Part shown: piece after piece, positions 1 through 64,000 of the stretch | Layout: each line of letters starts with the position of its first letter | Position numbering within the stretch: position 1 is the first letter of the stretch | Source of the DNA: Natrinema sp. SYSU A 869 | GTDB taxonomy: Archaea > Halobacteriota > Halobacteria > Halobacteriales > Natrialbaceae | DNA: 64,000 bases | Assembly: GCF_019879105.1 (NCBI RefSeq) | Contig: NZ_CP082249.1 | Location: 372,001 to 436,000, forward strand | Reading direction: 5' to 3' | Notes under the pieces: generated by a model | Databases searched by the model: none | What the model was told of the DNA's origin: nothing | What the model saw: only the letters and a program-made list of their open reading frames with translations | Program-made: the position numbers and the translations under genes

Positions 1-74
1 AATCGGTATTGGAGCAGTTAGTCTCGGAGACGTGATATCTCGAGACGAACTGGATGGGCTGGTCCTTCTGAAGG

Positions 75-569
75 TTATTCGAGCCCTCGAACGTACTCGA
101 AATCGGTTTCCGTGGCTTCCGGTTGTTCTCCATCGAGTTCGATCTGCCAGCCATGCAATGCTGTCGGATCAGTCAGCGCGTTCGTGATCGTCGTTCGGAC
201 ATCGTGGACGTCAATACCGTAGTAGTCGTTCGGAACATCATGTAGGTATTGTCGCGCCGTCTCGAAGAGGCTCCGCATCCCGTCGTCGTTCTCGAAATCG
301 AAGTGCTTGTAGGCTCCCGCTGCGACCTGCACCATTCCGTGCAGAAACGCGCTTTCCGTGGTCCCGCTCCCGTAGTTATACCATTCCGCTTCGAAGCAAT
401 CGTGCGATTCGTGGAAGTCACCGGAATTAAAGAGTGCAACGCCGTGAATTACGGCTCGACGAAGCGTTCCGTGTTTCCACCCGTTCGATTCGGCTTGCTC
501 TCGACACCATCCAGTCGGATTCCCTGAAGTCGGCGGACCGACAGTGTGGTCCCGGGTATGCTCATCCAT
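75..569 (-). CDS. DUF309 family protein
   Basis: A 164-residue protein with the DUF309 signature: a helix reading [17 protein letters not shown] (about residues 48-64) followed by [15 protein letters not shown] (about 76-90). The paired His and Glu residues of the first motif are the family hallmark and could bind a metal, although the biochemical role of DUF309 is not established. The C-terminus is acidic, as is usual in haloarchaea. A truncated copy of the same gene lies immediately upstream on the same strand, so this copy looks like the survivor of a tandem duplication. The start was chosen because both copies begin with MDE followed by similar sequence. Confidence 0.8.
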
Positions 570-786
570 GGGTCGCGCTGAGACGCTTGCGAGGATTGGT
601 TACGCTCGAGCAATCCGTCTCGAAACAGTCGTGTGAGCCGCGGAACGTGCCGTCGGTGAACGGCCGAACGCCGTGGACGGTCGCCCGGCGTAGCGTGGTA
701 TGCTCCCAGCGACCCGCGGACGGGGTCCATCTCACCGGAGTCCCCACCGGTGGATCGGTGGCGGCGTCGCGGATGTACTCGTCCAT
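565..786 (-). pseudogene. Truncated tandem copy of the DUF309 gene
   Basis: From a start at 786 the frame reads MDEYIRDAATDPP, then TLRRATVHGV and SHDCFETD. These align with [23 protein letters not shown] and SHDCFEAE of the intact neighbour. Similarity stops right after the His/Glu motif and the frame ends a few codons later, just before the intact gene begins. The copy therefore lacks the second half of the domain. I read it as the remnant of a head-to-tail duplication, not a working protein. Confidence 0.75.
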
Positions 787-888
787 AGTCGATAGAAGGG
801 TCGTCACGCGGGTAATTCCGTCGGTTATGCACTCCTTATTGTGTATAGGCACCGAATTTATGCCGTTTCAGTCCATCGTACCGACTAG

Positions 889-1017
889 ATGGTACAGCCT
901 TATGGCCGCTGTCAGCACTGCGGGGAACGCCTCTATGGCCACATCGAGGGCGGTTACCAGTGTCTGAACTGTGACCGACGGTACACGACGGCCGACCTCG
1001 AGAATCAGACGGCCTGA
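889..1017 (+). CDS. 42-residue zinc-ribbon microprotein
   Basis: ATG at 889 opens a 42-codon frame ending TGA at 1015-1017. The product starts MVQPYGRCQHCGERLYG and has two CxxC pairs (Cys8/Cys11 and Cys25/Cys28) separated by a 13-residue turn rich in Gly, Tyr and His. This is the layout of a single treble-clef or ribbon zinc finger, followed by a short polar tail. The A/T-rich gaattta at 853-859 lies about 30 nt upstream and would suit a leaderless transcript. The function is unknown; many haloarchaeal microproteins of this size bind zinc. Confidence 0.6.
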   Translation: MVQPYGRCQHCGERLYGHIEGGYQCLNCDRRYTTADLENQTA

Positions 1018-1137
1018 TCGCGTTCTCGGTCAGACCTGCCGTCTCGGGCGCTCGAGCGTCGAGAGCCGTCGGTCGCTCGCGCGCGAGCGGTGTGATATCG
1101 TTTTGCCCGCGTGGCCGACGATAGTTCGGCATTCTAC

Positions 1138-1519
1138 TGGACATGGTCTGGATCGGCGTTCGAACCCGAAGTGCGGGTGGACCTGGCTGCCCGCGTATCA
1201 GTATTGATCATCGCCGGCTTCACTCGGTGATGGCGTCTGGCCGCGCTGACGGGGCTGTTTCTCATCGTCAACCCCCTGTTGTTTCCGGACCCCGAATCGG
1301 TGTCGGACGACTGGCTGTCCACCGTCGTCCGCGCCGAACAACAGTGGAGTGAGCGCGGGAGCCCGTTTCTCGGACTCGACTTCCCGCAGGTGCTGAACCT
1401 CATTCAGCTCCCCTCTTCGCATACAACTCTGTCGTGTACAAACGACGGCCGCTCGCGACTGCGGCGACAATGGGACTGAAACTGTGGTTTGTCGCCGAAC
1501 TGGTTCAGTGATACGACCT
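1138..1519 (+). pseudogene. Decayed DUF6653-like membrane protein gene
   Basis: Consecutive pieces in different frames reconstruct one protein: RRSNPKCGWTWLPAYQY, then VSVLIIAGF, then WRLAALTGLFLIVNPLLF with PDPESVSDDWLSTVV, then QWSERGSPFL, and finally LATAATMGLKLWFVAELVQ. The order and wording recall haloarchaeal DUF6653 proteins, small membrane proteins of unknown function. At least two frame changes, an internal stop after the GF segment and a stop just after AELVQ mean that no full product can be made. Assignment is from memory of the family pattern. Confidence 0.6.
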
Positions 1520-1644
1520 GTGACAGGGACTCAAGGACGGTGGCTCGAGTCCACTGTTAACGCGATTGAAATGGGATACGACGGCTGACTCGAGACAGGA
1601 ATCGGACGATTTAACCGCGATGAGCGTCTCAGAGTCGACTGCGT

Positions 1645-1727
1645 GCGAGGGTAGCCAAGCGGTCAACGGCGGCGGACTCAAGATCCGCTCTCGTAGGAGT
1701 TCGTGGGTTCGATCCCCTCCCCTCGCA
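1645..1727 (+). tRNA. tRNA-Leu (anticodon CAA)
   Basis: Acceptor arm GCGAGGG (1645-1651) pairs with CCCTCGC (1720-1726), with A as discriminator at 1727. The D loop carries AGCCAAGCGG. The anticodon loop CTCAAGA has CAA at 1679-1681. A long variable arm follows, as expected for a class II leucine tRNA, and then a T arm with TTCGATC in the loop. CCA is not encoded. One T-T mismatch is present in the T stem. No intron is visible. Confidence 0.93.
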
Positions 1728-1901
1728 CTGACCACAGTGCGCGGCAAGACGGAGCGTCTTGCCCTCGCAAACTTCTGATGCCGATCCTACTGCGACCAGC
1801 GGCTGGCTCGTCGTCGCGTGATCTGTGTCCGTGGTTTGCCTGATCGCACTCACGCATGATTCAGTATTTTCCGTACGGTGAGCAGTAGATATAAGTTGCA
1901 A

Positions 1902-2042
1902 TGGGTCAACTGTTAGACTGGAAGTCAGTCTCCAGAATGTGGGGTAGCACGCAAATGCCCCGGGTGCAGGAACACCCGAGACTTGGCTTCCCAACCCATG
2001 GAGGGTTCAGGAGCCATGCTTACGTTCATTCTACCGGGATAT
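1902..2042 (+). ncRNA. Candidate structured RNA or mobile-element remnant
   Basis: The stretch holds two adjacent strong hairpins. The first is CGGGTG (1961-1966) with CACCCG (1973-1978). The second is a two-part stem: GGCTTC (1985-1990) with GGAGCC (2010-2015), enclosing AACCC (1993-1997) with GGGTT (2003-2007). A TATA-like gatataag lies just upstream near 1888-1895. A 47-codon reading frame from ATG 1901 also spans it but resembles nothing I know. The hairpin order is reminiscent of RNA ends of IS200/IS605-type tnpB elements, but no tnpB is present. The rest of 1728-2130 shows no gene. Confidence 0.3.
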
Positions 2043-2130
2043 AAACGTCCCGCACGAAGGCAGAATCGCACGACACGACCAGCCTCGGCTTCGGTTTCGG
2101 CGTCACGGCGGAGAGCGAGTCGTGGTCGGA

Positions 2131-2307
2131 ATGCGTAGCGATTCCGACGCAAGCGACGACAACAACGGCTCGTCGTCGCCCCCCGACTGTCCGCGCTGTG
2201 GCGAACCGGTCGGCTTCGTCACCGTCACCGGCCCCATGACGGCATCGGCCAGCCCCTGTGGCTGTTCGGTACCACCCGCGCTCGTCCAGCGCGAGCGAAA
2301 CGACTAA
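2131..2307 (+). CDS. Small cysteine-rich (zinc-binding) protein
   Basis: A 58-residue frame from ATG 2131. The first 20 residues are polar and acidic (Asp, Ser, Asn). Then comes CPRCGEPVGFVTVTG and, 18 residues after the first pair, a CGC pair, giving a plausible four-cysteine zinc site. The TAA stop is immediately followed by a perfect inverted repeat, which supports a real transcription unit. An upstream in-frame GTG at 2122 would add three residues; ATG is preferred. Function unknown. Confidence 0.5.
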   Translation: MRSDSDASDDNNGSSSPPDCPRCGEPVGFVTVTGPMTASASPCGCSVPPALVQRERND

Positions 2308-2329
2308 TCGGGGCTCGACTGAGCCCCGA
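2308..2329 (+). terminator. Perfect inverted repeat after the small zinc protein
   Basis: TCGGGGCTC (2308-2316) and GAGCCCCGA (2321-2329) form a perfect 9-bp stem with loop GACT, starting at the base after the stop codon. There is no T tract after it, so termination is inferred from position only. It could also be a processing or stability hairpin. Confidence 0.4.
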
Positions 2330-2704
2330 CGGTCAGCCGGCCGTTCGGCGGTGTCGACGAAACCACCATGCACCACCTGTCGATGTCGCTCGTCGAACGG
2401 CCGGCTCGGAACCGGGGCCTCGAGTACGTGCATCCGTAAGATCCGTTCGTTGGACTCTGTACGTGGAAGGGCCTCCTCGAGTGTGATCAGGGTGGACGGA
2501 GTGTCCTGCTCCCGTGGTGGCACGGAGGTATCACGCCTTCCCCAACCGATTCGCTCTCCCAGACTCACAGCTTCGCCGTTCGCTTTCCGAGGCGCGAACG
2601 TAGTGAGCGCCTCGCGGACAGCGCGCGCCACCGCATGCCGATGATCGATCCGGAACGGTATGTTGATCTCCTAGACAGATCAACGGGATTCGGTTTCCCG
2701 CCAG
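2330..2704. other. Intergenic stretch without a confident gene
   Basis: Open frames exist on both strands. The longest is a 201-codon minus-strand frame running from 2631 down to 2026, but it overlaps the small zinc protein and the structured element and resembles no family I know. Its codon third positions are only moderately GC-rich. I do not call a gene here. Confidence 0.4.
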
Positions 2705-2712
2705 GATTTATG
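2705..2712 (+). promoter_or_regulatory. TATA-like box of the protoglobin gene
   Basis: GATTTATG sits 33 nt before the ATG at 2745 in otherwise GC-rich sequence, the spacing expected of an archaeal TATA box for a nearly leaderless transcript. Confidence 0.45.
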
Positions 2713-2744
2713 CCCTCGACCGTGGGAGCGCGCCACGAAGACCC

Positions 2745-3335
2745 ATGAGCAGCGACCAGATCCCAGGCTACGCGTACGGGGCAGACGACGTCCCAGACGC
2801 GCCGATCAGCATGGACGAGTTCGAACGGCTACAGCAGACGGTGCTGTTCGACGAGGACGACGAAGAGTCTCTGCAGATGGCCGGTGACGTCCTCGAGGAC
2901 CAGATCGACGACGTGCTCGAGGTGTGGTATGACTTCGTCGCGGATCACGACTTCCTCGTATACTACTTCACGGACGGTGAGGGGAATCCCGACGAGGAGT
3001 ACTTAGAGCAGGTCCGCGAGCGATTCGGCCAGTGGATTCGCGATACCTGTGACACGCCGTACGATCGAGAGTGGCTGGATTACCAGTTCGAGATCAGCCG
3101 GCGACACACGCGCGAGAAGAAAAATGAGGCGGACGATGCCGACGCAGTCGATCACATTGATATGCGCTATCTCGTCGCGTTCATCTACCCGATCACGGCG
3201 ACGATCCGAGACTTCCTCGCGGACGGCGACCACTCCGATGAAGAGATCGACGCGATGTACCACGCCTGGTTCAAGTCCGTCGTGTTACAGGTGACCCTTT
3301 GGACGTACGCGTACCTCCCCGAGGAGAACTGGTAG
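2745..3335 (+). CDS. Protoglobin (haem-binding sensor globin)
   Basis: The 196-residue length and all-helical pattern match single-domain archaeal protoglobins, which bind haem and ligands such as O2, CO or NO. The region YQFEISRRHTREKKN contains His121, at the position of the proximal haem ligand (His120 in the Methanosarcina protein). Aromatic residues early in the chain (WYDFVADHDF, LVYYF) fit the distal pocket. There is no attached signalling domain, so it would act alone as sensor, carrier or NO-detoxifying protein. It is a single gene, convergent with the large protease downstream, with its own TATA-like box. Confidence 0.88.
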   Translation: MSSDQIPGYAYGADDVPDAPISMDEFERLQQTVLFDEDDEESLQMAGDVLEDQIDDVLEVWYDFVADHDFLVYYFTDGEGNPDEEYLEQVRERFGQWIRDTCDTPYDREWLDYQFEISRRHTREKKNEADDADAVDHIDMRYLVAFIYPITATIRDFLADGDHSDEEIDAMYHAWFKSVVLQVTLWTYAYLPEENW

Positions 3336-3382
3336 CGCCCGACCGGGACAGCCGGGTCGGCTCACAACCGATTCGCGATCGG

Positions 3383-6300
3383 TTACCGGTCGGATCCCAG
3401 GAACCGAGCGCGGACGAACAGAATCGTCGCGATGGCACCGACGGCGGCGAGTCCGCCGAAGCCGGGGACATCGTCGGATTCGGAACTCGAGTCGTCCGTC
3501 GCCACGCTGTCGGTCGCCGACTCGTTGCTCGTCGCCGCGTCGTCGGTCGGTGAGTCGTTGGAAACGGCCTCGTCGGAGACCGAGTCGTCGGTGACGGTCA
3601 CGTCTCCCAGCGTCGACCCGGCTACCGTAATCGTCGCAGACGCGTTGAACGTCGCTTCGACTGCGATCGTTTCCCGCTCTCCGGAACCGAGATCGACCCG
3701 CTCGGTGACGAGGGGGTCGCCATCGGTAGCGATCGTGATCTCGTCGGCCCCGGTGACGGCACCGACGTTCTCGACCGTCGCCTCGATCGCCACCGGGCTA
3801 CCGGCTTGTGTTTCAGTCGGCTCGATACTCGAGTTGACGACCGTGAACTCGTGCGAAGCGTCGTCGACGCCGATCGCGAGCGCGGGCAGGCCAGAGACGG
3901 TTGCAGTGTACGTCTCCGTTTCGGCGTCGTAGGTCGTCTCGACCGCGCTCCAGCTCCCGTTGTGGTACGCCGAGACGATGACGTCTTCGGGAGCCGTCCC
4001 GTTGGGAAGCGCCTCGTCGGCGATGGCGAACTCGAGCGTCAGCGAGCCGATCGTCTCCGCAATGCCGTCGTGGTCGAAGTCGGCGTAGGCCACTGCACCG
4101 TCGCGGTGGGAGACGTTGCTGCGATGACCGGGGCGCAGGGCGAACACGTAGCTCGACCGATTCGTCGCCGGAACGATCGCGACGCGCTCGAATGTGACGC
4201 CGTTAGTATCGGCACCGGTGAGCGACGTCTCGGCTGAACGATCGAGCTGGGATTCGCTGGCCTCGAGTAGTGCACGACCGTCGTCTCCCGTTGTTGACGT
4301 GAACCGCATCTCCTCGCTTGCCGTCTCGTCGTTATTGGGAGCGCCGCTCCCGCCACTGGTGCTACCGCCTCTACTGCCACTGCTCCCGCCACTACTACCG
4401 CCTCCGCTACTACTGCCGCCACTGTTACCGCCGCTCGCACTGCTGCCACCACCGCCGCCGTCACTCACACCACCGTCGCCGCTGTCACCCTCACTCCCAT
4501 CGTCGGCGCTACTCTCTCTATCGCTCCCGCTTCTGTTATCAGTATCATCGTCGCTACTCTCGTTATCGCCGCTGCCGCGATCGCCGTCAGGTCGGTCCGC
4601 CAACACGAACGAGGCAGTCGTCGGCTCGGCGACCGTGAGCGTTCGGACGGACGGTTCGTCGACATAGGCGGCGTCGTCGGGTGGTGTAACCGTGACCGTC
4701 ACCGGTCCGTCGACCGCCGCACCCAGGCTGTCGCCGTTCGGACCAGTCCACTGTCCCGATTCGTCAGTCGTCGTCTCACGCGTGACGACGGCCGTTTCCC
4801 GCTCGCTCGCGTCGACCGGTGTGACCGCGACTGACGCGTTCGCGACACCGACGCCGCTCGAGTCCGTCACCTCGACCTCGAGTTCGTGGCTCTCGGTGAG
4901 TTCGGTGGCGACAGTTTCGTTGTCTCCGACCGGGCGGTCAAAGATTGTTTGATATCGCGGGTAGTCGCCCGACGCCTCGAGGAAGACGGCGTGCGTGGAC
5001 ACGGTCGCCTCGGTCGCGGCTTCGAACGCCCCGTCCTCGACCGGCCGTCGATCGGTCCAGTTGCCGTGGGCCGGCGTGAGGACGACCGAGCCGTCAACGC
5101 CGGCCTCGTTTCCGTCGGCCTGAGTTCCCTCGCTCGCGGGGAGACCGATCCGGCCGTCGATCGGTGCGATCTCGCCGTCGATGACGAGAGTCCGCGTCGA
5201 TATCGTTCGAGTCTCGCCCGCTAAGTCCGTGAGCCGCGCGCTCACCGTAACGATGCCCTCGTCGGCCGGCCCGTAGGTGCGGGTCGCGTTCCAGCGGTCC
5301 GCGGGAACGGTGTCATACTCCCCGAGCCACGTTCGGTCAGTGAAATACTGCGCCGTCTCACCGTCGAATGCGATCGAGACGGGACTCGCCGCACCGGTTG
5401 AGGTCCATCGAGGGGCGGAAACGGTCGTCCGGTCGAACGGGTCGTCGTACGTGATAGCGAGATCTGTTCGCGCTTCCGTGCCCGCGTTCCAGGTCGGTGA
5501 CGCGTTCGTTGTCGCGTTCTCGAGTGCGAGGGTCAGCGTCGCGTTCTCCGGTACGGCCGACGCATTCACCTCAAATGCACCACTGCTACCGTCTGCGGTC
5601 GGAACACCGAACCGGGCGCTCTCCGTTGCCGTTTCCGCGACGACAGTCCCGTTATGCATGGCCCGGACGGTGAGGTCGTCCCGTGCTGGCTCGCCGTTGA
5701 CGGCGACGGTCCCTGCGTACCGCGCTGGCGGGTCGCGCTCGAATCGGATCGGCGATGTCGTCACGGTCTCGTTCTCGAAGGTGGCCGTGAGCCGGATGGT
5801 CCCGGTCACGCCGTCGGCGACGGTCACGTCGACCGCGAGTCCCTGCGCGACTGCGTCTCGATCGACCGGGATCTCGTCGCCGGGAGCGACGTCGCTGCCG
5901 TTCACCGCGAGAGTGACGTTCGCCGGCTCGACGGTCGTCCCGTTAGCGAGAGCGACGGTGACGGTTCCCGTCTCGGGGACGGCGAACATCGCCGTCTCCG
6001 CGGATCCGTTGCTGACGCCGTACGCCTCGAGGTCATCGCGCACGTGGAATCGCCCCGCTCCGAGATACTCGACCGCGTTGGTCGCGATCGTCCACCCATC
6101 GTCGGTCAACTGCCCCGTCTCCGGCGTGACATCGAACACGATACGGTCGTCGGGCCTGTCGATCGCGAGGGCCGCCCCGTCGGCGAGGACGCCGTCGTCG
6201 GTCGCCGATGCGAGCGTCCGCATCTCGCCCCCGTCGAACCATGTCCGGTTCGTCGCGTTCTCCCGCACGGCGACGGCGTCGCGTTCCGTGCCGACGCCAT

Positions 6301-8767
6301 CGAAAAGCGGGTGATTCCGCTCGAGGACGACCTCATCCGGTCCGTCGTGACTGGACGTCTCGAGACGGTCGACGACGGACGTATCGTTCACGAGTCGAGC
6401 CAGCGCGTCGTCGTCAACGCCGTCACCGAGATAGAGTACACCGGTGTCGTTCGCCGCCGTCGCGTCGACGAACGCTCTAGTCAGGTTCGTTCGATTCGTT
6501 CGATTGCCGCCACCCGCAGACAACTCGAAGGCGACGAAGACGTCGTATTCGCCGGATTCGGCGGCGGACACGGCGTCGGTGGTATTGACGCGGGTCGGCC
6601 GGTACGCGATTGGTAACTCGTCAGCGAGGCCGGCCTGCAGTCGTCGGCCGGCGGCGTCATCGGGATCGGCGACGATGCCGACGTCGTAAAATTGCGGGAC
6701 GACCCGTGTGGGGCCCGGACTGACCGTCTGCGTTTCTCCGCTGCGGCCGAACTCGTAGTTGAGCTTGAGCGTTCCGTTCCGGTCGGCCGCGACGTGGGAC
6801 GTGACAGTAAACCGGTCGTCAGTGACCGCCGGATCGAACGTGATGGTCTCATTTGGTCCGAAGCGTGTCCCGCCGACCGCGAACTCGAGTGCATCGGGTT
6901 CGATGGTCGCGTTCTCGGTCGGCGTTATCGTGAGCGCGTCGATCTCCGTGACGTCGAACGTCGTCGCCACAGAGCCGTTGGCTTCGATTGGACCGAGACG
7001 CTCCTGTTCAGGTGCCGTGACGAAGTCGGTGGGAACCAGCGATACGTCGTGGGTCACCGACTCGTTTCCGGACAGTTCGATTGTCTCGGTGGCCGAATAG
7101 TGGCCGGTGGCCGCGACGGTTACCGTCCGATCACCGGGACCGACCCGCAATTCGTAGCGGCCGGCTCCGTCGGTTGTCGCGGTCCATCTGCCGCCGTCGA
7201 TCGAGACGATTGCGCCGTCGACCGGCTCGCCGTCCCTGCCGGTCACAGTTCCGGTAACCGTCGCCGGCGAGATCGCATCGACTGCCGCCTTCGCGTCGAT
7301 GATCCCGTGACCGTACCGGGTATCCTGTCCGGAGTCCGCTCCGTCCGGTTTCCGGGCCGTCTCCTCAAGTGCGGTCGTGATCTCATCAGGCCGTAGATCC
7401 TCGTCGACCGATCGCAGTAACGCGATGGATCCCGCGACATGGGGCGCTGCCATGCTCGTCCCTGACTTGCGCTGATAACCGCCGTTCGGGGCCGAACTGT
7501 TGACCCACAGCCCGGGTGCGGCGACGTTAGGGACCGTGTACGCGTCCGGCCAGTCGGCGGACCGCGAGGACCAGGCATCGTCCGTTACGATGGTCTCTCC
7601 ACTCGAGAACTCGGTGATGTCGCCGGATCGGGTCGACGCGCCGATCGCGAACGCGTCGTAGACGTTCGCCGGCGATCCGCTGGTTCCCTCGCCGCTGTTA
7701 CCGATCGACGATACGACAACCGTTCCCGCCGCCTGTGCGTTTCGAACCGGATCGATGAACCGCTCCTCGTAATCCCTGACACCAAGGCTCATGCTCACGA
7801 CATCAGCATCCTGGTTGATTGCCCACTGCATTCCCTCTAGGAGTTGCGAGTACGTCCCGTGACAAGTGCTATCGCACTCTGTGAAGACTGCCCCGTGAAG
7901 CAGGTCGGCACCGGGGGCAACGCCGATATGCGTTCCGCTCGCGGCCCCGCCCGCGACCGTGCCACTAACGTGGGTACCGTGTTCGCCGAAGTCCTGGGGC
8001 GTCGAGTCGGGTACCTCGTTGCCGTCCTTATCGAACTCGCTCCACCCGCCTGGATATGTGGGGTCCGACGGATCGGTGGTGTAGAGATCGATATCGGGGT
8101 GGTCCGCGTCGATTCCCGTATCGAGCACGGCGACTTTCGCGCCAGTGCCGTTCGTTTCGTACTCGTTCCAGACCGCGGGCGCGTTGATCTGGTCGAGACC
8201 GTAGGTCGTTCCGGTCGTCTCGGTCGCGGTTTGTTCGGCCGTCACGGTTCCGTTCGAATCCGTCGACGCCGCCGCGGTTGTCGCCGTTCCGTCGACTTCC
8301 ACCTCGAAGTTGGTGTGCAGCGTCGAGACCTCATCGAACCGACCGAACGACTCGAGGTCGACGCGATCGGTATCGACCGACAGCAGGACGGCGTTGGTCA
8401 GCCAGAACCGATTGCGAACCGTCACGCCGTCGGTCGATCGGGCATAGGAGACGACTGCCCCCTGCGTCCGTTCGGCGTGTCGTTTGAGACGGGTCGTCGC
8501 CTGCTCGGACGTCGCTGCCGCGGCGACGTTCGCTTCCGAGAGACGCACGATCACGTCGACAGTCTCCGAGTCAGCATCGCTCTCGAGTGCAGAGTCGATC
8601 GAAATACCGCTCTCAACGGAGGTTCCGTCAGTGGAATCGTCACTAACAACTGGTCCCGTGGCGCTCGAGACCGGCGTCGCTAGGAGACCGCAGACGACGA
8701 ATAGAAGCATACCGAGAACGAGACCGGACCGTACTCGCCGGCCGATCTCGGAGTGACAGAGGAACAT
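3383..8767 (-). CDS. Giant secreted subtilisin-like protease with PGF-CTERM anchor
   Basis: A 1794-residue S8 serine protease. It starts with a hydrophobic signal segment (about 14-36) and a propeptide. The peptidase domain has catalytic Asp216 (VLDTGID), His263 (EHGTHVSG) and Ser438 (SGTSMAAPH), with Asn357 in the oxyanion hole. After it come a carboxypeptidase-regulatory-like domain (about 500-570), several beta-sandwich domains, a Gly/Ser/Asp-rich linker encoded around 4340-4620, a PGF-pre-PGF-type domain and a CARDB-like segment. The C-terminus reads DVPGFGGLAAVGAI, then a membrane helix and basic end: a PGF-CTERM signal for archaeosortase A. It would digest extracellular protein while lipid-anchored to the surface. 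Single gene with no obvious operon partner. Confidence 0.93.
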   Translation of the reverse strand: MFLCHSEIGRRVRSGLVLGMLLFVVCGLLATPVSSATGPVVSDDSTDGTSVESGISIDSALESDADSETVDVIVRLSEANVAAAATSEQATTRLKRHAERTQGAVVSYARSTDGVTVRNRFWLTNAVLLSVDTDRVDLESFGRFDEVSTLHTNFEVEVDGTATTAAASTDSNGTVTAEQTATETTGTTYGLDQINAPAVWNEYETNGTGAKVAVLDTGIDADHPDIDLYTTDPSDPTYPGGWSEFDKDGNEVPDSTPQDFGEHGTHVSGTVAGGAASGTHIGVAPGADLLHGAVFTECDSTCHGTYSQLLEGMQWAINQDADVVSMSLGVRDYEERFIDPVRNAQAAGTVVVSSIGNSGEGTSGSPANVYDAFAIGASTRSGDITEFSSGETIVTDDAWSSRSADWPDAYTVPNVAAPGLWVNSSAPNGGYQRKSGTSMAAPHVAGSIALLRSVDEDLRPDEITTALEETARKPDGADSGQDTRYGHGIIDAKAAVDAISPATVTGTVTGRDGEPVDGAIVSIDGGRWTATTDGAGRYELRVGPGDRTVTVAATGHYSATETIELSGNESVTHDVSLVPTDFVTAPEQERLGPIEANGSVATTFDVTEIDALTITPTENATIEPDALEFAVGGTRFGPNETITFDPAVTDDRFTVTSHVAADRNGTLKLNYEFGRSGETQTVSPGPTRVVPQFYDVGIVADPDDAAGRRLQAGLADELPIAYRPTRVNTTDAVSAAESGEYDVFVAFELSAGGGNRTNRTNLTRAFVDATAANDTGVLYLGDGVDDDALARLVNDTSVVDRLETSSHDGPDEVVLERNHPLFDGVGTERDAVAVRENATNRTWFDGGEMRTLASATDDGVLADGAALAIDRPDDRIVFDVTPETGQLTDDGWTIATNAVEYLGAGRFHVRDDLEAYGVSNGSAETAMFAVPETGTVTVALANGTTVEPANVTLAVNGSDVAPGDEIPVDRDAVAQGLAVDVTVADGVTGTIRLTATFENETVTTSPIRFERDPPARYAGTVAVNGEPARDDLTVRAMHNGTVVAETATESARFGVPTADGSSGAFEVNASAVPENATLTLALENATTNASPTWNAGTEARTDLAITYDDPFDRTTVSAPRWTSTGAASPVSIAFDGETAQYFTDRTWLGEYDTVPADRWNATRTYGPADEGIVTVSARLTDLAGETRTISTRTLVIDGEIAPIDGRIGLPASEGTQADGNEAGVDGSVVLTPAHGNWTDRRPVEDGAFEAATEATVSTHAVFLEASGDYPRYQTIFDRPVGDNETVATELTESHELEVEVTDSSGVGVANASVAVTPVDASERETAVVTRETTTDESGQWTGPNGDSLGAAVDGPVTVTVTPPDDAAYVDEPSVRTLTVAEPTTASFVLADRPDGDRGSGDNESSDDDTDNRSGSDRESSADDGSEGDSGDGGVSDGGGGGSSASGGNSGGSSSGGGSSGGSSGSRGGSTSGGSGAPNNDETASEEMRFTSTTGDDGRALLEASESQLDRSAETSLTGADTNGVTFERVAIVPATNRSSYVFALRPGHRSNVSHRDGAVAYADFDHDGIAETIGSLTLEFAIADEALPNGTAPEDVIVSAYHNGSWSAVETTYDAETETYTATVSGLPALAIGVDDASHEFTVVNSSIEPTETQAGSPVAIEATVENVGAVTGADEITIATDGDPLVTERVDLGSGERETIAVEATFNASATITVAGSTLGDVTVTDDSVSDEAVSNDSPTDDAATSNESATDSVATDDSSSESDDVPGFGGLAAVGAIATILFVRARFLGSDR

Positions 8768-8947
8768 ACAATCGAGATGGAGAGTACCGGTGTAAATATA
8801 TTATGGCAAAATTGAATTTATTTTCACACGAACGTACGTATGCTAACACATCGTTTGGATTCAATTCGATATTGTTCGATTTCCATCCGAAATCCGCGGA
8901 CGGGGACGAGACGACCACTTTTCAGCCCCGACCGCCGAAGGAAAGAT

Positions 8948-9751
8948 ATGACCGACCAGACATCGGATCGGGATCGGGCCGCCGTCGCAGCGCTCGCAGC
9001 CGCCGAAGGTGCTGCCGTCGCCGCAGACTCGTTTCGAACCGACCTCACAGTCGAGGAGAAAGACGGGAAAACAGACGTCGTGACACAGGTCGATCGGGAC
9101 GCACAGGAGACCGTCATCGAGACCATCCGGACGGAGTTCCCGGACGATCCGATCGTCGGCGAAGAGGAGGACGCACTAAAGGAGGTCCCGGCGACGGGAC
9201 CGGCTTGGATCGTCGACCCCATTGATGGAACGAACAACTACGTTAACGAATCCCGTGCGTTCGGCACCGCTGTCGCGGCCGTCGTCGACGGCGAGCCAGT
9301 CGGCGCTGCGACGGACTGTCCCGCCCTGTCGGACACGTACCGCGTCGGTCCGGACGGCGCGTATCGCAACGACGAGTCGCTCTCGGTCAGCGACCGTACC
9401 GACCCCGAAGCCGCCACTGTCTGTCCGACCTTCTGGTGGGACTTCGACCAGCGCGACCAGTACGCCGCAGCCACCCGCGCGGTCGTCGAGCGATTTGGCG
9501 ACATGCGTCGGTACGGCTGCGCCCAACTCGAGCTCGCGATGGTCGCCGCCGGTGCACTCGAGGGGACGATGACGAACCTGCGAGCGAACCCGTGGGACAC
9601 CGTCGCCGGCGTGCAGCTCGTTCGTGAAGCCGGCGGAGTCGTCACCGATCTCGAAGGGGATCGCTGGCGACACGACAGCACGGGCCTGGTCGCGTCGAAC
9701 GGGGGGATTCACGACGAGTTACTCGCTGCCGCCCGCGAAATCGACGACTGA
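8948..9751 (+). CDS. Inositol monophosphatase family phosphatase
   Basis: A 267-residue enzyme with the Mg-dependent phosphatase signatures: GEEED (71-75), [12 protein letters not shown] (87-98) and NPWDTVAG (214-221). These residues bind the metal ions that activate water for phosphate-ester hydrolysis. Archaeal members act on inositol phosphates, fructose-1,6-bisphosphate or related sugars, and the sequence does not settle which. The start at 8948 was chosen because the domain begins shortly after it; an upstream in-frame extension to 8840 lies in A/T-rich promoter-like DNA. The next gene (DUF63) begins 86 bp downstream on the same strand. Confidence 0.9.
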
Positions 9752-9837
9752 GCGGTCGCGACTCGCGGTCAGCGAATCGGATAGTCCCGCGCGTTGAAAC
9801 CGGAAACGGTAAGCGGCCACCACTATCGGGTTCGGGT

Positions 9838-10965
9838 ATGGACGACTTCATCGAACGGTTCGGGGCCGAGCGCGTCTGGGCCGCGACCGTCGCGACGCTC
9901 GCCGCCGTAGTGGTCCTCGGTGCGGTCCTGTTCCCCCAGCGGGTGTACGTCGAGTTCATCTGGCAGTACTTCTGGGGGCCGGTCGTTGCCGACGCCCACA
10001 GTTGGAACTGTGTCGCCTGGGCCGGTGGCGAGCAAATCTCCTGCAGCGAGGCCGGCCCCGGTGCCGGCCCGACCGCCGAGCCCGGCTACACGTTCGTCTC
10101 CTACGCCGGCTACATCCCGACGCTAGTCCTGTTGCTAGTCGGGATCATCTTCCTCGTGCGCCGCCTCGGGATCGAACGCTATCGCGCGGGCTTTTTCGCC
10201 CTGTTCCCGTTCATGCTCTTCGGCGGTGCGTTGCGCGTCGTCGAGGACGCTAACGCCGCTGCCTTCGAGGAGACTGGCTCGATGGCCATTCAGCTGCCGT
10301 GGTCCGGCTTCATCATCAGCCCGCTGATCTACTTCACCGTCTTCTTCATCGCGCTCTTCGCAGTAGTGTTCTCCATCTGGCTCGATCGCAACGAGTACGT
10401 CTCGGGTTATGAGTACCCGCTGGCCGGCATCGGAACGACAGTGCTGACGATCACGCTCGCGTATCTGGCGTACGTCGCCGCGACGGAGCCCTACGCGGAG
10501 TTCCACCCGCTCATTCCGCTCGTGATTCTCGTCGGTGCGACGCTTACGACGGCGATCACGTGGGTCGCACTCAAGCGCTTCGCCCCCGAGCTGAACCGCG
10601 GCACCGCGTCGATGGGGATCGTGGTCATCTGGGCCCACGCGGTCGACGGAGTCGCGAACGTCATCGGCCTTGACTGGGCGACCAGCCTCGGGCTGCCGGC
10701 TAACCTCGTCCCGAAACACCCGATCAACCGGGCGATCGCCAACACGACGGCTGACGTGCTGCCAGCCAATATCGTCGCCGTCACCGGCTCAGCCTGGCCG
10801 TTCCTGCTCGTGAAAATCGCCGCCGCCGTCTTCGTCATCTGGATCTTCGACGAGACAGTCTTCGAGGACAGCCCCCGCTACGCCATCTTGCTCATGATCA
10901 CCGTCGTCGCCGTCGGACTGGGTCCCGGCACCCGCGACATGCTTCGGGCCACGTTCGGCGTCTGA
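9838..10965 (+). CDS. DUF63 family multi-spanning membrane protein
   Basis: A 375-residue integral membrane protein with about eight hydrophobic segments, including [20 protein letters not shown] near the N-terminus and a final pair at the C-terminus. The motif [19 protein letters not shown] is typical of DUF63, a family found in haloarchaea and other Euryarchaeota and of unknown function. It follows the phosphatase gene on the same strand and precedes the nop5-flpA pair, which has its own promoter. Cys residues in the first extracytoplasmic loop (SWNC, ISCSE) could form a disulfide. Confidence 0.85.
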
Positions 10966-11065
10966 CTCGCTCTCCTGGCTTTTCGGTCTGTTTTCGTCGC
11001 TCGAATGCCTCTCGAGACCGGTGTTCGTCGATGGACGTTCGATCCGAAGCGACCGCGAACGGGGA

Positions 11066-11073
11066 GTTTAATC
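11066..11073 (+). promoter_or_regulatory. TATA-like box of the nop5-flpA operon
   Basis: GTTTAATC in GC-rich surroundings ends 23 nt before the ATG at 11097. This supports leaderless transcription and decides for the internal ATG over the longer frame that begins at 11031. Confidence 0.5.
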
Positions 11074-11096
11074 GCCCGCGCCCGGAACGACCCAGC

Positions 11097-11972
11097 ATGA
11101 GTGATACGGACGGGTGGTTCGCGGGCGTGGACCGCGACGATCCCGATGCGACGACGACCGCGATTCGCGAGGGGAGCGCCGACGAGCCCCGCGATTGGCC
11201 GACCATCGCAGTCGACGACGGGTTCGCGAGCGACGCCGATGACTACTACGACGCCCTCCGCGAGGCGACGACGGCGGCAACGCGGGCCGCGGTAACCGAA
11301 CGTGAACGGGCCGACGACCGCCAGCTCGTCCACGCGATTCGGGCGATGGACGACTGTAATCGGACGGCCAACGAACTCGCCGAGCGGCTCGCGGAGTGGG
11401 CCGGAACCGTCGATCCCGAGGCGGGGACCGGCGTAGAGTACGCCAGAGCGCTCGCACGCGAGGAGGCCGACGACGAGCTCGAGGAGCCTGCGATCCGATC
11501 GCTCGCCGAACGGGTCGCCGACCTCGCCGACGAGGCAGACGAGCTACGGGAGTTTATCGAACGCCAGACCCCGACCGTCGCGCCGAACCTCTCGGCGCTG
11601 GCCGAGCCCGTCCTCGCGGCCCGGCTGATCGCGCTGGCCGGCGGCTTGGAGGATCTCGCGAAGAAACCCAGCGGGACGGTACAGGTGCTCGGTGCAGAAG
11701 ACGCCCTGTTCGCCCATCTGCGGGGGCACGCGCCCTCGCCCAAACACGGGATCATCTACACGCACGACGCGGTGCGGGGCACCCATCCCGACGAGCGAGG
11801 CTCTGCGGCGCGTGCGGTGGCCGGGAAACTCTCCATCGCTGCCCGCGTCGACCACTACTCGAGCGAGCTAAAGCCCGAGCTCGAGGCGGAACTGGCCGAG
11901 CGAGTCGAGACGATTCAGGCGCGGACGACGGACGACGACGCCGCGACCGACGGAGGTGCCGACGATGAGTGA
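11097..11972 (+). CDS. nop5: Nop5/Nop56/58-type C/D-box sRNP scaffold protein
   Basis: A 291-residue protein with the Nop domain in its C-terminal half: coiled-coil helices (about 85-170), then LAARLIALAGGLEDLAKKPSG and VQVLGAEDALFAHLRGHAPSPKHGIIY, the segment that contacts L7Ae and guide RNA. With fibrillarin and L7Ae it forms the C/D-box sRNP that directs 2'-O-methylation of rRNA and tRNA. The N-terminal part, which binds fibrillarin, is short and acidic. Its stop codon overlaps the start of flpA, so the two are translationally coupled and made together. Confidence 0.93.
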   Translation: MSDTDGWFAGVDRDDPDATTTAIREGSADEPRDWPTIAVDDGFASDADDYYDALREATTAATRAAVTERERADDRQLVHAIRAMDDCNRTANELAERLAEWAGTVDPEAGTGVEYARALAREEADDELEEPAIRSLAERVADLADEADELREFIERQTPTVAPNLSALAEPVLAARLIALAGGLEDLAKKPSGTVQVLGAEDALFAHLRGHAPSPKHGIIYTHDAVRGTHPDERGSAARAVAGKLSIAARVDHYSSELKPELEAELAERVETIQARTTDDDAATDGGADDE

Positions 11973-12600
11973 GGCCCTCCCGGAAGGGGTCGAGCGCCGC
12001 GAATTCGACGGGGCCGAGCGACTCGCGACTCGAGGGGAGCCCGTCTACGGCGAGCCGACAGATAGTGAGTGGCGCGCGTGGAACCCGCACCGATCGAAGC
12101 TCGGTGCGATGCTCGAGTTGAGCATGGACACCGGTCTCGAGGGCGGCGAAACCGTCCTCTATCTGGGTGCCGCGAGCGGAACAACGGTGAGCCACGTCGC
12201 CGATTTCGCCGGCCCGACATACGCGGTCGAGTTCGCCGCGCGGCCGGTCCGGGACCTGCTCGAGGCCGCCGAAAGCCGCGATCGGCTCTTTCCGCTATTG
12301 AAAGACGCCCGGAAGCCGGAGAGCTACGCCCACGTCGTCGAGTCGGACGTGGACGTGATCGTACAGGACGTGGCGACGCGCGGGCAGGCCCGCGTAGCGC
12401 TCGAGAACCGGCAGTTCTTGGCCGACGACGGGCAGCTCCTGTTAGCCGTGAAGGCCCGGAGTGAGGACGTGACTCGAGAGCCGGCGGCCGTGTTCGAGGA
12501 CGTTCGAGAGGAACTGGAGGAGGGGTACGAGATTGTGGAGAGTAGACGGCTCGAGAGCTATCATGCGGACCATCTCGGGATCGTCGCGCGGCCGCTCTGA
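11965..12600 (+). CDS. flpA: Fibrillarin-like rRNA/tRNA 2'-O-methyltransferase
   Basis: A 211-residue SAM-dependent methyltransferase, the catalytic subunit of archaeal C/D-box sRNPs. The family start is clear: EWRAWNPHRSKLGAML, then the SAM-binding VLYLGAASGTTVSHVAD (about 55-71), then YAVEFAARPVRDLL, and DVIVQDVATRGQA. It transfers a methyl group to the ribose selected by guide RNA, held by Nop5. The ATG at 11965 overlaps the last codons of nop5 by 8 nt, a classic coupled pair. Length and motifs are normal. Confidence 0.95.
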   Translation: MSEALPEGVERREFDGAERLATRGEPVYGEPTDSEWRAWNPHRSKLGAMLELSMDTGLEGGETVLYLGAASGTTVSHVADFAGPTYAVEFAARPVRDLLEAAESRDRLFPLLKDARKPESYAHVVESDVDVIVQDVATRGQARVALENRQFLADDGQLLLAVKARSEDVTREPAAVFEDVREELEEGYEIVESRRLESYHADHLGIVARPL

Positions 12601-12869
12601 TTTAGATCCACTATCATTTGATCTGGTAGCGCTGAGCCGATCGGCTGTAGTAATTGCAACAATCATCGGCGCTATTGTACGCAGTCTGTGGTGCCCCTAA
12701 GGGGGCAGGGCAATTGCGCGGCGCGCAGAGCACGCACCGCGCTAGCGAAACGTTAGGCTGGCCGATTCGGGACGGTACAACGGTTCTTCTCTAGCAGTAG
12801 AAGAGGATAGGACCCTTGATAATGAGTGTTGTCGAGTCCGCTTCGGAGGGGAGAGATTAGACTATGATG
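12601..12869. other. Intergenic region downstream of flpA
   Basis: No convincing gene. Notable sequence is a hairpin formed by TGCCCC and GGGGCA near 12690-12708, and a GC-rich palindromic patch gcgcggcgcgc near 12717-12727. The hairpin could end the nop5-flpA transcript. From here the base composition becomes more A/T-rich, marking the start of an accessory zone. Confidence 0.4.
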
Positions 12870-12949
12870 AGCGGTAAGTACAGGTGAGGGAGGTGACGCT
12901 CCGAATCGTAACCCCTCCCCTTTCTATCAGGAACGGTGTGCTGAATACA
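12870..12949 (+). repeat. Left arm of dispersed element, copy 1
   Basis: The 12-mer AGCGGTAAGTAC at 12870-12881 is followed, 70 nt from its first base, by GCTGAATACA at 12940-12949. The same two words recur at 15771 and 15840 with 69-nt spacing. The sequence between is diverged but keeps scattered matches. GTGCTGAATA at 12938-12947 is the inverted complement of TATTCAGCAC at 13466-13475, on the other side of the small cargo gene. Confidence 0.5.
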
Positions 12950-13043
12950 AGTGCTGGATTCAGCGCGTATATCGGGTCAATTCGAAAATCACAGATAAAA
13001 TAATGGGGAAACACCTATTAGTGAATATACATTTAGGGGAAAT

Positions 13044-13346
13044 ATGGACGGAGATGGCGGGGGAATGGATGGTGGCGGTATGAGTGGCGGTGGAATGGGA
13101 GGCACACATGGAGTTGGAATGGGAAGTACGGGCGAAGATTCTCCGGATTCTGGAGAGTCAGTCCTCCAGTCGATGGGATACAGAGATAGTGAAGTCGGAA
13201 TGGACAGGACGGATGGGAACTCTACCGGTTCTTGGACTTCAGTCCTCCAGACGGTCATAATCCTAGTAATGGTGGGATTCCTCGGGGTCTGCTTCGTGTA
13301 CTTCCTCCTAACAGGTATATTGGCTATATTTGGTGTGCACCTGTAA
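13044..13346 (+). CDS. Gly/Met-rich single-span membrane microprotein
   Basis: A 100-residue frame. Residues 1-30 consist almost wholly of Gly, Met, Asp and His in repeats such as GGGMSGGGMGG. A polar stretch follows, and residues 68-100 are one long hydrophobic helix (VIILVMVGFLGVCFVYFLL) ending at the C-terminus. Such a protein would sit in the membrane by its tail with the Gly/Met tail exposed; Met/His-rich tails can bind copper, but this is inference. A/T-rich promoter-like DNA precedes the ATG. An overlapping minus-strand frame is Pro/Ile-rich and less plausible. The gene lies between inverted repeat arms. Confidence 0.45.
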   Translation: MDGDGGGMDGGGMSGGGMGGTHGVGMGSTGEDSPDSGESVLQSMGYRDSEVGMDRTDGNSTGSWTSVLQTVIILVMVGFLGVCFVYFLLTGILAIFGVHL

Positions 13347-13465
13347 TGGACAGTTCTACTATGATAAATGCCCGAAAAATAGGCCCTCAACAGAACCTCT
13401 AACTTCTATACCTGCCACCCAACAACTCCATTCCCGATGGAACCCGGTGAACGATCCACACTATC

Positions 13466-13600
13466 TATTCAGCACGGCTCGCTGGACATCTCCCGTGCCT
13501 AATAGAAACACTAGTGCTCATTTCGCATATGTACTTAACATCACTTTCGAAAGAGAATTTGGTGAAATTATCGTCCGAGAACTCGTCTGAAGTCGGACAG
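13466..13600 (+). repeat. Right arm of dispersed element, copy 1
   Basis: Begins with TATTCAGCACG (13466) and ends in a 79-nt block (13522-13600) that matches 15682-15759 at roughly three quarters of positions. The block contains the inverted repeat GTCCGA (13573-13578) with TCGGAC (13593-13598). A shorter relative lies at 16864-16974. Confidence 0.55.
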
Positions 13601-13745
13601 TAATTTCGTTCAATACAGGACAGGGAGTGTACGCGTACTCACCGCGATCGAACGGGCTGACGGCCGTGAGCCGAGGGAGAGGAGTACTTTCCGTCGAAGC
13701 TAAGCGGTATCAAAGATCCCGTGAGGGTGTCGGCACGAAGTTGTT

Positions 13746-14128
13746 CGAAACGGCTTCGCCGTTTCGTGATGCCACAAATCTGCGATTTGTGAGCACGCCG
13801 ACTGCTCGAAGACCTTTGTCCCCCGCTGTCGTCGGACGGCGTTGACGCCCGACTGGAAGCGATTCCGAAGGAATCGCCCAGTCCGAGTGAGCTTCGCTCT
13901 CTCGAGATTTCGCCGAGGGCGCGATTCCGTCGTGCTCGTGGTTCGAAAAGCGCTTCGCGCCTTTCGTCATCAAGCGAAGCCTACGGCTTCGCGGATCCCG
14001 CGAATTCTGGCGGGACGTACGCCCTGCTGACATCGCGGGAGCGAAGCTCCCGCTTAGCTTCGATTCGCTCAGTCACGGAAGACGCTCTGCGTCTTCCGAA
14101 CGACAGCGCAAACGTTCGGTTCGCACTG
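13746..14128. repeat. Array of about eleven short-loop hairpins
   Basis: At least nine well-formed hairpins with loops of 2-7 nt stand one after another: 13746-13766, 13773-13791, 13831-13853 (imperfect), 13851-13883 (stem of 14 bp with a two-base bulge), 13889-13899, 13944-13966, 13974-13992, 13996-14015, 14035-14053, 14076-14098 and a weaker one at 14104-14128. Most stems are 8-10 bp with loops ttc, gaa, tac, tgc or tct; stem sequences all differ, so it is not a CRISPR or tandem repeat. No protein frame fits. The array lies directly downstream of the minus-strand transporter gene and could be in its 3' untranslated region, or be an independent element. The rest of 13347-14143 shows no gene. 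Confidence 0.8.
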
Positions 14129-14143
14129 AGCAACGTGTCTCAG

Positions 14144-15571
14144 TCAGTCCGTACTCTCGCTCGGTTGCGGTCGGTTTTCAGAGACGGAACGGCGGGCCAC
14201 TAAGACGAGCGCCATCACTGTCAGCAGCGCCGTGACCAACAACAGTCCCGTCCCCGCTGGGATCCCGACTAGGGCCGCGACGTCGGCGTAGAACGTAAAG
14301 AGGAGAAACGCCGGGAAGAGGGTCCCGATCGCGTATCGCCACGGGACCACCAGTGGGCGTGAGAGCTGTCCCGCACCTTCGAGATACTCCTCGATCGCGG
14401 CCGGACCGAGGACCCAGGCTGTGTACACCATGAACCCGGTCAGGCCAAGCACCAAGAGTAGATCGACGAGGTGGTCCGCGAACAGCGTAAACACCGCGGG
14501 GCTGAACGCGTTCACGCCGCCGGTGAGTGCGATCAGCGCGAATAGCCCCCGGGTCGCCGTCGACCGCTCGAGATCGAACTCGTCAACCAGAAACGAGACC
14601 GGAATCTCGAGCATGCTGATCAGACTCGTCAGAGCTGCGAGAAGAACGACGAGAAAGAAGACCGCGCCGAGAAGTCGCCCGCCGGGCAGGCTTGCGAACG
14701 CGCCGGCGATCCCGATGAACAGGGCGCCGGGGCCGCCCTCAGCCGGGCCCGGCGTGAATGAGAACAGCAACGGGAACACCACGAGTCCGGCCAGGATGCC
14801 GATACCGAGATTGAACACAGCGATAGCCGAGGCGTCGAGGGGCAGCGAGCGGTCGTCGTCGATGTAGGAGGCATAGGTGATCATCGTCCCGCTGCCGATC
14901 GAGAGGGTGAACAGCGCCTGGCCGGCGGCCGCTCCCAGTACCGATAGGAAGTTCTCCGCGAGGTAGGCACCGTCGAATTCGAGGTAGAACTCGTATCCCT
15001 GCGCGGCGCCGGGTTGTTGGGCCGCCCAGATCGCGAGTCCGATGAGCAACACGACGACACCGGGTATCATCACCTTCGTCGTCGCCTCAATGCCGCGTCT
15101 GATCCCCGCGGCGACGATCAGAGACGTGGCCACGAGGACGGCGAGTTGGTAGCCGAATGCTTCGGCACCGTAGCTGATCGCCGCGAAGTGGGTTTCGGGA
15201 TCCGCGAAATAGGCGCCCGTTGCGCTCTCGAGAAAGTACCGAAGGATCCATCCGCCGACGACGCTGTAGAACGACATCAGCATGATCGAGGTCACGACAC
15301 AGAGCACGCCCAACGCCGTCCAGAAACGCGATCCGGCGAGCGATTTGAACGCCCCCACTGGGTTCCGATTCGACCGTCGACCGATCACGAATGCGGCCAG
15401 CAATCCCGGCACACCGACGACGAGGACGATGAGCAGATACAACAGCAGAAAGGCGCTTCCGCCGTTCTCCGCGGTCATCCAGGGAAATCGCCAGATGTTC
15501 CCCAGTCCGATTGCGCTTCCGACCGCGGCCAAGATAAATCCGGCGCGACTCGACCAACTCTCACGTACCAT
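14144..15571 (-). CDS. Sodium-dependent (NSS/SNF family) transporter
   Basis: A 475-residue membrane protein with about twelve helices. The first carries GSAIGLGNIWRFPW, the sodium- and substrate-binding signature of neurotransmitter:sodium symporters, followed by an NGG motif. Another conserved helix reads ALFTLSIGSGTMITYASY. Prokaryotic members import amino acids such as tryptophan, leucine or tyrosine with Na+, which fits a salt-dependent cell; the substrate cannot be told from sequence. It is a single gene, and its 3' side runs straight into the hairpin array. Confidence 0.92.
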   Translation of the reverse strand: MVRESWSSRAGFILAAVGSAIGLGNIWRFPWMTAENGGSAFLLLYLLIVLVVGVPGLLAAFVIGRRSNRNPVGAFKSLAGSRFWTALGVLCVVTSIMLMSFYSVVGGWILRYFLESATGAYFADPETHFAAISYGAEAFGYQLAVLVATSLIVAAGIRRGIEATTKVMIPGVVVLLIGLAIWAAQQPGAAQGYEFYLEFDGAYLAENFLSVLGAAAGQALFTLSIGSGTMITYASYIDDDRSLPLDASAIAVFNLGIGILAGLVVFPLLFSFTPGPAEGGPGALFIGIAGAFASLPGGRLLGAVFFLVVLLAALTSLISMLEIPVSFLVDEFDLERSTATRGLFALIALTGGVNAFSPAVFTLFADHLVDLLLVLGLTGFMVYTAWVLGPAAIEEYLEGAGQLSRPLVVPWRYAIGTLFPAFLLFTFYADVAALVGIPAGTGLLLVTALLTVMALVLVARRSVSENRPQPSESTD

Positions 15572-15626
15572 CCTGTCTCAGGGAACCGACTCGGCGCGCA
15601 TAAGAATTGTCTATCAGCGGCTCAGC

Positions 15627-15666
15627 TCATTCGCGGTGACATGGAATCAGGTAATCTGAACACGAC
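15627..15666 (+). repeat. Solo end of a small mobile element
   Basis: This 40-nt segment matches the reverse complement of about 25399-25438 at 33 of 40 positions, both ending TCTGAACACGAC. At 25.4 kb the same sequence forms one inverted end of a 93-bp element. Here only one end is seen. Confidence 0.5.
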
Positions 15667-15681
15667 GCTTAACCTGGTCAG

Positions 15682-15759
15682 TTCGCACACGTACGTAACG
15701 CCACTTCCGAAACGGGCTTAGTGAAATCATCGTCAGAGAATTCGTCCAGAGTCGGACAG
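15682..15759 (+). repeat. 79-nt dispersed repeat block, copy 2
   Basis: Aligns with 13522-13600: shared words include TTCGCA, GTAC, TAAC, CACTT, CGAAA, GTGAAAT and GTCGGACAG. Its inverted repeat is imperfect here (GTCAGA with TCGGAC). It is directly followed by left-arm copy 2. Confidence 0.55.
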
Positions 15760-15770
15760 GATCGTGAAGC

Positions 15771-15849
15771 AGCGGTAAGTACGGGGACTCACACAACATA
15801 TCGCCCATTGATTCCTCCGATAGTCGTCAGAATTGGGTTGCTGAATACA
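15771..15849 (+). repeat. Left arm of dispersed element, copy 2
   Basis: AGCGGTAAGTAC (15771-15782) and GCTGAATACA (15840-15849) repeat the words and spacing of 12870-12949. It stands upstream of the lipoprotein gene at 15.9-16.7 kb. The 15572-15898 interval holds only these repeats and no gene. Confidence 0.5.
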
Positions 15850-15898
15850 GAGGATGGATTGATCAACCGGGCGACCCGGACGGTACCGAACTGAGTAG

Positions 15899-16728
15899 TT
15901 ACGACCTCGCCGTCGCGTTCGCCACCCACTCCGGTTTCTCGACGTCAGTGCTCCCCACGTCGGACAGGGTGTACGCCCGCGAGTACCTATGCCGAGAACG
16001 GTGTTCGGGAGGTTTCACGAACGTGTACTGGTAGTAGCGGATGACACCGTCCGTGTCGAGCAGGAGCGTCGCGGAGAAGTTCTCGTAGGACCAACTCGCG
16101 TTCTCGCCCCCGCCCACCGGTCGGGCAGCGCGTCGACGCCGGTGGCCTCGTACCGCATCACCGAAACGCCCTGGAACGTCTCGACGCCCTCGCGCTCGTA
16201 GGTGGCGTCAATCGCAGCGAAATCGTACCCGGGGCCGCTGTCATTGTTGAATACTCCGCGCCAGAGATAATACTCGCCCGACTCGTTGAATACCGACACG
16301 GGGGAGAGTTTCCTCACCTCCGTCCAGTTGTTCTCCCGTGACAGCACGTACTCCGTACTTCCGTTCGAGTAGATGGAACCGTTCCCCGAAAAGTAGCCGG
16401 TGGTGTGTTCGAGGTACTGTGAGGCGTCGGGCTCGACGAGAATCCGGCTCGTGTCGTTCATGTACCTGAAATCCTCCTCCAGGACCGGGGGATTGCGGTC
16501 CGTCCGGTTTGCCTCGGTTGAGAGCGTGAAGCTCGTGTTCCCCAGCGCGGTCGCGTGGGTGTCGAACACCGACTGATCGATGTCCGACGCGTTCGGGAAC
16601 TCGTCGGGGGACGCGTCGGGGGGCGCGTCGGGCGACGGCTGGTTCTCACCCCCACTCGGAAGCCCAGCACATCCCGCGAAGACCAAGAGGGCGACGACGG
16701 CGACCGTTGAGAGCGAAGACGCACGCAT
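15899..16728 (-). CDS. Secreted lipoprotein (DUF7537-like), frameshifted near 16117
   Basis: Starting at MRASSLSTVAVVALLVFAGCAG, the protein has a signal peptide with lipobox FAGC, then a Pro/Asp-rich linker and a domain beginning VFDTHATALGNTSFTLSTEANRT. This resembles the large haloarchaeal family of DUF7537-type lipoproteins, of unknown role. After DALPDR, near 16117, the frame shifts by one base; the next frame continues smoothly as GGGENASWSYENFSATLLL through to EWVANATARS. A missing G in a G run explains it. I list the whole span as one gene. It lies between repeat arms. Exact family membership is uncertain. Confidence 0.65.
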
Positions 16729-16863
16729 AGGATACAATTCAATCGACTAACATTTAATGCTATGGGTAATTCTACCTCTTGGACACAGGGCGATGCCACC
16801 CTACCCAGGTGTTGTGACTCTCAGGAGAATCGGTCCCGAACCGATTGCAAGATACGCGCTATG

Positions 16864-16974
16864 TATTCAGTACGACTCTGCCAACATCACCGATAGCTGG
16901 GAGAAGTACCGGCATTAGATTTGCGTGTATACCTACCGCTTGGGTCGTGTCCGAGAATTCTCCCAAAGTCGGAC
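16864..16974 (+). repeat. Right arm of dispersed element, copy 3 (short form)
   Basis: Starts TATTCAGTACGACTC, comparable with TATTCAGCACGGCTC at 13466, and ends in the perfect inverted repeat GTCCGA (16949-16954) with TCGGAC (16969-16974) around a similar 14-nt core. About 22 nt of the longer version are missing. The interval 16729-17060 holds no gene besides this. Confidence 0.45.
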
Positions 16975-17060
16975 GCCAACCGGTCCGATCGATCCCTCAA
17001 CCCCACGAAAAGACTAGTATTCTTCCCGGAATTGACCGCGATACGCGCATTCCGGACACC

Positions 17061-17600
17061 ATGAATCTCCAGCAACGCAAGAACCGCGAAGACATGAAGG
17101 TCTGGCTTAGCCAGAACGAAGTCGAAGATTTCCTTGGGGCCGCTGCCGATACCCAGCAACGAATTGCTTTCGCGCTCGGGGCCCGCTGTGGGCTCCGGTC
17201 ACACGAGGTCTTGGACGTCGCCCCAGAGGACGTCGTCGACACCGACGCCGGGACGATGCTTCGAGTCTGTCACGGGAAAGGCGATAAGTTCCGCGAGACC
17301 TCAGTCCCACGAAATCTCGCAACGACCATCGACACGATCGACTATCGCGACGCAGGCGCGAGTTCGCCGCTCGTCGAGATCACGAGCACACGCTCGCTGC
17401 GGCGCTGGGTTCGATCGGCAGCTGACGAGTTGTACGAAGAGACCAGTGACGCTGGCTGGGACCACTGTGCACACGAGATACGGCTAGCTGTGTACATGTT
17501 CGACGCATTTGCTACTCGAGTCCCTATTCTGCTCGAAACAAGAGGCAGGTTACCACAACCAGCGGTTAAAATCAGCCGTTCAATGAAGCGAAATAACTAG
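17061..17600 (+). pseudogene. Truncated tyrosine recombinase (integrase)
   Basis: A catalytic-domain fragment of a XerC/D-type recombinase. ATG 17061 opens NLQQRKNREDMKVW and leads to ALGARCGLRSHEVLDV, which carries the first catalytic Arg, then HGKGDKFRETSVP with the beta-hairpin Lys, and AHEIR, which corresponds to the HxxR box. After HEIR the sequence no longer matches the family and the nucleophilic Tyr is missing. The core-binding domain present in full-length enzymes (300 or more residues) is also absent. It cannot catalyse strand exchange, and marks past integration in this zone. A long in-frame extension upstream to 16845 lies in the repeat arm and is not credible. Confidence 0.75.
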
Positions 17601-17705
17601 AGTTTCCAGCCTCGTGTGTACGAGCACCCACCCAGAACAGATCTTATTCCTCCTCAACCCCTTCAACCTCCCCTAATTACGTTGATAATTAGTAGTACTT
17701 CCGAG

Positions 17706-17975
17706 TTACTCACTAGACGGTGTTTCCAACTCTCTCGCATCGAGATCACTCCGAAGGTACCGTTCACCGTCTTCAGTGATCGTGTAAACACCGTTTCCGA
17801 TATTCTGAGTGAGACCATACCCTTCAAGTTTCATACATCGGTTGTTAATATGTTGTCGTGAAAACGGAATCGGCCCCTCTTCTTTGATTTTCGTTGGGGA
17901 TCGAGGGCCGTTCTCGACCAAGAACTCGAGAATCCTGTCGTCAGCGAGAACCATCCAGTCGGCAGAAATCCGCAT
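17706..17975 (-). CDS. PhiH1-repressor-like winged-helix protein
   Basis: An 89-residue DNA-binding protein beginning MRISADWMVLADDRILEFL, the standard opening of haloarchaeal proteins related to the phage PhiH1 repressor. The winged helix is formed by SPTKIKEEGPIPFSRQHINNR (recognition helix SRQHINNRC) and KLEGYGLTQNIGNGVYTITEDGERYL. These are common in proviruses and integrated elements, where they keep neighbouring genes off. Its place beside a broken integrase fits a decayed provirus or element. The 17976-18193 gap holds A/T-rich promoter-like DNA. Confidence 0.8.
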   Translation of the reverse strand: MRISADWMVLADDRILEFLVENGPRSPTKIKEEGPIPFSRQHINNRCMKLEGYGLTQNIGNGVYTITEDGERYLRSDLDARELETPSSE

Positions 17976-18193
17976 ACTACTCTGATACCCTCACACCGTC
18001 AAATTCTCGTCGGAAAGCAACCCTAACGGGTAGAATGATTAAATAGGATCTATCGATAGTTATACCAACTTTGAGCAAGTATAGTTTCTGAAGGAGCTAC
18101 ACACGGATCTGACTATCAGAGTCCGGTCAAAAGCAGCCCGGTGGTAGTGACACCGAGCCCGCAATCAGCTCCCGAAATCACCCTCCGGAAGCC

Positions 18194-18673
18194 ATGCACG
18201 ACGATGAATCGCGGGGCCTTGAAAGCCCCGCTCGAGCAGACGCATCACCCCACAACCAACTCGTAACAGACGGCAGTGAGCCGAGTAACACGAGTCGATC
18301 CTCGTCAGACCTCCGTTCTGACGGCGGTACTCGCTGGACCGATCTCACCGCCTTTCAATGCGACTGTCTCGAGGCCGTCACGCGCCTCGAGCACGACACC
18401 AAGGGCTCCCACGAACCCGAGATCGTCCGCGAACTCGAGCATGCAGATCCCGAACTCAATCGCAATCGGCTCTATCCCAATCTGACGGTACTCGTCGGGC
18501 ACGGTCTCCTTGAGCGATGTGAGCGGTCTGCGGACGGCCGGGTCGAGTACGCCCCGACCGACGTGGGCCGGGCACTCCTGCGAGCGCGCGTCGACCGCCT
18601 CGCTGAGACCTGTGGGCTCGTCGTGGTCGACCGCACCGACGACGCGACCGCTCGAGAGGACGGCGACGGATGA
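18194..18673 (+). CDS. PadR-like winged-helix transcription regulator
   Basis: A 159-residue protein. After about 45 polar residues the DNA-binding domain starts: DLTAFQCDCLEAVTRLEH, then HEPEIVRELEHAD, then LNRNRLYPNLTVLVGHGLLERC, the PadR-type recognition region, and a wing ending YAPTDVGRALL. A C-terminal helical segment probably dimerises. Such regulators respond to phenolic or other small molecules or act as element-encoded switches. Its stop overlaps the start of the next small zinc protein (ATGA), implying coupled translation. Confidence 0.8.
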   Translation: MHDDESRGLESPARADASPHNQLVTDGSEPSNTSRSSSDLRSDGGTRWTDLTAFQCDCLEAVTRLEHDTKGSHEPEIVRELEHADPELNRNRLYPNLTVLVGHGLLERCERSADGRVEYAPTDVGRALLRARVDRLAETCGLVVVDRTDDATAREDGDG

Positions 18674-18810
18674 TCGAGGCTCGAGGCGGGGAGCCGCCGC
18701 GGTGCCCCGAGTGTGGGATGGTGATCCTCGAACGCGACCCGCTCGTGGGCTGGTGGCTCTGTGACGACTGTCCGCTCGCGGTCGCCGACGACGGAACGCG
18801 GCTCGCGTAA
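18670..18810 (+). CDS. 46-residue zinc-ribbon microprotein coupled to PadR gene
   Basis: ATG at 18670 overlaps the PadR-like gene's TGA by the ATGA arrangement. The product is MIEARGGEPPRCPECGMVILERD then PLVGWWLCDDCPLAVADDG. Two CxxC pairs (Cys12/Cys15 and Cys32/Cys35) make a ribbon-type zinc site. The tight coupling suggests that it works with the regulator, perhaps as cofactor or co-repressor, but this is inference. Too short for usual gene callers. Confidence 0.65.
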   Translation: MIEARGGEPPRCPECGMVILERDPLVGWWLCDDCPLAVADDGTRLA

Positions 18811-18898
18811 TCGACTGGTCGTGATCGGCGGCGATCACGGCGCGAAGCGACCGTTCGATCTCGTGTGAACCGCTATCGCGTCCGCTCACCACACGACT

Positions 18899-18977
18899 AT
18901 CGTAGCCACTGAAACGAGTGACACGCTAATCACACGGCTATCATGCGAGCAGGTGTGCAGTGACTGTCAGTAGCTAC
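18899..18977. repeat. Dispersed palindromic repeat, copy 1
   Basis: About 78 bp bounded by the inverted ends TCGTAGCCACTGA and TCAGTAGCTAC. Its core (cgagtgacacgct, catgcgagcag, gtgactgtcag) recurs at 28520-28598 with few changes. No coding frame is conserved. The 18811-19046 gap contains nothing else of note. Confidence 0.7.
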
Positions 18978-19046
18978 TCGAGAGATCGGGAACAAACGAC
19001 GGGGGAGTCGCGACCCTCCCGTTTCGTTCACTTCGCTGGTTTTCGT

Positions 19047-19691
19047 TCACCCGGTTGTCTCGTTCTGTTGTGTCTCGTTCTGTTCCTCCTCGAGCGTGAT
19101 CAGTGCGTCGTCGATCACCGGCTCGCCGTCACTCGTGTAGGGGCCGTCGGCCTCGGGGAACTCGTACGTCTGATTGTCGTTGGTGTCCTGATGGGCCATC
19201 GCGATCAGGACCTGGCTATCATCAAGGGACTCGTTGAGTTCGACGGTCACGTTCTCGTGCTCGCCGGGGTCCAAGTAGGTGGAGTTACCCAGGACTGCTC
19301 CGGGCTCGTACTCCTCGGACATGTTCGTGACGGTCTCGTTATCATCCGCCGTCATGTTGTCCGTTGCGTTCTCGTCGGTGGCGTTGTCCGTCATGTTGTC
19401 CTCGTCGACGGGCGCGGCCGCGTGGATGACGGCGAAGCCACCCTCGGGCAGCGTCGTGTTGTTAACCCCGACTGCCGTCCCGTTCGATGTCTGGTTTTCG
19501 AACGTCACTGTGGCCGTCTCGTTCTCTGTTTCGTTCGCTGTCTCATTCTCTGTCGCGTTTTCCGTTTCGTTCTCCGTCTCGTTGTCTTGGATCGCCATGC
19601 CGGCGTCGGTTGCGGCGAACACGATGCTCGCCCCCGAGAGGAGGACGAGCGCCGTGATGACTGCGACACCGATAGTTCTTGCACGTGGCAT
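19047..19691 (-). CDS. Secreted DUF7282-domain protein with Asn-Glu-Thr repeats
   Basis: Begins MPRARTIGVAVITALVLLSG, a signal peptide, followed by a low-complexity stretch of ENET/ENAT units (about residues 36-60). The folded part reads VTFENQTSNGTAVGVNNTTLPEGGF, with HAAAPVDED and, later, DPGEHENVTVELNESL, AMAHQDTNDNQTYEF and VIDDALITLEEE: the DUF7282 pattern. The repeats and loops hold many N-x-S/T sequons, so a heavily glycosylated surface protein is likely. Function unknown. The upstream frame to 19766 lacks a signal start and was rejected. 19692-19981 holds only promoter-like A/T-rich DNA. Confidence 0.85.
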   Translation of the reverse strand: MPRARTIGVAVITALVLLSGASIVFAATDAGMAIQDNETENETENATENETANETENETATVTFENQTSNGTAVGVNNTTLPEGGFAVIHAAAPVDEDNMTDNATDENATDNMTADDNETVTNMSEEYEPGAVLGNSTYLDPGEHENVTVELNESLDDSQVLIAMAHQDTNDNQTYEFPEADGPYTSDGEPVIDDALITLEEEQNETQQNETTG

Positions 19692-19981
19692 CGTAACCAC
19701 CGATGGCACTGTCACAGTTTGACAAAAACCGGAAGCTTCGTTCGAGTGTTTCAGGAGTAGAAACATCCAAATTCGCCGGAAGGGACGATCAGGGTAAGAG
19801 ATCTATTCCAACTGTTAGTCCCCCAATCAGTGGCGTAATATCGGGTTCTGCTGAGGGGGCGTCTCGAGGGGTCGAGCACACTGTACCGTTGGGGAACGAG
19901 GACTTGCAGCAGCTACATAGCTCAAATGCGTCTTTCAGCCACTAGAAGAGTTTTACAAAATCCCACTGTAGAGAGGAATCG

Positions 19982-20707
19982 ATGACCATCAATCGACGAC
20001 GGCTCCTCGCCGGCACCGCCCTCGCGACGGTCGCATCGGCCGGCTGTTTACAGGCCGACGACGAGAGCGGGACCGGTAACGGAAACGGGAACGGCAACGG
20101 CAACGGCGATTCAGAACCGACGACGGCGGTTCCGGAAGACCCTCGCGTCGACGAACCGCCGTACGAAATCGAGGAGCAACCGAACGACCCCGACGAGTGG
20201 AATCAACTGTATCTCTGTGAGAACATGTCGGGGGACTCCGACCTCGAGTTCCAGCCGGTGTCGGCTCCCCGCGCCGACCTGCTGCTATCAAGCGCCGACT
20301 TTGAGAACGAAGCGTACGCCGTTCGCGCCCTCACGAGCGCAGACGAGGTCCGCGAAGTCTTCGAACTCGGTGACGACGGTGGTGACGGCAGTGGCGAGGA
20401 ACCCGAGGAGCCCATCGATGAGATCGACTTCGCGGAGAACATTCTGCTCGTCGTTGAGTCCGGCTACGGGTCGGGGTCAATAGCCCACCACTGGAAGCGC
20501 GCGGAGACGACCGACCGCGGCGTCCGCCTCCACGGGTGTCATATGATACCGTACGAACGGACGGATGACCTGACCGCACGACACTCGGTTGTTCGCGTCG
20601 AACGCCCCGAGAACGTGGAAATCGCCCACGTGAGTCTCACCGTCGACGCGGAGCGACGCGTCCACTATAACTCCAGCGAGGACGTGGTCGCCGTCAACCC
20701 GACGTAA
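19982..20707 (+). CDS. Tat-exported lipoprotein of unknown function
   Basis: A 241-residue protein beginning MTINRRRLLAGTALATVASAGC: a twin-arginine motif followed by a lipobox (ASAGC), so it is exported folded and lipid-anchored at Cys22. A GNGN low-complexity linker follows. The mature domain has Cys in YLCENMSG and HGCHMIPY that may form a disulfide, and ends in beta-rich sequence (VRVERPENVEIAHVSLTVD). I do not recognise the family. Single gene with A/T-rich promoter DNA upstream. Confidence 0.8.
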   Translation: MTINRRRLLAGTALATVASAGCLQADDESGTGNGNGNGNGNGDSEPTTAVPEDPRVDEPPYEIEEQPNDPDEWNQLYLCENMSGDSDLEFQPVSAPRADLLLSSADFENEAYAVRALTSADEVREVFELGDDGGDGSGEEPEEPIDEIDFAENILLVVESGYGSGSIAHHWKRAETTDRGVRLHGCHMIPYERTDDLTARHSVVRVERPENVEIAHVSLTVDAERRVHYNSSEDVVAVNPT

Positions 20708-20942
20708 CAGCGCCTTCGGATCGGTCTCAGGAAGTAGCCCGTAGCGAGCCGGGTACTGCGTCGCCACTCGATGGACCGCGTCGTCGCGTTCAGAGGGAAT
20801 TCGAGCGGGAGCGCCCCGCAGTCAGGGAGCCAGAACTCGGTTTGTGGCACCGCTTGCATCCATCGCTGAATCGAATAAGCCGATAGATTCCGCCCCTCCA
20901 CCACCTCCAGAAATTACTAACGGAAACTGCACCCGATAAAGA

Positions 20943-20949
20943 ATATAAG
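20943..20949 (+). promoter_or_regulatory. TATA box of the acyl-CoA synthetase gene
   Basis: ATATAAG within gataaagaatataagg ends 25 nt before the ATG at 20975, an ideal position for a leaderless archaeal transcript. The rest of 20708-20942 contains no gene. Confidence 0.55.
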
Positions 20950-20974
20950 GTGGTGCATAGTACGGTATCGTGGT

Positions 20975-22570
20975 ATGTCAGAACACCCCACGATAGGCGA
21001 CACCCTCGAGGGGACGGTCGACCGCCACCCCGAGCGCGACGCGATTATCTATCCGCGCAAGGACCAGCGGTGGACCTATGCCGAGTTCGACGAGCGGGTG
21101 AACCGGCTGGCGAACGCCCTGCTCGAGGCCGGCATCGAGGCGGGAGACAGGGTCGCGACGGTGCTGTACAACGGATCGGAGATGGCACTCACCGTCTACG
21201 CGTGTGCGAAGATCGGTGCCGTCTTCACCCCGCTGAACTTCCGGCTGCCGTCGGGCGAGATCGAGTACATCGTCACCGACGCCGAAGCCGAGATGGTGCT
21301 CTTCGAGTCCGATACACGAGAGGCGGTCGAGGGGGCACGCCCGAGCCTCGAGAGCGTCTCGGAATACGTCTTCATCGACGACGACCGCGAGGAGGTACCC
21401 GACTACGCGAGCGGGTTCTATGAGATGCTCGAGTCGGGCTCGGCCGACCGACCGGACGTCCGGGTCGACGAGGACGACGTGTACGCCTTCATCTACACGT
21501 CGGGGACGACGGGTCGACCGAAGGGGGTCGTCCACGAGCACCGGAACATGGTAGAACACAACCTCCTGTGTATCGCGGAGATGAACCTCACCCGCGACGA
21601 CGTCGGGCTGTCGATGATGCCGCTGTATCACTGCGCCGAACTCCACTGTAACCTGTTCGCGCGGGTCCATCGCGGCGCGGCGAACGTCATCCATCACGAG
21701 TTCGAACCCGAGGCAGTGCTCGAGGCGGTCGAGGACCACGGCGTGACGGTCCTCTTCGCGGCTCCGACGGCCTGGAACGCGCTCTCGATGACCGCCGCGG
21801 AGTCAGACGTCGACGTCTCGTCACTTCGACTCGGCCTCTACGGTGCGGCCCCGATGCCAGAACAGGTACTCGAGAACTGCATGGAACACCTCTGTGAGGA
21901 CTACGTCCAGGCGTACGGCATGACCGAGCTCGGGCCCGCCGCCGTCTTCCAGTCGGCGGCCGATCAGATCCCGAAACAGGGGTCGGCCGGACTGCCCGGA
22001 CTCAACCACCGCCTTCGAATCGTCGAACCCGACGCGGAGCCGGACCAGGAGGTAGTGGAGGGCGAAATCGGCGAAATTTTGCTCGCCAGCCCGTGTACGA
22101 TGCGGGAGTACTGGAACCGACCCGAAGCGACCGCACAGTCCCTGCGGGAGGCCGACGGGACGACCTGGTACTACACCGGTGATCTGGGCTACCGCGACGA
22201 CGATGGCTACCTCTACGTCGTCGACCGAAAGGACGACATGATCGTCTCCGGCGGCGAGAACGTCTACCCCGCCGAGGTCGAGGACGCGCTGTTCGCACAC
22301 GACGCCGTCGACGAGGCGGCCGTCGTCGGTGAACCCGACGACGAGTGGGGCGAGCAAGTCGTCGCCTACGTCGTCGCCGGCGAGGGGATCGATGCGACCG
22401 ACCTCGACTCATTCGTCCTCGAGAGCGACCGGCTCGCCGACTTCAAGCGGCCCCGAACCTACTACTTCGTCGACGAACTCCCCAAGAACCCCAGCGGCAA
22501 GATCCAGAAGTTCAAGCTCCGCGAAGATGAGGCGGACCTCGAATCCGAGGCCGAGACCGTCACGTCTTGA
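20975..22570 (+). CDS. AMP-forming acyl-CoA synthetase
   Basis: A 531-residue member of the ANL adenylating superfamily. It has the P-loop YTSGTTGRPKG (174-184), the adenine-contact motif YGMTELGP (about 318), the hinge YTGDLGYRDDDGYLYVVDRKDD with following GGENVYP (about 400-432) and the catalytic Lys near the end (PKNPSGKIQK). It activates a carboxylic acid with ATP and joins it to CoA. Sequence layout suggests a medium or long-chain fatty acid substrate; chain length cannot be fixed. It has its own TATA box and is followed 87 bp later by gshA on the same strand, which may or may not be co-transcribed. Confidence 0.92.
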   Translation: MSEHPTIGDTLEGTVDRHPERDAIIYPRKDQRWTYAEFDERVNRLANALLEAGIEAGDRVATVLYNGSEMALTVYACAKIGAVFTPLNFRLPSGEIEYIVTDAEAEMVLFESDTREAVEGARPSLESVSEYVFIDDDREEVPDYASGFYEMLESGSADRPDVRVDEDDVYAFIYTSGTTGRPKGVVHEHRNMVEHNLLCIAEMNLTRDDVGLSMMPLYHCAELHCNLFARVHRGAANVIHHEFEPEAVLEAVEDHGVTVLFAAPTAWNALSMTAAESDVDVSSLRLGLYGAAPMPEQVLENCMEHLCEDYVQAYGMTELGPAAVFQSAADQIPKQGSAGLPGLNHRLRIVEPDAEPDQEVVEGEIGEILLASPCTMREYWNRPEATAQSLREADGTTWYYTGDLGYRDDDGYLYVVDRKDDMIVSGGENVYPAEVEDALFAHDAVDEAAVVGEPDDEWGEQVVAYVVAGEGIDATDLDSFVLESDRLADFKRPRTYYFVDELPKNPSGKIQKFKLREDEADLESEAETVTS

Positions 22571-22657
22571 TCGGCGGGCTGCGATACGTCGGCTCGGTTC
22601 CGGTCGAACGCTCCGACTCCAAACCGTATTTACTGTCGGCGACGAAAGCAGGGCACG

Positions 22658-23740
22658 ATGGAACGCGGGTCGCGGGAATCGTTTACGCGCATGGGTACGC
22701 TGGGGATCGAGGAGGAATGTTTCGTCGTCGACGAGGACGGCCGCCCTACCAGCGGGACCGACGATCTCGTCTACGAACACGACCCCCCTGAGATCCTCGA
22801 AGGCCGCTTGGATCACGAATTGTTCAAGTTCGTCATCGAGACCCAGACGCCACTGATCGAGGCCCCCGATGACGCCCGCGACTCGCTGCTCGCGATCCGG
22901 CAGGCACTGGTCGAGCACGCCGAGGCCCACGGCTATCACATCGCCGCCGCCGGCCTCCACCCGCTCGCGAAGTGGCGCGAACTCGAGCACGCGGAGAAAC
23001 CCCGCTATCGATCGCAACTCGACCGGATTCAGTACCCTCAGCACCGGAACACAACCGCGGGAGTCCACGTCCACGTCGGCGTCGACGACGCGGACAAGGC
23101 GGTCTGGATTGCCAACGAACTGCGGTGGTACGTCCCGATCATGCTCGCGCTGTCGGCGAACTCACCGTACTGGAACGGGTTCGATACTGGGCTCCAGTCC
23201 GCCCGCGCGAAGATTTTCGAGGCGTTGCCCAACACCGGGATGCCAACTCACTTCGAGGACTTCGAGGCGTTCGACCGGTTCGAGCGTCGGATGCTCGAGA
23301 CCGAGTCGATCAGCGATCGGGGCGAACTCTGGTACGATGTGCGGCCCCACACCGCCCACGGTACCGTCGAGCTACGCACACCAGACGGGCAGGCCGACCC
23401 GGACATTGTGCTGGCGTTCGTCGAGTACGCCCACGCGCTCGTGGAGGCCCTCGCCGAGGAGTACGAGGACGGGACGAGCGGCCACCGACATCGTCGGGAA
23501 CTGCTAGACGAAAACAAGTGGCGGGCCATCCGCTACGGCCAGGACGCATCCTTCATCGACCGCGACCTCGAGGGCACCGTCGACCTCGGTGAACTCGTCG
23601 ACCGCGAGTGCGAGCGACTAGGCATCGACGGCATCAAAGCCGTCTACGAGCGGGAAAGCGGCGCGGATCGACAGCGCCGCCTGCTCGAGGACGAGGGGGC
23701 CGACGCGCTGTGTGAGTCGTTACTCTTGCAAACTCGGTAG
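22658..23740 (+). CDS. gshA: Glutamate-cysteine ligase (gamma-glutamylcysteine synthetase)
   Basis: A 360-residue carboxylate-amine ligase, the haloarchaeal GshA. It makes gamma-glutamylcysteine, the main low-molecular-weight thiol of these cells, using ATP, glutamate and cysteine. Signatures are [14 protein letters not shown] near the N-terminus, [24 protein letters not shown] and a late [17 protein letters not shown]. Length and start agree with the family. Other thiol-related enzymes in the window, notably the CoA-disulfide-reductase-like protein at 40.5 kb, fit an oxidative-stress theme, though they are far apart. Confidence 0.9.
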
Positions 23741-23874
23741 GTCCGTGGCGGTCGCTCGAGGAACAAACATCCGCAGATGACTCTTATAGCGCCGTTTATG
23801 AGTCCGCGTGTACGATCAACGATCGGTTCGTTTTGATTCGGATACCACGGGAAAGTCGTCTGTCGTGGTCTCGT

Positions 23875-25203
23875 TCAGTCGTCCGTCGCACTCACGGGCT
23901 CTTCACTGAATTCGGCCGGTGTGTCGGCCCAGACGCCGTCCGTGAGATCGATCGCATCGTTCCACTTTGCGACGACCGTGGTCACTGCGAGGTCGCCGGC
24001 TATGTTGTTCATCGTCCGAAGGCGGTCGAGCAGTGGATCGATACCCGCGATCATCCCGATGACCTCGAGTGGGAGTCCCACCTGCGTCAACACCGCAGTC
24101 ATCATGACGAGGCTTGCACTGGGAACGCCCGCAGTGCCGATACTCGCGAGGAGTGCAGTAAGCAGGATGGCGAACTGTTCGGCCAGCGTAAGGGAGACAC
24201 CGACCATGTTCGCGGCGAAGACCGCGACAATGCCGAGGTACATCGACGTCCCATCCATATTGATAGTCGCGCCCAGCGGGAGTGAGAAGCCATACACACG
24301 TTCTTTGACGCGGAGGTTCTCGTCGGCATCCGACATCGAGACGGGAAGCGTCGCGGTAGACGACCGAATACTGAGTGCTGTGATGAGTGCCTCCTTGATA
24401 CCACGCAGGAAGGCCAGCGGTGAAGCGCCGACTGCCCCTCGGATGAGCAGGAGAAGATAGACGAGGGTAATCTGGAGGCCGATAGCGATCGCGAGAGTCA
24501 GGGAGAGAGTGAAGTACGCTCTAATCGCTTGAACGCCAACTTCCCCAAACAATGCTGCCATAAGTGCGAACACACCGAGGACGCCAAACTCCATAATCCC
24601 CCAGACGATTTTGAACATGACCTCTGCTCCGGCATCGACGATGTCGAAGATGGTGTCGATACCGTTCCGGACCGCTGAGTCCGGTTCGACTTCCGCTCGT
24701 ACCATCGTCATCCCAAGGCCGAAGATGAGCGTGAAAAAGATGATCGCAAGGATGTTCCCTTCGGCCATCGCAGCGAACGGATTCTCAGGGACGATACTGA
24801 ACACTTGGTCCACGAGCGACGGTGTCTGTTCGGTCTGGACGTCCGTCTGCTCCAAGGTCATCCCTGTGCCGGGATCGATGAGATTGCTCACACCAAGTCC
24901 CATCGCGATAGCAACGACCGTCGTGGCGATATACAGGAGTACAACCTGCCCGCCGACTTTCCCCAAATTCTTCGGGGAGAGTTCTCGCGTCGCCATCAGC
25001 AACGTGAAGATAATGATGGGGACGATAATCATCTCGAGTAACCGGACGAACAGATCACCAACTGGCTGCAGTGACGTTGCCGGCTGACCGGCTACCAGTC
25101 CAACGAGAGCACCGAGAACGAACGCTACCCCGATCCGATAAACGATTGGAACTGACCGGTATTGTTGCCATGCCGACCGAAATACTCCTACCATATCCTT
25201 CAA
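23875..25203 (-). CDS. Dicarboxylate/amino acid:cation symporter (DAACS family)
   Basis: A 442-residue glutamate-transporter homologue. Conserved parts include the re-entrant loop SSTATLPVSM, the transmembrane motif ATINMDGTSMYLG where Na+ or H+ and substrate bind, and a second hairpin reading GTAGVPSASLVMM. Eight membrane helices and two hairpins form the elevator-type transport domain. It takes up glutamate, aspartate or C4-dicarboxylates with cations. Convergent with gshA; transcribed alone with an A/T-rich upstream region. Confidence 0.93.
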   Translation of the reverse strand: MKDMVGVFRSAWQQYRSVPIVYRIGVAFVLGALVGLVAGQPATSLQPVGDLFVRLLEMIIVPIIIFTLLMATRELSPKNLGKVGGQVVLLYIATTVVAIAMGLGVSNLIDPGTGMTLEQTDVQTEQTPSLVDQVFSIVPENPFAAMAEGNILAIIFFTLIFGLGMTMVRAEVEPDSAVRNGIDTIFDIVDAGAEVMFKIVWGIMEFGVLGVFALMAALFGEVGVQAIRAYFTLSLTLAIAIGLQITLVYLLLLIRGAVGASPLAFLRGIKEALITALSIRSSTATLPVSMSDADENLRVKERVYGFSLPLGATINMDGTSMYLGIVAVFAANMVGVSLTLAEQFAILLTALLASIGTAGVPSASLVMMTAVLTQVGLPLEVIGMIAGIDPLLDRLRTMNNIAGDLAVTTVVAKWNDAIDLTDGVWADTPAEFSEEPVSATDD

Positions 25204-25402
25204 TATGAAAATTTGGAATCAGGTGATAGTCCTTCCGGATTAGAACGATTACATTCACAGCACTATAATAAATAGTTACGACAATGGCGAGTATAGAAAT
25301 GGAATTGGGGTAAAATACGCTGCATTACGTTGATTTTCGACTGTATACTGTCAACAAGCGGCGTACAGAACTTGGCTTATGGGGAGGTCAAAATTTCCGG
25401 TC

Positions 25403-25495
25403 GTGTTCAGAGAAGCTGGTTCCATGCAAACGCGAATGATGTGAGAGAGCCCGTTGAAAACATCACGCCTGACTCCCTCAACCGTATCTGAACAC
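25403..25495. mobile_element. 93-bp element with 9-bp terminal inverted repeats (MITE-like)
   Basis: GTGTTCAGA (25403-25411) and TCTGAACAC (25487-25495) are perfect inverted ends. The left end and adjoining 30 nt also occur, inverted, at 15627-15666. There is no coding capacity, so it would need a transposase encoded elsewhere. The remainder of 25204-25557 holds A/T-rich promoter DNA of the flanking genes. Confidence 0.5.
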
Positions 25496-25557
25496 TGCCG
25501 AGTTGGCCCCACAAAGCTTTAACTCCGCTCGAGGACTCATCCTGTACGAGAAGACAC

Positions 25558-26259
25558 ATGAGTTCCGATGACACTGACGAGGGCCCGGTCGACGGCACGG
25601 ACGACCGAGACGAATCGCTCGAGGGACCGGACGAATTCGTCGACCACGACGGGGACGACCTCGGTCGCAGCCCGGCCGCCGAGGAGCTCGACCAGCGGAT
25701 CATCGACCTGCTCTCGTGGATCCTGGACACGGAGACCCGCGCGAAGATCTACGTGTTCCTGTTGGCGAACCCCGGCAGTACCTCCGAGGAGGTCGCGAAG
25801 GGGACCGGCCTCTATCCCAGCACCGTCCGCGAGGCGCTCGCGGAGCTCCACGAGGAAGAGCGCGTCACCCGAGAGAAACGGGCCAACGAGGGTGCCGGGA
25901 ACAACCCCTACGAGTACACGGCGATCCAGCCCAGCGACCTCGTCGGCGGCGTCGTCGATCAGGTCCAGCAAGAACTAAACACGATTTTCACGCTCGATCG
26001 CGTCCTCGACCGCGAGGTCGAACGCGAGTCCAGCAGCGAGTTCGACGATGACGTCGAACCGGTGACGATCACCGTCGACGACACGGCACCACCGACGAGC
26101 GTCGAATCCGAACCAAATGAGGAGCCGGATACCGACGACGACGATGCCAGTGTCATCGAGTTCGAGGACGACATGCAGATCGATACGGCCGACGAAGAGG
26201 AATCGGACGGCGATGAGGGCGAGAGCAATGATTCCGACGCGCGACCGGACGACGAGTAA
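25558..26259 (+). CDS. Winged-helix transcription regulator with acidic tail
   Basis: A 233-residue protein. Residues about 40-125 form a winged-helix domain: LDQRIIDLLSWILDTETRAKIYVFLLANPGS, then EVAKGTGLYPSTVREALAELHEEERVTRE, with YEYTAIQPSDLV closing the wing. This looks TrmB/MarR-like and is common in haloarchaea. The last 80 residues are nearly all Asp, Glu, Ser and Thr, presumably disordered. No ligand domain is seen. The M24-like gene converges from downstream, so the regulator stands alone and its targets are unknown. Confidence 0.82.
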   Translation: MSSDDTDEGPVDGTDDRDESLEGPDEFVDHDGDDLGRSPAAEELDQRIIDLLSWILDTETRAKIYVFLLANPGSTSEEVAKGTGLYPSTVREALAELHEEERVTREKRANEGAGNNPYEYTAIQPSDLVGGVVDQVQQELNTIFTLDRVLDREVERESSSEFDDDVEPVTITVDDTAPPTSVESEPNEEPDTDDDDASVIEFEDDMQIDTADEEESDGDEGESNDSDARPDDE

Positions 26260-26283
26260 GCCGCGTCAGTCGTCGTCCCCTCG

Positions 26284-27408
26284 TCACTCCTCGAGTTCGA
26301 GGATATCGTGTCGCTCGAGCGTGAGATCGCGATCAATCGCGTCGACGGTCGTCGTCGGCCAGCGATCTATCGACGTCAGTATCTCGATGTCGTCGTCGGT
26401 GACGAGTGCCGTGTCCTCGCTTTTTGCGCCCTGTACCGTCGGATTCCACGCGTATGCCATCGGCGATTCGACCGGCGCGTCGTGGCTCGGCGTGGCAATC
26501 CACTCTCGTCCTGCGAAACCGGCTGCGCCGCCCTGATGGTGGTGTTCCCACTCACCCTCGTATCCGACCGCGTCGTAGGCGTCTCGAACGGCAGCGAAGA
26601 CATCGCCGGCGGTCCCGGCGCTATCGTCCCCGCTGCCTCCATTTGTAGCTGCCGCTTGCGTCGCCGCCAGCGCCGTCGTCTCGACGCGAGCCGCGGCCTC
26701 GTGGCGCTCCGCCAGCCATGACGGGGGATCGAACGCGACAGTCCGGGTACAGCTCGCGTGGAGGCCGGCCCGCTCGGCGGTGACGGAAACGAGTGCGTAG
26801 TCGCCGAGTTCGGCCTCTGTCGGGGTGTAATGGCGATACTGCTGGGCCCGCTCCGAGCCACCGACGAGCACGACTGGGGCCTCGATTTCTCGAGCTGAGA
26901 GGGCGATCCGCAGCGCCGACGCGACCTCGTGTTCCGTATCTCCGGACTGCAGTTCCCGACAGACGGACTCGACGGCGGCCGCCGTCTGTTCGCCAAGCTC
27001 GCGGTACCGCTTGCAGTCGCGCTCGGTCAGCGGCTGTCGCACCGGCGTCGGATCGATGCGCTCGAGGCCGGGGATATCGATATCGGCGGCGGCTCGATCG
27101 TCGCTCCCGACGCGGTCAGTGATGGCCTCGGCCAGCGACGACGCATACCAAGGGAACTGCTCCACTGAAACCTCGCTCGCATCGAGATCCGGCAGCTCCT
27201 CCGCTACGATTCGGTCGGCTTCGATGTTGTTGGTCACGAGGGTCACGTCGTCGCCGTCATACCCCACCGCAGCGACGCCGGTATCGCTTTCGCGGTCGAT
27301 AACGCTGTTCCCGCCGGTGAGCCACGCAAACGAGTTCGGCCGGGCAAACCAGACCGAATCGAGATCGTGAGACTCGAGGGAGGCCTCGAGTCGCTCGCGT
27401 TTGTCCAT
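26284..27408 (-). CDS. M24-fold aminopeptidase homologue lacking metal ligands
   Basis: A 374-residue protein with the creatinase/prolidase layout: an N-terminal domain starting MDKRERLEASLESHDLD and VWFARPNSFAWLTGG, and a C-terminal pita-bread domain. In active enzymes the region DxGxxxxGYxSDxTRT supplies two metal-binding Asp residues. Here the matching stretch reads VTAERAGLHASCTRT, so both are replaced (by Thr and Cys). HHHQGGAAGF stands where HxxGHxxG is usual. It is therefore probably not a metallopeptidase, but a substrate-binding pseudoenzyme or an enzyme of different chemistry. The frame is intact and conserved-looking, not decayed. Confidence 0.75.
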   Translation of the reverse strand: MDKRERLEASLESHDLDSVWFARPNSFAWLTGGNSVIDRESDTGVAAVGYDGDDVTLVTNNIEADRIVAEELPDLDASEVSVEQFPWYASSLAEAITDRVGSDDRAAADIDIPGLERIDPTPVRQPLTERDCKRYRELGEQTAAAVESVCRELQSGDTEHEVASALRIALSAREIEAPVVLVGGSERAQQYRHYTPTEAELGDYALVSVTAERAGLHASCTRTVAFDPPSWLAERHEAAARVETTALAATQAAATNGGSGDDSAGTAGDVFAAVRDAYDAVGYEGEWEHHHQGGAAGFAGREWIATPSHDAPVESPMAYAWNPTVQGAKSEDTALVTDDDIEILTSIDRWPTTTVDAIDRDLTLERHDILELEE

Positions 27409-27572
27409 GTCAGGTGCTGGCGAGGACGGGTCTTGAAAGCGGCGAACGCCGAGTCATCGTCCGGCGTGAGTGCTGGACTCCTCGCCGCAGCCGACCCGGG
27501 TCTGGACGCGAGACCGACGGCCCGACGTCGGCGACGAATTCGTGGCCCATCACACTGCATAACTCGGTCAGC

Positions 27573-27580
27573 ATAAGTAC
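27573..27580 (+). promoter_or_regulatory. TATA-like box of the ctaA gene
   Basis: ATAAGTAC lies 30 nt before the GTG at 27610 in GC-rich DNA, supporting that GTG as a leaderless start. Confidence 0.45.
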
Positions 27581-27609
27581 GGGCCGTCCTAACCCTCGAC
27601 AGAACGCCC

Positions 27610-28488
27610 GTGTCGTATGACAATCGCACGCCCAACTCGAGGTTTCGGTCGTTGATCGATCGGTTCGGCTTTCCACACCTGCTGAGCGCGACGCTCGTCC
27701 TGGTCGCGGCGACGATTCTGCTCGGTATCGCGGCGAAAGCGACGGGCTCCGGACTGGCCTGTGAAGCCAACTGGCCCCAGTGTGACGCCGGGCCGTACAA
27801 CCTGTTGCCGGGGAGCCTGCCGAGTTTCTACGAGTGGTTCCACCGCTTTGTGGCGATGTTCGCCGGCTTCGCCATCATCGGCTCCGCGCTCGCGGCCTGG
27901 CGACTGCCAGACATTAACCGACGTATCACTGGACTGGTCGCCCTCGGAATGGTGTTGACGCCGGTACAGGTCGTACTCGGCCGCGAAACCGTCCAGCAGT
28001 ACACGATAAACATCCTCTCGCTGCACTTCTGGACGGCCGTACTCATCTTCACGCTGTTCCTCGTCGCCACCGTTTTGGTCTGGGCACCGCGACTGACGGG
28101 GACTCACGTCATCGGCGTGCTTGCGCTCGGAATCGTAGCCTTGCCCGCACACGTCGCCCTCAGTCCAGTCGTCGGCTCCGAGATATCGACGTACTCGCCG
28201 ACGATGCAGATGGCACAGTACGGCGTGACGCTGACGCTGTTGGGTGCGGCCATCGTCGCGACGATGGTCGGTCGCCGTCGCTTTACCGGCCGTGCCCTCG
28301 CACCGTTGCTCGCGGCACCGCCGCTCGTGATCGCCGTGCTTTTCTTCGGTCGCCAAGCGGTCAATCCGGCGCTCGAGCTGCCGTACCTCGTCGCCGCGGC
28401 CGCGCTCTTCTTGACGTTCGTCGCCGGACTCGCGCTCACTCGCGGCGAGGACGCCTCGAATGGGACGGCCGACGCACTCTCGCGGTAG
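27610..28488 (+). CDS. ctaA: Haem A synthase (COX15/CtaA family)
   Basis: A 292-residue membrane protein with eight helices. The first extracytoplasmic loop reads AAKATGSGLACEANWPQCDAG, a CtaA signature, followed by EWFHRFVAMFAG, whose His is a haem ligand; a second conserved His lies in LSLHFWTAVLIF. It oxidises the methyl group of haem O to make haem A for terminal oxidases. The start is GTG, supported by the TATA-like box. No haem O synthase gene is adjacent. Confidence 0.88.
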   Translation: MSYDNRTPNSRFRSLIDRFGFPHLLSATLVLVAATILLGIAAKATGSGLACEANWPQCDAGPYNLLPGSLPSFYEWFHRFVAMFAGFAIIGSALAAWRLPDINRRITGLVALGMVLTPVQVVLGRETVQQYTINILSLHFWTAVLIFTLFLVATVLVWAPRLTGTHVIGVLALGIVALPAHVALSPVVGSEISTYSPTMQMAQYGVTLTLLGAAIVATMVGRRRFTGRALAPLLAAPPLVIAVLFFGRQAVNPALELPYLVAAAALFLTFVAGLALTRGEDASNGTADALSR

Positions 28489-28519
28489 CACCGGGCCGTT
28501 GGGATGCACTCGAGTTATA

Positions 28520-28598
28520 GTATCCACTGAGACGAGTGACACGCTGATTAGACAACTGCCATGCGAGCAGATGTGCGGTGACTGTCAGTGGCTACGAT
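28520..28598. repeat. Dispersed palindromic repeat, copy 2
   Basis: Second copy of the element at 18899-18977, with ends TATCCACTGA and TCAGTGGCTACGATA and the same core words (gagtgacacgct, catgcgagcag, gtgactgtcagt). It lies just after ctaA and just beyond the 3' end of the minus-strand DUF457 gene, so convergent transcripts would both read into it. Confidence 0.7.
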
Positions 28599-28610
28599 AG
28601 CAGACGAAAC

Positions 28611-29102
28611 TCAGCTGAGTGTGACGACGATCGCAGTCCCGGCGAGGACGGCCACGATACCGAGGCCGAACAGTCCGTAGTTAGCGATCGGGTTCGCCGC
28701 CGTCGCCAGGTCGGCGGAGTAGCGACGGCGTGAGAGCGGCCAGAACGGGCAGATGCCCATCGGCGTCAGCGCATCGGCGAGGAGATGGGAGCCGATCGAG
28801 ACGAGTCCGACGAGGAAAGCGAAGGAGACGAATCCGGCATCGGCGAACGCCGAGGAGGCATCGACGAGAACGGCAGCTAGGGCGGCCAGTCCGGCACCGA
28901 CGAGCAGCGCGAACGGGACCGTGTGGGTCGGACCGCGATGGTCGATCAGCGGGAGGCGATGATCGCAGTCGGGCAGCGTCGACAGGCCCACGCAGACGAG
29001 GCCGCCGACGATCGCGATCTCGGCGTGACCCCCTAGGGAAACGGCAGTGCCAACCGGTGCGTACGCCAGGAGTGCACCACCGTAGTGCCCCACCTGATAC
29101 AT
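28611..29102 (-). CDS. DUF457 (YdjM-like) membrane metal-dependent hydrolase
   Basis: From ATG 29102 the protein has about 163 residues and four membrane helices. Conserved polar motifs are LPDCDHRLPLIDHRGPTHTV and SHLLADALTPMGICPFWP; the Asp and His residues suggest a metal site at the membrane face. Family members are called inner-membrane hydrolases, but the reaction is poorly known. The minus-strand TATA box TTTATATTT at 29125-29133 fixes the start; the longer frame to 29144 would include it. Closely resembles the gene at 49.15 kb. Confidence 0.8.
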   Translation of the reverse strand: MYQVGHYGGALLAYAPVGTAVSLGGHAEIAIVGGLVCVGLSTLPDCDHRLPLIDHRGPTHTVPFALLVGAGLAALAAVLVDASSAFADAGFVSFAFLVGLVSIGSHLLADALTPMGICPFWPLSRRRYSADLATAANPIANYGLFGLGIVAVLAGTAIVVTLS

Positions 29103-29238
29103 GTATAACATGAAACGCAAGGTGAAATATAAACCCACCGCCATTCGTCTACCTGTTCCGACCGACTAGCCGAGCGAAGAGAGACTGTGAATCACCGCAA
29201 TCGTCGGGGTTTTGACCACGGATCGCCATCATCCGTGC

Positions 29239-29871
29239 GTGCAAAACGTCACCGACAGGACGAGTAACCCGTTCGGGCTGCGACCGCCGTTCGACCGCTC
29301 CGACCCCGGCGACCGGGCGGCCGTCTTCGGCTACGGTGACGCCAACGCCGACTTTCACGTCATCGGCGACTACCCCGGCGTCTACGGCGGCGAAACCACC
29401 GGTGTCCCCTTCACTGAAACCGAAGACGGGCTCGGCGTCCAGAACGTCTTTCGCGAACTCGGCTTCGCGAGCGGGCCACGGGACGAGCCCATCCTCGAGA
29501 ACAGCTTCTGGAGCTACGTTCACATGTGTACGCTCCCGACGGGACGGGCACCGACCGACGAGGAGTACGCCACCCTCGAGCGGTTCTTCGATGCCGAGCT
29601 TCGAGCGATCAACGCCCACATCCTGCTGCCGGTCGGTGCTCGGGCGACCGATCACGTCCTCCAGGAGTACACGACCCAACGCCGCCGGTTCGATCTCGAT
29701 ATGGCGTCGCTCCACGCCTGCGACATCCGCGGGCGGGGCTTCATGGTTATCCCGATTCAAGAGCCGGTCGAGTGGGTCGACGGCGACCGCGACGCCATCG
29801 TCTCGAAACTCGAGGCGGTGCTCACGAGCGATTACCGGCAGACGAAAGGCGTCGCGACGACAGTCGGCTGA
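29239..29871 (+). CDS. Uracil-DNA glycosylase superfamily protein
   Basis: About 210 residues. FHVIGDYPGVYGGETTGVPFTET resembles the catalytic loop region of family 4-like uracil-DNA glycosylases, and ILLPVGARATDHVLQEY matches the central strand and helix. The four cysteines that hold the iron-sulfur cluster in family 4 are not present, so the class and activity remain open. The GTG at 29239 is preferred over a possible TTG at 29212, because the sequence from VQNVTDRTSNPFG onwards looks like a family start. Its end overlaps the reading-through region of the minus-strand cupin gene. Confidence 0.7.
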   Translation: MQNVTDRTSNPFGLRPPFDRSDPGDRAAVFGYGDANADFHVIGDYPGVYGGETTGVPFTETEDGLGVQNVFRELGFASGPRDEPILENSFWSYVHMCTLPTGRAPTDEEYATLERFFDAELRAINAHILLPVGARATDHVLQEYTTQRRRFDLDMASLHACDIRGRGFMVIPIQEPVEWVDGDRDAIVSKLEAVLTSDYRQTKGVATTVG

Positions 29872-29951
29872 TCGGCCGGTGCGCTAGACTCTTCTTTCGG
29901 CGCGAAGACGACCAGCGCCGTACTGTCGTCGACCGCGTCGGGGGACACGTC

Positions 29952-30647
29952 CTAATCGCCATCGAACTGGACGACATCCCCCGACTCGAGATCGTAGACC
30001 TCGTCACCGAGCGTGAGCTCGATGGCACCGCTGCGGACGGACAGGACGACGTCCGACTCCGGATGGCAGTGTTTGGGGACGCGCTCGTCCGCTGCGAGTT
30101 GCAAGCGGACCGTTCGCGGGCTGTGTTCCTCGAATACCTCTGCGTGGGGCGCTTCCTCGAGGCCCTCGATGGATGTGATGTCGGGCATACGTACACGGAG
30201 ACGGGGTGCGGACTTGTTCCTGCGGACGAACTCGTTCGGGGGCGTCGATATCCCGACGATGGCCGTCCGATCGGTCGTCGTATCGGTCGAACCGGAACCG
30301 GTGAGCGAGCGGCGACAGTCGAGGCACACACCGAGTCTGACGTTGAGCGGGCCCTCGAGCGGACGACCGAGACCGGTACGGATTGGCGCGAGCGGCCGAT
30401 CCGCGAGCGCGAGGAGGCCGATCGCGACCGCGGCGAGTGACTGGCCTGGGAGACCGACGTCGGCCGTGTCTCCGTCACCCAGCTCGTCAAGTCCGACCCG
30501 CGAGTTCCCTTCGGCGGCGTCAATGACTCGAGTGACGGCCGCGAACTCGCACTGGAGGGTATGCGTGAGTTCGTCAATTGGAAGACGATCTAGGTCGGGT
30601 AGCGACCCTCGAGCTGTGTTCGGACCGCTGACCGCCCCGAACGGCAT
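29952..30647 (-). CDS. Cupin-domain protein with N-terminal extension, ended by an early amber codon
   Basis: The C-terminal part, from MPDITSIEGLEEAPHAEVF at 30189, is a small cupin: VPKHCHPESDVVLSVRSGAIELTLGD and YDLESGDVVQF give the beta-barrel and His metal ligands. TAG at 29954-29952 stops it, but the same frame continues as DVSPDAVDDSTALVVFAPKEES, the natural last strand of such cupins. So the gene carries an in-frame nonsense codon. Upstream, 150 or so residues from ATG 30647 have coding-like GC-rich third positions but no recognised fold. A TATA box near 30676-30687 suits this start. The cupin alone could also start at 30189. Confidence 0.55.
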   Translation of the reverse strand: MPFGAVSGPNTARGSLPDLDRLPIDELTHTLQCEFAAVTRVIDAAEGNSRVGLDELGDGDTADVGLPGQSLAAVAIGLLALADRPLAPIRTGLGRPLEGPLNVRLGVCLDCRRSLTGSGSTDTTTDRTAIVGISTPPNEFVRRNKSAPRLRVRMPDITSIEGLEEAPHAEVFEEHSPRTVRLQLAADERVPKHCHPESDVVLSVRSGAIELTLGDEVYDLESGDVVQFDGD

Positions 30648-30675
30648 TATGACTACCACTCTGACTGTCTGTTTT

Positions 30676-30687
30676 ACTAATATATAT
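30676..30687. promoter_or_regulatory. Divergent TATA region between cupin and HtrA genes
   Basis: ACTAATATATAT is the only A/T-rich block between the minus-strand ATG at 30647 and the plus-strand ATG at 30719, about 30 nt from each. It can serve both directions and argues against the plus-strand ATG at 30686, which lies inside it. Confidence 0.5.
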
Positions 30688-30718
30688 GCCGGTCGAGTCG
30701 AAAGGTTCGAACGAACCA

Positions 30719-31798
30719 ATGACTGCTACCTGGAGACAGTTGCTCAGGTATAGCAGCAGCGTACTGATCGCCGGGCTTGTCGGCTATACTGCAAACCCGA
30801 ACCCATCGGATCCGGAATCGACTGACGACACACAGAACGAATCGGCTTCCGTGACGGCCGACACTACGTATGCGTCGGTCTACGAGGAGGTGATCGACTC
30901 GGTCGTCATGATTCGGACGGCACAGGGACGGGGCACCGGGTTCGTCTTCGATGACGCACATATCGTCACGAACGCCCACGTCATCGGCCGATCGACCGCG
31001 GTCGATGTACGGTTCAACGAGGGGCAGTGGCGGTCGGGAACGGTCGTCGGAACAGACCCACACAGCGATCTGGCTGCAGTCGCGATCGACGACGTACCGT
31101 CGTCCGCGACGCCGATCCCGTTCGTCGACGACCAACCGCGTGTTGGGCAAGAAGTCGTTGCGATCGGGAACCCGTTCGATCTTGAGGGAACGGTCACAAC
31201 GGGGATCGTCAGCGGGACCGACCGATCGATCCCGGCACCGACTGGGTACAGCATCCCCGACGCGATCCAGACCGACGCCGCGGTCAACCCCGGCAACAGC
31301 GGTGGCCCGCTACTGACCCTCGACGGTCGCGTCGCGGCGGTCATCAACTCGGGCGGCGGGGACAACATCGCCTTCGGCATCTCCGCGGCGCTGACCGAAC
31401 GCGTCGTCTCGGAACTCGTCGAGACCGGTGACTACGATCACGCCTACACGGGCGTCTCCGTTACCGACGTGACGCCCGACATCGCGACGGCCAACGATCT
31501 TGCGGAATCGCGCGGCCTGCTCGTCGTCGAAGTCGTCGATGGCGGTCCCGCAGCGAGGATCCTCGAGCCCAGCGACGATGCGCGTTACGGCGACCACGGG
31601 CGGCTCCCGGTCGGCGGGGACGTCATCCTCGCGATCGATGGCACGGAGCTACCGACCGAAGAAGATCTGGGACGGTATCTGGCCCTCGAGACGCGGCCGG
31701 GCGAAACTGTCGACCTGACGATCGTTCGTAACGGCTCCGAACGGACCGTCTCGCTCGAACTCGAGAGCCGTCCAATGCGCCGTGGGCCGTATCGATAG
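30719..31798 (+). CDS. HtrA/DegP-type serine protease with PDZ domain
   Basis: A 359-residue exported or membrane-anchored protease. The N-terminus has a short hydrophobic stretch (SSSVLIAGLVGYTA), then a Ser/Thr/Asp linker. The trypsin-like domain has catalytic His87 (TNAHVIG), Asp117 (PHSDLAAV) and Ser194 (GNSGGPLL). A PDZ domain follows (about 240-345) with YTGVSVTDVTPD and PVGGDVILAIDGTEL. It degrades or refolds damaged envelope proteins under stress. There is no lipobox Cys. Divergent from the cupin gene with a shared promoter region. Confidence 0.92.
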   Translation: MTATWRQLLRYSSSVLIAGLVGYTANPNPSDPESTDDTQNESASVTADTTYASVYEEVIDSVVMIRTAQGRGTGFVFDDAHIVTNAHVIGRSTAVDVRFNEGQWRSGTVVGTDPHSDLAAVAIDDVPSSATPIPFVDDQPRVGQEVVAIGNPFDLEGTVTTGIVSGTDRSIPAPTGYSIPDAIQTDAAVNPGNSGGPLLTLDGRVAAVINSGGGDNIAFGISAALTERVVSELVETGDYDHAYTGVSVTDVTPDIATANDLAESRGLLVVEVVDGGPAARILEPSDDARYGDHGRLPVGGDVILAIDGTELPTEEDLGRYLALETRPGETVDLTIVRNGSERTVSLELESRPMRRGPYR

Positions 31799-31961
31799 GC
31801 GACGTCGACCATTCATTGGAAGCTGCTCGCGATCGCGTCCCGCTGGTCGGCTACTGTGCGAGACCATTTAAATAGTAACTCGGAACATGTTCTCGAGACT
31901 TCCCGATTCGTAAAAACCGCCTTCTCTCGTTATACACCGGCCCTTCGTAGGACCAGTTGTC

Positions 31962-33119
31962 ATGAGTGATCGAATCGGTGCACCCGGACTGGGGGTATCG
32001 CGACGCGAATTCGTTGCTGCGACCGGTGGGGCAGCGGCACTGACCGGCCTGGCCGGTTGTACGAGTGGGGGACGCAACAGGACTCGCAGCCGGAGGAGCC
32101 GTCCGAGGGGTCGTCGGATTCGTCGGAACCCGCATTCCCGTGGACGAGTTCCCCGGAGGTCGTGCAGGTCAACGAGCAGGGCGGCAGCGTGACGTTGCAG
32201 TCGGTGACGGCCCAACACGCCGTTCACCCGATGGACTCGATGGGGGGGTCCGGTGGAACTCCCGCAGGTCTGGGCGTTCAAGGCCGACGACGGGAAACCG
32301 AGCGTTCCCGGGCCGATCCTCCGGACGACCGAGGGCAACGATATGGAAGTGACGTTGGACAATACGGGCAACAACCACCCCCACACGCTGCACTTCCACG
32401 GCGCGCGGAAGACTTGGGAGAACGACGGCGTGCCTACGACGACGGGCATCATGGTCAACCCTGGCGAGAAACACACCTACACGATTCCGGCGAACGTCCC
32501 GGGGACCCACCTCTACCACTGCCACTACCAGACCCATCGCCACATCGACATGGGGATGTACGGCATTTTCCGTGTTGATCCGAAGGGATACGAGCCCGCG
32601 GACAAGGAGTACTTCTTCACGCTGAAGGACTGGGACTCCCGCGTGAACCGGCAGTTCGCCGGCGAGGACGTCGACTACAGTCCCCGCAATCGCAACCCAG
32701 ACGTGTTCACGATCAACGGAAAGAGCCTCCCGCGAACGCTCCACCCCGAGGAGGGGTCGCCGATCATCGTCGATCACGGCGACACCGTCCGCCTCCATAT
32801 GGTCAACGCGGGCTACATGTCCCACCCGATGCACACGCACAACCACCGGTTCCGTCTCGTCGAGAAAGACGGCGGCCAGATCCCCGAGGCGGCCCAGTAC
32901 GAACAGGACGTTACCAACATCGCCCCCGCGGAACGCCACACCGTCGAGTTCGAGGCCAACGCCGACCCCGGCATCTACCTCATGCACTGTCACAAGGTCA
33001 ACCACGCGATGAACGGGGAGTCCTATCCCGGCGGAATGGTCAACGGCATCGTCTACCGCGATGCCATGGACACCGACGTCTTCGCGGATCTCATGGAGTA
33101 CGCCGGCTACGAGGGCTGA
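31962..33119 (+). CDS. Two-domain multicopper oxidase, with two compensating frameshifts
   Basis: The start MSDRIGAPGLGVSRREFVAA has a twin-arginine motif (SRREFV) and lipobox (LAGC). At a five-G run (32067-32071) the frame shifts, continues as TQQDSQPEEPSEGSSDS and AFPWTSSPEVVQVNE, then shifts back at a seven-G run (32242-32248) into VELPQVWAFKADDG. The cupredoxin domains carry all copper motifs: HPHTLHFHG, GTHLYHCHYQTHRH, HPMHTHNH and LMHCHKVNHAMNG. One missing and one extra G restore the frame, so an error in the sequence is likely. The enzyme would oxidise metals, phenols or nitrogen compounds outside the cell. It resembles small laccases and NirK-like oxidases. Confidence 0.8.
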
Positions 33120-33244
33120 CCTCGGACCAGACTTGAACGAAAACAATTTTCACTGCGGCAATTTCGGTCTGTTGGACGGCGATACACCGGAACACTGTGA
33201 CCGTTACCCCCACTGCGACTACCGCCGAGACAGTCGTGGCGATA

Positions 33245-33508
33245 TCAGGTCCGCCTTTCCGTCCCCGCCCGACCGTCCGAGCCGCCGGTTGCCGGTCGCA
33301 CATCGTCGAGTCGTCGATACCCGGCGGCAGTAATATCGTACCGACGGCAGCCAATCGATCGAGTCGCGTCCTCGTCGTGAAGCCGTTCGCATGCATGGTC
33401 GACTGCAACCGGGTGTTCGTCAATTACTGCGGCGAGATCGACGACGTAGGATGGACCCTCATCGGCGAGCGTCTCGAGTATCGTCTCCTCGAGTTCGTCA
33501 CGGCTCAT
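33245..33508 (-). CDS. Small winged-helix protein coupled to TFB
   Basis: An 87-residue protein beginning MSRDELEETILETLADEGPS, followed by VVDLAAVIDEHPVAVDHACERLHDE and YDITAAGYRRL. This is the helix-turn-helix plus wing pattern of a DNA-binding domain. Its ATG overlaps the TFB stop codon (ATGA), so translation is coupled to that of the general transcription factor. That pairing suggests a gene-specific partner or modulator of the TFB, which is inference. The last 15 residues are disordered. Confidence 0.65.
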   Translation of the reverse strand: MSRDELEETILETLADEGPSYVVDLAAVIDEHPVAVDHACERLHDEDATRSIGCRRYDITAAGYRRLDDVRPATGGSDGRAGTERRT

Positions 33509-34479
33509 TGACGGTCCCGAACCTCCTCGTAGGCGTCTAAGAGTTCTCGGTACCGGTTCCTGACCGTCACCGAACTGACGCCGGTCTCCTCGCCGACGGT
33601 CGCCTGCGTGACTCGTTCGTTCGTCAGCCGCGCCGCACCGTAGATCGCCGCCGCCGCCAACCCGGCAGGACTCCGCCCGCTGTGGAGGCCGCGGGCCTTA
33701 GCCGCCTCGAGGATCTTCCGAGCCAGCCGTTCGGCGTCATCACTCACCTCGAGTTCGGATGCGTACTGGGGGAGATAGTGGATCGGATCGGCGGGTTCGA
33801 TCCGTAAGCCCAACTCGCTCGAGAGGTACCGATACGCCCGCTGGACGGGGAGTTTCTCGACGCGACTCACCGATTCGAACACGACGAGCGTCCGAGGGGT
33901 GCCGTGTTGCCGGGCGGCTGCGTATAGGCAAGCGGTCGCCATCGCCTCGATTGACCGACCGGGTAACAGCCCCTCGTCGACGGCACGACGGTACAGGACG
34001 CCAGCCGTTTCACGACACGGCTCCGGCAGGCCGAGCGCCGACGCCATGCGTTCGATCTCGCCGAAGGCCTGTTTCAGGTTTCGTTCCTGTGCGTTCTTCG
34101 AGGTGAACCGCTCGTTCCAGGTCCGCAACCGCTGGAGCCGTTCGCGCTTGCGTCCCGAAACCCGGTTGCCGTATGCGTCTTCGTCTCGCCAGCCGATCGT
34201 CGTACTCAGACCCTTGTCGTGTCTGATCGACGATACCGGCGGCCCGACCCGTCGGCCCTCACCGTCGTCGTCGAGGTTTCGCCATTCAGGGCCGTAATCG
34301 ATCGCGTCCGTGTCGAGGACGAGTCCACACTCCGCACACGCTCGCTCGCCGTGTTCCTCATCATGACGGATCGAGCCTGCGCATTCCGGACACTCCGACC
34401 CCCGTCGCTCGGGAGTGATGTCGCGCTCTCCGTTCCGGGTCGATCCCTCGGCAGCCGTATCGACGGTCGTCTGACTCAT
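33505..34479 (-). CDS. tfb: Transcription initiation factor IIB (TFB)
   Basis: From MSQTTVDTAA the protein has 324 residues. A zinc ribbon carries Cys30, Cys33, Cys48 and Cys51 (CPECAGS, CAECGLVLD). The B-reader and linker follow (GPEWRN, then KGLSTTIGWRDEDAYG). Two cyclin repeats are present (about 120-205 and 215-300), the last with a recognition helix for BRE (VGEETGVSSVTVRNRYREL). TFB bridges TBP and RNA polymerase. Haloarchaea have several paralogues that steer different gene sets; this one is coupled to a small winged-helix gene. The upstream ATG at 34503 is less likely. Confidence 0.95.
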   Translation of the reverse strand: MSQTTVDTAAEGSTRNGERDITPERRGSECPECAGSIRHDEEHGERACAECGLVLDTDAIDYGPEWRNLDDDGEGRRVGPPVSSIRHDKGLSTTIGWRDEDAYGNRVSGRKRERLQRLRTWNERFTSKNAQERNLKQAFGEIERMASALGLPEPCRETAGVLYRRAVDEGLLPGRSIEAMATACLYAAARQHGTPRTLVVFESVSRVEKLPVQRAYRYLSSELGLRIEPADPIHYLPQYASELEVSDDAERLARKILEAAKARGLHSGRSPAGLAAAAIYGAARLTNERVTQATVGEETGVSSVTVRNRYRELLDAYEEVRDRQ

Positions 34480-34672
34480 TGGTCTCTCTCCGCCGGAGTC
34501 CATGCCCCGGCCGTGTGATTCCTTCGCTTGGATTGCAGTGGAGCGAGGGTATCAACGACCGGCGGATTCCCACCGCGTGGGAACGGCCGTCGGCGTTCTT
34601 CTCTCTCGGAATCATGTCGATTGATCTCGAGAGCAACAACGTTTATTCGCACCGAGCCGACAGCACAGATCG

Positions 34673-35083
34673 ATGGACCACGACGGTGATCGAACTGGAG
34701 CCAACGGCCACCCCGACCTCGAGGCCGACGACGACCGCGTCGCACTCGGTTTGGCATTGCTCGCCCACCTCGAGCACGAATCGCTCTCGCTGGCCGATGC
34801 CGTCGACCGGATCGAGACGGTCACGAGCGATCCGACGGTGACGCGGACGATCCTCGACGAGGCCGAACTCCGCGGCATCATCGAGCGCGACGACGGTATC
34901 ATCCGTCCGAAGAGCCGCCAGTACGTTCGCTTCGAGCAGGACGTCATCACGAAAGACGGGGAGTTCTCTTGTCGGCGCTGTGGCTCCAGCCTCTCGACTG
35001 GCCACTTCATTAAACTTGAGGCCGGAGAACTCGGCCCCTTCGGCTCCTCGTGTATTCGAAAAGTGACCGGCCGGGACGGCTAG
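34673..35083 (+). CDS. DUF5830 family protein with zinc-ribbon-like C-terminus
   Basis: A 136-residue protein. The first part is helical and winged-helix-like (VALGLALLAHLEHESLSLADAV, then TRTILDEAELRGIIERDDG). The C-terminal part, FSCRRCGSSLSTG with GPFGSSCIRKVTG, has Cys100, Cys103 and Cys127 in positions suited to zinc binding. Together they match haloarchaeal DUF5830, which is of unknown function and may bind nucleic acid. Its stop TAG overlaps, in the palindrome CTAG, the stop of the convergent gene. Confidence 0.8.
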   Translation: MDHDGDRTGANGHPDLEADDDRVALGLALLAHLEHESLSLADAVDRIETVTSDPTVTRTILDEAELRGIIERDDGIIRPKSRQYVRFEQDVITKDGEFSCRRCGSSLSTGHFIKLEAGELGPFGSSCIRKVTGRDG

Positions 35084-36261
35084 CGACCCTGCCGGAGTTC
35101 CGCGATCAACTGCTCGATCGTCTGCTGTTGTTGCTCGATGACCTCGCTCTGGCGGTCGACCGCGGCCTCGAGCGAGTCAAGTCGCTCGAGGAGTTCGGGA
35201 TCTGTCTCGGTCGCGACCGCCGAGCCGTTCGGGTCCGAGTCCGCCGCGACGGCATCGCCGGCTGCCGACGCATCCGTCTCGGCGGCCTCGAAAACCGATC
35301 CCGTCTCTGCCTCCGTGGCCGCTGTCGTGTCGTCGTCACGGTCGGGCGTGTGGTCGTCGGTCGCCGACGCTGTTCGTGATGTCGACCGGGCCGACTGGCT
35401 ATCGCTCCCGTCGGTTCCCGTCGTCGCCGAATGGGTGTCAGCGGCCGCAGTATCGTCTCTGCCACCGTTCGCGAGCGGGTCGGACGACCCCGTACTCCCC
35501 GCACCAGTCGTCGGCTCGGCGTTTACGTCGTGATCGTCGGGTTTGGGCGGGTCGGCATCGAGCGGATCCACACCGCCGCCGAAGTCGACCGAACCCTCGC
35601 TACTGGCTGCCGACTCGTCGTCCTCACCGACCGCTTCGTTGAGTTCCTCGAGCGAGCCGACGTCGTGGTAGTCGAACAGCGCCCGCTTGAGCCGTTCCCG
35701 GAGGTCGTTCGCCTGCTCGTTCGGGGCCTTGATCCGCTGGGGCCGACCGTTGGCCGTGAGGACGATCTGCGTGGCGACGCTCCCGTCCTCGAAATCCAGA
35801 TTGGTCACGTCGCCGAAGTGATACTCCTCGTAATCCCCGTCCCAAACCGCACCGCCGATGTGCTTGACGAGTCGATCGCTCGTGATGATGAGCGTTAACT
35901 CGCTAAAGCGGTAGGTCTTGACGACCGTCTCGCCCGGGTCGGAGATCCCGTTCCCATTCAATACGCCAGCGAGGACGGGGTGAAGCACGTCGTCGGTCTT
36001 CCCGCCGGGAACTGTAAAGGTTTGCTCGCCGTCGAGGGCGTACTCGAGAGTGAATTTCGTCTTGCGTCGGCCCTCGGAAATGGTCAGCCGGTCGGCGTCG
36101 TGGGGGAATTCGTCTGCCGATTCGTCGCTCAGGAGCCCGTCGGCGCGATAGACGATCGTCCTCGTGGGGGTGATGAAGAGTTCGTCGTCACTGCCAAGAG
36201 AGACTCGCGCCGCGATCTCCTCGCCATCGAGAGTAGACTGGACGATACCGGGAACGCTCAT
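35080..36261 (-). CDS. DUF7115-domain protein with C-terminal coiled coil
   Basis: From MSVPGIVQSTLDGEEIAARV (ATG 36261) the protein has 393 residues. The N-terminal 215 residues form the conserved domain: FITPTRTIVYRADGLLSDES, then RRKTKFTLEYALDGEQTFTV and SELTLIITSDRLVKHIGG, resembling two PH-like beta modules. A 130-residue disordered acidic Ser/Thr/Asp stretch follows. The end is a coiled coil (LLERLDSLEAAVDRQSEVIE and QQQTIEQLIAEL). I recognise it as the haloarchaeal DUF7115 family; role unknown, perhaps a membrane or scaffold adaptor. The frame upstream of 36261 is not used because the domain starts here. Confidence 0.75.
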   Translation of the reverse strand: MSVPGIVQSTLDGEEIAARVSLGSDDELFITPTRTIVYRADGLLSDESADEFPHDADRLTISEGRRKTKFTLEYALDGEQTFTVPGGKTDDVLHPVLAGVLNGNGISDPGETVVKTYRFSELTLIITSDRLVKHIGGAVWDGDYEEYHFGDVTNLDFEDGSVATQIVLTANGRPQRIKAPNEQANDLRERLKRALFDYHDVGSLEELNEAVGEDDESAASSEGSVDFGGGVDPLDADPPKPDDHDVNAEPTTGAGSTGSSDPLANGGRDDTAAADTHSATTGTDGSDSQSARSTSRTASATDDHTPDRDDDTTAATEAETGSVFEAAETDASAAGDAVAADSDPNGSAVATETDPELLERLDSLEAAVDRQSEVIEQQQQTIEQLIAELRQGR

Positions 36262-36363
36262 GCAGCCGAGTTCGTAATACCGTGTGATAAATCCGTGGGT
36301 CCACGTTGCATAGCGACTCCGAATACAAAGCTTAAAGAAACACACCACACTACTCGTAATCGA

Positions 36364-36514
36364 GCCCGGGTGGCTTAGCTGGACATAGCGCCGCACTCAT
36401 AGGGTTCAGAGATTCGGTGCGGTTTCGCCTTGGAAGCCTCCGTGTCCCTCGAGGACTGCCGAGCCTCGGACCTGGGACATGCGGAGATCGAGGGTTCGGA
36501 GCCCTCCCCGGGCA
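36364..36514 (+). tRNA. Elongator tRNA-Met (CAT) with about 77-nt intron
   Basis: Acceptor GCCCGGG (36364-36370) pairs with CCCGGGC (36507-36513), with A at 36514. The T arm is a perfect GAGGG/CCCTC around TTCGGAG. The anticodon CAT is at 36398-36400. An intron starts after A36401 (position 37), because the anticodon stem CCGCA pairs with TGCGG at 36480-36484. Exons are therefore 36364-36401 and 36479-36514. Haloarchaeal elongator tRNA-Met is known to carry such an intron, removed by the tRNA endonuclease. Confidence 0.92.
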
Positions 36515-36607
36515 CTCATCAAATTCTTCACATGCCCACGTAAGAACCCCCTCGAGTGGGCACTCTACTCCTGATACCAGCGCGGTAGACGCCTCGAGAA
36601 CGCCGGT

Positions 36608-36835
36608 TCAGGACTGTACAGCGTCATCTGATTTATCCTCGAGTAACAGAGGTGTCGCAGCGTGAGTTCCGCAACCGACGGCCACGGTGGCCCGTTCTGC
36701 GGAGCACTCGGCTGCACCAACGGCGCCGACGTCGTTGCTCGAGGCCGGCGGCTCCGCGATCGTCTCGCCGTCGGCGGGCGGGAGTCGTGCGGTCGCGAAC
36801 TCGGACTGGCCGGTCGTCACAGGCCGATTCTCCAT
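36608..36835 (-). CDS. Possible small protein with Cys/His motif
   Basis: A 75-residue frame with haloarchaeal codon use in its middle part. It holds ECSAERATVAVGCGTHAATPLLLEDKSD; the Cys residues with His could form a zinc site seen in other small haloarchaeal proteins. There is no clear promoter, and overlapping frames exist on the other strand. The remainder of 36515-37013 shows only A/T-rich DNA near 36990 that serves the next gene. Confidence 0.35.
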   Translation of the reverse strand: MENRPVTTGQSEFATARLPPADGETIAEPPASSNDVGAVGAAECSAERATVAVGCGTHAATPLLLEDKSDDAVQS

Positions 36836-37013
36836 CTTGCACTTCTCGCGGAGGTAGAGCCCGATTGTCCGCGTTTGTCTTGAACCCGCGTATAGTGGTC
36901 GCAGGCGATCGTGCGAGCGACGTCGCTATCCAACTCCACACAATTGGATTACCCCTCGATAAGCATGAGCAGTTTAAGCAATTTTTATAATGGCGAACAA
37001 GAATGTATTTAAC

Positions 37014-37441
37014 ATGCGTAGACGGAATCTCATCCTCGGAATAGTTTCAATCGTTGTCGGAACATCTGGATGTACTTCTTAGAAAGTGAAAATGAGGTGA
37101 CTGTTTCATCTAGACTACAGGAGACAAACGAACTTTGTGACGAAACAGAAGACCGAGCTGAAGTTAATCAACCATCAGACGGGCAAATTGTCGTAGATGG
37201 AATTATAAGTGGTATTGGAGAAGGACAAGAACTACGATCTTCTATTTACGGACCATCATCAGACGATTCGATAGCATGTGAAATTGGTCCCCACGACTCG
37301 CAAAATGATGGAATTGGTTGTTCTGGCAGTGTCAACTATATGTGTGATATTATTTACAGAGATATAGACATAAATGAAATAAAGATATTACATACTAATA
37401 AGGACCACGAAGGAACATATGTGTTGGAAGATACTATTTAG
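37014..37441 (+). CDS. A/T-rich lipoprotein gene, frameshifted after the lipobox
   Basis: ATG 37014 gives MRRRNLILGIVSIVVGTSGCTS, a lipoprotein signal with lipobox GTSGC, then stops. Reading one base back continues LESENEVTVSSRLQETNEL and on to a 120-residue Cys-containing domain (NDGIGCSGSVNYMCDIIYRD) ending at 37441. A missing T in a T run near 37078 joins them. Base composition is much more A/T-rich than the neighbours, as is that of the convergent gene next door, pointing to recent transfer. The family is not recognised. If the shift is real, only a short peptide is made. Confidence 0.55.
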
Positions 37442-37502
37442 TGTCTAATTTAAACTTCAACCCTATTACCTTGGATAAGAGATGATAAGTGGTAAATTTG
37501 TC

Positions 37503-38543
37503 TTAGTTGCCCTTGTTCTCTGAAATTTTTTCTATACTTCCACCGGAATCAACATAGATTGATCCGCCTTCTTTAAAGTGATCTGGGAAATCCATTTCTT
37601 TGATTTCATCATCAGAGAGTTCTCTACGTGTGGTGGATTGTGTCCTTATTGATGCCGAAGTAATTTTATATTCTTCTTGGACTAGGGCTGTTTGATCACC
37701 GGTAGTTACGTTATTGAAATAGTCGTCTCTACTATAGTTAACATATTGAGTCAGTTCTAATGTAGCCTGCTTGGGTCGATAAGCTGATTGGTTAACTGGA
37801 TCAATTTGCACATCTACAAAATGGCCGGCATACTTTGACTTCTTAGTAGTTTCCGAATTACAGCCCAAACTGGTATGATCGAATACATATTCCACATAAT
37901 TGTCATCAACCATACAATCATCATTGTTAAAGACACCGGATGCCATTACGTCTGCTGCGATGATCGGATAGTTCGCATATGGAGAAATCGTAGTAAGACC
38001 AGCCGTAACAGTATCTTTAATTGCTGTCCAGGCCATGTCTGCGAGGACACTGGAATTAGAGGAATCGTCTATCTCTGGCCACACTAAAATCTTGTTAGAG
38101 TTCAGTGATGCATAGAGAGAACCAGTCTGGACATCAATCGACGCCCCATGATAGTCCACACCATTACAAGTCGGTCCACCACTATAACACTCATCAGGAT
38201 ACCCGTATCCAGAGATCCCTACACGGAACATTACATCACCAGAATCGTTATCGTATTTCTTGACACCTATCCCACTATCTATGTGGCAAGGATATGCATA
38301 GGGAGACGCTCCATCAATTAGACCACCTGTTTTAACATGTTCATCTGCATAATCAAAATCATCGTAAAGATATTCATTACCATCTCCTGCCCAATATGGC
38401 TCAGCGTCACAATCACTTTCTGCTGCAGTTCCTGTTTGCATAGCGAATAACGGAATTGCGCCGCCAGCACCGATAGATTTCAATACTGACCTTCGGTTTG
38501 ATTTGTTATTAACTCTTCTTCCATCAGTGTTTTCTTCTGTCAT
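37503..38543 (-). CDS. Tat-exported Cys-containing protein, horizontally acquired
   Basis: From MTEENTDGRR the protein has 346 residues. NRRSVLKSIGAGGAIPLFAM is a twin-arginine signal with cleavage after the Ala-rich stretch (TGTAAES). The mature part has about seven Cys (SDCDAEPY, YPCHID, ECYSGGPTCNG, DDCMVDD, LGCNSE) that could form disulfides, many Tyr and Asp, and a repeatless middle region. I do not recognise the family; a halocin-like or surface protein is possible but unproven. Codon use is A/T-rich, unlike the core genome, and the neighbouring lipoprotein gene shares this. The two genes converge. Confidence 0.65.
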   Translation of the reverse strand: MTEENTDGRRVNNKSNRRSVLKSIGAGGAIPLFAMQTGTAAESDCDAEPYWAGDGNEYLYDDFDYADEHVKTGGLIDGASPYAYPCHIDSGIGVKKYDNDSGDVMFRVGISGYGYPDECYSGGPTCNGVDYHGASIDVQTGSLYASLNSNKILVWPEIDDSSNSSVLADMAWTAIKDTVTAGLTTISPYANYPIIAADVMASGVFNNDDCMVDDNYVEYVFDHTSLGCNSETTKKSKYAGHFVDVQIDPVNQSAYRPKQATLELTQYVNYSRDDYFNNVTTGDQTALVQEEYKITSASIRTQSTTRRELSDDEIKEMDFPDHFKEGGSIYVDSGGSIEKISENKGN

Positions 38544-38681
38544 CGAATCTAAGACTATTATACTCACATATATAAATTTATTCCATAAATGCTGTTGGAG
38601 ATAATAGGGAACGACGAGACCGAAACTCACGGATTCGACGGCTAATCAATCTGAGAGCGTTTCCGAACCGGAGTAATGTAA

Positions 38682-38975
38682 TCTGATGGGCGTACACTCT
38701 CCCAATATCTGACCGTTCGCGAAGACGTCAGCCGCGTCCGTGGCTGCAATGGCCAGTACAGCGTTGTCTCTCATTTAGGGTCGGAATACCTCGTCGATAC
38801 GTGGCTCGAGGCCTGCGAGTGTCGAGACTTCGAGTATCGCAACCGTCGGTGCAAGCACATCCGACGGGTTGCCTTCGCGATCGGCGCCGAACCCGTGCCG
38901 GCGGCCTTCGGACCGGAGAATGTTGCTGGCGAACTCGGCGAGCACTGTAGCAGCGAACCGCGGTGGTCGCGATGA
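38682..38975 (+). pseudogene. SWIM zinc-finger protein gene without a start
   Basis: The frame from 38682 reads RTLSQYLTVREDVSRVRG, then YSVVSHLGSEYLVDTWLEACECRDFEYRN and RRCKHIRRVAFAIG. CxC followed by CKH is the SWIM zinc-finger signature (CxCxnCxH). It has a stop just upstream and no ATG, GTG or TTG before the zinc finger, so the N-terminus was lost. The downstream boundary is intact: the stop overlaps the start of a small gene (ATGA). Similar pairs occur near mobile elements in haloarchaea. Confidence 0.65.
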
Positions 38976-39097
38976 CCGACCGCGGATTCGATGTCTGCTG
39001 GCGCGGCGTCAACGGTCGTGCTCGGAAGCTCGTCTTCGAGCCACTCGCCGATGGCGAGCATATGCGGATCGAGTACACTCGCTGCGGTGAGCAGTGA
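38972..39097 (+). CDS. 41-residue protein coupled to the SWIM gene
   Basis: ATG 38972 overlaps the SWIM gene's TGA. The product begins MTDRGFDVCWRGVNGRARKLV, continues FEPLADGEHMRIEYTRCGEQ and stops. It is basic and aromatic with a beta-hairpin look. The end is abrupt, so it may be a truncated form of a longer partner. Function unknown; the overlap suggests that it was co-translated with the zinc-finger protein. Confidence 0.5.
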   Translation: MTDRGFDVCWRGVNGRARKLVFEPLADGEHMRIEYTRCGEQ

Positions 39098-39184
39098 GTG
39101 CCGGTTGGTCGCGAACCTGTCGAGGACGTCGTACTCAAGTGTGCCGACAGCGCCGTGATCGGCAAATAGAAACAGCGACTTCTT

Positions 39185-39809
39185 TTACTCGATTCGCATC
39201 GTCCAGTTGCCGTCAGCCTGGACGGCGATGAAGCCGACGCCAGAGTGACGGAACGTCGTCGTTCCCTCGTACTGCCCGATCTCGTTGACCGCGATCTCGG
39301 GGAAGTCCCCATGCGGTGGGTAGATCTCGACGATGAAGTTCCGCTGGCCGTTGTGCGCTGCCCCGATCGTGTGCGAGCCGTCGAACGCGACCGGGCCGTA
39401 GACGTTCGTACCCTCACCTTCCCACTCGAAGGGGAGCGATTCGCCACCGTCCGGCCGCGGCTGGGAGAGTTCGATCTCCCAATCACCGTCGGCCTCGACG
39501 GACAGCTGGTACGCACCTTCGCCGACGAGCGCTGCCGTCGCGCCGGCATATCTCCCGATCTGGTTGACCAGGATCTCCTCGAAGCTTCCGTCGTCCGGGA
39601 CGAGCTCAACGATGAAGTTGCGTTCGCCGGTGTGCTGTGCCGCGGCGATCGTCAGCTGATCCGATAAACTCTCCGCCATTTCCATCCGACTCATCGCGTG
39701 TGCCACCATCGATGTCTTTGATCTCGTCGGCTGCGCAGCCAGCAACCAACGCCGAGAGTACGGTCCCACCCCCCGCCAACAGCGTTCGTCGTTGCATTCC
39801 TCGGATCAT
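39185..39809 (-). CDS. Tat lipoprotein with two tandem repeats, frameshifted near 39675
   Basis: MIRGMQRRTLLAGGGTVLSALVAGC is a twin-arginine signal with lipobox VAGC. After DESDGNG the frame shifts by one base (an extra A in aaa near 39680) and continues MAESLSDQLTIAAAQHTG. Two similar modules follow: one with GERNFIVELVPDDGSFEEIL and VNQIGRYAGAT, the other with GQRNFIVEIYPPHGDFPEIA and VNEIGQYEGTT, each ending in a VEADGDW or VQADGNW strand. So the mature protein is a duplicated beta-sandwich, anchored on the cell surface. Family name not known. ATG 39797 is an alternative start. Confidence 0.7.
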
Positions 39810-40131
39810 TACTATCATCCAATAATTAATTTTTTGAATTAACACAGATGGGGCCACTATTTCGAAATTCTGACCGGAGCAAACTTTCATAACATCTATC
39901 AGAACGGTCGCGAACGGCTGAATTCCAGTGAGTCTTCGACGGGCACCCGACAAATGTTCCATCGGTACGAATAGCACGGCTCGCGATTTCGGCTACTCGA
40001 GCCGACACAAGATACCTAGGTAAAGTCGGCCGAATCCTGCCGATTCCGTTCTCGAAGAGGTCCCGCGGAGTCAACTGAAACGGCAACGCTGTCGTGATCT
40101 GTGTTCACCGCGAAGACAATCGTGAGCCCGA
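39810..40131. other. Intergenic region, A/T-rich at its left end
   Basis: 39816-39845 (tccaataattaattttttg) is the promoter region of the minus-strand lipoprotein. From there to 40131 I find no gene, RNA or strong repeat. Confidence 0.4.
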
Positions 40132-40386
40132 TCAGGCGTCGGCGGACGTCTCGTCCCAGTCAGTGAAGCAGTCCTCGGGTTCGACGTCCCGTATCGCATC
40201 CATTCCCTCGCTCGGAATGTGTTTGAAACAGCGCGGCTCGGCCTCCGCTTCGGCAATCCACGCCGCCTCGTCACCGCACTCTGCACATCGCGGCGCGCCG
40301 CCGACTCGTAAGGCGACCCACCAGCGAAGCCCCTCGAGACGGTCCTGTATCCGGGTTCGGATGCGTGAGAGACGCCCGTTGGTCAC
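40132..40386 (-). CDS. Small protein with CxxC zinc-binding motif
   Basis: An 84-residue protein starting at GTG 40386: basic N-terminus (RLSRIRTRIQDRLEG), then APRCAECGDEAAWIAEAEAEPRC and FKHIPSEGM. Cys36, Cys39, Cys56 and His59 could hold one zinc. The GTG overlaps the stop of a 14-codon minus-strand frame (ATG 40427), which may be a leader peptide or just the end of an older gene. Function unknown. Confidence 0.6.
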   Translation of the reverse strand: MTNGRLSRIRTRIQDRLEGLRWWVALRVGGAPRCAECGDEAAWIAEAEAEPRCFKHIPSEGMDAIRDVEPEDCFTDWDETSADA

Positions 40387-40521
40387 AGTCGGTCGACCTC
40401 CTCGAGCGAGTCGCTGTCGTCAGTCATGAGGTTTCGATCTATCGTGGGAGAGCCACTTGGTAGTTGTCGGTCCCGTTCCGTCATTTGCGTCGATCCCGCC
40501 GGAATTCGATTGAGGAGTAGC

Positions 40522-41955
40522 TCATGGATCAGAGCTGGTCCCTCGCATCCTCCCGGAGAGCACCTTCGCGGCGACCAAGATCGGATCCCACGTGGAATTG
40601 AACGGCGGCGCGTACGCGAGGTCGTAGTTCTCCACGTCGGTAACGGTGGCTTCGGCCTCAAGTCCCGCAACGATGGCGTGACTCCGGTGGACCGCACCCT
40701 CGCCGTACTCGCTGACGAGGCTCGCACCGAGGATGCGCTCGGAGTCGCGATCGGCGGTCAGCGTGACGGTAACGTTCCCGCCGTCGGGATAGTAGCCCGC
40801 ACGCGATTTCGCCGTTACCGTCTCGGTCACCGGATCGAACCCAGCATCGCGGGCCTCCTCGGGGTCCAGAATACCGGTTCGGACGGCCTCAACGTCGAAG
40901 GCCTTGACTGCTGCCGTGCCGGCGATACCGCCGCCCTTGGTCGGCGTCCCGGTGACCGTCTGCCCGACCGCGCGGCCGTGTCGGTTGGCGGTCAGCGCCA
41001 GCGGGACGTACGCCGGTTCACCAGTGACGACGTGCGTGGCCTCGGCGCAGTCGCCCGCCGCATAGACGTTCGGCGCGCTCGTCTCGCGATAGGCGTCGGT
41101 GGCGATTGCCCCAGTTTTGCCGAGTTCGATCCTGGCGTCTTCGGCGAGATCCGTCCGCGGACGAACGCCGGTTCCGATCAGCACCATCTCGACTTCGATT
41201 CGGTCGTCTGCAGTGACGACCGCCTCGACCCGCTCCCCGCCCGACAGTTCCCGAACCTCGGCACCGAGATGGAGCGCGACGTCCTCCTCTCGGAGGTGAT
41301 CGGCGACGTACTCGCTCGTTTCGTCGCTGAACCCCTTCAGGACGCGGTCGCCGCGCTGGAAGAGGTTCACCTCGAACCCGTTCGCCGCCAGCGCCTCTGC
41401 CATCTCGATACCGATGTAGCCGCCGCCGACGACACCGACGGGGCCGGTACAGTCCTCGAGGTATCGACAGGCCGGCCCTCGGTCGGGCTGCTGGAGGTCC
41501 TCGCCGTCGCGCGCTCTGGCGACGTACTCGCGCAGTTCCTTGCCGTCGCTCATCGAGCCGAGCGTGTACACGCCCTCGCGGTCGACGCCGTCGATCGGCG
41601 GCACCACCGCTTCTGAACCGGTCGCGATCAATAGGTGGCCGTACGGCTGGACGACCGACCCGGACTCGGTCTCGGCGGTGACCGTCCGCTCGTCGGTATC
41701 GATATCGACGACCTCGTGGCCCGTCCGGAGATCGATATCACGCTCCTCGCGGAACTCCTCGGGCGTGACTGAGACGAGCTCCTCGAGCGACTGGATCTCT
41801 CCTTTGACGTAGTAGGGGAGCCCACAGGCACCGTAAGATACCCACTCGCCCTTCTCAAAGACGACGATGTCGCGGTCGGGATCGTCGCGTCTGGCCTTGC
41901 TTGCTGCGGACATCCCCGCTGCGTCACCGCCGACGACGACGAACGGATCGCTCAT
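40522..41955 (-). CDS. FAD-dependent CoA-disulfide-reductase / NADH oxidase-like enzyme
   Basis: A 477-residue pyridine nucleotide-disulfide oxidoreductase. FAD binding: VVVGGDAAGMSAASKARR near the start. The redox-active single Cys lies in SYGACGLPYYV (about residue 44), as in CoA-disulfide reductases. NAD(P)H binding: VGVVGGGYIGIEMAEAL. A second FAD motif is APNVYAAGDCAEATHV. The C-terminal dimerisation domain ends YAPPFNSTWDPILVAAKVL, typical of CoADR/Nox enzymes. It reduces CoA or similar disulfides with NAD(P)H, and could support thiol balance along with gamma-glutamylcysteine. Single gene. Confidence 0.88.
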   Translation of the reverse strand: MSDPFVVVGGDAAGMSAASKARRDDPDRDIVVFEKGEWVSYGACGLPYYVKGEIQSLEELVSVTPEEFREERDIDLRTGHEVVDIDTDERTVTAETESGSVVQPYGHLLIATGSEAVVPPIDGVDREGVYTLGSMSDGKELREYVARARDGEDLQQPDRGPACRYLEDCTGPVGVVGGGYIGIEMAEALAANGFEVNLFQRGDRVLKGFSDETSEYVADHLREEDVALHLGAEVRELSGGERVEAVVTADDRIEVEMVLIGTGVRPRTDLAEDARIELGKTGAIATDAYRETSAPNVYAAGDCAEATHVVTGEPAYVPLALTANRHGRAVGQTVTGTPTKGGGIAGTAAVKAFDVEAVRTGILDPEEARDAGFDPVTETVTAKSRAGYYPDGGNVTVTLTADRDSERILGASLVSEYGEGAVHRSHAIVAGLEAEATVTDVENYDLAYAPPFNSTWDPILVAAKVLSGRMRGTSSDP

Positions 41956-42089
41956 ATCGGTACTAGTGGCCAGTGAGTCATATAATTGCTAACTGACTGT
42001 GCATGGACGCTACCAGACCGTCGACCACTCGCTGGTCGGGTTTCAAAGCGGCGGTGACGGACTCCGCAGACGGAAGGGTCGTATCGCTG

Positions 42090-42677
42090 TTATCGTCGGC
42101 GCAAGAGGACCGTCACACCCGCCGCGGCGAGCCCGACTGCACCGACGGCAACGGCGACGGTGGTACCCGATACGAATCCGGCTGCTTGGGTTTCGTTCTC
42201 GTCGGACTGTGACTCGCCACTGTTGACATTGGACTGGGAGCCGTCACTGGGGTACTCAAGGTCTGCGCGGTCGTGGACCGTCTTCTCAAAGTGCGTGTGA
42301 ACGGCTTCCCCGTCAATGGTCCCTTCCAAGTGGACGACATAGTCGCCCGCTTCGGTAAAGACGACTGGCGCTTCGTATACGCCCGGTTCGCCGTGCTTTT
42401 CGCTGACCTCGAGCGCCGTCTTCTCGTGGTCGGCCGTCTGGACCGAGACGGTCAGGTTCTCGGAGAGGTTCTCAGCGGGTTCGCCCGACTCCGCGTCGAC
42501 GATCTCGAACTCGAGCCACATCCGCTCGTCGGTGATTAGTGGTTCGTCCGCCCCGCCGAAGGTCACTTCGTTTCCGGCGACGTTCTGGCTCTCGTGAGCG
42601 ACGGTCGGTCCGACGGCACCGACCAGCAGTAGCGCGACCAGTCCGGCGACGAGTAGTCGTTTCGTATGGATCATCAC
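42090..42677 (-). CDS. Secreted FixH-like beta protein with C-terminal membrane anchor
   Basis: A 195-residue protein. MMIHTKRLLVAGLVALLLVG is a signal peptide cleaved near AHES. The mature domain (WLEFEIVDAESGEPAENLS, then YEAPVVFTEAGDYVVHLEG) is Ig-like and resembles FixH/YtkA-type copper- or cell-surface domains. A disordered Ser/Asn/Asp stretch precedes a C-terminal helix (GTTVAVAVGAVGLAAAGV) and LLRRR, so it is anchored by its tail. His residues in AHE and AVHTHFEKTVH might bind metal. Family assignment is tentative. Confidence 0.7.
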   Translation of the reverse strand: MMIHTKRLLVAGLVALLLVGAVGPTVAHESQNVAGNEVTFGGADEPLITDERMWLEFEIVDAESGEPAENLSENLTVSVQTADHEKTALEVSEKHGEPGVYEAPVVFTEAGDYVVHLEGTIDGEAVHTHFEKTVHDRADLEYPSDGSQSNVNSGESQSDENETQAAGFVSGTTVAVAVGAVGLAAAGVTVLLRRR

Positions 42678-42850
42678 AGACGGAGGGACGGGGTCCCGTA
42701 TCGAGGTTGTTCTGGTTCAATTCTCGGATGGTGCTGTACCGTGAAAGACACGTCCACTGACGAGGGGTATGTCACCGAGGTCTGACGGACCGACCGGTCG
42801 TCGACGTATCCAGAGAATCGAATGGTGAGCAGTCGCGGATCAGTCGCTCC

Positions 42851-43946
42851 TCAACTCCGCTCTTCCTCGGAGAACCGCCACGGGCTCTCGACTTCCGTCG
42901 CGGCCTCGTCCCTCGAGAGCGGCACGTTGTGGTACAGTTGCTCGAGGTGGTCCATGGTGTAGCCGACCGAATAGCGTTCGACGGCCGCTCTGGTCTCTCG
43001 CTCGGTCGTCAGACACGTCTCGATAGCCTCAACCATCGAGTCGAGGTCGCCGTAGGCGAAGCGCTCGCCGTTGTCGGAACCGATCGTGTGGTTGAACGGC
43101 GGCGCGTCGGTGGCCGCAACGGGTGTCCCGCAGGCGTTGGCCTCGAGCGTCGAGAGGCCGAGCGTGTCGGCAGTCGAGGCGGTGACGAAGGCGTCGATCG
43201 AGGAGTAAAAGATCGGAAGCTCCTCGCGGGGAGGAAATCACGGAGTTCAACGTTATCCGGTGCGTTCCGTTCGAGGGAGTCACGATAGGGACCTTCGCCG
43301 ACGATGACGAAGTCGTACGTCGGCAACTCCTCGGCGACCCGGAGGATTTCGTTGACGTTTTCTCCATGCTGAGCCGGCCGCTGTAGCCGATCACCGTCCG
43401 GTCGGGATACCAGTCCTCCTCGGTCGACTGGAAGAAGTCCATGTCGATCCCGACCGGTAACTGGACGTGTTCCACGTCCCGTTCGATTCGCTCCGTCGAG
43501 GCGGTTACCACGTCGAAGCTTCGGAGAAAGGCGTTCTCGCCGGGAACGTACAGCTTCGAGAGCAGTCCCGCGATTGACTCGAGTTTGATACTCTGGTGGA
43601 AGTACTCCTCGAGGGGCGTGTGATGCGTATAAATCGTCGGCAGATCGTGTTTCCAGGCGTAGTACCGGCCGAGGATGCCGATCGGTGCGGGGCCGTGACA
43701 GTGGACGACATCGAGTTCGGGAAGCGTTGACGTGCGTCTGGTGAGCGGGATCCGATAGCCGGCGTAGAACGGGTTCGGCAGCGATCTGACGGGGAACTCG
43801 CGATCACCGGGCTCGTAGTCGCCATCGGGGTAGACGACGTACACCTCGTGGCCTTTCCGTTCTAACTCCTCGCGCCAGAGCTTGATCGTATACGTTACGC
43901 CATCTATCTCGGGAAAATAGCTGTCCGTGAAGAATCCGATTTTCAT
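42851..43946 (-). CDS. GT4 glycosyltransferase, two frameshifts
   Basis: The N-terminal half begins MKIGFFTDSYFPEIDGVTYTI and has VVHCHGPAPIG and YTHHTPLEEYFHQ, typical of GT4 enzymes that glycosylate diacylglycerol-type lipids or phosphoinositol. After GRLSMEK (four-A run at 43358-43361) the frame shifts to NVNEILRVAEELPTYDFVIVG. After RDFLP (run at 43228-43231) it shifts again to EELPIFYSSIDAFVTASTAD, then LGLSTLEANACGTPVAA (the sugar-nucleotide EX7E region). Both shifts are explained by one missing base in a run. It directly follows the next gene (stop TAA then ATG without a gap). Probably a lipid or glycan glycosyltransferase. Confidence 0.8.
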
Positions 43947-44930
43947 TTAGGCCACCTCCTCGTACAGCGACTGGTATCGGTTCGCGACCATCGACAGCGA
44001 GAATTCCTCGCTCCGATGGGCCGCGTTCGTTCCGAGCCGGTTCCGGAGTGCCGGGTCTTTGAGCCGCTCGAGCGCGTCCGCGAACCCGCTCACCCCCGAG
44101 TCGGCCACCTTCAGACACTCCTCCCCATCCTCGAGCCAGGAGAACGTCTCGATATCCCGGACGAGAAGGGGTTTGCCGGCGGTCATCGCCTCGAGCAGCG
44201 CGATCCCCTCGTTTTCCTCGTGTGTGGGGAAACAAAAGATGTCGCCCGCTGCGTATGCACCACGGATATCGTCGACGAAGCCGGTGAACGTGCAGTTGTC
44301 CGGGGCCTCCTCGATCAGGGTCGTCGTCTCTCGCCCCTTCAGGGAGAGATCCAGCGGACCGAACCACGCGAAATCCAGGTTCGGCAGCCGACGCGCCAGT
44401 TCGACGAACGTCTCGAGGCCCTTGCGCTTGATGACGTGGCCGACGAGGAAGACGGTCGGCGAGCTGAGATCGTACCGCTCGCGGTACTCGGCCTCGAGCG
44501 ACTCGAACCCATCAAGTTTCTCGCGATCGACGCCGTTCGAGATAACCGTCGGCGGCGTGTCGGTGTAGGTTTCGATCAGCTTTCGGTTGTATTCCGACGG
44601 ACAGACCAGTGCGTCGGCCAGCCCGTAAGCCCACCGGAGATAGGGGTGCAGCGGTTTCGCGAGGGCGTTAGTAAACCGGAAACTGTCCCCGAAATCCTCC
44701 GCGGTCACGTGCGTGTTCGCGATGACGGGCACGCCCTGAGAACGGGCCCGCTTTGCGTACCAGACGGACCGAGGCCCCATGAGATTGCAGTGGAACACGT
44801 CGACGTCGAGCGTCGGCTCGATCGTATACTCTACCGCCAGTCGGTCCAGCATCTTTCGCTGGTGGACGACGGATTCGTGAATCCCGCCGGTGACGTGGTC
44901 CTCGAACTCGAAGTAGTGGCTGATCTTCAT
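43947..44930 (-). CDS. GT4 glycosyltransferase
   Basis: A 327-residue intact GT4 enzyme. It starts MKISHYFEFEDHVTGGIHES and has VFHCNLMGPRSVWYAKR in the acceptor domain. The C-terminal donor domain holds TVISNGVDREKLDGF, VFLVGHVIKRKGLETF and CFPTHEENEGIALLEAMTAG, the last with the EX7E signature (Glu, then seven residues, then Glu). It adds a sugar from a nucleotide donor to a lipid or glycan. Its stop abuts the start of the second glycosyltransferase, so both are made from one message. Confidence 0.88.
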   Translation of the reverse strand: MKISHYFEFEDHVTGGIHESVVHQRKMLDRLAVEYTIEPTLDVDVFHCNLMGPRSVWYAKRARSQGVPVIANTHVTAEDFGDSFRFTNALAKPLHPYLRWAYGLADALVCPSEYNRKLIETYTDTPPTVISNGVDREKLDGFESLEAEYRERYDLSSPTVFLVGHVIKRKGLETFVELARRLPNLDFAWFGPLDLSLKGRETTTLIEEAPDNCTFTGFVDDIRGAYAAGDIFCFPTHEENEGIALLEAMTAGKPLLVRDIETFSWLEDGEECLKVADSGVSGFADALERLKDPALRNRLGTNAAHRSEEFSLSMVANRYQSLYEEVA

Positions 44931-45023
44931 AGCGGATTCCCCCGACTAGAGATAGTTACCGCCTGATGCTTGAGATCGCCGGCGCGAACCGGCGATCACT
45001 GTCCCCGTCCGAACATGCAGGAT

Positions 45024-45887
45024 CTACGCGACTTCGAGCCACGGTACCTCCATGAGCGGCGGGATGTGTGTTTCGATATGGTGTTCCCAGACCCCCTCCT
45101 CGCCGAATGCCTCCCCGTGGTCGGCGGTCACGACGACGCGGCCGTCCAGTTCCTCGACTAGGTCGGCGACGGACTCGAGTGCGATCCGGAGGTTCTCCTC
45201 GTACAGTTCCAACGCTGCCTCTCGCGTCCCGTTCTTGACGAGATCGGCCGGGTCGAGTTCGAGCCAGAGTCCTGCCTTCTGGGCGAGTTCGCTGCCCTCG
45301 AGTGTGTTCTCGACTTTCGGCCGGATCGAGTCGCCGAGCGACGAGAGCGCACCGCTATCGTCACCGCCGTCGCCCTTTTCGGCCTCCTCCTGTTTGCGGA
45401 TCCCCTTCTGGATCTGCTTGAGCTTCTGTCCCTTTCCGCGGGAGAGGTAGGGGGCGTGTGGCTGCATGTAGTGAATTACCGTCCGCTCGGCCCCCTCGAC
45501 GGCCTCGGGGTTGTTTCGGAACGCCTCCGCCATACTCTCGGGTGGCACCGTTCCGAGATCATCGTCCCAACCGGACTTCCACACGTCGAAGACGTTGCTG
45601 ATGTGATTGGATGCCGACCACTCGTAGTCGCAACTCGCCCCCCACTTGAGTTCGTTCAGCGGAATCCCGAGATCGTTGATGAAGGGATTCCCCGAAAAGT
45701 ACGCGATATCGTGCTCGTCGGTGAAAGTCCGATACGCCCACTCCGGTGTCGAGGAACCCGTACTCCAGCGCTTCTCTAAGGTCCCGTCGAGGTACTCGTC
45801 GTAAACGTCGCTGAACACGTCGTACCGGCACGCATCCAGCACCAGACAGTAGTCCCACTCCGACTCGAGGAAGTGCTGGTCGTCCAT
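45024..45887 (-). CDS. Alkaline phosphatase/sulfatase superfamily protein
   Basis: A 287-residue protein. The N-terminus WDYCLVLDACRYDVFSDVY and the C-terminal VVVTADHGEAFGEEGVWEHHIET supply the metal-binding Asp and His residues of the alkaline-phosphatase fold. Between them is a mixed helical section with a polar, Lys/Asp-rich insert. It has no classical sulfatase CxPxR motif. It could be a phosphoglycerol or phospho-sugar transferase or hydrolase acting on surface glycans. It lies directly upstream of the glycosyltransferase pair on the same strand, with a 93-bp gap. Confidence 0.75.
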   Translation of the reverse strand: MDDQHFLESEWDYCLVLDACRYDVFSDVYDEYLDGTLEKRWSTGSSTPEWAYRTFTDEHDIAYFSGNPFINDLGIPLNELKWGASCDYEWSASNHISNVFDVWKSGWDDDLGTVPPESMAEAFRNNPEAVEGAERTVIHYMQPHAPYLSRGKGQKLKQIQKGIRKQEEAEKGDGGDDSGALSSLGDSIRPKVENTLEGSELAQKAGLWLELDPADLVKNGTREAALELYEENLRIALESVADLVEELDGRVVVTADHGEAFGEEGVWEHHIETHIPPLMEVPWLEVA

Positions 45888-46014
45888 TCGTTGCGGCTAC
45901 CTTTCGATTCGACCCCTGTATTCTTATTGGTTCTTGAAAGTCACCGTTATCGCCCCGATAGACCCGGTTTATCCGCACTTGCACCTGTTTCCGCCGGCAG
46001 GTCGATTCGGTGAT

Positions 46015-47691
46015 TCACTCGAGATAGCCGAGTTCGCGGAGCCGATCCTGAGTCGCCTCGTCGGCGTCGGCCAGGACGTCCGCGTCGTCGGCGACCATCT
46101 CACTCGGATCGTCCCATGCACCGCCGACGGCGTCCTCGAATCGGGCGAGTGCCCGTTCGGTCGCGGCGACGACGTCGTCGTCCATCGGGTCGATCGGTGA
46201 CTCCTCGCGCGGATCGTCGTCGAGCCGATAGCCTTCGTCCGGTACGAGATCGGCGCGGACATACTTCGCGTCGGTGCTGCGGGCGGCCCGAAGTCGCGAG
46301 TAGGCCCGGTGATCCGCCGGGAGCGTGGCTCCGGCCTCGCTGGCCTTCTGCTCCAAGTGGTGGAGTTCGATGACCGGTTGGGCGTACTCCACGAACGCGT
46401 ACTCAGTATCGTCGTTGCCATCCAGAACGGCCTGCTGGCCGGGATCCGGATCCGTGGCCCCGTCGAAGGCTCTATACTCGCTCGAGAGCAGCGAACGTGT
46501 CGGGTCGCGAGCGACAGGGCCGTTCTCCGTCCTCGTCCCGACCACAGTGTCGGGATCGACTGCCAGCGCATCGAGGGTCGTGTGATAGAGGTCGAGCAAT
46601 TCGACGAGATCGTCGCGCCGCCCGGCCTCGAGGGTGGGGTGTTTCACCAGCAGCGGGACGTTGATCAGTTCGTCGTAGAGCGCGAACTCGTGACCGTAGA
46701 GGTCGTGCTCGCCGTGGAGTTCGCCGTGGTCCGCACAGACGACGACGGTCGTCTCTTCCCACTGGTCGGTCGCGCGCAGCCAGTCGAATAAGCGACCGAG
46801 TTCGGCGTCCATGTGGGCGATCTCGGCGTCGTACAGCCCCCGAATGTCGTCCCACTCCTCGTCGTCGATGTCCCGGACGCCGGCGTTGTACTCCTTCGAG
46901 TTCTGACAGACGGCGTCCGGATCGACGCCGGGAGCGAACGCCTCGCGGTACTCGGCGGGCGGGTAGTACGGCAGGTGGGCGTCCATCAGGTTGACGAACG
47001 CGAACCAGCCCCGGTCGCTCTCGCTGTCGTCGACGAAGGACCTCGTCCGATCGATGACCGACGGTGTCTTCGTGTCGGCCCCTTCACCGCTCGCCAGTCG
47101 TTCGTGTGCCATCGCCCCGAGCCTGACGAGCGTCGACGCCAGCTCGCGGAGGTAGTCATTGTCGTTGACGGTCTGCCACGCGCTCGCCAGCGGCCCAGAG
47201 AGCACGTCTCGAGGCAGTATTTCGAAGAACGAGTCATGCTCGTCGAACCCGTCGGTGAGGCTGGTGTAGGGGGTGATCCACGCGTTCGAGGAGTAACATG
47301 CCGTGTCGTACCCTGCAGACGACAGGGCCGATGCGAGGGTCGTGACGTTGTCAAGGTACGGACTCCCCTGATCGGCCCCGTGTTGGCTCGGATAGAGACC
47401 GGTAAACAGCGAAGCGTGGACCGGTAACGTCCACGGTGCGGGCGCGACCGCCGACTCGAAAATGGTCGCCTCCTCAGCGAACCGCGAGAGGGTGGGCGCC
47501 GTCTCCCGTTCGTAGCCGTACGGGCCGAGGTGATCCTTCCGGACCGTGTCCAGGACGACGAACAGGACGTTCGACGGAGCCGTCTCGTCTCGCCTCGCAG
47601 GGTCCGCTCCGCTTCCTCGAGCCGTCGACCGTGAGTACACCCCGTCGCTGGAGAGCAAAGACGACGCTGCCGGGAGAGCGAGATCGGTCAT
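46015..47691 (-). CDS. Sulfatase-fold enzyme with Thr in the nucleophile position
   Basis: A 558-residue sulfatase-family protein. NVLFVVLDTVRKDHLG gives the first metal-binding Asp (48). The active-site motif reads APWTLPVHASLFTGLYPSQHG: in true sulfatases a Cys or Ser becomes formylglycine, but here Thr88 precedes LP. Thr nucleophiles are known in LtaS-type phosphoglycerol transferases. TTVVVCADHGELHGEHDLYGHEFALYDE completes the metal site. The C-terminus is long and acidic. The enzyme may transfer or cleave phosphodiester groups, not sulfate. Same strand as the smaller relative, 127 bp upstream. Confidence 0.82.
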   Translation of the reverse strand: MTDLALPAASSLLSSDGVYSRSTARGSGADPARRDETAPSNVLFVVLDTVRKDHLGPYGYERETAPTLSRFAEEATIFESAVAPAPWTLPVHASLFTGLYPSQHGADQGSPYLDNVTTLASALSSAGYDTACYSSNAWITPYTSLTDGFDEHDSFFEILPRDVLSGPLASAWQTVNDNDYLRELASTLVRLGAMAHERLASGEGADTKTPSVIDRTRSFVDDSESDRGWFAFVNLMDAHLPYYPPAEYREAFAPGVDPDAVCQNSKEYNAGVRDIDDEEWDDIRGLYDAEIAHMDAELGRLFDWLRATDQWEETTVVVCADHGELHGEHDLYGHEFALYDELINVPLLVKHPTLEAGRRDDLVELLDLYHTTLDALAVDPDTVVGTRTENGPVARDPTRSLLSSEYRAFDGATDPDPGQQAVLDGNDDTEYAFVEYAQPVIELHHLEQKASEAGATLPADHRAYSRLRAARSTDAKYVRADLVPDEGYRLDDDPREESPIDPMDDDVVAATERALARFEDAVGGAWDDPSEMVADDADVLADADEATQDRLRELGYLE

Positions 47692-48064
47692 GGGACTACT
47701 GCGTTACTCGGACGGTCCGCAATTTGTTATGGAGCAGGTACACCACGGAAACCGACTGCACACTGTCGTAGTGGATCATTGACCCGTGTTCAACAGTTGA
47801 GTCGATCTCCCCGCCTCGAGACCGCGTATCGGTTTCATCGGTGCGAGCGGCTCCAAAAGCCGGTACGAAAGCCGGTGACTGGTCAGTAACCGATCTCTCC
47901 GTGTGCCGCCGACGGATAATACTCGATTGGTAGCGCCGAATCACGCCCGTTCCAGATTCGACCGCGAGAGCCGGAAAGAGAGATCGACCGAGAGTCAGCA
48001 ATCGATCGAAGCAAGGGCTGGCAGCAATCAGACGTTTCAAGTCACCTGATGATTCATACCAGCC
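47692..48064. other. Divergent promoter region between sulfatase and flippase genes
   Basis: Both flanking genes start outward from here. A 114-codon minus-strand frame (48040-47696) exists but has a Ser/Thr/Arg-rich composition and no recognisable domain. I see no RNA gene. A/T-rich patches near 47910-47925 may serve as promoters. Confidence 0.4.
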
Positions 48065-49084
48065 ATGGACGAGCGAAACCGGCGTGCATATCTCATCGGA
48101 GCCTTCGGTGCGATCGCGGTCCTCGCCGTCCTGTTTTTCATCGTCGGTGCACGCCCGATTCTCGACTCGTTGCTCTCAGCCGACCCCTTCCTCGTCGCGG
48201 CGACGTTCGGTCTCGCGCTCTGTTGGCTGGCCGTCTGGAGCCTAATGCTCCGAACCGTCCTCGCCACGCTCGGCATCGAGATTCCACTCATCAGGTCGTT
48301 TTTCGTCTACGCCGGGGCCGTCTTCGCCAACAACGTCACCCCGTTCGGTCAGGCCGGCGGCGAACCGGTCGCGGCGCTGCTCATCTCGAAGGTCTCCGAC
48401 TCACGCTACGAGACCGGACTCGTTGGGATCGCGAGCGTCGACGTCCTCAACGTCATCCCCTCGATTTCGCTCGTCTTCGTCGGCGTCGGCTACTACGCGA
48501 CCACCGCCGCCATCGGCGACCGCCTCGAGACGGCCGTCGGATCGGCCGTCGTGCTGATCAGCGCAATCTTGCTCGCGATGGGGCTCGTCTGGCGGTACCG
48601 GGACGCGATCATCGAGCGAGTCCCAGCCGTCATCGCGCCCCGTATCGGTCGACTCGGCCTCGAGCGATTCGATTCGGACACGCTCGAGGACGACCTCACA
48701 GACCGAATGGGGCGGTTCTTCGAGAACATCGAACGGATCGCGACGAACCGGTGGCGTCTCGGCGCGATTATCGGACTCTCGCTGTGTGGCTGGCTCTTTC
48801 AGACCGCGGCGCTGCTGGCGGCATTCGCCGCGCTGGGGCACAGCGTCCCGGTGTACGTCCTGTTATTCGCGATTCCGCTCGCGAATATCGCCGGTGCAGC
48901 CCCGCTCCCGGGCGGACTCGGTGGGATCGAGGCCGCATTCGTCACGCTGCTCGTCCCGACGACGGGGATCGAAGCGTCGGCCGTCACGGCGGCCGTGCTG
49001 CTCTTCAGAGGCGCGGTCTACTGGATGCCGATCCTCATCGGTGGTATCTCGGTGTCGGCGCTGGGAATCGGGCGGGTACAGTGA
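48065..49084 (+). CDS. AglD/LPG-synthase-like flippase-type membrane protein
   Basis: A 339-residue integral membrane protein with about eight helices and the conserved loop FANNVTPFGQAGGEPVAALL and later LANIAGAAPLPGGLGGIEAAFV. This is the UPF0104 family, which includes the membrane part of lysylphosphatidylglycerol synthases and AglD. Members flip or handle lipid-linked sugars. Its position divergent from the sulfatase and glycosyltransferase cluster strongly suggests a shared job in surface glycan or glycolipid assembly. No soluble catalytic domain is attached. Confidence 0.8.
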   Translation: MDERNRRAYLIGAFGAIAVLAVLFFIVGARPILDSLLSADPFLVAATFGLALCWLAVWSLMLRTVLATLGIEIPLIRSFFVYAGAVFANNVTPFGQAGGEPVAALLISKVSDSRYETGLVGIASVDVLNVIPSISLVFVGVGYYATTAAIGDRLETAVGSAVVLISAILLAMGLVWRYRDAIIERVPAVIAPRIGRLGLERFDSDTLEDDLTDRMGRFFENIERIATNRWRLGAIIGLSLCGWLFQTAALLAAFAALGHSVPVYVLLFAIPLANIAGAAPLPGGLGGIEAAFVTLLVPTTGIEASAVTAAVLLFRGAVYWMPILIGGISVSALGIGRVQ

Positions 49085-49152
49085 GTCGAAATTGGCCGGT
49101 TCCGAGCAGTTAACCCGTCCGAGGCCCGAATGCGAACAACCGCCCGAAATCG

Positions 49153-49665
49153 ATGTACCGAGACGGCCACGCCGGATTCAATGCGCTCCTGTATGCACCC
49201 TTTGTCCCACTCGTCAGCGCCAGCTACTCGCTCGAGGCGGCCCTCTGGGGAGCGGTGCTGGCACTTGCCGCGGCGACCCTCCCCGACTTTGATCAAGGGA
49301 TTCCGTGGATCGACCACCGTGGGCCGACCCATACTGTCTGGTTCGCCCTCCTATTCGGTCTGATAGCCGGTGCCGGGACGGTACTCGTTGCCCGCTCGAG
49401 TTTCGGTTCCGGTGGCGGGTTCACCTTCGGCTTCGGGTTCGTCATAGGGACGTGTGGGATCCTCGCCCACCTCGTGGGAGACGTCGTGACGCCGATGGGG
49501 ATCAGCCCGTTTGCGCCCGTCTCGCGGGCCCACATGACGCTCAACTGGTTCAAATCGAAGAACGAGGGGCTCAATCGGGCGTTCCTGCTCGTCGGGTCGG
49601 CAGCGTTACTAGGGGCGTTGCTGCTGGCGATCTATCGGCCGGTCCTGGTGACGCCCGCCGGTTAA
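49153..49665 (+). CDS. DUF457 (YdjM-like) membrane protein
   Basis: A 170-residue protein with four helices and the motifs LPDFDQGIPWIDHRGPTHTV and AHLVGDVVTPMGISPFAP. It is closely related to the gene at 28.6 kb (LPDCDHRLPLIDHRGPTHTV), so the two are paralogues. Predicted membrane-bound metal-dependent hydrolase of unknown substrate. Its stop overlaps that of the convergent third paralogue. Confidence 0.8.
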   Translation: MYRDGHAGFNALLYAPFVPLVSASYSLEAALWGAVLALAAATLPDFDQGIPWIDHRGPTHTVWFALLFGLIAGAGTVLVARSSFGSGGGFTFGFGFVIGTCGILAHLVGDVVTPMGISPFAPVSRAHMTLNWFKSKNEGLNRAFLLVGSAALLGALLLAIYRPVLVTPAG

Positions 49666-50189
49666 TTCGACCGTTGCTGAGAGGTATCGTCGGTCCGGGC
49701 CCACTCGCTGACGCCGTCCAGATCATTCGTCCGCAACGCGAGAATCCCCAGCGAGACCGACCAAAGCACGGTCGTCGCGATCACGCCGTGGACATCAAGG
49801 CCGGGACTCCACGTCGTCCTGACCGGGAACAGCCACTGAATGCCCATCGGCGACAGCGCGTCGATGAGGAGGTGTGAACTGATCGCGAGCGCGGCGGCGA
49901 GCGCGGTCGCCCGCGCTCGACGAACGCCGGCCGTCCCGACCGCCACTGCGTATACGCCGGCGACGACCACCAGCGCGAACAGCGGCGAGTGTGTGATCCC
50001 GCGGTGGACGAACGGCCACCCCCAGTCGGCCGGAAAGAGGAAGTCCGCGTCCGGGAGAAGCGCGAAAACAATACCCATCCACGCCCCCGTCCGCGGGCCG
50101 ACGCCGGTGAATCCGCGAGCGAGCGCGATGCCGACGGCAGCGTGTGTCGCGAACGCGACTGTCAGAAAGAGAATCCGCCCTCCCTCCAT
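49662..50189 (-). CDS. DUF457 (YdjM-like) membrane protein, diverged paralogue
   Basis: A 175-residue protein. Motifs are LLPDADFLFPADWGWPFVHRGITHSPL and SSHLLIDALSPMGIQWLFP, the same scaffold as the neighbouring gene but more diverged. The first helix begins GRILFLTVAFATHAAVGIALA. It converges with the previous gene (ends overlap by 4 nt), which would link their transcripts as antisense partners. Function unknown. Confidence 0.78.
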   Translation of the reverse strand: MEGGRILFLTVAFATHAAVGIALARGFTGVGPRTGAWMGIVFALLPDADFLFPADWGWPFVHRGITHSPLFALVVVAGVYAVAVGTAGVRRARATALAAALAISSHLLIDALSPMGIQWLFPVRTTWSPGLDVHGVIATTVLWSVSLGILALRTNDLDGVSEWARTDDTSQQRSN

Positions 50190-50370
50190 TGGTTCGACCT
50201 TCGACTGGAAGTGGAATATACCTTGTGTCCCTCGGCGATTCGATCCTGACTTCCGTACCGATCGTCGCTCGAGCGAGCGTGCGAGTGCGGGTACTTACGC
50301 GGGCTGCAACTGCAAGCCCACGATTTCAGTCGCCGAACGGAGTCATCTTGAAGGCGGATTCCGATCACCA

Positions 50371-50892
50371 ATGGTCCCGCTCCAACTCACAGAGACGCCG
50401 CCCTGGCTCGAGTCGCTGTTCACCTCGGAGATCGGATTCGCGATCCTGTTCGGCGTCTGTGTCCTCGAGGGAGCGATGTTGCTGCGGTTCATGCCCAGCG
50501 AACTCGTCGTGCCGGCTGCGCTGGCACTGATCGGCTCGTCGATCGCCGAGGCGGTCGCGATCGTCGTCCTCGCGGTCGTCGGGACGACCATCGGACAACT
50601 GCTTCTATTCGGTCTCGTCCGGCGCGCCGGCCGGGAGTACATCATGCAGACGCGGTGGGTCCCGATCAGCGAGTCGCGACTCGAGCGGTTCGACGGCTGG
50701 TTCGACCGCTGGGGACCCGTCGCCGTTCCGGTGAGCAATACGATGCTGTTCGTCCGGGGGCTGCTCACCGTTCCCGCCGGGTTATCGGAGATGGATCGGC
50801 GGTCGTTCCTCGTGCTGTCGGCGGCCGGTTCGCTGTCCTTCCAGTCGATCCTCGCCGCGCTCTACCTGTTCGGCGGCTATCTCCTCGTCTGA
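50371..50892 (+). CDS. DedA/SNARE-associated family membrane protein
   Basis: A 173-residue protein starting MVPLQLTETPPWLESLF, with a re-entrant loop and helices: FAILFGVCVLEGAMLLRFMPSELVVPAALAL, then VVGTTIGQLLLFGLVRRAG, and a last part FVRGLLTVPAGLSEMDRRSF. This is the DedA fold, which in bacteria flips undecaprenyl phosphate and other lipid carriers. Near a glycan locus, it may recycle lipid carriers, but this is inference. Upstream frames from 49840 are not credible. Confidence 0.8.
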   Translation: MVPLQLTETPPWLESLFTSEIGFAILFGVCVLEGAMLLRFMPSELVVPAALALIGSSIAEAVAIVVLAVVGTTIGQLLLFGLVRRAGREYIMQTRWVPISESRLERFDGWFDRWGPVAVPVSNTMLFVRGLLTVPAGLSEMDRRSFLVLSAAGSLSFQSILAALYLFGGYLLV

Positions 50893-50966
50893 GGGCGTCT
50901 GAAAACGTCAAAGCGGCCGTGATTTCTCGAGTTAGACGCTGGAAATAATCGGTTAGTAATACGTAC

Positions 50967-52537
50967 TTAGTTATCGGAGTCAACTGCTACCGGAAGAGTA
51001 CAAGACACCGTTGTCCCCTTGCCAGGGTCGGAGTCGATCCAATGTCGCCGCCGTGGCGCTCGATGATGCGCTCGCACAGCGCTAGCCCGATTCCCGTCCC
51101 CCCACCCTCCACTTGAGTGTGGAGGCTCTGGAATACGTCGAAAACGCGGTCGGTATCCGTGGGGTCGATACCAACACCCTCGTCGCGAACCGATACCGTC
51201 CACTCGTCGTCTGCCTGCTCGGCCGCGACATGAACCCGCGGTGGCTCCTCGCCACTATACTCGATAGCGTTATCCAGCAGATTTTGGAACACCTGCCGGA
51301 GTTGGTCGGTGTCGCCTTCGACGCAGGGGAGATCCTCCGAGACTATCTCCGCGTCGTCCTCCTCGATTTTCACCTGGAGGTCCTCGCGCACATCCTCGAG
51401 AACATCGTTCAGATTAACCACCTCGAATGAATCGCCTTGTGTTTCAACCCGCGAATACTCGAGCAACCCATCGATCATGTCACGCATCCGGTCGGCACCG
51501 TCGACGGCGAAGTCGATGAACTCCCGGCCGTCCTCGTCGAGGTCATCGCTGTAGCGACGGTCGATGAGTTCAAGGTAACTCGTGACCATCCGCAACGGCT
51601 CTTGGAGGTCGTGCGAGGCGGCATAGGCGAACTGCTCTAACTCCTCGTTGGACTCCTCGAGCTCTCGCTCATACGCCTTGCGCTCGAGTTCATTGCTCAC
51701 CCAGTTACTGAGCAGGCCGACAAACGCCACTTCCCAATCGGAAAACTCCTCGGTCCGTGCCTCCATCCCGTAGAAGCAGAACGTTCCGTACACTTCTCCG
51801 TGTACGATGACCGGTGTACCGAGATAACAGGAAATACCCCACTCAGGGTCGACCAATTCTGGAGCCTCCGCCGCAACGTCCTGGAGGACGAGCGTCTCCG
51901 CAGTCTCGACGACATGCGAACAGTTGGGAAGGGTCTCCAGCGGCGTCGTGTCACCTGACTCGAGGTCCACCTCCTCCGGAGTAGCCACGTGCTCAAAAAT
52001 GTACTCGCCATAATCTTCATTAACGCACGAGAGCGTCGCGAACTTGGTCCCGATTGCCGTGCGGACCACTTCGAGGAGCAATGTAATCTGCTGGGAGAAC
52101 GGTTGGTCTGGGGCCGCCATCACATCAGAAGCACGCCGGAGGGCTTGCTCACGCTCCTCGAGTTCCTGCTGACGGTCATCCGGGTCAGTGATGTCGCGTA
52201 CGTACACTGAAAGACCGGTTTCAGAGGGGTAGACACGTACCTCGAACCAGCTATCCTGCGGCGGATAGTACGCCTCGAACCTGACAGGTTCCTGAATCTC
52301 CATCGCACGTTCGAGTTCCCACTGGAATGTCGAATCGGTCATCACGGGAAACTCCTCCCAGATACCCTTCCCCTGGAGTTTCGCCTGCTCTCGCTGAAAC
52401 ATGGCTTCGGCTCGGTCGTTAAAATACGTAAATCGCCAGTCCTCATCAAGCGCGAAGACAGCATCAGTGACACGCTCAAGGACAGCTTCTGGAGAACTTT
52501 GACGGGAGGATTTGCCCGGTGTCTCTGGGCCAGTCAT
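50967..52537 (-). CDS. PAS-GAF sensor histidine kinase, frameshift near its end
   Basis: From MTGPETPGKS. A PAS domain (17-125: FALDEDWRFTYFNDRAEAMF) is followed by a GAF domain (about 145-285) with two Cys in CVNED and PNCSH. The HisKA box has phospho-acceptor His309 (YAASHDLQEPLRMV), then the ATPase motifs NLLDNAIEYS, RDEGVGIDP and GGGTGIGLAL. Near 51040 one T is missing from ATTTGG; in the shifted frame the true end reads IWIDSDPGKGTTVSCTLPVA, the normal last strand. There is no membrane helix, so it is cytoplasmic. No receiver gene is adjacent. Confidence 0.85.
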
Positions 52538-52782
52538 TAATATGTCCACTGCTTCGAGAGATATGGTCGTTACGCACATGCAGTGAGCGTTCCCACCCGA
52601 ATATTTGTAATGAATGACAGTACCATGTTGCTGTATTCTCTGTATTCAGCACGCGGTTTATATCAGGTACTGAGTGGGTTACAACCGGCAGCGTTACATC
52701 CTTTCCCAGTACATATCATTCGTCCCGCAGCGAACGGTCGAACGAAGCCACTAAAACGACTCTCCGACACCATTCGTCGATC

Positions 52783-54234
52783 TCAGTCGCCTTCACGATA
52801 GACCGGCAGCCGGAATCTGACTCCGGCGTCTCGGAGTTGCCACCTGACCTCGAGGCCGACCCAGAGCAGTCCCGTTAGGAGCGCGATGGCGATCGCCGCG
52901 AACTCCGACGGACCGATCCAGACCGGCGTCGCGAAGAGGAGACCGTTGTAGATCCGGTGGGGGAGAATCGATTCGATGAGATCACCGAGGAACCCGAACG
53001 GATCGAATCCGAACAGATCCCCGCCTTCGTCGTCGCTCTCGGCCGCTGTCCGCGACTCGAGACCGAGTTCCCGGGCGCTGTGCCCGCCTGCGCTCTCGTC
53101 ACCGGTCTCGAGGCGTTCGGCCTCGTAGGGGAGCGTGGATTCGACCTGCCAGACGATATCGCCGGACTCGTTGATCTCTATGACGCGGTTGCCGTGCGTG
53201 TCGGTGACGAGCGTATTCCCGTTCGGCAGGCGGTCTGCGTCACGCGGCCACTGCATCCGGTCGTCGGACCACTCCCAGGTGCGGGTCCACTCGCCATCCT
53301 CGCGCTGGAACTCCTGGACGCGGCCGTTCTCGGAGTCTGCGACGACGACAGCCGGCCCGCCCCGGCTTTCAGGGATGTAATCGGGATTGTGCTGTTCGTA
53401 CTGGACATCGTGCTCGTTTTCCGCGCCGAGCGTCCAGTCCTCGAGCAGGCCCTCTGCTGGATCGAGGAAGACGACTTGATCCTGATTCCGCAGGCTGGCC
53501 ATGATCCGGCCCTCCATCTCGCCGTCCTCGATGTATTCGACGTCGTTGATATGCGCCCAGTCACCGGGATACGCGCCGCCGCCCTCGACGGGGAACTCGC
53601 TCTGGGCGTCCCAGAGCCACTCGACGACCTCGGTCTCGGTGTTCACGACGAACACCTGATCCGCGACGATATCGGCGACGACGATGTGGGTCTCGTTGAT
53701 GCGGTCCGCGTCGTGCCACTCACCGGCGGTCTCCTTGTAGTCGTAGCGCTCATAGAGCACCTCAACCTCGCCGGTCGAGAGGTTCGCGCGCTCGATGACG
53801 TTCAGCGCACACGGCGGGTCGCTACAGGTCGGTCCCTCGTCGTGGATCGTGTCCGTCGCGGTGTACTCGACGGTCAGCGGCTCGCTCTCGACGGGGTCGA
53901 CGTCGAAGTACTTCGTCCGCGTGTTGTTGTAGTAGACGACCTCGCCGTCGGGGGCGTAGGCAGTGATCGTCCCGGCACGACCCGACTCGGTCACGACCGT
54001 GTGATTCTCCGTCGGCGGTGCGTCCGGAACGTCCTCGGCCGACGCCGTCGAGAGGCTGTTCGTGGACGCGTTGGCGACCACGGCCGCCGAGAGGACGATT
54101 ACGACGAGAAACGCGACTCGGAGCCGGTTTCGCGAGAGGAGCGAGCCGGCGCGAGCGAGCGAGGCGCGCGATCGGGCAATCATCTCACTACGTACTCTCC
54201 CGCCGTCCGAGGTAGCATTGTTCGTCGTTTGCAA
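52783..54234 (-). CDS. Arylsulfotransferase-like (ASST) secreted propeller protein
   Basis: A 483-residue membrane-anchored protein. The N-terminal helix (LRVAFLVVIVLSAAVVANA) and a second helix near the C-terminus (FAAIAIALLTGLLWVGLEV) flank a six-bladed beta-propeller with EWHDADRINETHIVVADI, DWAHINDVEYIE and QWPRDADRLPNGNTLVTDT, typical of ASST-family enzymes. Such enzymes transfer sulfate between phenolic groups. Here the role may be in surface or glycan sulfation, linking it by theme to the nearby sulfatase-fold genes, but the distance is 5 kb. Alternative start at 54183. Confidence 0.8.
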   Translation of the reverse strand: MQTTNNATSDGGRVRSEMIARSRASLARAGSLLSRNRLRVAFLVVIVLSAAVVANASTNSLSTASAEDVPDAPPTENHTVVTESGRAGTITAYAPDGEVVYYNNTRTKYFDVDPVESEPLTVEYTATDTIHDEGPTCSDPPCALNVIERANLSTGEVEVLYERYDYKETAGEWHDADRINETHIVVADIVADQVFVVNTETEVVEWLWDAQSEFPVEGGGAYPGDWAHINDVEYIEDGEMEGRIMASLRNQDQVVFLDPAEGLLEDWTLGAENEHDVQYEQHNPDYIPESRGGPAVVVADSENGRVQEFQREDGEWTRTWEWSDDRMQWPRDADRLPNGNTLVTDTHGNRVIEINESGDIVWQVESTLPYEAERLETGDESAGGHSARELGLESRTAAESDDEGGDLFGFDPFGFLGDLIESILPHRIYNGLLFATPVWIGPSEFAAIAIALLTGLLWVGLEVRWQLRDAGVRFRLPVYREGD

Positions 54235-54294
54235 TTCCTGACAGTGCCATCCGTCGACCGATCGAACGGCGACGAGAGCCGTCCAAATACTCGT

Positions 54295-55172
54295 TCAGTC
54301 TTCCACCTCGGCCTCTCTCGTGGTGAGGACGGGGACCGGTGACGTCCGAATCACGCGCTCAGTGAAGCTCCCGAGGAGGTGGCGGTCGAGTCCGGTGTGA
54401 CCGTGCGTCCCCATCACGACGAGATTGATCCCCTCCGTGTCGGCGTACGACGTGATCTCTCGTGGAACCGAGCCGGCTCGAATGGTGGTTCTGATATCGA
54501 CGACACCCGCTCGTTTCGCGGTCGCTTTGGCCTCGTCAAGAACCGCCTGCACGTTCTCCTCGAGTTGCTCTGGGAGCGGCGTCGACCCCGCATCGAACAC
54601 CTCCGGGAGTTCGTCGACGACGGACAGTAGATGTAACGTCGCGTCGTGTCGTTCGGCGACCGTCGATGCCAGCTCCAGCGCTGCCCCCGCGTGGTCGCTC
54701 CCGTCGGTCGGAACGAGCACATCTGTATAGGGATACGTCCACGTCGCGTCCTCGGCCGCGCGAACGGTCACTACGGGGACCGAACACTGGTTGACGACGC
54801 AGTCCGTGGTGCTGCCGAGGACGTACTCGCCGATGCCGCGCCGTCCGTGGGCCCCATTACGACGAGATCGAACTCGTCAGCAGTGGCGTGGTCGGCGATC
54901 ACGGTTCGCGGGTCCCCCTGAACGACGTTTGTCACGACGGACACGCCCCGATCCGCCGCCAGCGCAGCGGCATCGTCGAGTATTTCATCACCCTCCCGCT
55001 CGAGGACATCGATGACATCGGTGCCGAGCCGGGTCAGACTCGGCTCTTTCGTGTCCGCGACGTAGAGCAACTGGATCGTCGCCTCCCGATCGGCGGCGAT
55101 ATCCAGCGCGTGCTCGAGGGCTGCCGTCGCGGGGTCGCTCCCGTCCATCGGGACGAGTATTTGACTAATCAT
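54295..55172 (-). CDS. Tandem two-domain universal stress protein, frameshifted at 54852
   Basis: The first USP domain begins MISQILVPMDGSDPATAALEHAL and reaches EFDLVVMG. At a four-G/C run (54852-54855) one base is missing; the shifted frame reads AHGRRGIGEYVLGSTTDCVVN, the ATP-binding end of a USP. It runs on without a stop into a second complete domain: DVLVPTDGSDHAGAALELAS through VVMGTHGHTGLDRHLLGSFTERVI. Together they make a fused dimer of about 290 residues that binds ATP or nucleotides and helps cells survive stress. Both domains keep the G-2x-G-9x-G motif. Confidence 0.8.
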
Positions 55173-55377
55173 GGGTTCGGGTTCAACGCGAACCCGCTTA
55201 CGTTTAGTGGAAACGCAAATTCCAGACCGGGATAGCGGCCACCCGGATCGGCTTTGCGCTTATCGGTCGAAGTGGTACCGTCTCGAAGCAGCCGTCAGCT
55301 ATGGAAAAAACGGGCGGTGTTCATCCAGCGGGCCGGACGATCGTCAGTGCTGGGAGCAGTGGCGTGTCAGCAGGGCC

Positions 55378-56538
55378 TTACTCGCACGGGAGCGACTCGG
55401 CGACGTCGATACTCTCTTCTTTCGAGAGGTCACCGGAGATGCTGTAGTCGGCGTTCGTACAGTTCAGACGTAGGATGGACGTGGTGGCCCCGTCGTGCTC
55501 GAACTCCGCGTAATAGCCGGTGTGGTCCCCGACGTCGACTGCATCGTACCGGTCGGTCTGGTCGTAATCGTAGCTACTCCTACTGTCCGGACGTTTCGTG
55601 ACGTGGACCACGTCGTCACTGTCGGTCACGTACTGGAACGTGATCATCGAGAAGTCGTCACTCTTGATGACGCTTGCCTCCGCGAAACTGTATCGTTCAG
55701 GCACGTCAGGAGAGGTGATCGACTGGTTCGTGTCGTCCCGAAGATCGGAGAGCGAATCGTAGGTCGTTCGGTCGAACGGCGAATTGTCGGGCGTTTCCGC
55801 GTCCTCGGGGATGTCGATCGTGAACCGCTCGTCGGAAATCGGCTCGTTCAGGCTGACGTTTCGGATGTCGACGACCATCTCGTACTCGTAGTCGTCATCA
55901 CTCACGTCGTGTACTATCTTGGTGGGGAAGTAGGTGTCCGTGTCAAGCCAGAGGGTCGTGTCAACGGATTCGGCCATCGTCTCCCCGTCCGTTTGGTTCA
56001 CGTCCAGCCGATAGGTCTCCTCGCCGTCGAGGGACTCCTGCCCTTCGTAGGTGAACTCGTTGTCGGTAACCAGTTGCTCGACCGGCGACTGTGGGCTCGT
56101 ATCGCTGGAGTGGTCGAATCGACTGACTTGGTTGTTCTCGACGTCGTAGGTTACCGTCTCGCTCTCATTGCTGACGGTGATCGTTTCGGTCTGCTCGGAG
56201 CTGCTCTCCGTCCGAGTTCGGTTATTCTCGGAATCTATCCACATCTGCTGTTCGGTGGTCGTCGTCCGGTCGGTATCGAACGTCATGTTCATCTCGTAGG
56301 TCATTGCGACCATGTCCAGCGACGTCATGCGGTCCGTGAACGTCTCGACGACCGCACTGTCGGTGGGCGACGACCCGTTGGCTGTGTCTGTCGTCGACGA
56401 CTGCGTTGCTTGTGCGGGCTGTTCGACAGTTGCGGGCTGGCCGGAAATCGCACCCGCCCCGGTGGCAACGCTCGAGAAAACGAGCAGCGATCCGAGGGTG
56501 ACTGCGATCAGGGCAGCACGGAGTGAATCGGGAGCCAT
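55378..56538 (-). CDS. Secreted DUF4367/LolA-like protein
   Basis: From MAPDSLRAALIAVTLG (ATG 56538), 386 residues. A signal peptide ends near GAGAIS; a Thr/Ser-rich linker follows. The body is a LolA-like half-barrel (MVAMTYEMNMTFDTDRTTTTEQQ, then EETYRLDVNQTDGE, TLWLDTDTYFPTKIV). The C-terminal domain, with FQYVTDSDDVVHVTKR, YYAEFEHDGATTS and YSISGDLSKEESIDVAESL, is DUF4367-like. It has many N-x-T/S sequons. Probably an exported protein that binds lipid or signals at the surface. The start is fixed by a signal peptide and promoter palindrome upstream. Confidence 0.75.
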   Translation of the reverse strand: MAPDSLRAALIAVTLGSLLVFSSVATGAGAISGQPATVEQPAQATQSSTTDTANGSSPTDSAVVETFTDRMTSLDMVAMTYEMNMTFDTDRTTTTEQQMWIDSENNRTRTESSSEQTETITVSNESETVTYDVENNQVSRFDHSSDTSPQSPVEQLVTDNEFTYEGQESLDGEETYRLDVNQTDGETMAESVDTTLWLDTDTYFPTKIVHDVSDDDYEYEMVVDIRNVSLNEPISDERFTIDIPEDAETPDNSPFDRTTYDSLSDLRDDTNQSITSPDVPERYSFAEASVIKSDDFSMITFQYVTDSDDVVHVTKRPDSRSSYDYDQTDRYDAVDVGDHTGYYAEFEHDGATTSILRLNCTNADYSISGDLSKEESIDVAESLPCE

Positions 56539-56609
56539 TGCGTCCCTTTCTCGAGTCCGTGATCGCATAAACGGGATCAGCGACATTCCGGTTCGGAACG
56601 CTCCACCCA

Positions 56610-56633
56610 AAATATAAGTGTACACCTATATTT
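56610..56633. promoter_or_regulatory. 24-bp near-perfect palindrome with two TATA-like ends
   Basis: AAATATAAGTGTACACCTATATTT differs from its own reverse complement at only two symmetric positions. It lies 72 nt upstream of the minus-strand ATG at 56538 and its A/T-rich flanks can act as TATA boxes in either direction. A dimeric repressor binding across the TATA is the simplest reading. This is the only strong regulatory palindrome in the window. Confidence 0.6.
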
Positions 56634-56908
56634 GGCTAAAATTAGGGAGTTGCTGTGCAGTCAGGAGATTCGTCGGCAATCCAGATCGGTGGGAGCGGTG
56701 GCGTCATCGCGTTCGATGGCAGCGCGCACACGTGATATGCTCGCCGCCGACGCTGACGAGTGTTCGCGTTCGGCGATTGCAAGCGTAATGGTACCCTCGA
56801 GTCAGGAGAACTGATCGGACCCGTCGCTCGTACTCAATCGATTTCGTAGCGATGCCAAGCGATAGTCATCGAGTATGCGAACCGTCCGATGAACCTTGGA
56901 CGGGACGG
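56634..56908. other. Short region with no confident gene
   Basis: A 60-codon plus-strand frame starts within the palindrome (56632-56814; LLCSQEIRRQ) but its start lies in the TATA region and its second half looks random. I see no RNA. It may be a decayed regulator gene once controlled by the palindrome. Confidence 0.3.
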
Positions 56909-57208
56909 CTACGCCGATTCGACGCGGATCTCGCCGTCCGCAGTGACTGTTACCAGACAGTCGCTGTACTCGAACGTCACCGATCCACTGGACCGGAGTC
57001 CATCCGCTCGCGGTTCGAACAGCCGCTCGAGCGCGTCGGCGTTGATCGAGTAATGGAGTGGTTCGAGCTTGGTGACGGCTTCGTTCTGGAACGTTGCGAC
57101 GGCGTCCGCCACGGCAACGCTCAGCGGTTCGTCGTCGAGTCGATCATACTGCACGGCATAGTGATCCCCTATCGAAGTAGATGGCGATCGTGAACTCATC
57201 TCTGTCAT
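56909..57208 (-). CDS. HalOD1 output-domain protein
   Basis: A 99-residue single-domain protein. VAVADAVATFQNEAVTKLEPLHYSINADALERLF is the HalOD1 signature, then a beta region (SGSVTFEYSDCLVTVTADGEIRV). HalOD1 is a small haloarchaeal domain linked with signalling output. The gene is next to a Bat-type regulator on the same strand, about 110 bp downstream, so the two are likely transcribed together and may form a sensor-output pair. Confidence 0.85.
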   Translation of the reverse strand: MTEMSSRSPSTSIGDHYAVQYDRLDDEPLSVAVADAVATFQNEAVTKLEPLHYSINADALERLFEPRADGLRSSGSVTFEYSDCLVTVTADGEIRVESA

Positions 57209-57317
57209 TTATTGTACGTACCCCCAGTACGTCCGTGGGAAGCTATCCCTCTGTTCACGAGTCCTTGCAAAGAGCCTGACCGTTAACTGTGTAATGGTCT
57301 TCGGAAGGGGTGGTTAA

Positions 57318-60300
57318 TCAGTTAACGTCCGTGGCAGCCGCCCCCTCGAACAGCGCCGCAAAGAGCTTCCGTTCGGCGGACCGGACGTGTTTGTGAAAGG
57401 CGGGCGAGGAAATATCGAGCGATGACGCGATTTCCTCGCCGTTGGCCTGTCGCGGCCACTCGAAGAACCCGCCGTGGTACGCCGTCTGGACGACTTCGCG
57501 CTGTCGATCAGTGAACCGCTCGAGCAAGGCATTGCGCGCGGGGCCGCCGAGCGTCGACGGGTTCTCCGTGGACTGTTCGCGTCGGGCGACCATCGACACT
57601 GCTGGACCGCTCCGGGTGATTTCGGAGAGAACGTCACGGATCTCGGCGGTCTCCGGAACGTCGATGATGGCACGACCCCTGACGGGTCCGCGGCGAACGC
57701 TCGCAACCGCGCCCCGTGCGTATCGACGATCGACCCGAGGAACGGATCGGTCAGTTGCACCTGGAGGAGCGTCTCGTCCTCGTGGTCGGCGATCGTCGAC
57801 ATCCCGGAGATACCGTCGACCGCAGCGCGATCGATACCTACTGCGGGATCGTCTGTGAGTGCGTCGACGGCGACGAATACGATCTGTGACCCGTCTTCCC
57901 GCCTCGTTGCGCCCTCATACCTAACGGATCGGTCGAGCACGTCTGCGAGCCGACAGAGGGTCTCGTCGGCCGCAACCTCGAGTTCGACTTCGGTGTAGTC
58001 GTCACCCACGAGTGCGTTCTTCCGCTTGACGGCATCGATCGCATAGGCGATCGTTTCGCCGAGTTCCGCCAACATCGATCGAAGCGTCTCGTCGAACGCG
58101 TCCCGGTCCTCGCCGTAGATCGACAGGACACCGTAGAGGAACCCGTCGTAGACGAGCGGGACTGCGTACGCGGACTGGAAGTTTCGCGACAGCGCATCGC
58201 CTCGCCACTCGCCGTCGTGGACCGACGCGGCGACGTTGTCGACGGAGACCGGTTCTCGCGACCGAGCCGCCCGTCCCGTCGGTTCGGCGGCTGACTCGTC
58301 GACCGTCGTCACCGTCACTGCGTCGAGATAGCCCCGATCGGACCCGGCATGAGACCGCGACTCGAGTTCGTTCCCGCTCGGGTCCGGTTCGCCGATCCAG
58401 GCCAGCGAACACGACTCGAGGTCGGCGAGGCGCTCGGGAACGCCGCGTTCGATCTCGGCTCGGGAGTCGGCCAAGAGGAGTAGCTGTTCGATGTCCTGGC
58501 GCACCTCGTTGGCGTCGTTGAGCCGCTCGAGATGGCGGTTCTGTCGTTGGAGTTCGCGCTCGCGGTCGTGGAGTCTACGGGTCCGGCCGATTCGATCGAG
58601 CGCGGCTTCCGCCGCTGTCGCGAACAGCTGGGCGAGTTCGATGGTGTCCTCGTGATACTCGCCCGAAGCGGTCGAGAGGGCGACCAGTACCCCGTGTTCG
58701 CCCAGCGGAACGTAGAGACCGCTCCGAGCGGCCGTCGCCTCATCGTAGACGTTGGCTTTGTCACTGATATCATCGTAGACGGCGGATTCGCCGGTAACGA
58801 AGGCCTCCCAGGCGATGCTTCCGTTGGGCTGGAGCCGCGAGGGCGGACCGAGCGCCGACTCGAGGGCCGGCGAACACGCCGCCGAGACGAGTTCGTTGTG
58901 CTGGTCGTCGAACCGGTAGACAACGCTGTCGAGATCCAGCACGTCGGTCGCGACGTCGACGATGTACTCGCAGGCGTCCCCTTTCGAGTCGACGGTCAGC
59001 AGATGACTGGTCGCCTCGTGTAACGCGTTGAGCGCCTCCTGGTACTGGACCCGTTCGGTGACGTCGTTCGCGACGCCGATTACTCGATCGACGGCTCCGT
59101 CCTCATCCGTGATCGGCCGATACCATGCCTCGAAGACCCGGTCCCCGAGCGGTCGCTGCGAGTGGACTGTCTCCCCCTCGAGTGCTCTCCGCACGTCGGC
59201 ACAGGCGTCCGGGTACTCCTCGAGCAGGTCGACGAACGACTGACCGACAACGTCCGTCGAGTCGAAGCCGAGATTTGTGAGCCCGCGTCCCTCCGAGAGC
59301 GTGAAGGTTCCCTCGTCGTCGAGGACGAACAGGACGACCGGGACGTTCTCGACTAACGTCTGCAGGCGTTCCGTCCGTTCGGTCAAGTCCCGCTCGCGTT
59401 TGACGCGCTCGGTCACGTCCTGCCAGTAGATGGAGATGCCCGACGGCGACGGGTAGATACGGGCCTCGATCCAGGCGTCATAGCGATCCAGATAGCCCTC
59501 GAACGTTCGGGGCTCCTGTTGCTCCATCGCCTCGATTGCCTCGCGCTGGAACACCGTTCCCTCCATTTCCGGGAACGCATCGAGGATTCGTCGGCCGAGC
59601 AGATCGGACCGGGTGAAATCGAGTTGCTCGATCGCGCGGTCGTTGACGTAGGTAAAGCGCCAGTCCGCGTCGAGGGCGTAGAACGCGTCGGTGACCCGTT
59701 TGAACGACTCGTTCAACTCTTGTTCGATGCGGTGGTGCTCGGTGATATCCCGAATCGACGCGATGACGCCATCGATGATCCCGTCCTCGAGTCGGTTCGT
59801 TAGAACGGCCTCGTGGACGTACCAGTAGCCATCGGAATGTCGACACGTGTACTCGATGGTCCGCGTCGTTCCGCAGTCGGCCTCACAGAGGGCGTCGAAC
59901 TCGTCGCCCACTGCCTGACTGTCGTCGGGATGGACGTACTCGAGTATGTCGTTCCCGCAGAGATCGTCCGGATTGAATCCTCCAACGCGCTCGACTGCCG
60001 GACTGATGTACGTGATCTCACCGTCGGCGTCGACGACGAGCAGGAGATCCGACGAGTGTTCGATCAGTGTCTGGTACCACTCCGTCTGCTGGGTCGTCGA
60101 TTGCTGCATCACGGCGAACTCGACCGCCCGCTGGAGCCGCTGAGCCAGGAGCCGCGGCTCCTGAATCGTCGTCTTGGCGATCACTTCGGGATCGCCGCGG
60201 AGGTCGTCGATCGACTCGTTTCGGGCCGGATCGACGGCGTAGACGACGGGATACGTCTCGTCGACGATGCCGAGAACGTCCCGGTCGTCAGTCAGGACGC

Positions 60301-60472
60301 AATCGGCCCCGTCGAGTCGTTCGTCGGTGAGGTCGGACACAGTCGAGACCGAGTCGGTCACGAAAACTGATTCGTCGGCGAGCCCCGCCGTTGCCGTCCG
60401 TATCCACTCGGACGAACCGATGGCGAGGGCGTGTACCGGGGTCGTCTCGGCGTCCTCGAGACCGCGAGCCAT
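57318..60472 (-). CDS. Bat-type regulator: PAS/GAF sensor with HTH_10, frameshift near 57678
   Basis: About 1050 residues. A response-receiver-like N-terminus (about 1-115) is followed by PAS domains (WYQTLIEHSSDLLLVVDADGE; FYALDADWRFTYVNDRA; LVENVPVVLFVLDDEGTF), two GAF domains (about 490-640 and 680-830), and a bacterio-opsin-activator core (VELEVAADETLCRLADVLDRS). Near 57678 one G is missing; in the next frame it continues RAIIDVPETAEIRDVLSEI to the HTH_10: ALLERFTDRQREVVQTAYHGGFFEWPR, then GEEIASSLDISSPAFHKH. It would sense redox or light and regulate transcription. The HalOD1 gene follows downstream. Confidence 0.88.
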
Positions 60473-60585
60473 ACTGCTGCGTGGGCGGGAACGGGTAAAA
60501 AGTTCGCGTCGGTTTCAGTTGCAGTGATCGAAACAACCGTCTCCCGCACCGAACCGGCGGGGGCCGCGCTGCGGCGCGGTCCGGC

Positions 60586-61641
60586 TTACTCGAGGGTGAG
60601 TGGCGCGTGTTCGACCCGGTAGCCGTCGTCGATTTCATCAACGGCGCTCACCTCGCGCAGTCGGATGCCGCGTTCCATCTTGGTGATGACCGGCGTTTCG
60701 TAGTAGTCGGCCTCGTATTCGAACCCTTTCCCCTCGTCGCGCCGGCTCTCGACGAACTCTCGGTGGCGCTCGAGGCGCGCCTGCCCGATCGAGCGCGACA
60801 GCGCCGGGACCTCGTCGACGCCGTCGTCGAATACCTCGAGGAAGGCGTCCTCGAGTTCGGACCCGACCGAGTGCCGACCGGCGGACATCGCCGCCAGCGT
60901 CGTTGTCCCCGTTCCCCAGAACGGGTCGAGGACAGTGTCGCCGTAGGCCGAGTACATACAGATTAGGCGATAGGGAATCTCGAGCGGGTAGGCCGCCGAC
61001 CGCTCGCGGAGTTCGTCGTCGGCCGGCTCGTCGATCGCCTGTAACTCGCCGGTCACGTCGGTCCAGATGTCGGTAAACCAGCGATTGCGCTCCTCCCAAA
61101 AGTAGGCGGCCTCGTAGCGCCGATCCGCTCGGGGCTCGAATCCGCGGCTCTCAGCTCCTTTCCGGAACACCAGAATGTACTCGTGCTCCAGCGTGACGTA
61201 GGCGTTGGGCGGGATCATCCCGCTGCCCATGAACTTGGCCGCGCTGTTAGCTGGCTTGCGCCAGAGCACGTCCGGCAGCGGTTCGAACCCTCGCTCTTCG
61301 AAGGACTCGAGCACGCGGGCGTGGTTGGGGTAGACCCGGAAGCTCCCGTCGACCGACCGGGTCGCGTCGCCGACGTTGATACAGGCGATACCGCCGTCGA
61401 CTAGGACGCGCTCGAGCTCGTCCCAGACGCGCTCGAGCTGGGCGTGCATCGCCTCGAAGGCGTCGTAGCCGTCCCCGGCCGCCAGTGCGTCGCCGATGGC
61501 GGGATCGAGCTCCGTAAAGAGGTCATCCCACATTTCGATCATCGGATACGGCGGGGACGTGACGACGAGTTCGACGGACTCGTCGTCGACCGCCGAGAGA
61601 TCGCGAGAGTCACCGACGAACACGCGATGGGTCGTCTCCAT
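60586..61641 (-). CDS. zim: Orphan DNA methyltransferase (N4-cytosine type, Zim-like)
   Basis: From METTHRVFVGDSRDLSAVDD, 351 residues. The catalytic motif TSPPYP (28-33) and SAM motif DPFWGTGTTTLAA near residue 235 define an amino-methyltransferase with SPPY, typical of N4-cytosine or N6-adenine methylation. ELVVTSPPYPMIEMWDDLF and DVLWRKPANSAAKFMGSGMIPPNAYVTLEHEY match my memory of the haloarchaeal CTAG methylase Zim. No restriction enzyme is adjacent. It would methylate CTAG and set an epigenetic mark. The symbol is inferred. The ATG at 61641 is chosen over 61683 because the domain begins there. Confidence 0.78.
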   Translation of the reverse strand: METTHRVFVGDSRDLSAVDDESVELVVTSPPYPMIEMWDDLFTELDPAIGDALAAGDGYDAFEAMHAQLERVWDELERVLVDGGIACINVGDATRSVDGSFRVYPNHARVLESFEERGFEPLPDVLWRKPANSAAKFMGSGMIPPNAYVTLEHEYILVFRKGAESRGFEPRADRRYEAAYFWEERNRWFTDIWTDVTGELQAIDEPADDELRERSAAYPLEIPYRLICMYSAYGDTVLDPFWGTGTTTLAAMSAGRHSVGSELEDAFLEVFDDGVDEVPALSRSIGQARLERHREFVESRRDEGKGFEYEADYYETPVITKMERGIRLREVSAVDEIDDGYRVEHAPLTLE

Positions 61642-61820
61642 TGGCACACACTGTCGGCGTGGCTCCCTTAGCTTCTTCGTCAAGGCGGCGACTCAAGGCC
61701 ACCGATAGCGAGAGCAAATAGTAGTGGCTGATCACGTCGTGGAGCACCTCGAGCAGACGCAAAAAACGGCGCAAATCGGTCAAATCAATTTCAATCGTAG
61801 CGATGGACGAAGATGGGATC

Positions 61821-62375
61821 CTATTCCTCGGTTTCCTCGTCCGTCTCCTCGGTCTCGGCCTCCTCCATCTCCTCCTCGGGTTCGCTTTCCTCATCGCTCT
61901 CCCCGCTCGTCGCCGGTTCGAACTCCTCGATCGGTTCCCACTCCTCTTCCTCGCCGGATGAGAGGCGACGTCGGAGGACCACGGCCCCCACAACGGCACC
62001 AACTACCAGAAGGAGTTTCGGCAGTCGCGAACTGGACCCGTCTTCGGTAGCCTCGGATTCACTGGTCATTTCAGGTGTCGTTTCGGTTGTTTCATCCGCA
62101 GCTTCCATTACATCTTCGATGATCTCCGGCTCCTCTAAGTCCTCGATCGGTGACTCCTCGAGTTCCGGTGACTGTCGTCCCACTAAAAAGCCGATGACCG
62201 CGCCGAGGCCGAACAGTGCCCCCGCGAGTGGGAACCGACCGCCGGAGCGAGGGCCACCCGACTCCTCGACGGCCTCAAGGATCGAATCGCGCATCGGTGA
62301 CTCCATCCCTCTATTGACTGCTTCCTTGACGATGAGCTCGGACAACGTTTTGTCTTGTTGTTCCATCTCGGGCAT
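61821..62375 (-). CDS. Acidic two-span membrane protein of unknown function
   Basis: From MPEMEQQDKTLSELIVKEAVNR, 184 residues. The N-terminal 45 residues are helical. One short helix (PLAGALFGLGAVIGFLVG) and another (LPKLLLVVGAVVGAVVL) are membrane spans; between and after them are strings of Glu/Ser/Thr. No family recognised. Such acidic membrane proteins are common and often conserved in haloarchaea. ATG 62396 is a less likely start. Confidence 0.65.
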   Translation of the reverse strand: MPEMEQQDKTLSELIVKEAVNRGMESPMRDSILEAVEESGGPRSGGRFPLAGALFGLGAVIGFLVGRQSPELEESPIEDLEEPEIIEDVMEAADETTETTPEMTSESEATEDGSSSRLPKLLLVVGAVVGAVVLRRRLSSGEEEEWEPIEEFEPATSGESDEESEPEEEMEEAETEETDEETEE

Positions 62376-62847
62376 AATTCGCCCCGACCACACCACCGTA
62401 CATAGTTCTATTCACTGTTTCCGATAGCGACCCGTCTTCGTCATGGATTATTCAGAAATTAATCACCATCACACGACATATAACTACTGTCTACTTCGCA
62501 GCCGACCGCTCGTCTGCGAGCGGCCAGCGATTCCGTCCGAGAATCCGACTCGAGGTGAGGTCCGTCAACATGTCACACAGGACGGGGTACGATCGTGGAG
62601 GATTTCAACCGGAGCCTGATCTCAGAGCGACTGATTTCGACCCCTGAATTCGCGGCTTCATCGCAGACGCGCGACGACCATCGCGATCAACAGTCCATGT
62701 CGATGGCCGTCCATCCCTGTCGAGACGTATGGCGATCGATAAATAGGGATCTTCCCGTGGTATAAGAACATATCGGTGCGCTGATCGCGGCTCGATCGGG
62801 AGAACGCCTTCCATAACGAAAGGGATCCGAGCGAAAGGAGTCAGGAT
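62376..62847. other. Intergenic region with a GC hairpin
   Basis: The stem CCGCTCG with CGAGCGG near 62506-62523 is the main feature, then a promoter-like ataaatagg near 62738-62746 and GGAG at 62837-62840, eight bases before the ATG at 62848. An overlapping minus-strand frame of 86 codons (62605-62865) shows no domain and is not called. Confidence 0.5.
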
Positions 62848-63492
62848 ATGAGTGTCATCCGCCAACCGGAGGTGCTCGGCCGAACGACGCGACGACGCGT
62901 CGTCGGCATCACCGCCGCGCTCTCGGCCGCGGCCGTCGAGACGGTCGGCGTCGGGCTCTGGTTCGGCCTCGTCGTCAGCTCGCGGACGACATCGACCGCG
63001 CTCGCGGGACTCGGGGTTCTCTTCTGTGGATCGCTACTCAGAGCGGGGGTCTTCAGTGCGACGGTCAGCGACCTTGGCGACCTCTTGGAGCCCCACCGAC
63101 TCGGTGCGGCGATCGTGCTGACGACTGGTTGGGTCGTCTGGCTGCTCGTCGCCGAACTGATCGGCGGGAGCGTCGGTGTCGCCGTCGGAACGACCGTGCT
63201 CGCTGGCGTCCTCACGGTACAGTTCATCCTCGAGCGATACGTGTTCAGACTGCCGGCGAACCGCGGAGTGACGTACACCCCGGTGGTTCCCGGATTGTTG
63301 CTGGCCGCTGGTGCATCGGCCCTACTCGCGACGGCCTGGTTTACTGACTGGGGGGTCTCGTCACCGCCGCTCTCGCTCGGCTTCACGACGGTCGTCGTCC
63401 AGCTCATCGCCCTGCATGTCGGCGTCCTCGTCTTCGGGCTCTTCGCCTTTCTCGCCCACCAGCGCCGATTCCAGCGGATTCTCGGTTCCTGA
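62848..63492 (+). CDS. Six-span hypothetical membrane protein
   Basis: A 214-residue integral membrane protein. After MSVIRQPEVLGRTTRRRVVG, helices include ITAALSAAAVETVGVGLWFGL, LGAAIVLTTGWVVWLLVAEL, VGVAVGTTVLAGVLTVQFIL, VPGLLLAAGASALLATAWF and VVVQLIALHVGVLVFGLFAF, and it ends HQRRFQRILGS. A Shine-Dalgarno-like GGAG precedes the ATG, unusual among the leaderless genes here. Family not recognised. Confidence 0.7.
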   Translation: MSVIRQPEVLGRTTRRRVVGITAALSAAAVETVGVGLWFGLVVSSRTTSTALAGLGVLFCGSLLRAGVFSATVSDLGDLLEPHRLGAAIVLTTGWVVWLLVAELIGGSVGVAVGTTVLAGVLTVQFILERYVFRLPANRGVTYTPVVPGLLLAAGASALLATAWFTDWGVSSPPLSLGFTTVVVQLIALHVGVLVFGLFAFLAHQRRFQRILGS

Positions 63493-63513
63493 CGCGTCAC
63501 GTAGACGGGACTG

Positions 63514-64000
63514 TCACTTCCCCTGTGCACCCACGTTCTGGTCGCTCTCGAAGGAGTCTGGATCCGGTTCGATCGTCGCGTACTGGACCGCACGCCGGCC
63601 CAGCGTTCGCACCCGTTTCTCGAGCTTCGGATCGGCGAACTCGCCGTCCTCGAAGGCGGCGCTCGCGTTCGGAATCGCCGCCTCGTGGGGGATCACCCAC
63701 GCGTTCAGCGCCCGACAGACCGAACGCATGTGCTCGAGCGTCGTCACGGGGAAGGCCCCGCCAGAGACTGCGAGCAGTCCGACGGTCTTGTCCGCGAACT
63801 CGTCGAACCCGCAGTAGTCGATCGCGGTCTTGAGCGGCGAGGCGTAGGAGCCGTGGTACATCGGCGAGCCGAGGATGATCGTGTCGGCCGCACGGACGCG
63901 CTCGGCCAGCAACTCGGCGTCGCCCGCGTCTTCGCGGTCGCGGTCCGCGTCGAAGATCGGTAACTCGTACTTGCGGAGATCGAGTAGTTCGGTGGTCGCG
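63514..64000 (-). CDS. NAD(P)H-dependent FMN reductase-like flavoprotein (partial)
   Basis: The frame runs off the right edge of the window, so its N-terminus is missing. The visible part includes LLDLRKYELPIFDADRD, AADTIILGSPMYHGSYASPLKTAIDYCG and KTVGLLAVSGGAFPVTTLEHMR, the FMN-binding pattern of the NADPH-dependent FMN reductase/flavodoxin-like family. These reduce FMN, quinones or azo dyes. It ends with YATIEPDPDSFES. It converges with the six-span membrane gene. Confidence 0.85.
   Translation of the reverse strand, partial: ATTELLDLRKYELPIFDADRDREDAGDAELLAERVRAADTIILGSPMYHGSYASPLKTAIDYCGFDEFADKTVGLLAVSGGAFPVTTLEHMRSVCRALNAWVIPHEAAIPNASAAFEDGEFADPKLEKRVRTLGRRAVQYATIEPDPDSFESDQNVGAQGK

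Follow-up and report, generated by a model that had tools for sequence, protein, structure and literature searches.

Behind the stop codon of an NSS (SNF family) transporter gene of Natrinema sp. SYSU A 869, short hairpins follow each other in close succession, and the question they raise is what such a run of palindromes is, whether it belongs to the transporter and how it arose. The window, the whole stretch of 64,000 nucleotides analysed here, corresponds to positions 372,001 to 436,000 of contig NZ_CP082249.1, and an earlier note made from its letters had described about eleven consecutive hairpins at 13746-14128, for which it proposed a structured 3' untranslated RNA of the transporter, a binding array for a protein or an element that grows by adding hairpins. 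The run was confirmed at that place, and the count was a fair one, with six perfect, three one-mismatch and three decayed hairpins (Table 1; the last three lie near the positions given there, according to our own reading of the sequence). The six perfect stems of 8-10 bp, all with 3-nt loops, are contained in 371 bp, where about ten hairpins are found when the imperfect ones are included; dinucleotide shuffles of the array gave a mean of 0.0185 such stems and a maximum of 1 in 2000 shuffles. The remaining 63.4 kb of the window hold four perfect triloop stems of at least 8 bp, and no stretch except the array has more than one triloop stem of at least 7 bp per 400 bp. In 400 kb sampled evenly from the chromosome 44 triloop stems of at least 8 bp were found, 4 of them with a neighbour within 70 nt, and the RNA fold of 13700-14180 reached -227.6 kcal/mol (z = -6.8). 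A CRISPR array or tandem repeat, already dismissed in the earlier note, is not what is seen, as identical direct repeats at regular spacing are missing. The statement that the stem sequences all differ holds within the array, but many of the stems recur in other arrays. The element extends past the interval first described, to about 13602-14128, and its outer stem with two inner hairpins has a like arrangement at two other loci (L039, L040) and an inverted interior at a third (L045).

Table 1. Positions of the transporter gene, the expanded element and its recognisable parts within the window
Feature	Position	Strand	Basis
NSS (SNF family) transporter gene, stop codon 14144-14146	14144..15571	-	PF00209, E 5e-53
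Whole expanded element, limits approximate	13602..14128	- (same sense as NSS gene)	array-free counterpart with similar flanks in G011 (L010); nhmmer match 13938-13641, minus strand
Gene-proximal terminus motif AGCGCAAACGTTCGG (+ strand)	14105..14119	-	read from sequence, motif and nhmmer matches
P0 5' arm CGAACGTTTGC	14108-14118	-	part of gene-proximal terminus
Hairpin CGGAAGACGC-TCT-GCGTCTTCCG	14076..14098	-	perfect triloop stem
Hairpin GCGGGAGC-GAA-GCTCCCGC	14035..14053	-	perfect triloop stem; recurs elsewhere
Decayed hairpin GGCGGGAC..GCCCTGC	14009..14027	-	own reading; intact relative in L119
Hairpin GCGAAGCC-TAC-GGCTTCGC (perfect)	13974..13992	-	loop inverted (GTA) at orthologous place in L016
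Hairpin CGAAAAGCGC-TTC-GCGCCTTTCG, one mismatch	13944..13966	-	stem search
Remnant of core hairpin P1 (decayed)	13918..13937	-	intact GCGCGAC-TCT-GTCGCGC in L013
P0 3' arm, first half, CTCGGCGAAAT on minus strand	13907..13917	-	sequence reading, nhmmer
Hairpin CGAGTGAGC-TTC-GCTCTCTCG, one mismatch, GAGAGAGC module	13884..13904	-	stem search; module recurs
Hairpin GCGATTCC-GAA-GGAATCGC	13859..13877	-	perfect stem; recurs
Decayed GTCGGGCGGC-type hairpin	13831..13853	-	comparison with other copies
Outer stem GTCGGC/GCCGAC around two perfect hairpins, 13746-13766 (CGAAACGGC) and 13773-13791 (CACAAATC)	13729..13802	-	fold, stem search
Hairpin CGGTATC-AAA-GATCCCG, one mismatch, GCGGGATC module	13705..13721	-	stem search
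P0 3' arm, second half, and conserved CTTCGACGGAAAGTACTCCTCTCCC	13674..13698	-	R1 and HMM matches

Judged by its sequence, what the window contains is an enlarged and decaying version of an unnamed multicopy chromosomal element of the class Halobacteria. When its own genome (5.67 Mb) was searched with the array, 63 partial matches including itself were obtained, and at matching places the stems recur with other loops and in another order (GCGATTCC, GTCGGGCGGC, CAAAAGAGCGC, GCGGGAGC, GAGAGAGC, GCGAAACC and others). Matches were present in all 29 genomes of the genus Natrinema searched, and the GCGATTCC hairpin was also found in Natronococcus, Halostagnicola, Halovivax, Halorhabdus, Halogranum and haloarchaeal MAGs, several of which carry multi-hairpin arrays in the same order. 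The usual copy measures about 200-280 bp and reads, in gene sense, as the 5' arm of an 11-bp stem P0 (CGAANTTTTGC), a conserved internal loop, a single triloop hairpin P1, the P0 3' arm (GCAAAANTTCG), ATNAAAAGCACTCCTCC and a conserved distal part; the consensus of the whole element is CCGAANTTTTGCNCTGC - P1 - CTCGGCAAAANTTCGATNAAAAGCACTCCTCCYTCC - variable - TCRGTCGTCGGCCCGCTCGC..GCTCGCGGT - variable - GCCTGCCCTYCCCCGGGTC - hairpin - CTCCCGGCCA. The TTTT tract in P0 is almost invariant, and the fixed terminus AGMGYRAAAKTTCGG had matches in 20 of the 29 Natrinema genomes, against 0 of 29 for a reversed control pattern. Most of the 94 distinct full-length copies recovered have the single P1 hairpin; in long arrays the extra modules, for example GAGAGAGC with GCGGGAGC, or CAAAAGAG with GCGATTCC, GTCGG and GCGG, are placed chiefly within the P0 3' arm (GCAAAA / modules / CTTCG) and in the stretch from the start to P1. 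The copy in the window, which the P0-P1 model R1 and the sequence HMM match weakly, is on this comparison an expanded, partly decayed and extreme example of the family. The covariance models of Rfam 15 gave no meaningful match to the window array, to long copies or to minimal copies, and no earlier account was found in the open literature searched, an earlier description in subscription papers being possible. The identity of the element is well supported; its function is what we infer below. One position of P0 frequently reads C.C or G.A in the alignments A1 and A3, and a base in the downstream ATNAAAAGC varies along with it, the linked states being (A,T,C), (C,C,G), (G,A,T), (C,G,C) and (G,C,G).

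Model R1, which covers P0-P1 in 71 positions, matched 116 of 242 Halobacteria genomes belonging to 44 of 73 genera; since the search scored the best candidates of each genome only, copy counts are lower bounds, and two evenly spaced 400-kb samples lead to an estimate of some 10-50 copies in each genome. Of 197 genomes drawn from the phylum, the 19 that matched R1 all belong to the order of the window, and none of those drawn from outside it matched; well-sampled genera without any R1 match exist as well. A phage or plasmid element was ruled out, as phage records gave no match and only four plasmid records carry the element, with intergenic copies in the three examined. In one genome (G044) five loci (L147, L182, L184, L186, L187) are near-identical recent copies with the ends TGCGAACCGAAC .. 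CCTRTACTGA, which by eye lie within a larger repeat with imperfect inverted ends around CAGTAGTTGGTACCACGGCTTCTTTATTCGG that the program search did not report. Many AGCGATTCC-NNN-GGAATCGCT hairpins, mostly near contig ends, were seen in the uncultured Clostridia MAG E04__bin113 (CALWKN01 contigs; L090, L093, L107, L109, L120, L121, L123), and these are probably an unrelated repeat.

With the family in hand, the relation to the transporter can be reconsidered. The window element lies 24 nt beyond the NSS stop codon, and in a congener (G011, L010) no array is found beside that stop. An RNA specific to the NSS 3' untranslated region was ruled out, as most copies sit behind other genes, and of the structured 3' RNA first proposed there remains an element of gene 3' ends, most members of the family lying 0-6 nt from a stop codon; the scarcity of G-U pairs and the lack of strand polarity in the loops, described below, cast doubt on a plain 3' UTR RNA. 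The compensatory changes asked about at orthologous NSS loci were found in part: pairing is kept with changed bases in CACAAATC/GATTTGTG against CACAAATT/AATTTGTG (L011) but stems are broken in L015 and L019, while across the family pairing is kept. Growth by addition of hairpins was largely borne out: at TFS and NSS, orthologous copies differ at a given site in whether they have a module of one to several hairpins, and at the NSS locus the GCGAAGCC hairpin has the loop TAC in the window and GTA in G009, at a fixed place. A tie to an accessory zone with a broken recombinase found no support, since typical members sit behind conserved chromosomal genes, and a binding array for a protein is possible. 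Similar sequences of about 65 bp (..TTAGTGAAATCATCGTCCGAGAATTCGTCCAGAGTCGGACAG) flank the NSS gene in direct orientation (window 13536-13600 and 15695-15759) and are also found beside the array-free NSS gene of G011.

The position at stop codons was observed with three sets of copies: in 45 of 66 copies found by the terminus motif, 0-4 nt separate this end of the element from the stop of an open frame that has 100 codons or more, 100 of 128 copies found with the whole-element HMM start 0-6 nt after a stop codon, and among covariance-model copies from five families other than that of the window (f4, f5, f7, f12, f17) 25 of 30 lie within -2 to +5 nt. Random positions fall at a stop codon in 1.7% of cases, a null that allows for the false frames which open-frame tests can yield in GC-rich DNA; the binomial test treats orthologous copies as independent, which they are not. 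All three kinds of stop codon are used. The upstream genes, named by eye from the ends of the translated proteins and not by profile, are PAN, L10e, EngB, mevalonate decarboxylase, polC (DP2), acyl-CoA dehydrogenase, geranylgeranyl reductase, thermosome, TFS, gyrB, aIF1A and Asd, many of the genes concerned having housekeeping roles, and behind several of them (TFS, PAN, L10e, polC, EngB, aIF1A, gyrB and thermosome) the element is found in two or more genera or families. Behind TFS it is present in 26 of 29 Natrinema genomes, in some of them expanded or altered, with a short 5' remnant only in G003 and none in G005 and G023. Pairs of copies pointing towards one another, where two genes converge, occur in several genomes (L048; covariance-model pairs), although an element exclusive to convergent pairs was ruled out, downstream frames being both convergent and co-directional, as in gyrB-element-gyrA. 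About one fifth of the Natrinema copies are not at a stop codon. Exceptions within the family comprise the G044 subfamily, copies that adjoin sequence lacking any long frame upstream, and copies that precede a gene whose start reads MSDFDLD.

Such a placement bears on two alternatives. A selfish non-autonomous repeat of the PATE or REP kind, mobilised by a transposase that tolerates gene ends only, would account for the multiple copies, for the near-identical G044 copies at different places and for the mosaic make-up of long copies, and PATEs are common in haloarchaea (PMC3119063); nevertheless we regard it as very unlikely, given that the element is in place at TFS in 26 of 29 species, that the same genes carry it across genera, that it is nearly absent from plasmid and phage records and that, because every kind of stop codon is used, no DNA target sequence can explain its position. 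Control of translation, in which a structure right behind the stop would delay or halt the ribosome as it terminates and so adjust how strongly the preceding gene is expressed, fits the spacing of 0-6 nt, and REPs of E. coli that lie no more than 15 nt from a stop codon are reported (PMC12306157) to stall ribosomes and lower translation. It requires, however, an RNA structure on the sense strand alone, to which the scarcity of G-U pairs and the polarity-free loops are opposed, and some copies do not follow a coding gene; we regard this explanation as quite unlikely.

A few loci are recorded here for their surroundings. Seven copies (L139, L148, L150, L156, L158, L178, L183) adjoin a conserved sequence, CAGTGAAACTTGCCATGCCCGACGGAAGACGG.., which had no Rfam hit in the three loci tested. 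Directly after aspS, in L112, L098 and L113, directly repeated copies of the 3' end of that gene, CTGTTCCCGCGAGAYCG, enclose a unit of two hairpins, the first of GTCGGCGC type or GCCGGCGC and the second GCGATTCC. In L046, according to our own reading, the array adjoins a tRNA gene together with incomplete repeats of the 3' end of that gene (TGCGCTGGCTGGGATTTGAAC), which suggests an old integration site.

The pairing was compared between copies. Among 39 minimal Natrinema copies aligned over P0-P1, 11 pairs had changed on both sides, with 52 double-change cells against 12.3 in shuffled alignments and 0-16 in slid structures; among 56 distinct copies across families, whose alignment was fitted to the model, 15 pairs and 167 double-change cells were found, against 46.4 after shuffling and 7-20 after sliding. 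Examples of covarying arms are CGAAATTTTGC/GCAAAATTTCG, CAACCTTTTAC/GTAAAAGGTTG, CAACCGTTTAC/GTAAACGGTTG and CGAAGTTTTCC/GGAAAACTTCG. Both P0 and P1 thus covary strongly and beyond the controls for relatedness, as a structured RNA should, but the tolerance of G-U pairs on the transcribed strand that would be expected of one was not observed: G-U occupies 6 of about 1019 cells (0.6%) against 15 of 312 (4.8%) in local tRNA stems (p 4e-6), and it is not commoner than A-C (16 versus 19). The loops, read in gene sense, are GNA in 95 cases and TNC in 88 and show no strand preference, 251 of 259 are closed by a C-G pair, and 18 of 55 stem types carry both a loop and its reverse complement. Because G-U is rare and the loops are without polarity, pairing looks to be kept at the level of DNA, or for transcripts of both strands, or by mutation that perfects palindromes; the G-U scarcity does not favour a role for RNA of one strand.

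A structure at the DNA level, namely a cruciform or single-strand hairpins serving for instance as a topoisomerase or chromatin-protein site at which supercoiling behind transcription units is taken up, a role that has been suggested for bacterial BIMEs, would agree with pairing restricted to Watson-Crick, with loops lacking polarity and with the copies that face each other at convergent gene ends, and C(GNA)G triloops are very stable in DNA. The conserved letters of the internal loop and the fixed spacing from the stop codon of the sense gene would be unexpected for a supercoil sink, and we consider this role unlikely. If palindromes merely grew and were perfected by template switching (mutational palindrome correction), no function would be required, and loop inversions, perfect Watson-Crick stems, mosaic modules and the decay at the NSS locus are all compatible with it; that P0, the internal loop and the distal part are conserved between families, and that the spacing from the stop is kept, would be left unexplained, which makes absence of function hardly credible for the family as a whole, unlikely for the core and possible for the extra modules.

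For the element of which the array is an expanded copy, we hypothesize that template switching at hairpins, during DNA replication or repair, causes modules and loops to be gained, lost, perfected and inverted, and that the element serves at the end of transcription units, where its most likely role would be to make transcription pause or stop, symmetrically for both strands. To this reading, drawn from comparison of sequences, we assign a probability of about 0.55. A bidirectional transcript-end structure is placed first, ahead of a DNA-level role, translation control and a selfish repeat, because of its position, of the hairpin with a T tract and of the precedent of Haloferax volcanii, in which a hairpin ended 59% of transcripts (PMC7237163). 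Against it, the T tract consists of four T only and stands ahead of the hairpin, unlike that of a bacterial terminator, a strong terminator between gyrB and gyrA would be odd, and the fifth or so of Natrinema copies found away from stop codons also speaks against it. As several genera have no match, the transcript-end function would be dispensable or replaced there. With its distance of 24 nt from the NSS stop and its broken stems, the copy in the window may have ceased to function.

More tentatively, and at somewhat below even odds, the family may represent a new class-wide archaeal gene-end signal, a palindromic module at the stop codons of a set of genes, many of them core, in which pairing would be kept for both DNA strands and whole-hairpin addition, deletion and inversion would keep the sequence fluid while fold and position stay fixed. 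Many Halobacteria would then share an unannotated gene-end element at genes such as gyrB, polC, ribosomal L10e, PAN and TFS, with a bearing on how archaea end transcripts or translation that culturable species allow to be tested. The family further provides a natural experiment in how hairpins evolve, with many aligned loci in each genus at which hairpins have been gained, lost or perfected or their loops inverted. It could help to tell selection on RNA structure apart from mutation that creates palindromes, a confusion known to mislead covariation analyses.

By analogy, the element would appear to work most like REP/BIME elements and hairpin terminators. With the clustered-hairpin intrinsic terminators of bacteria (PMC8355165) and the hairpin/T-tract termination of H. 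volcanii (PMC7237163) it shares at least one hairpin just behind the stop codon, but it is a conserved homologous family with covarying arms and not any hairpin, and termination by it is putative. Haloarchaeal PATEs (PMC3119063) are likewise non-coding, a few hundred bp long, palindromic and multicopy, but they have near-terminal palindromes of IS605 type and strain-specific insertions, whereas the present element appears mainly vertical, as at TFS, and linked to stop codons of all three kinds, with a recent subfamily in G044. A 2025 survey of REPs names no haloarchaeon in its text (PMC12306157). Like BIMEs and REPs, the element forms interspersed multicopy palindromes at gene 3' ends and mosaics of hairpin units in both orientations, a likeness in the arrangement of palindromes, where membership would further call for a GTAG/CGTC tag or a linked RAYT tyrosine transposase; unlike them, it has an 11-bp outer stem with a conserved internal loop, lies 0-6 nt from the stop and occupies the same genes across genera. 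Chloroplast and mitochondrial genomes contain hairpins with invertible loops or mobile double hairpins, and these have perfect stems, loops that flip between relatives and units that are added or lost, as seen here, while the present element differs from them by its link to stop codons and its conserved archaeal core.
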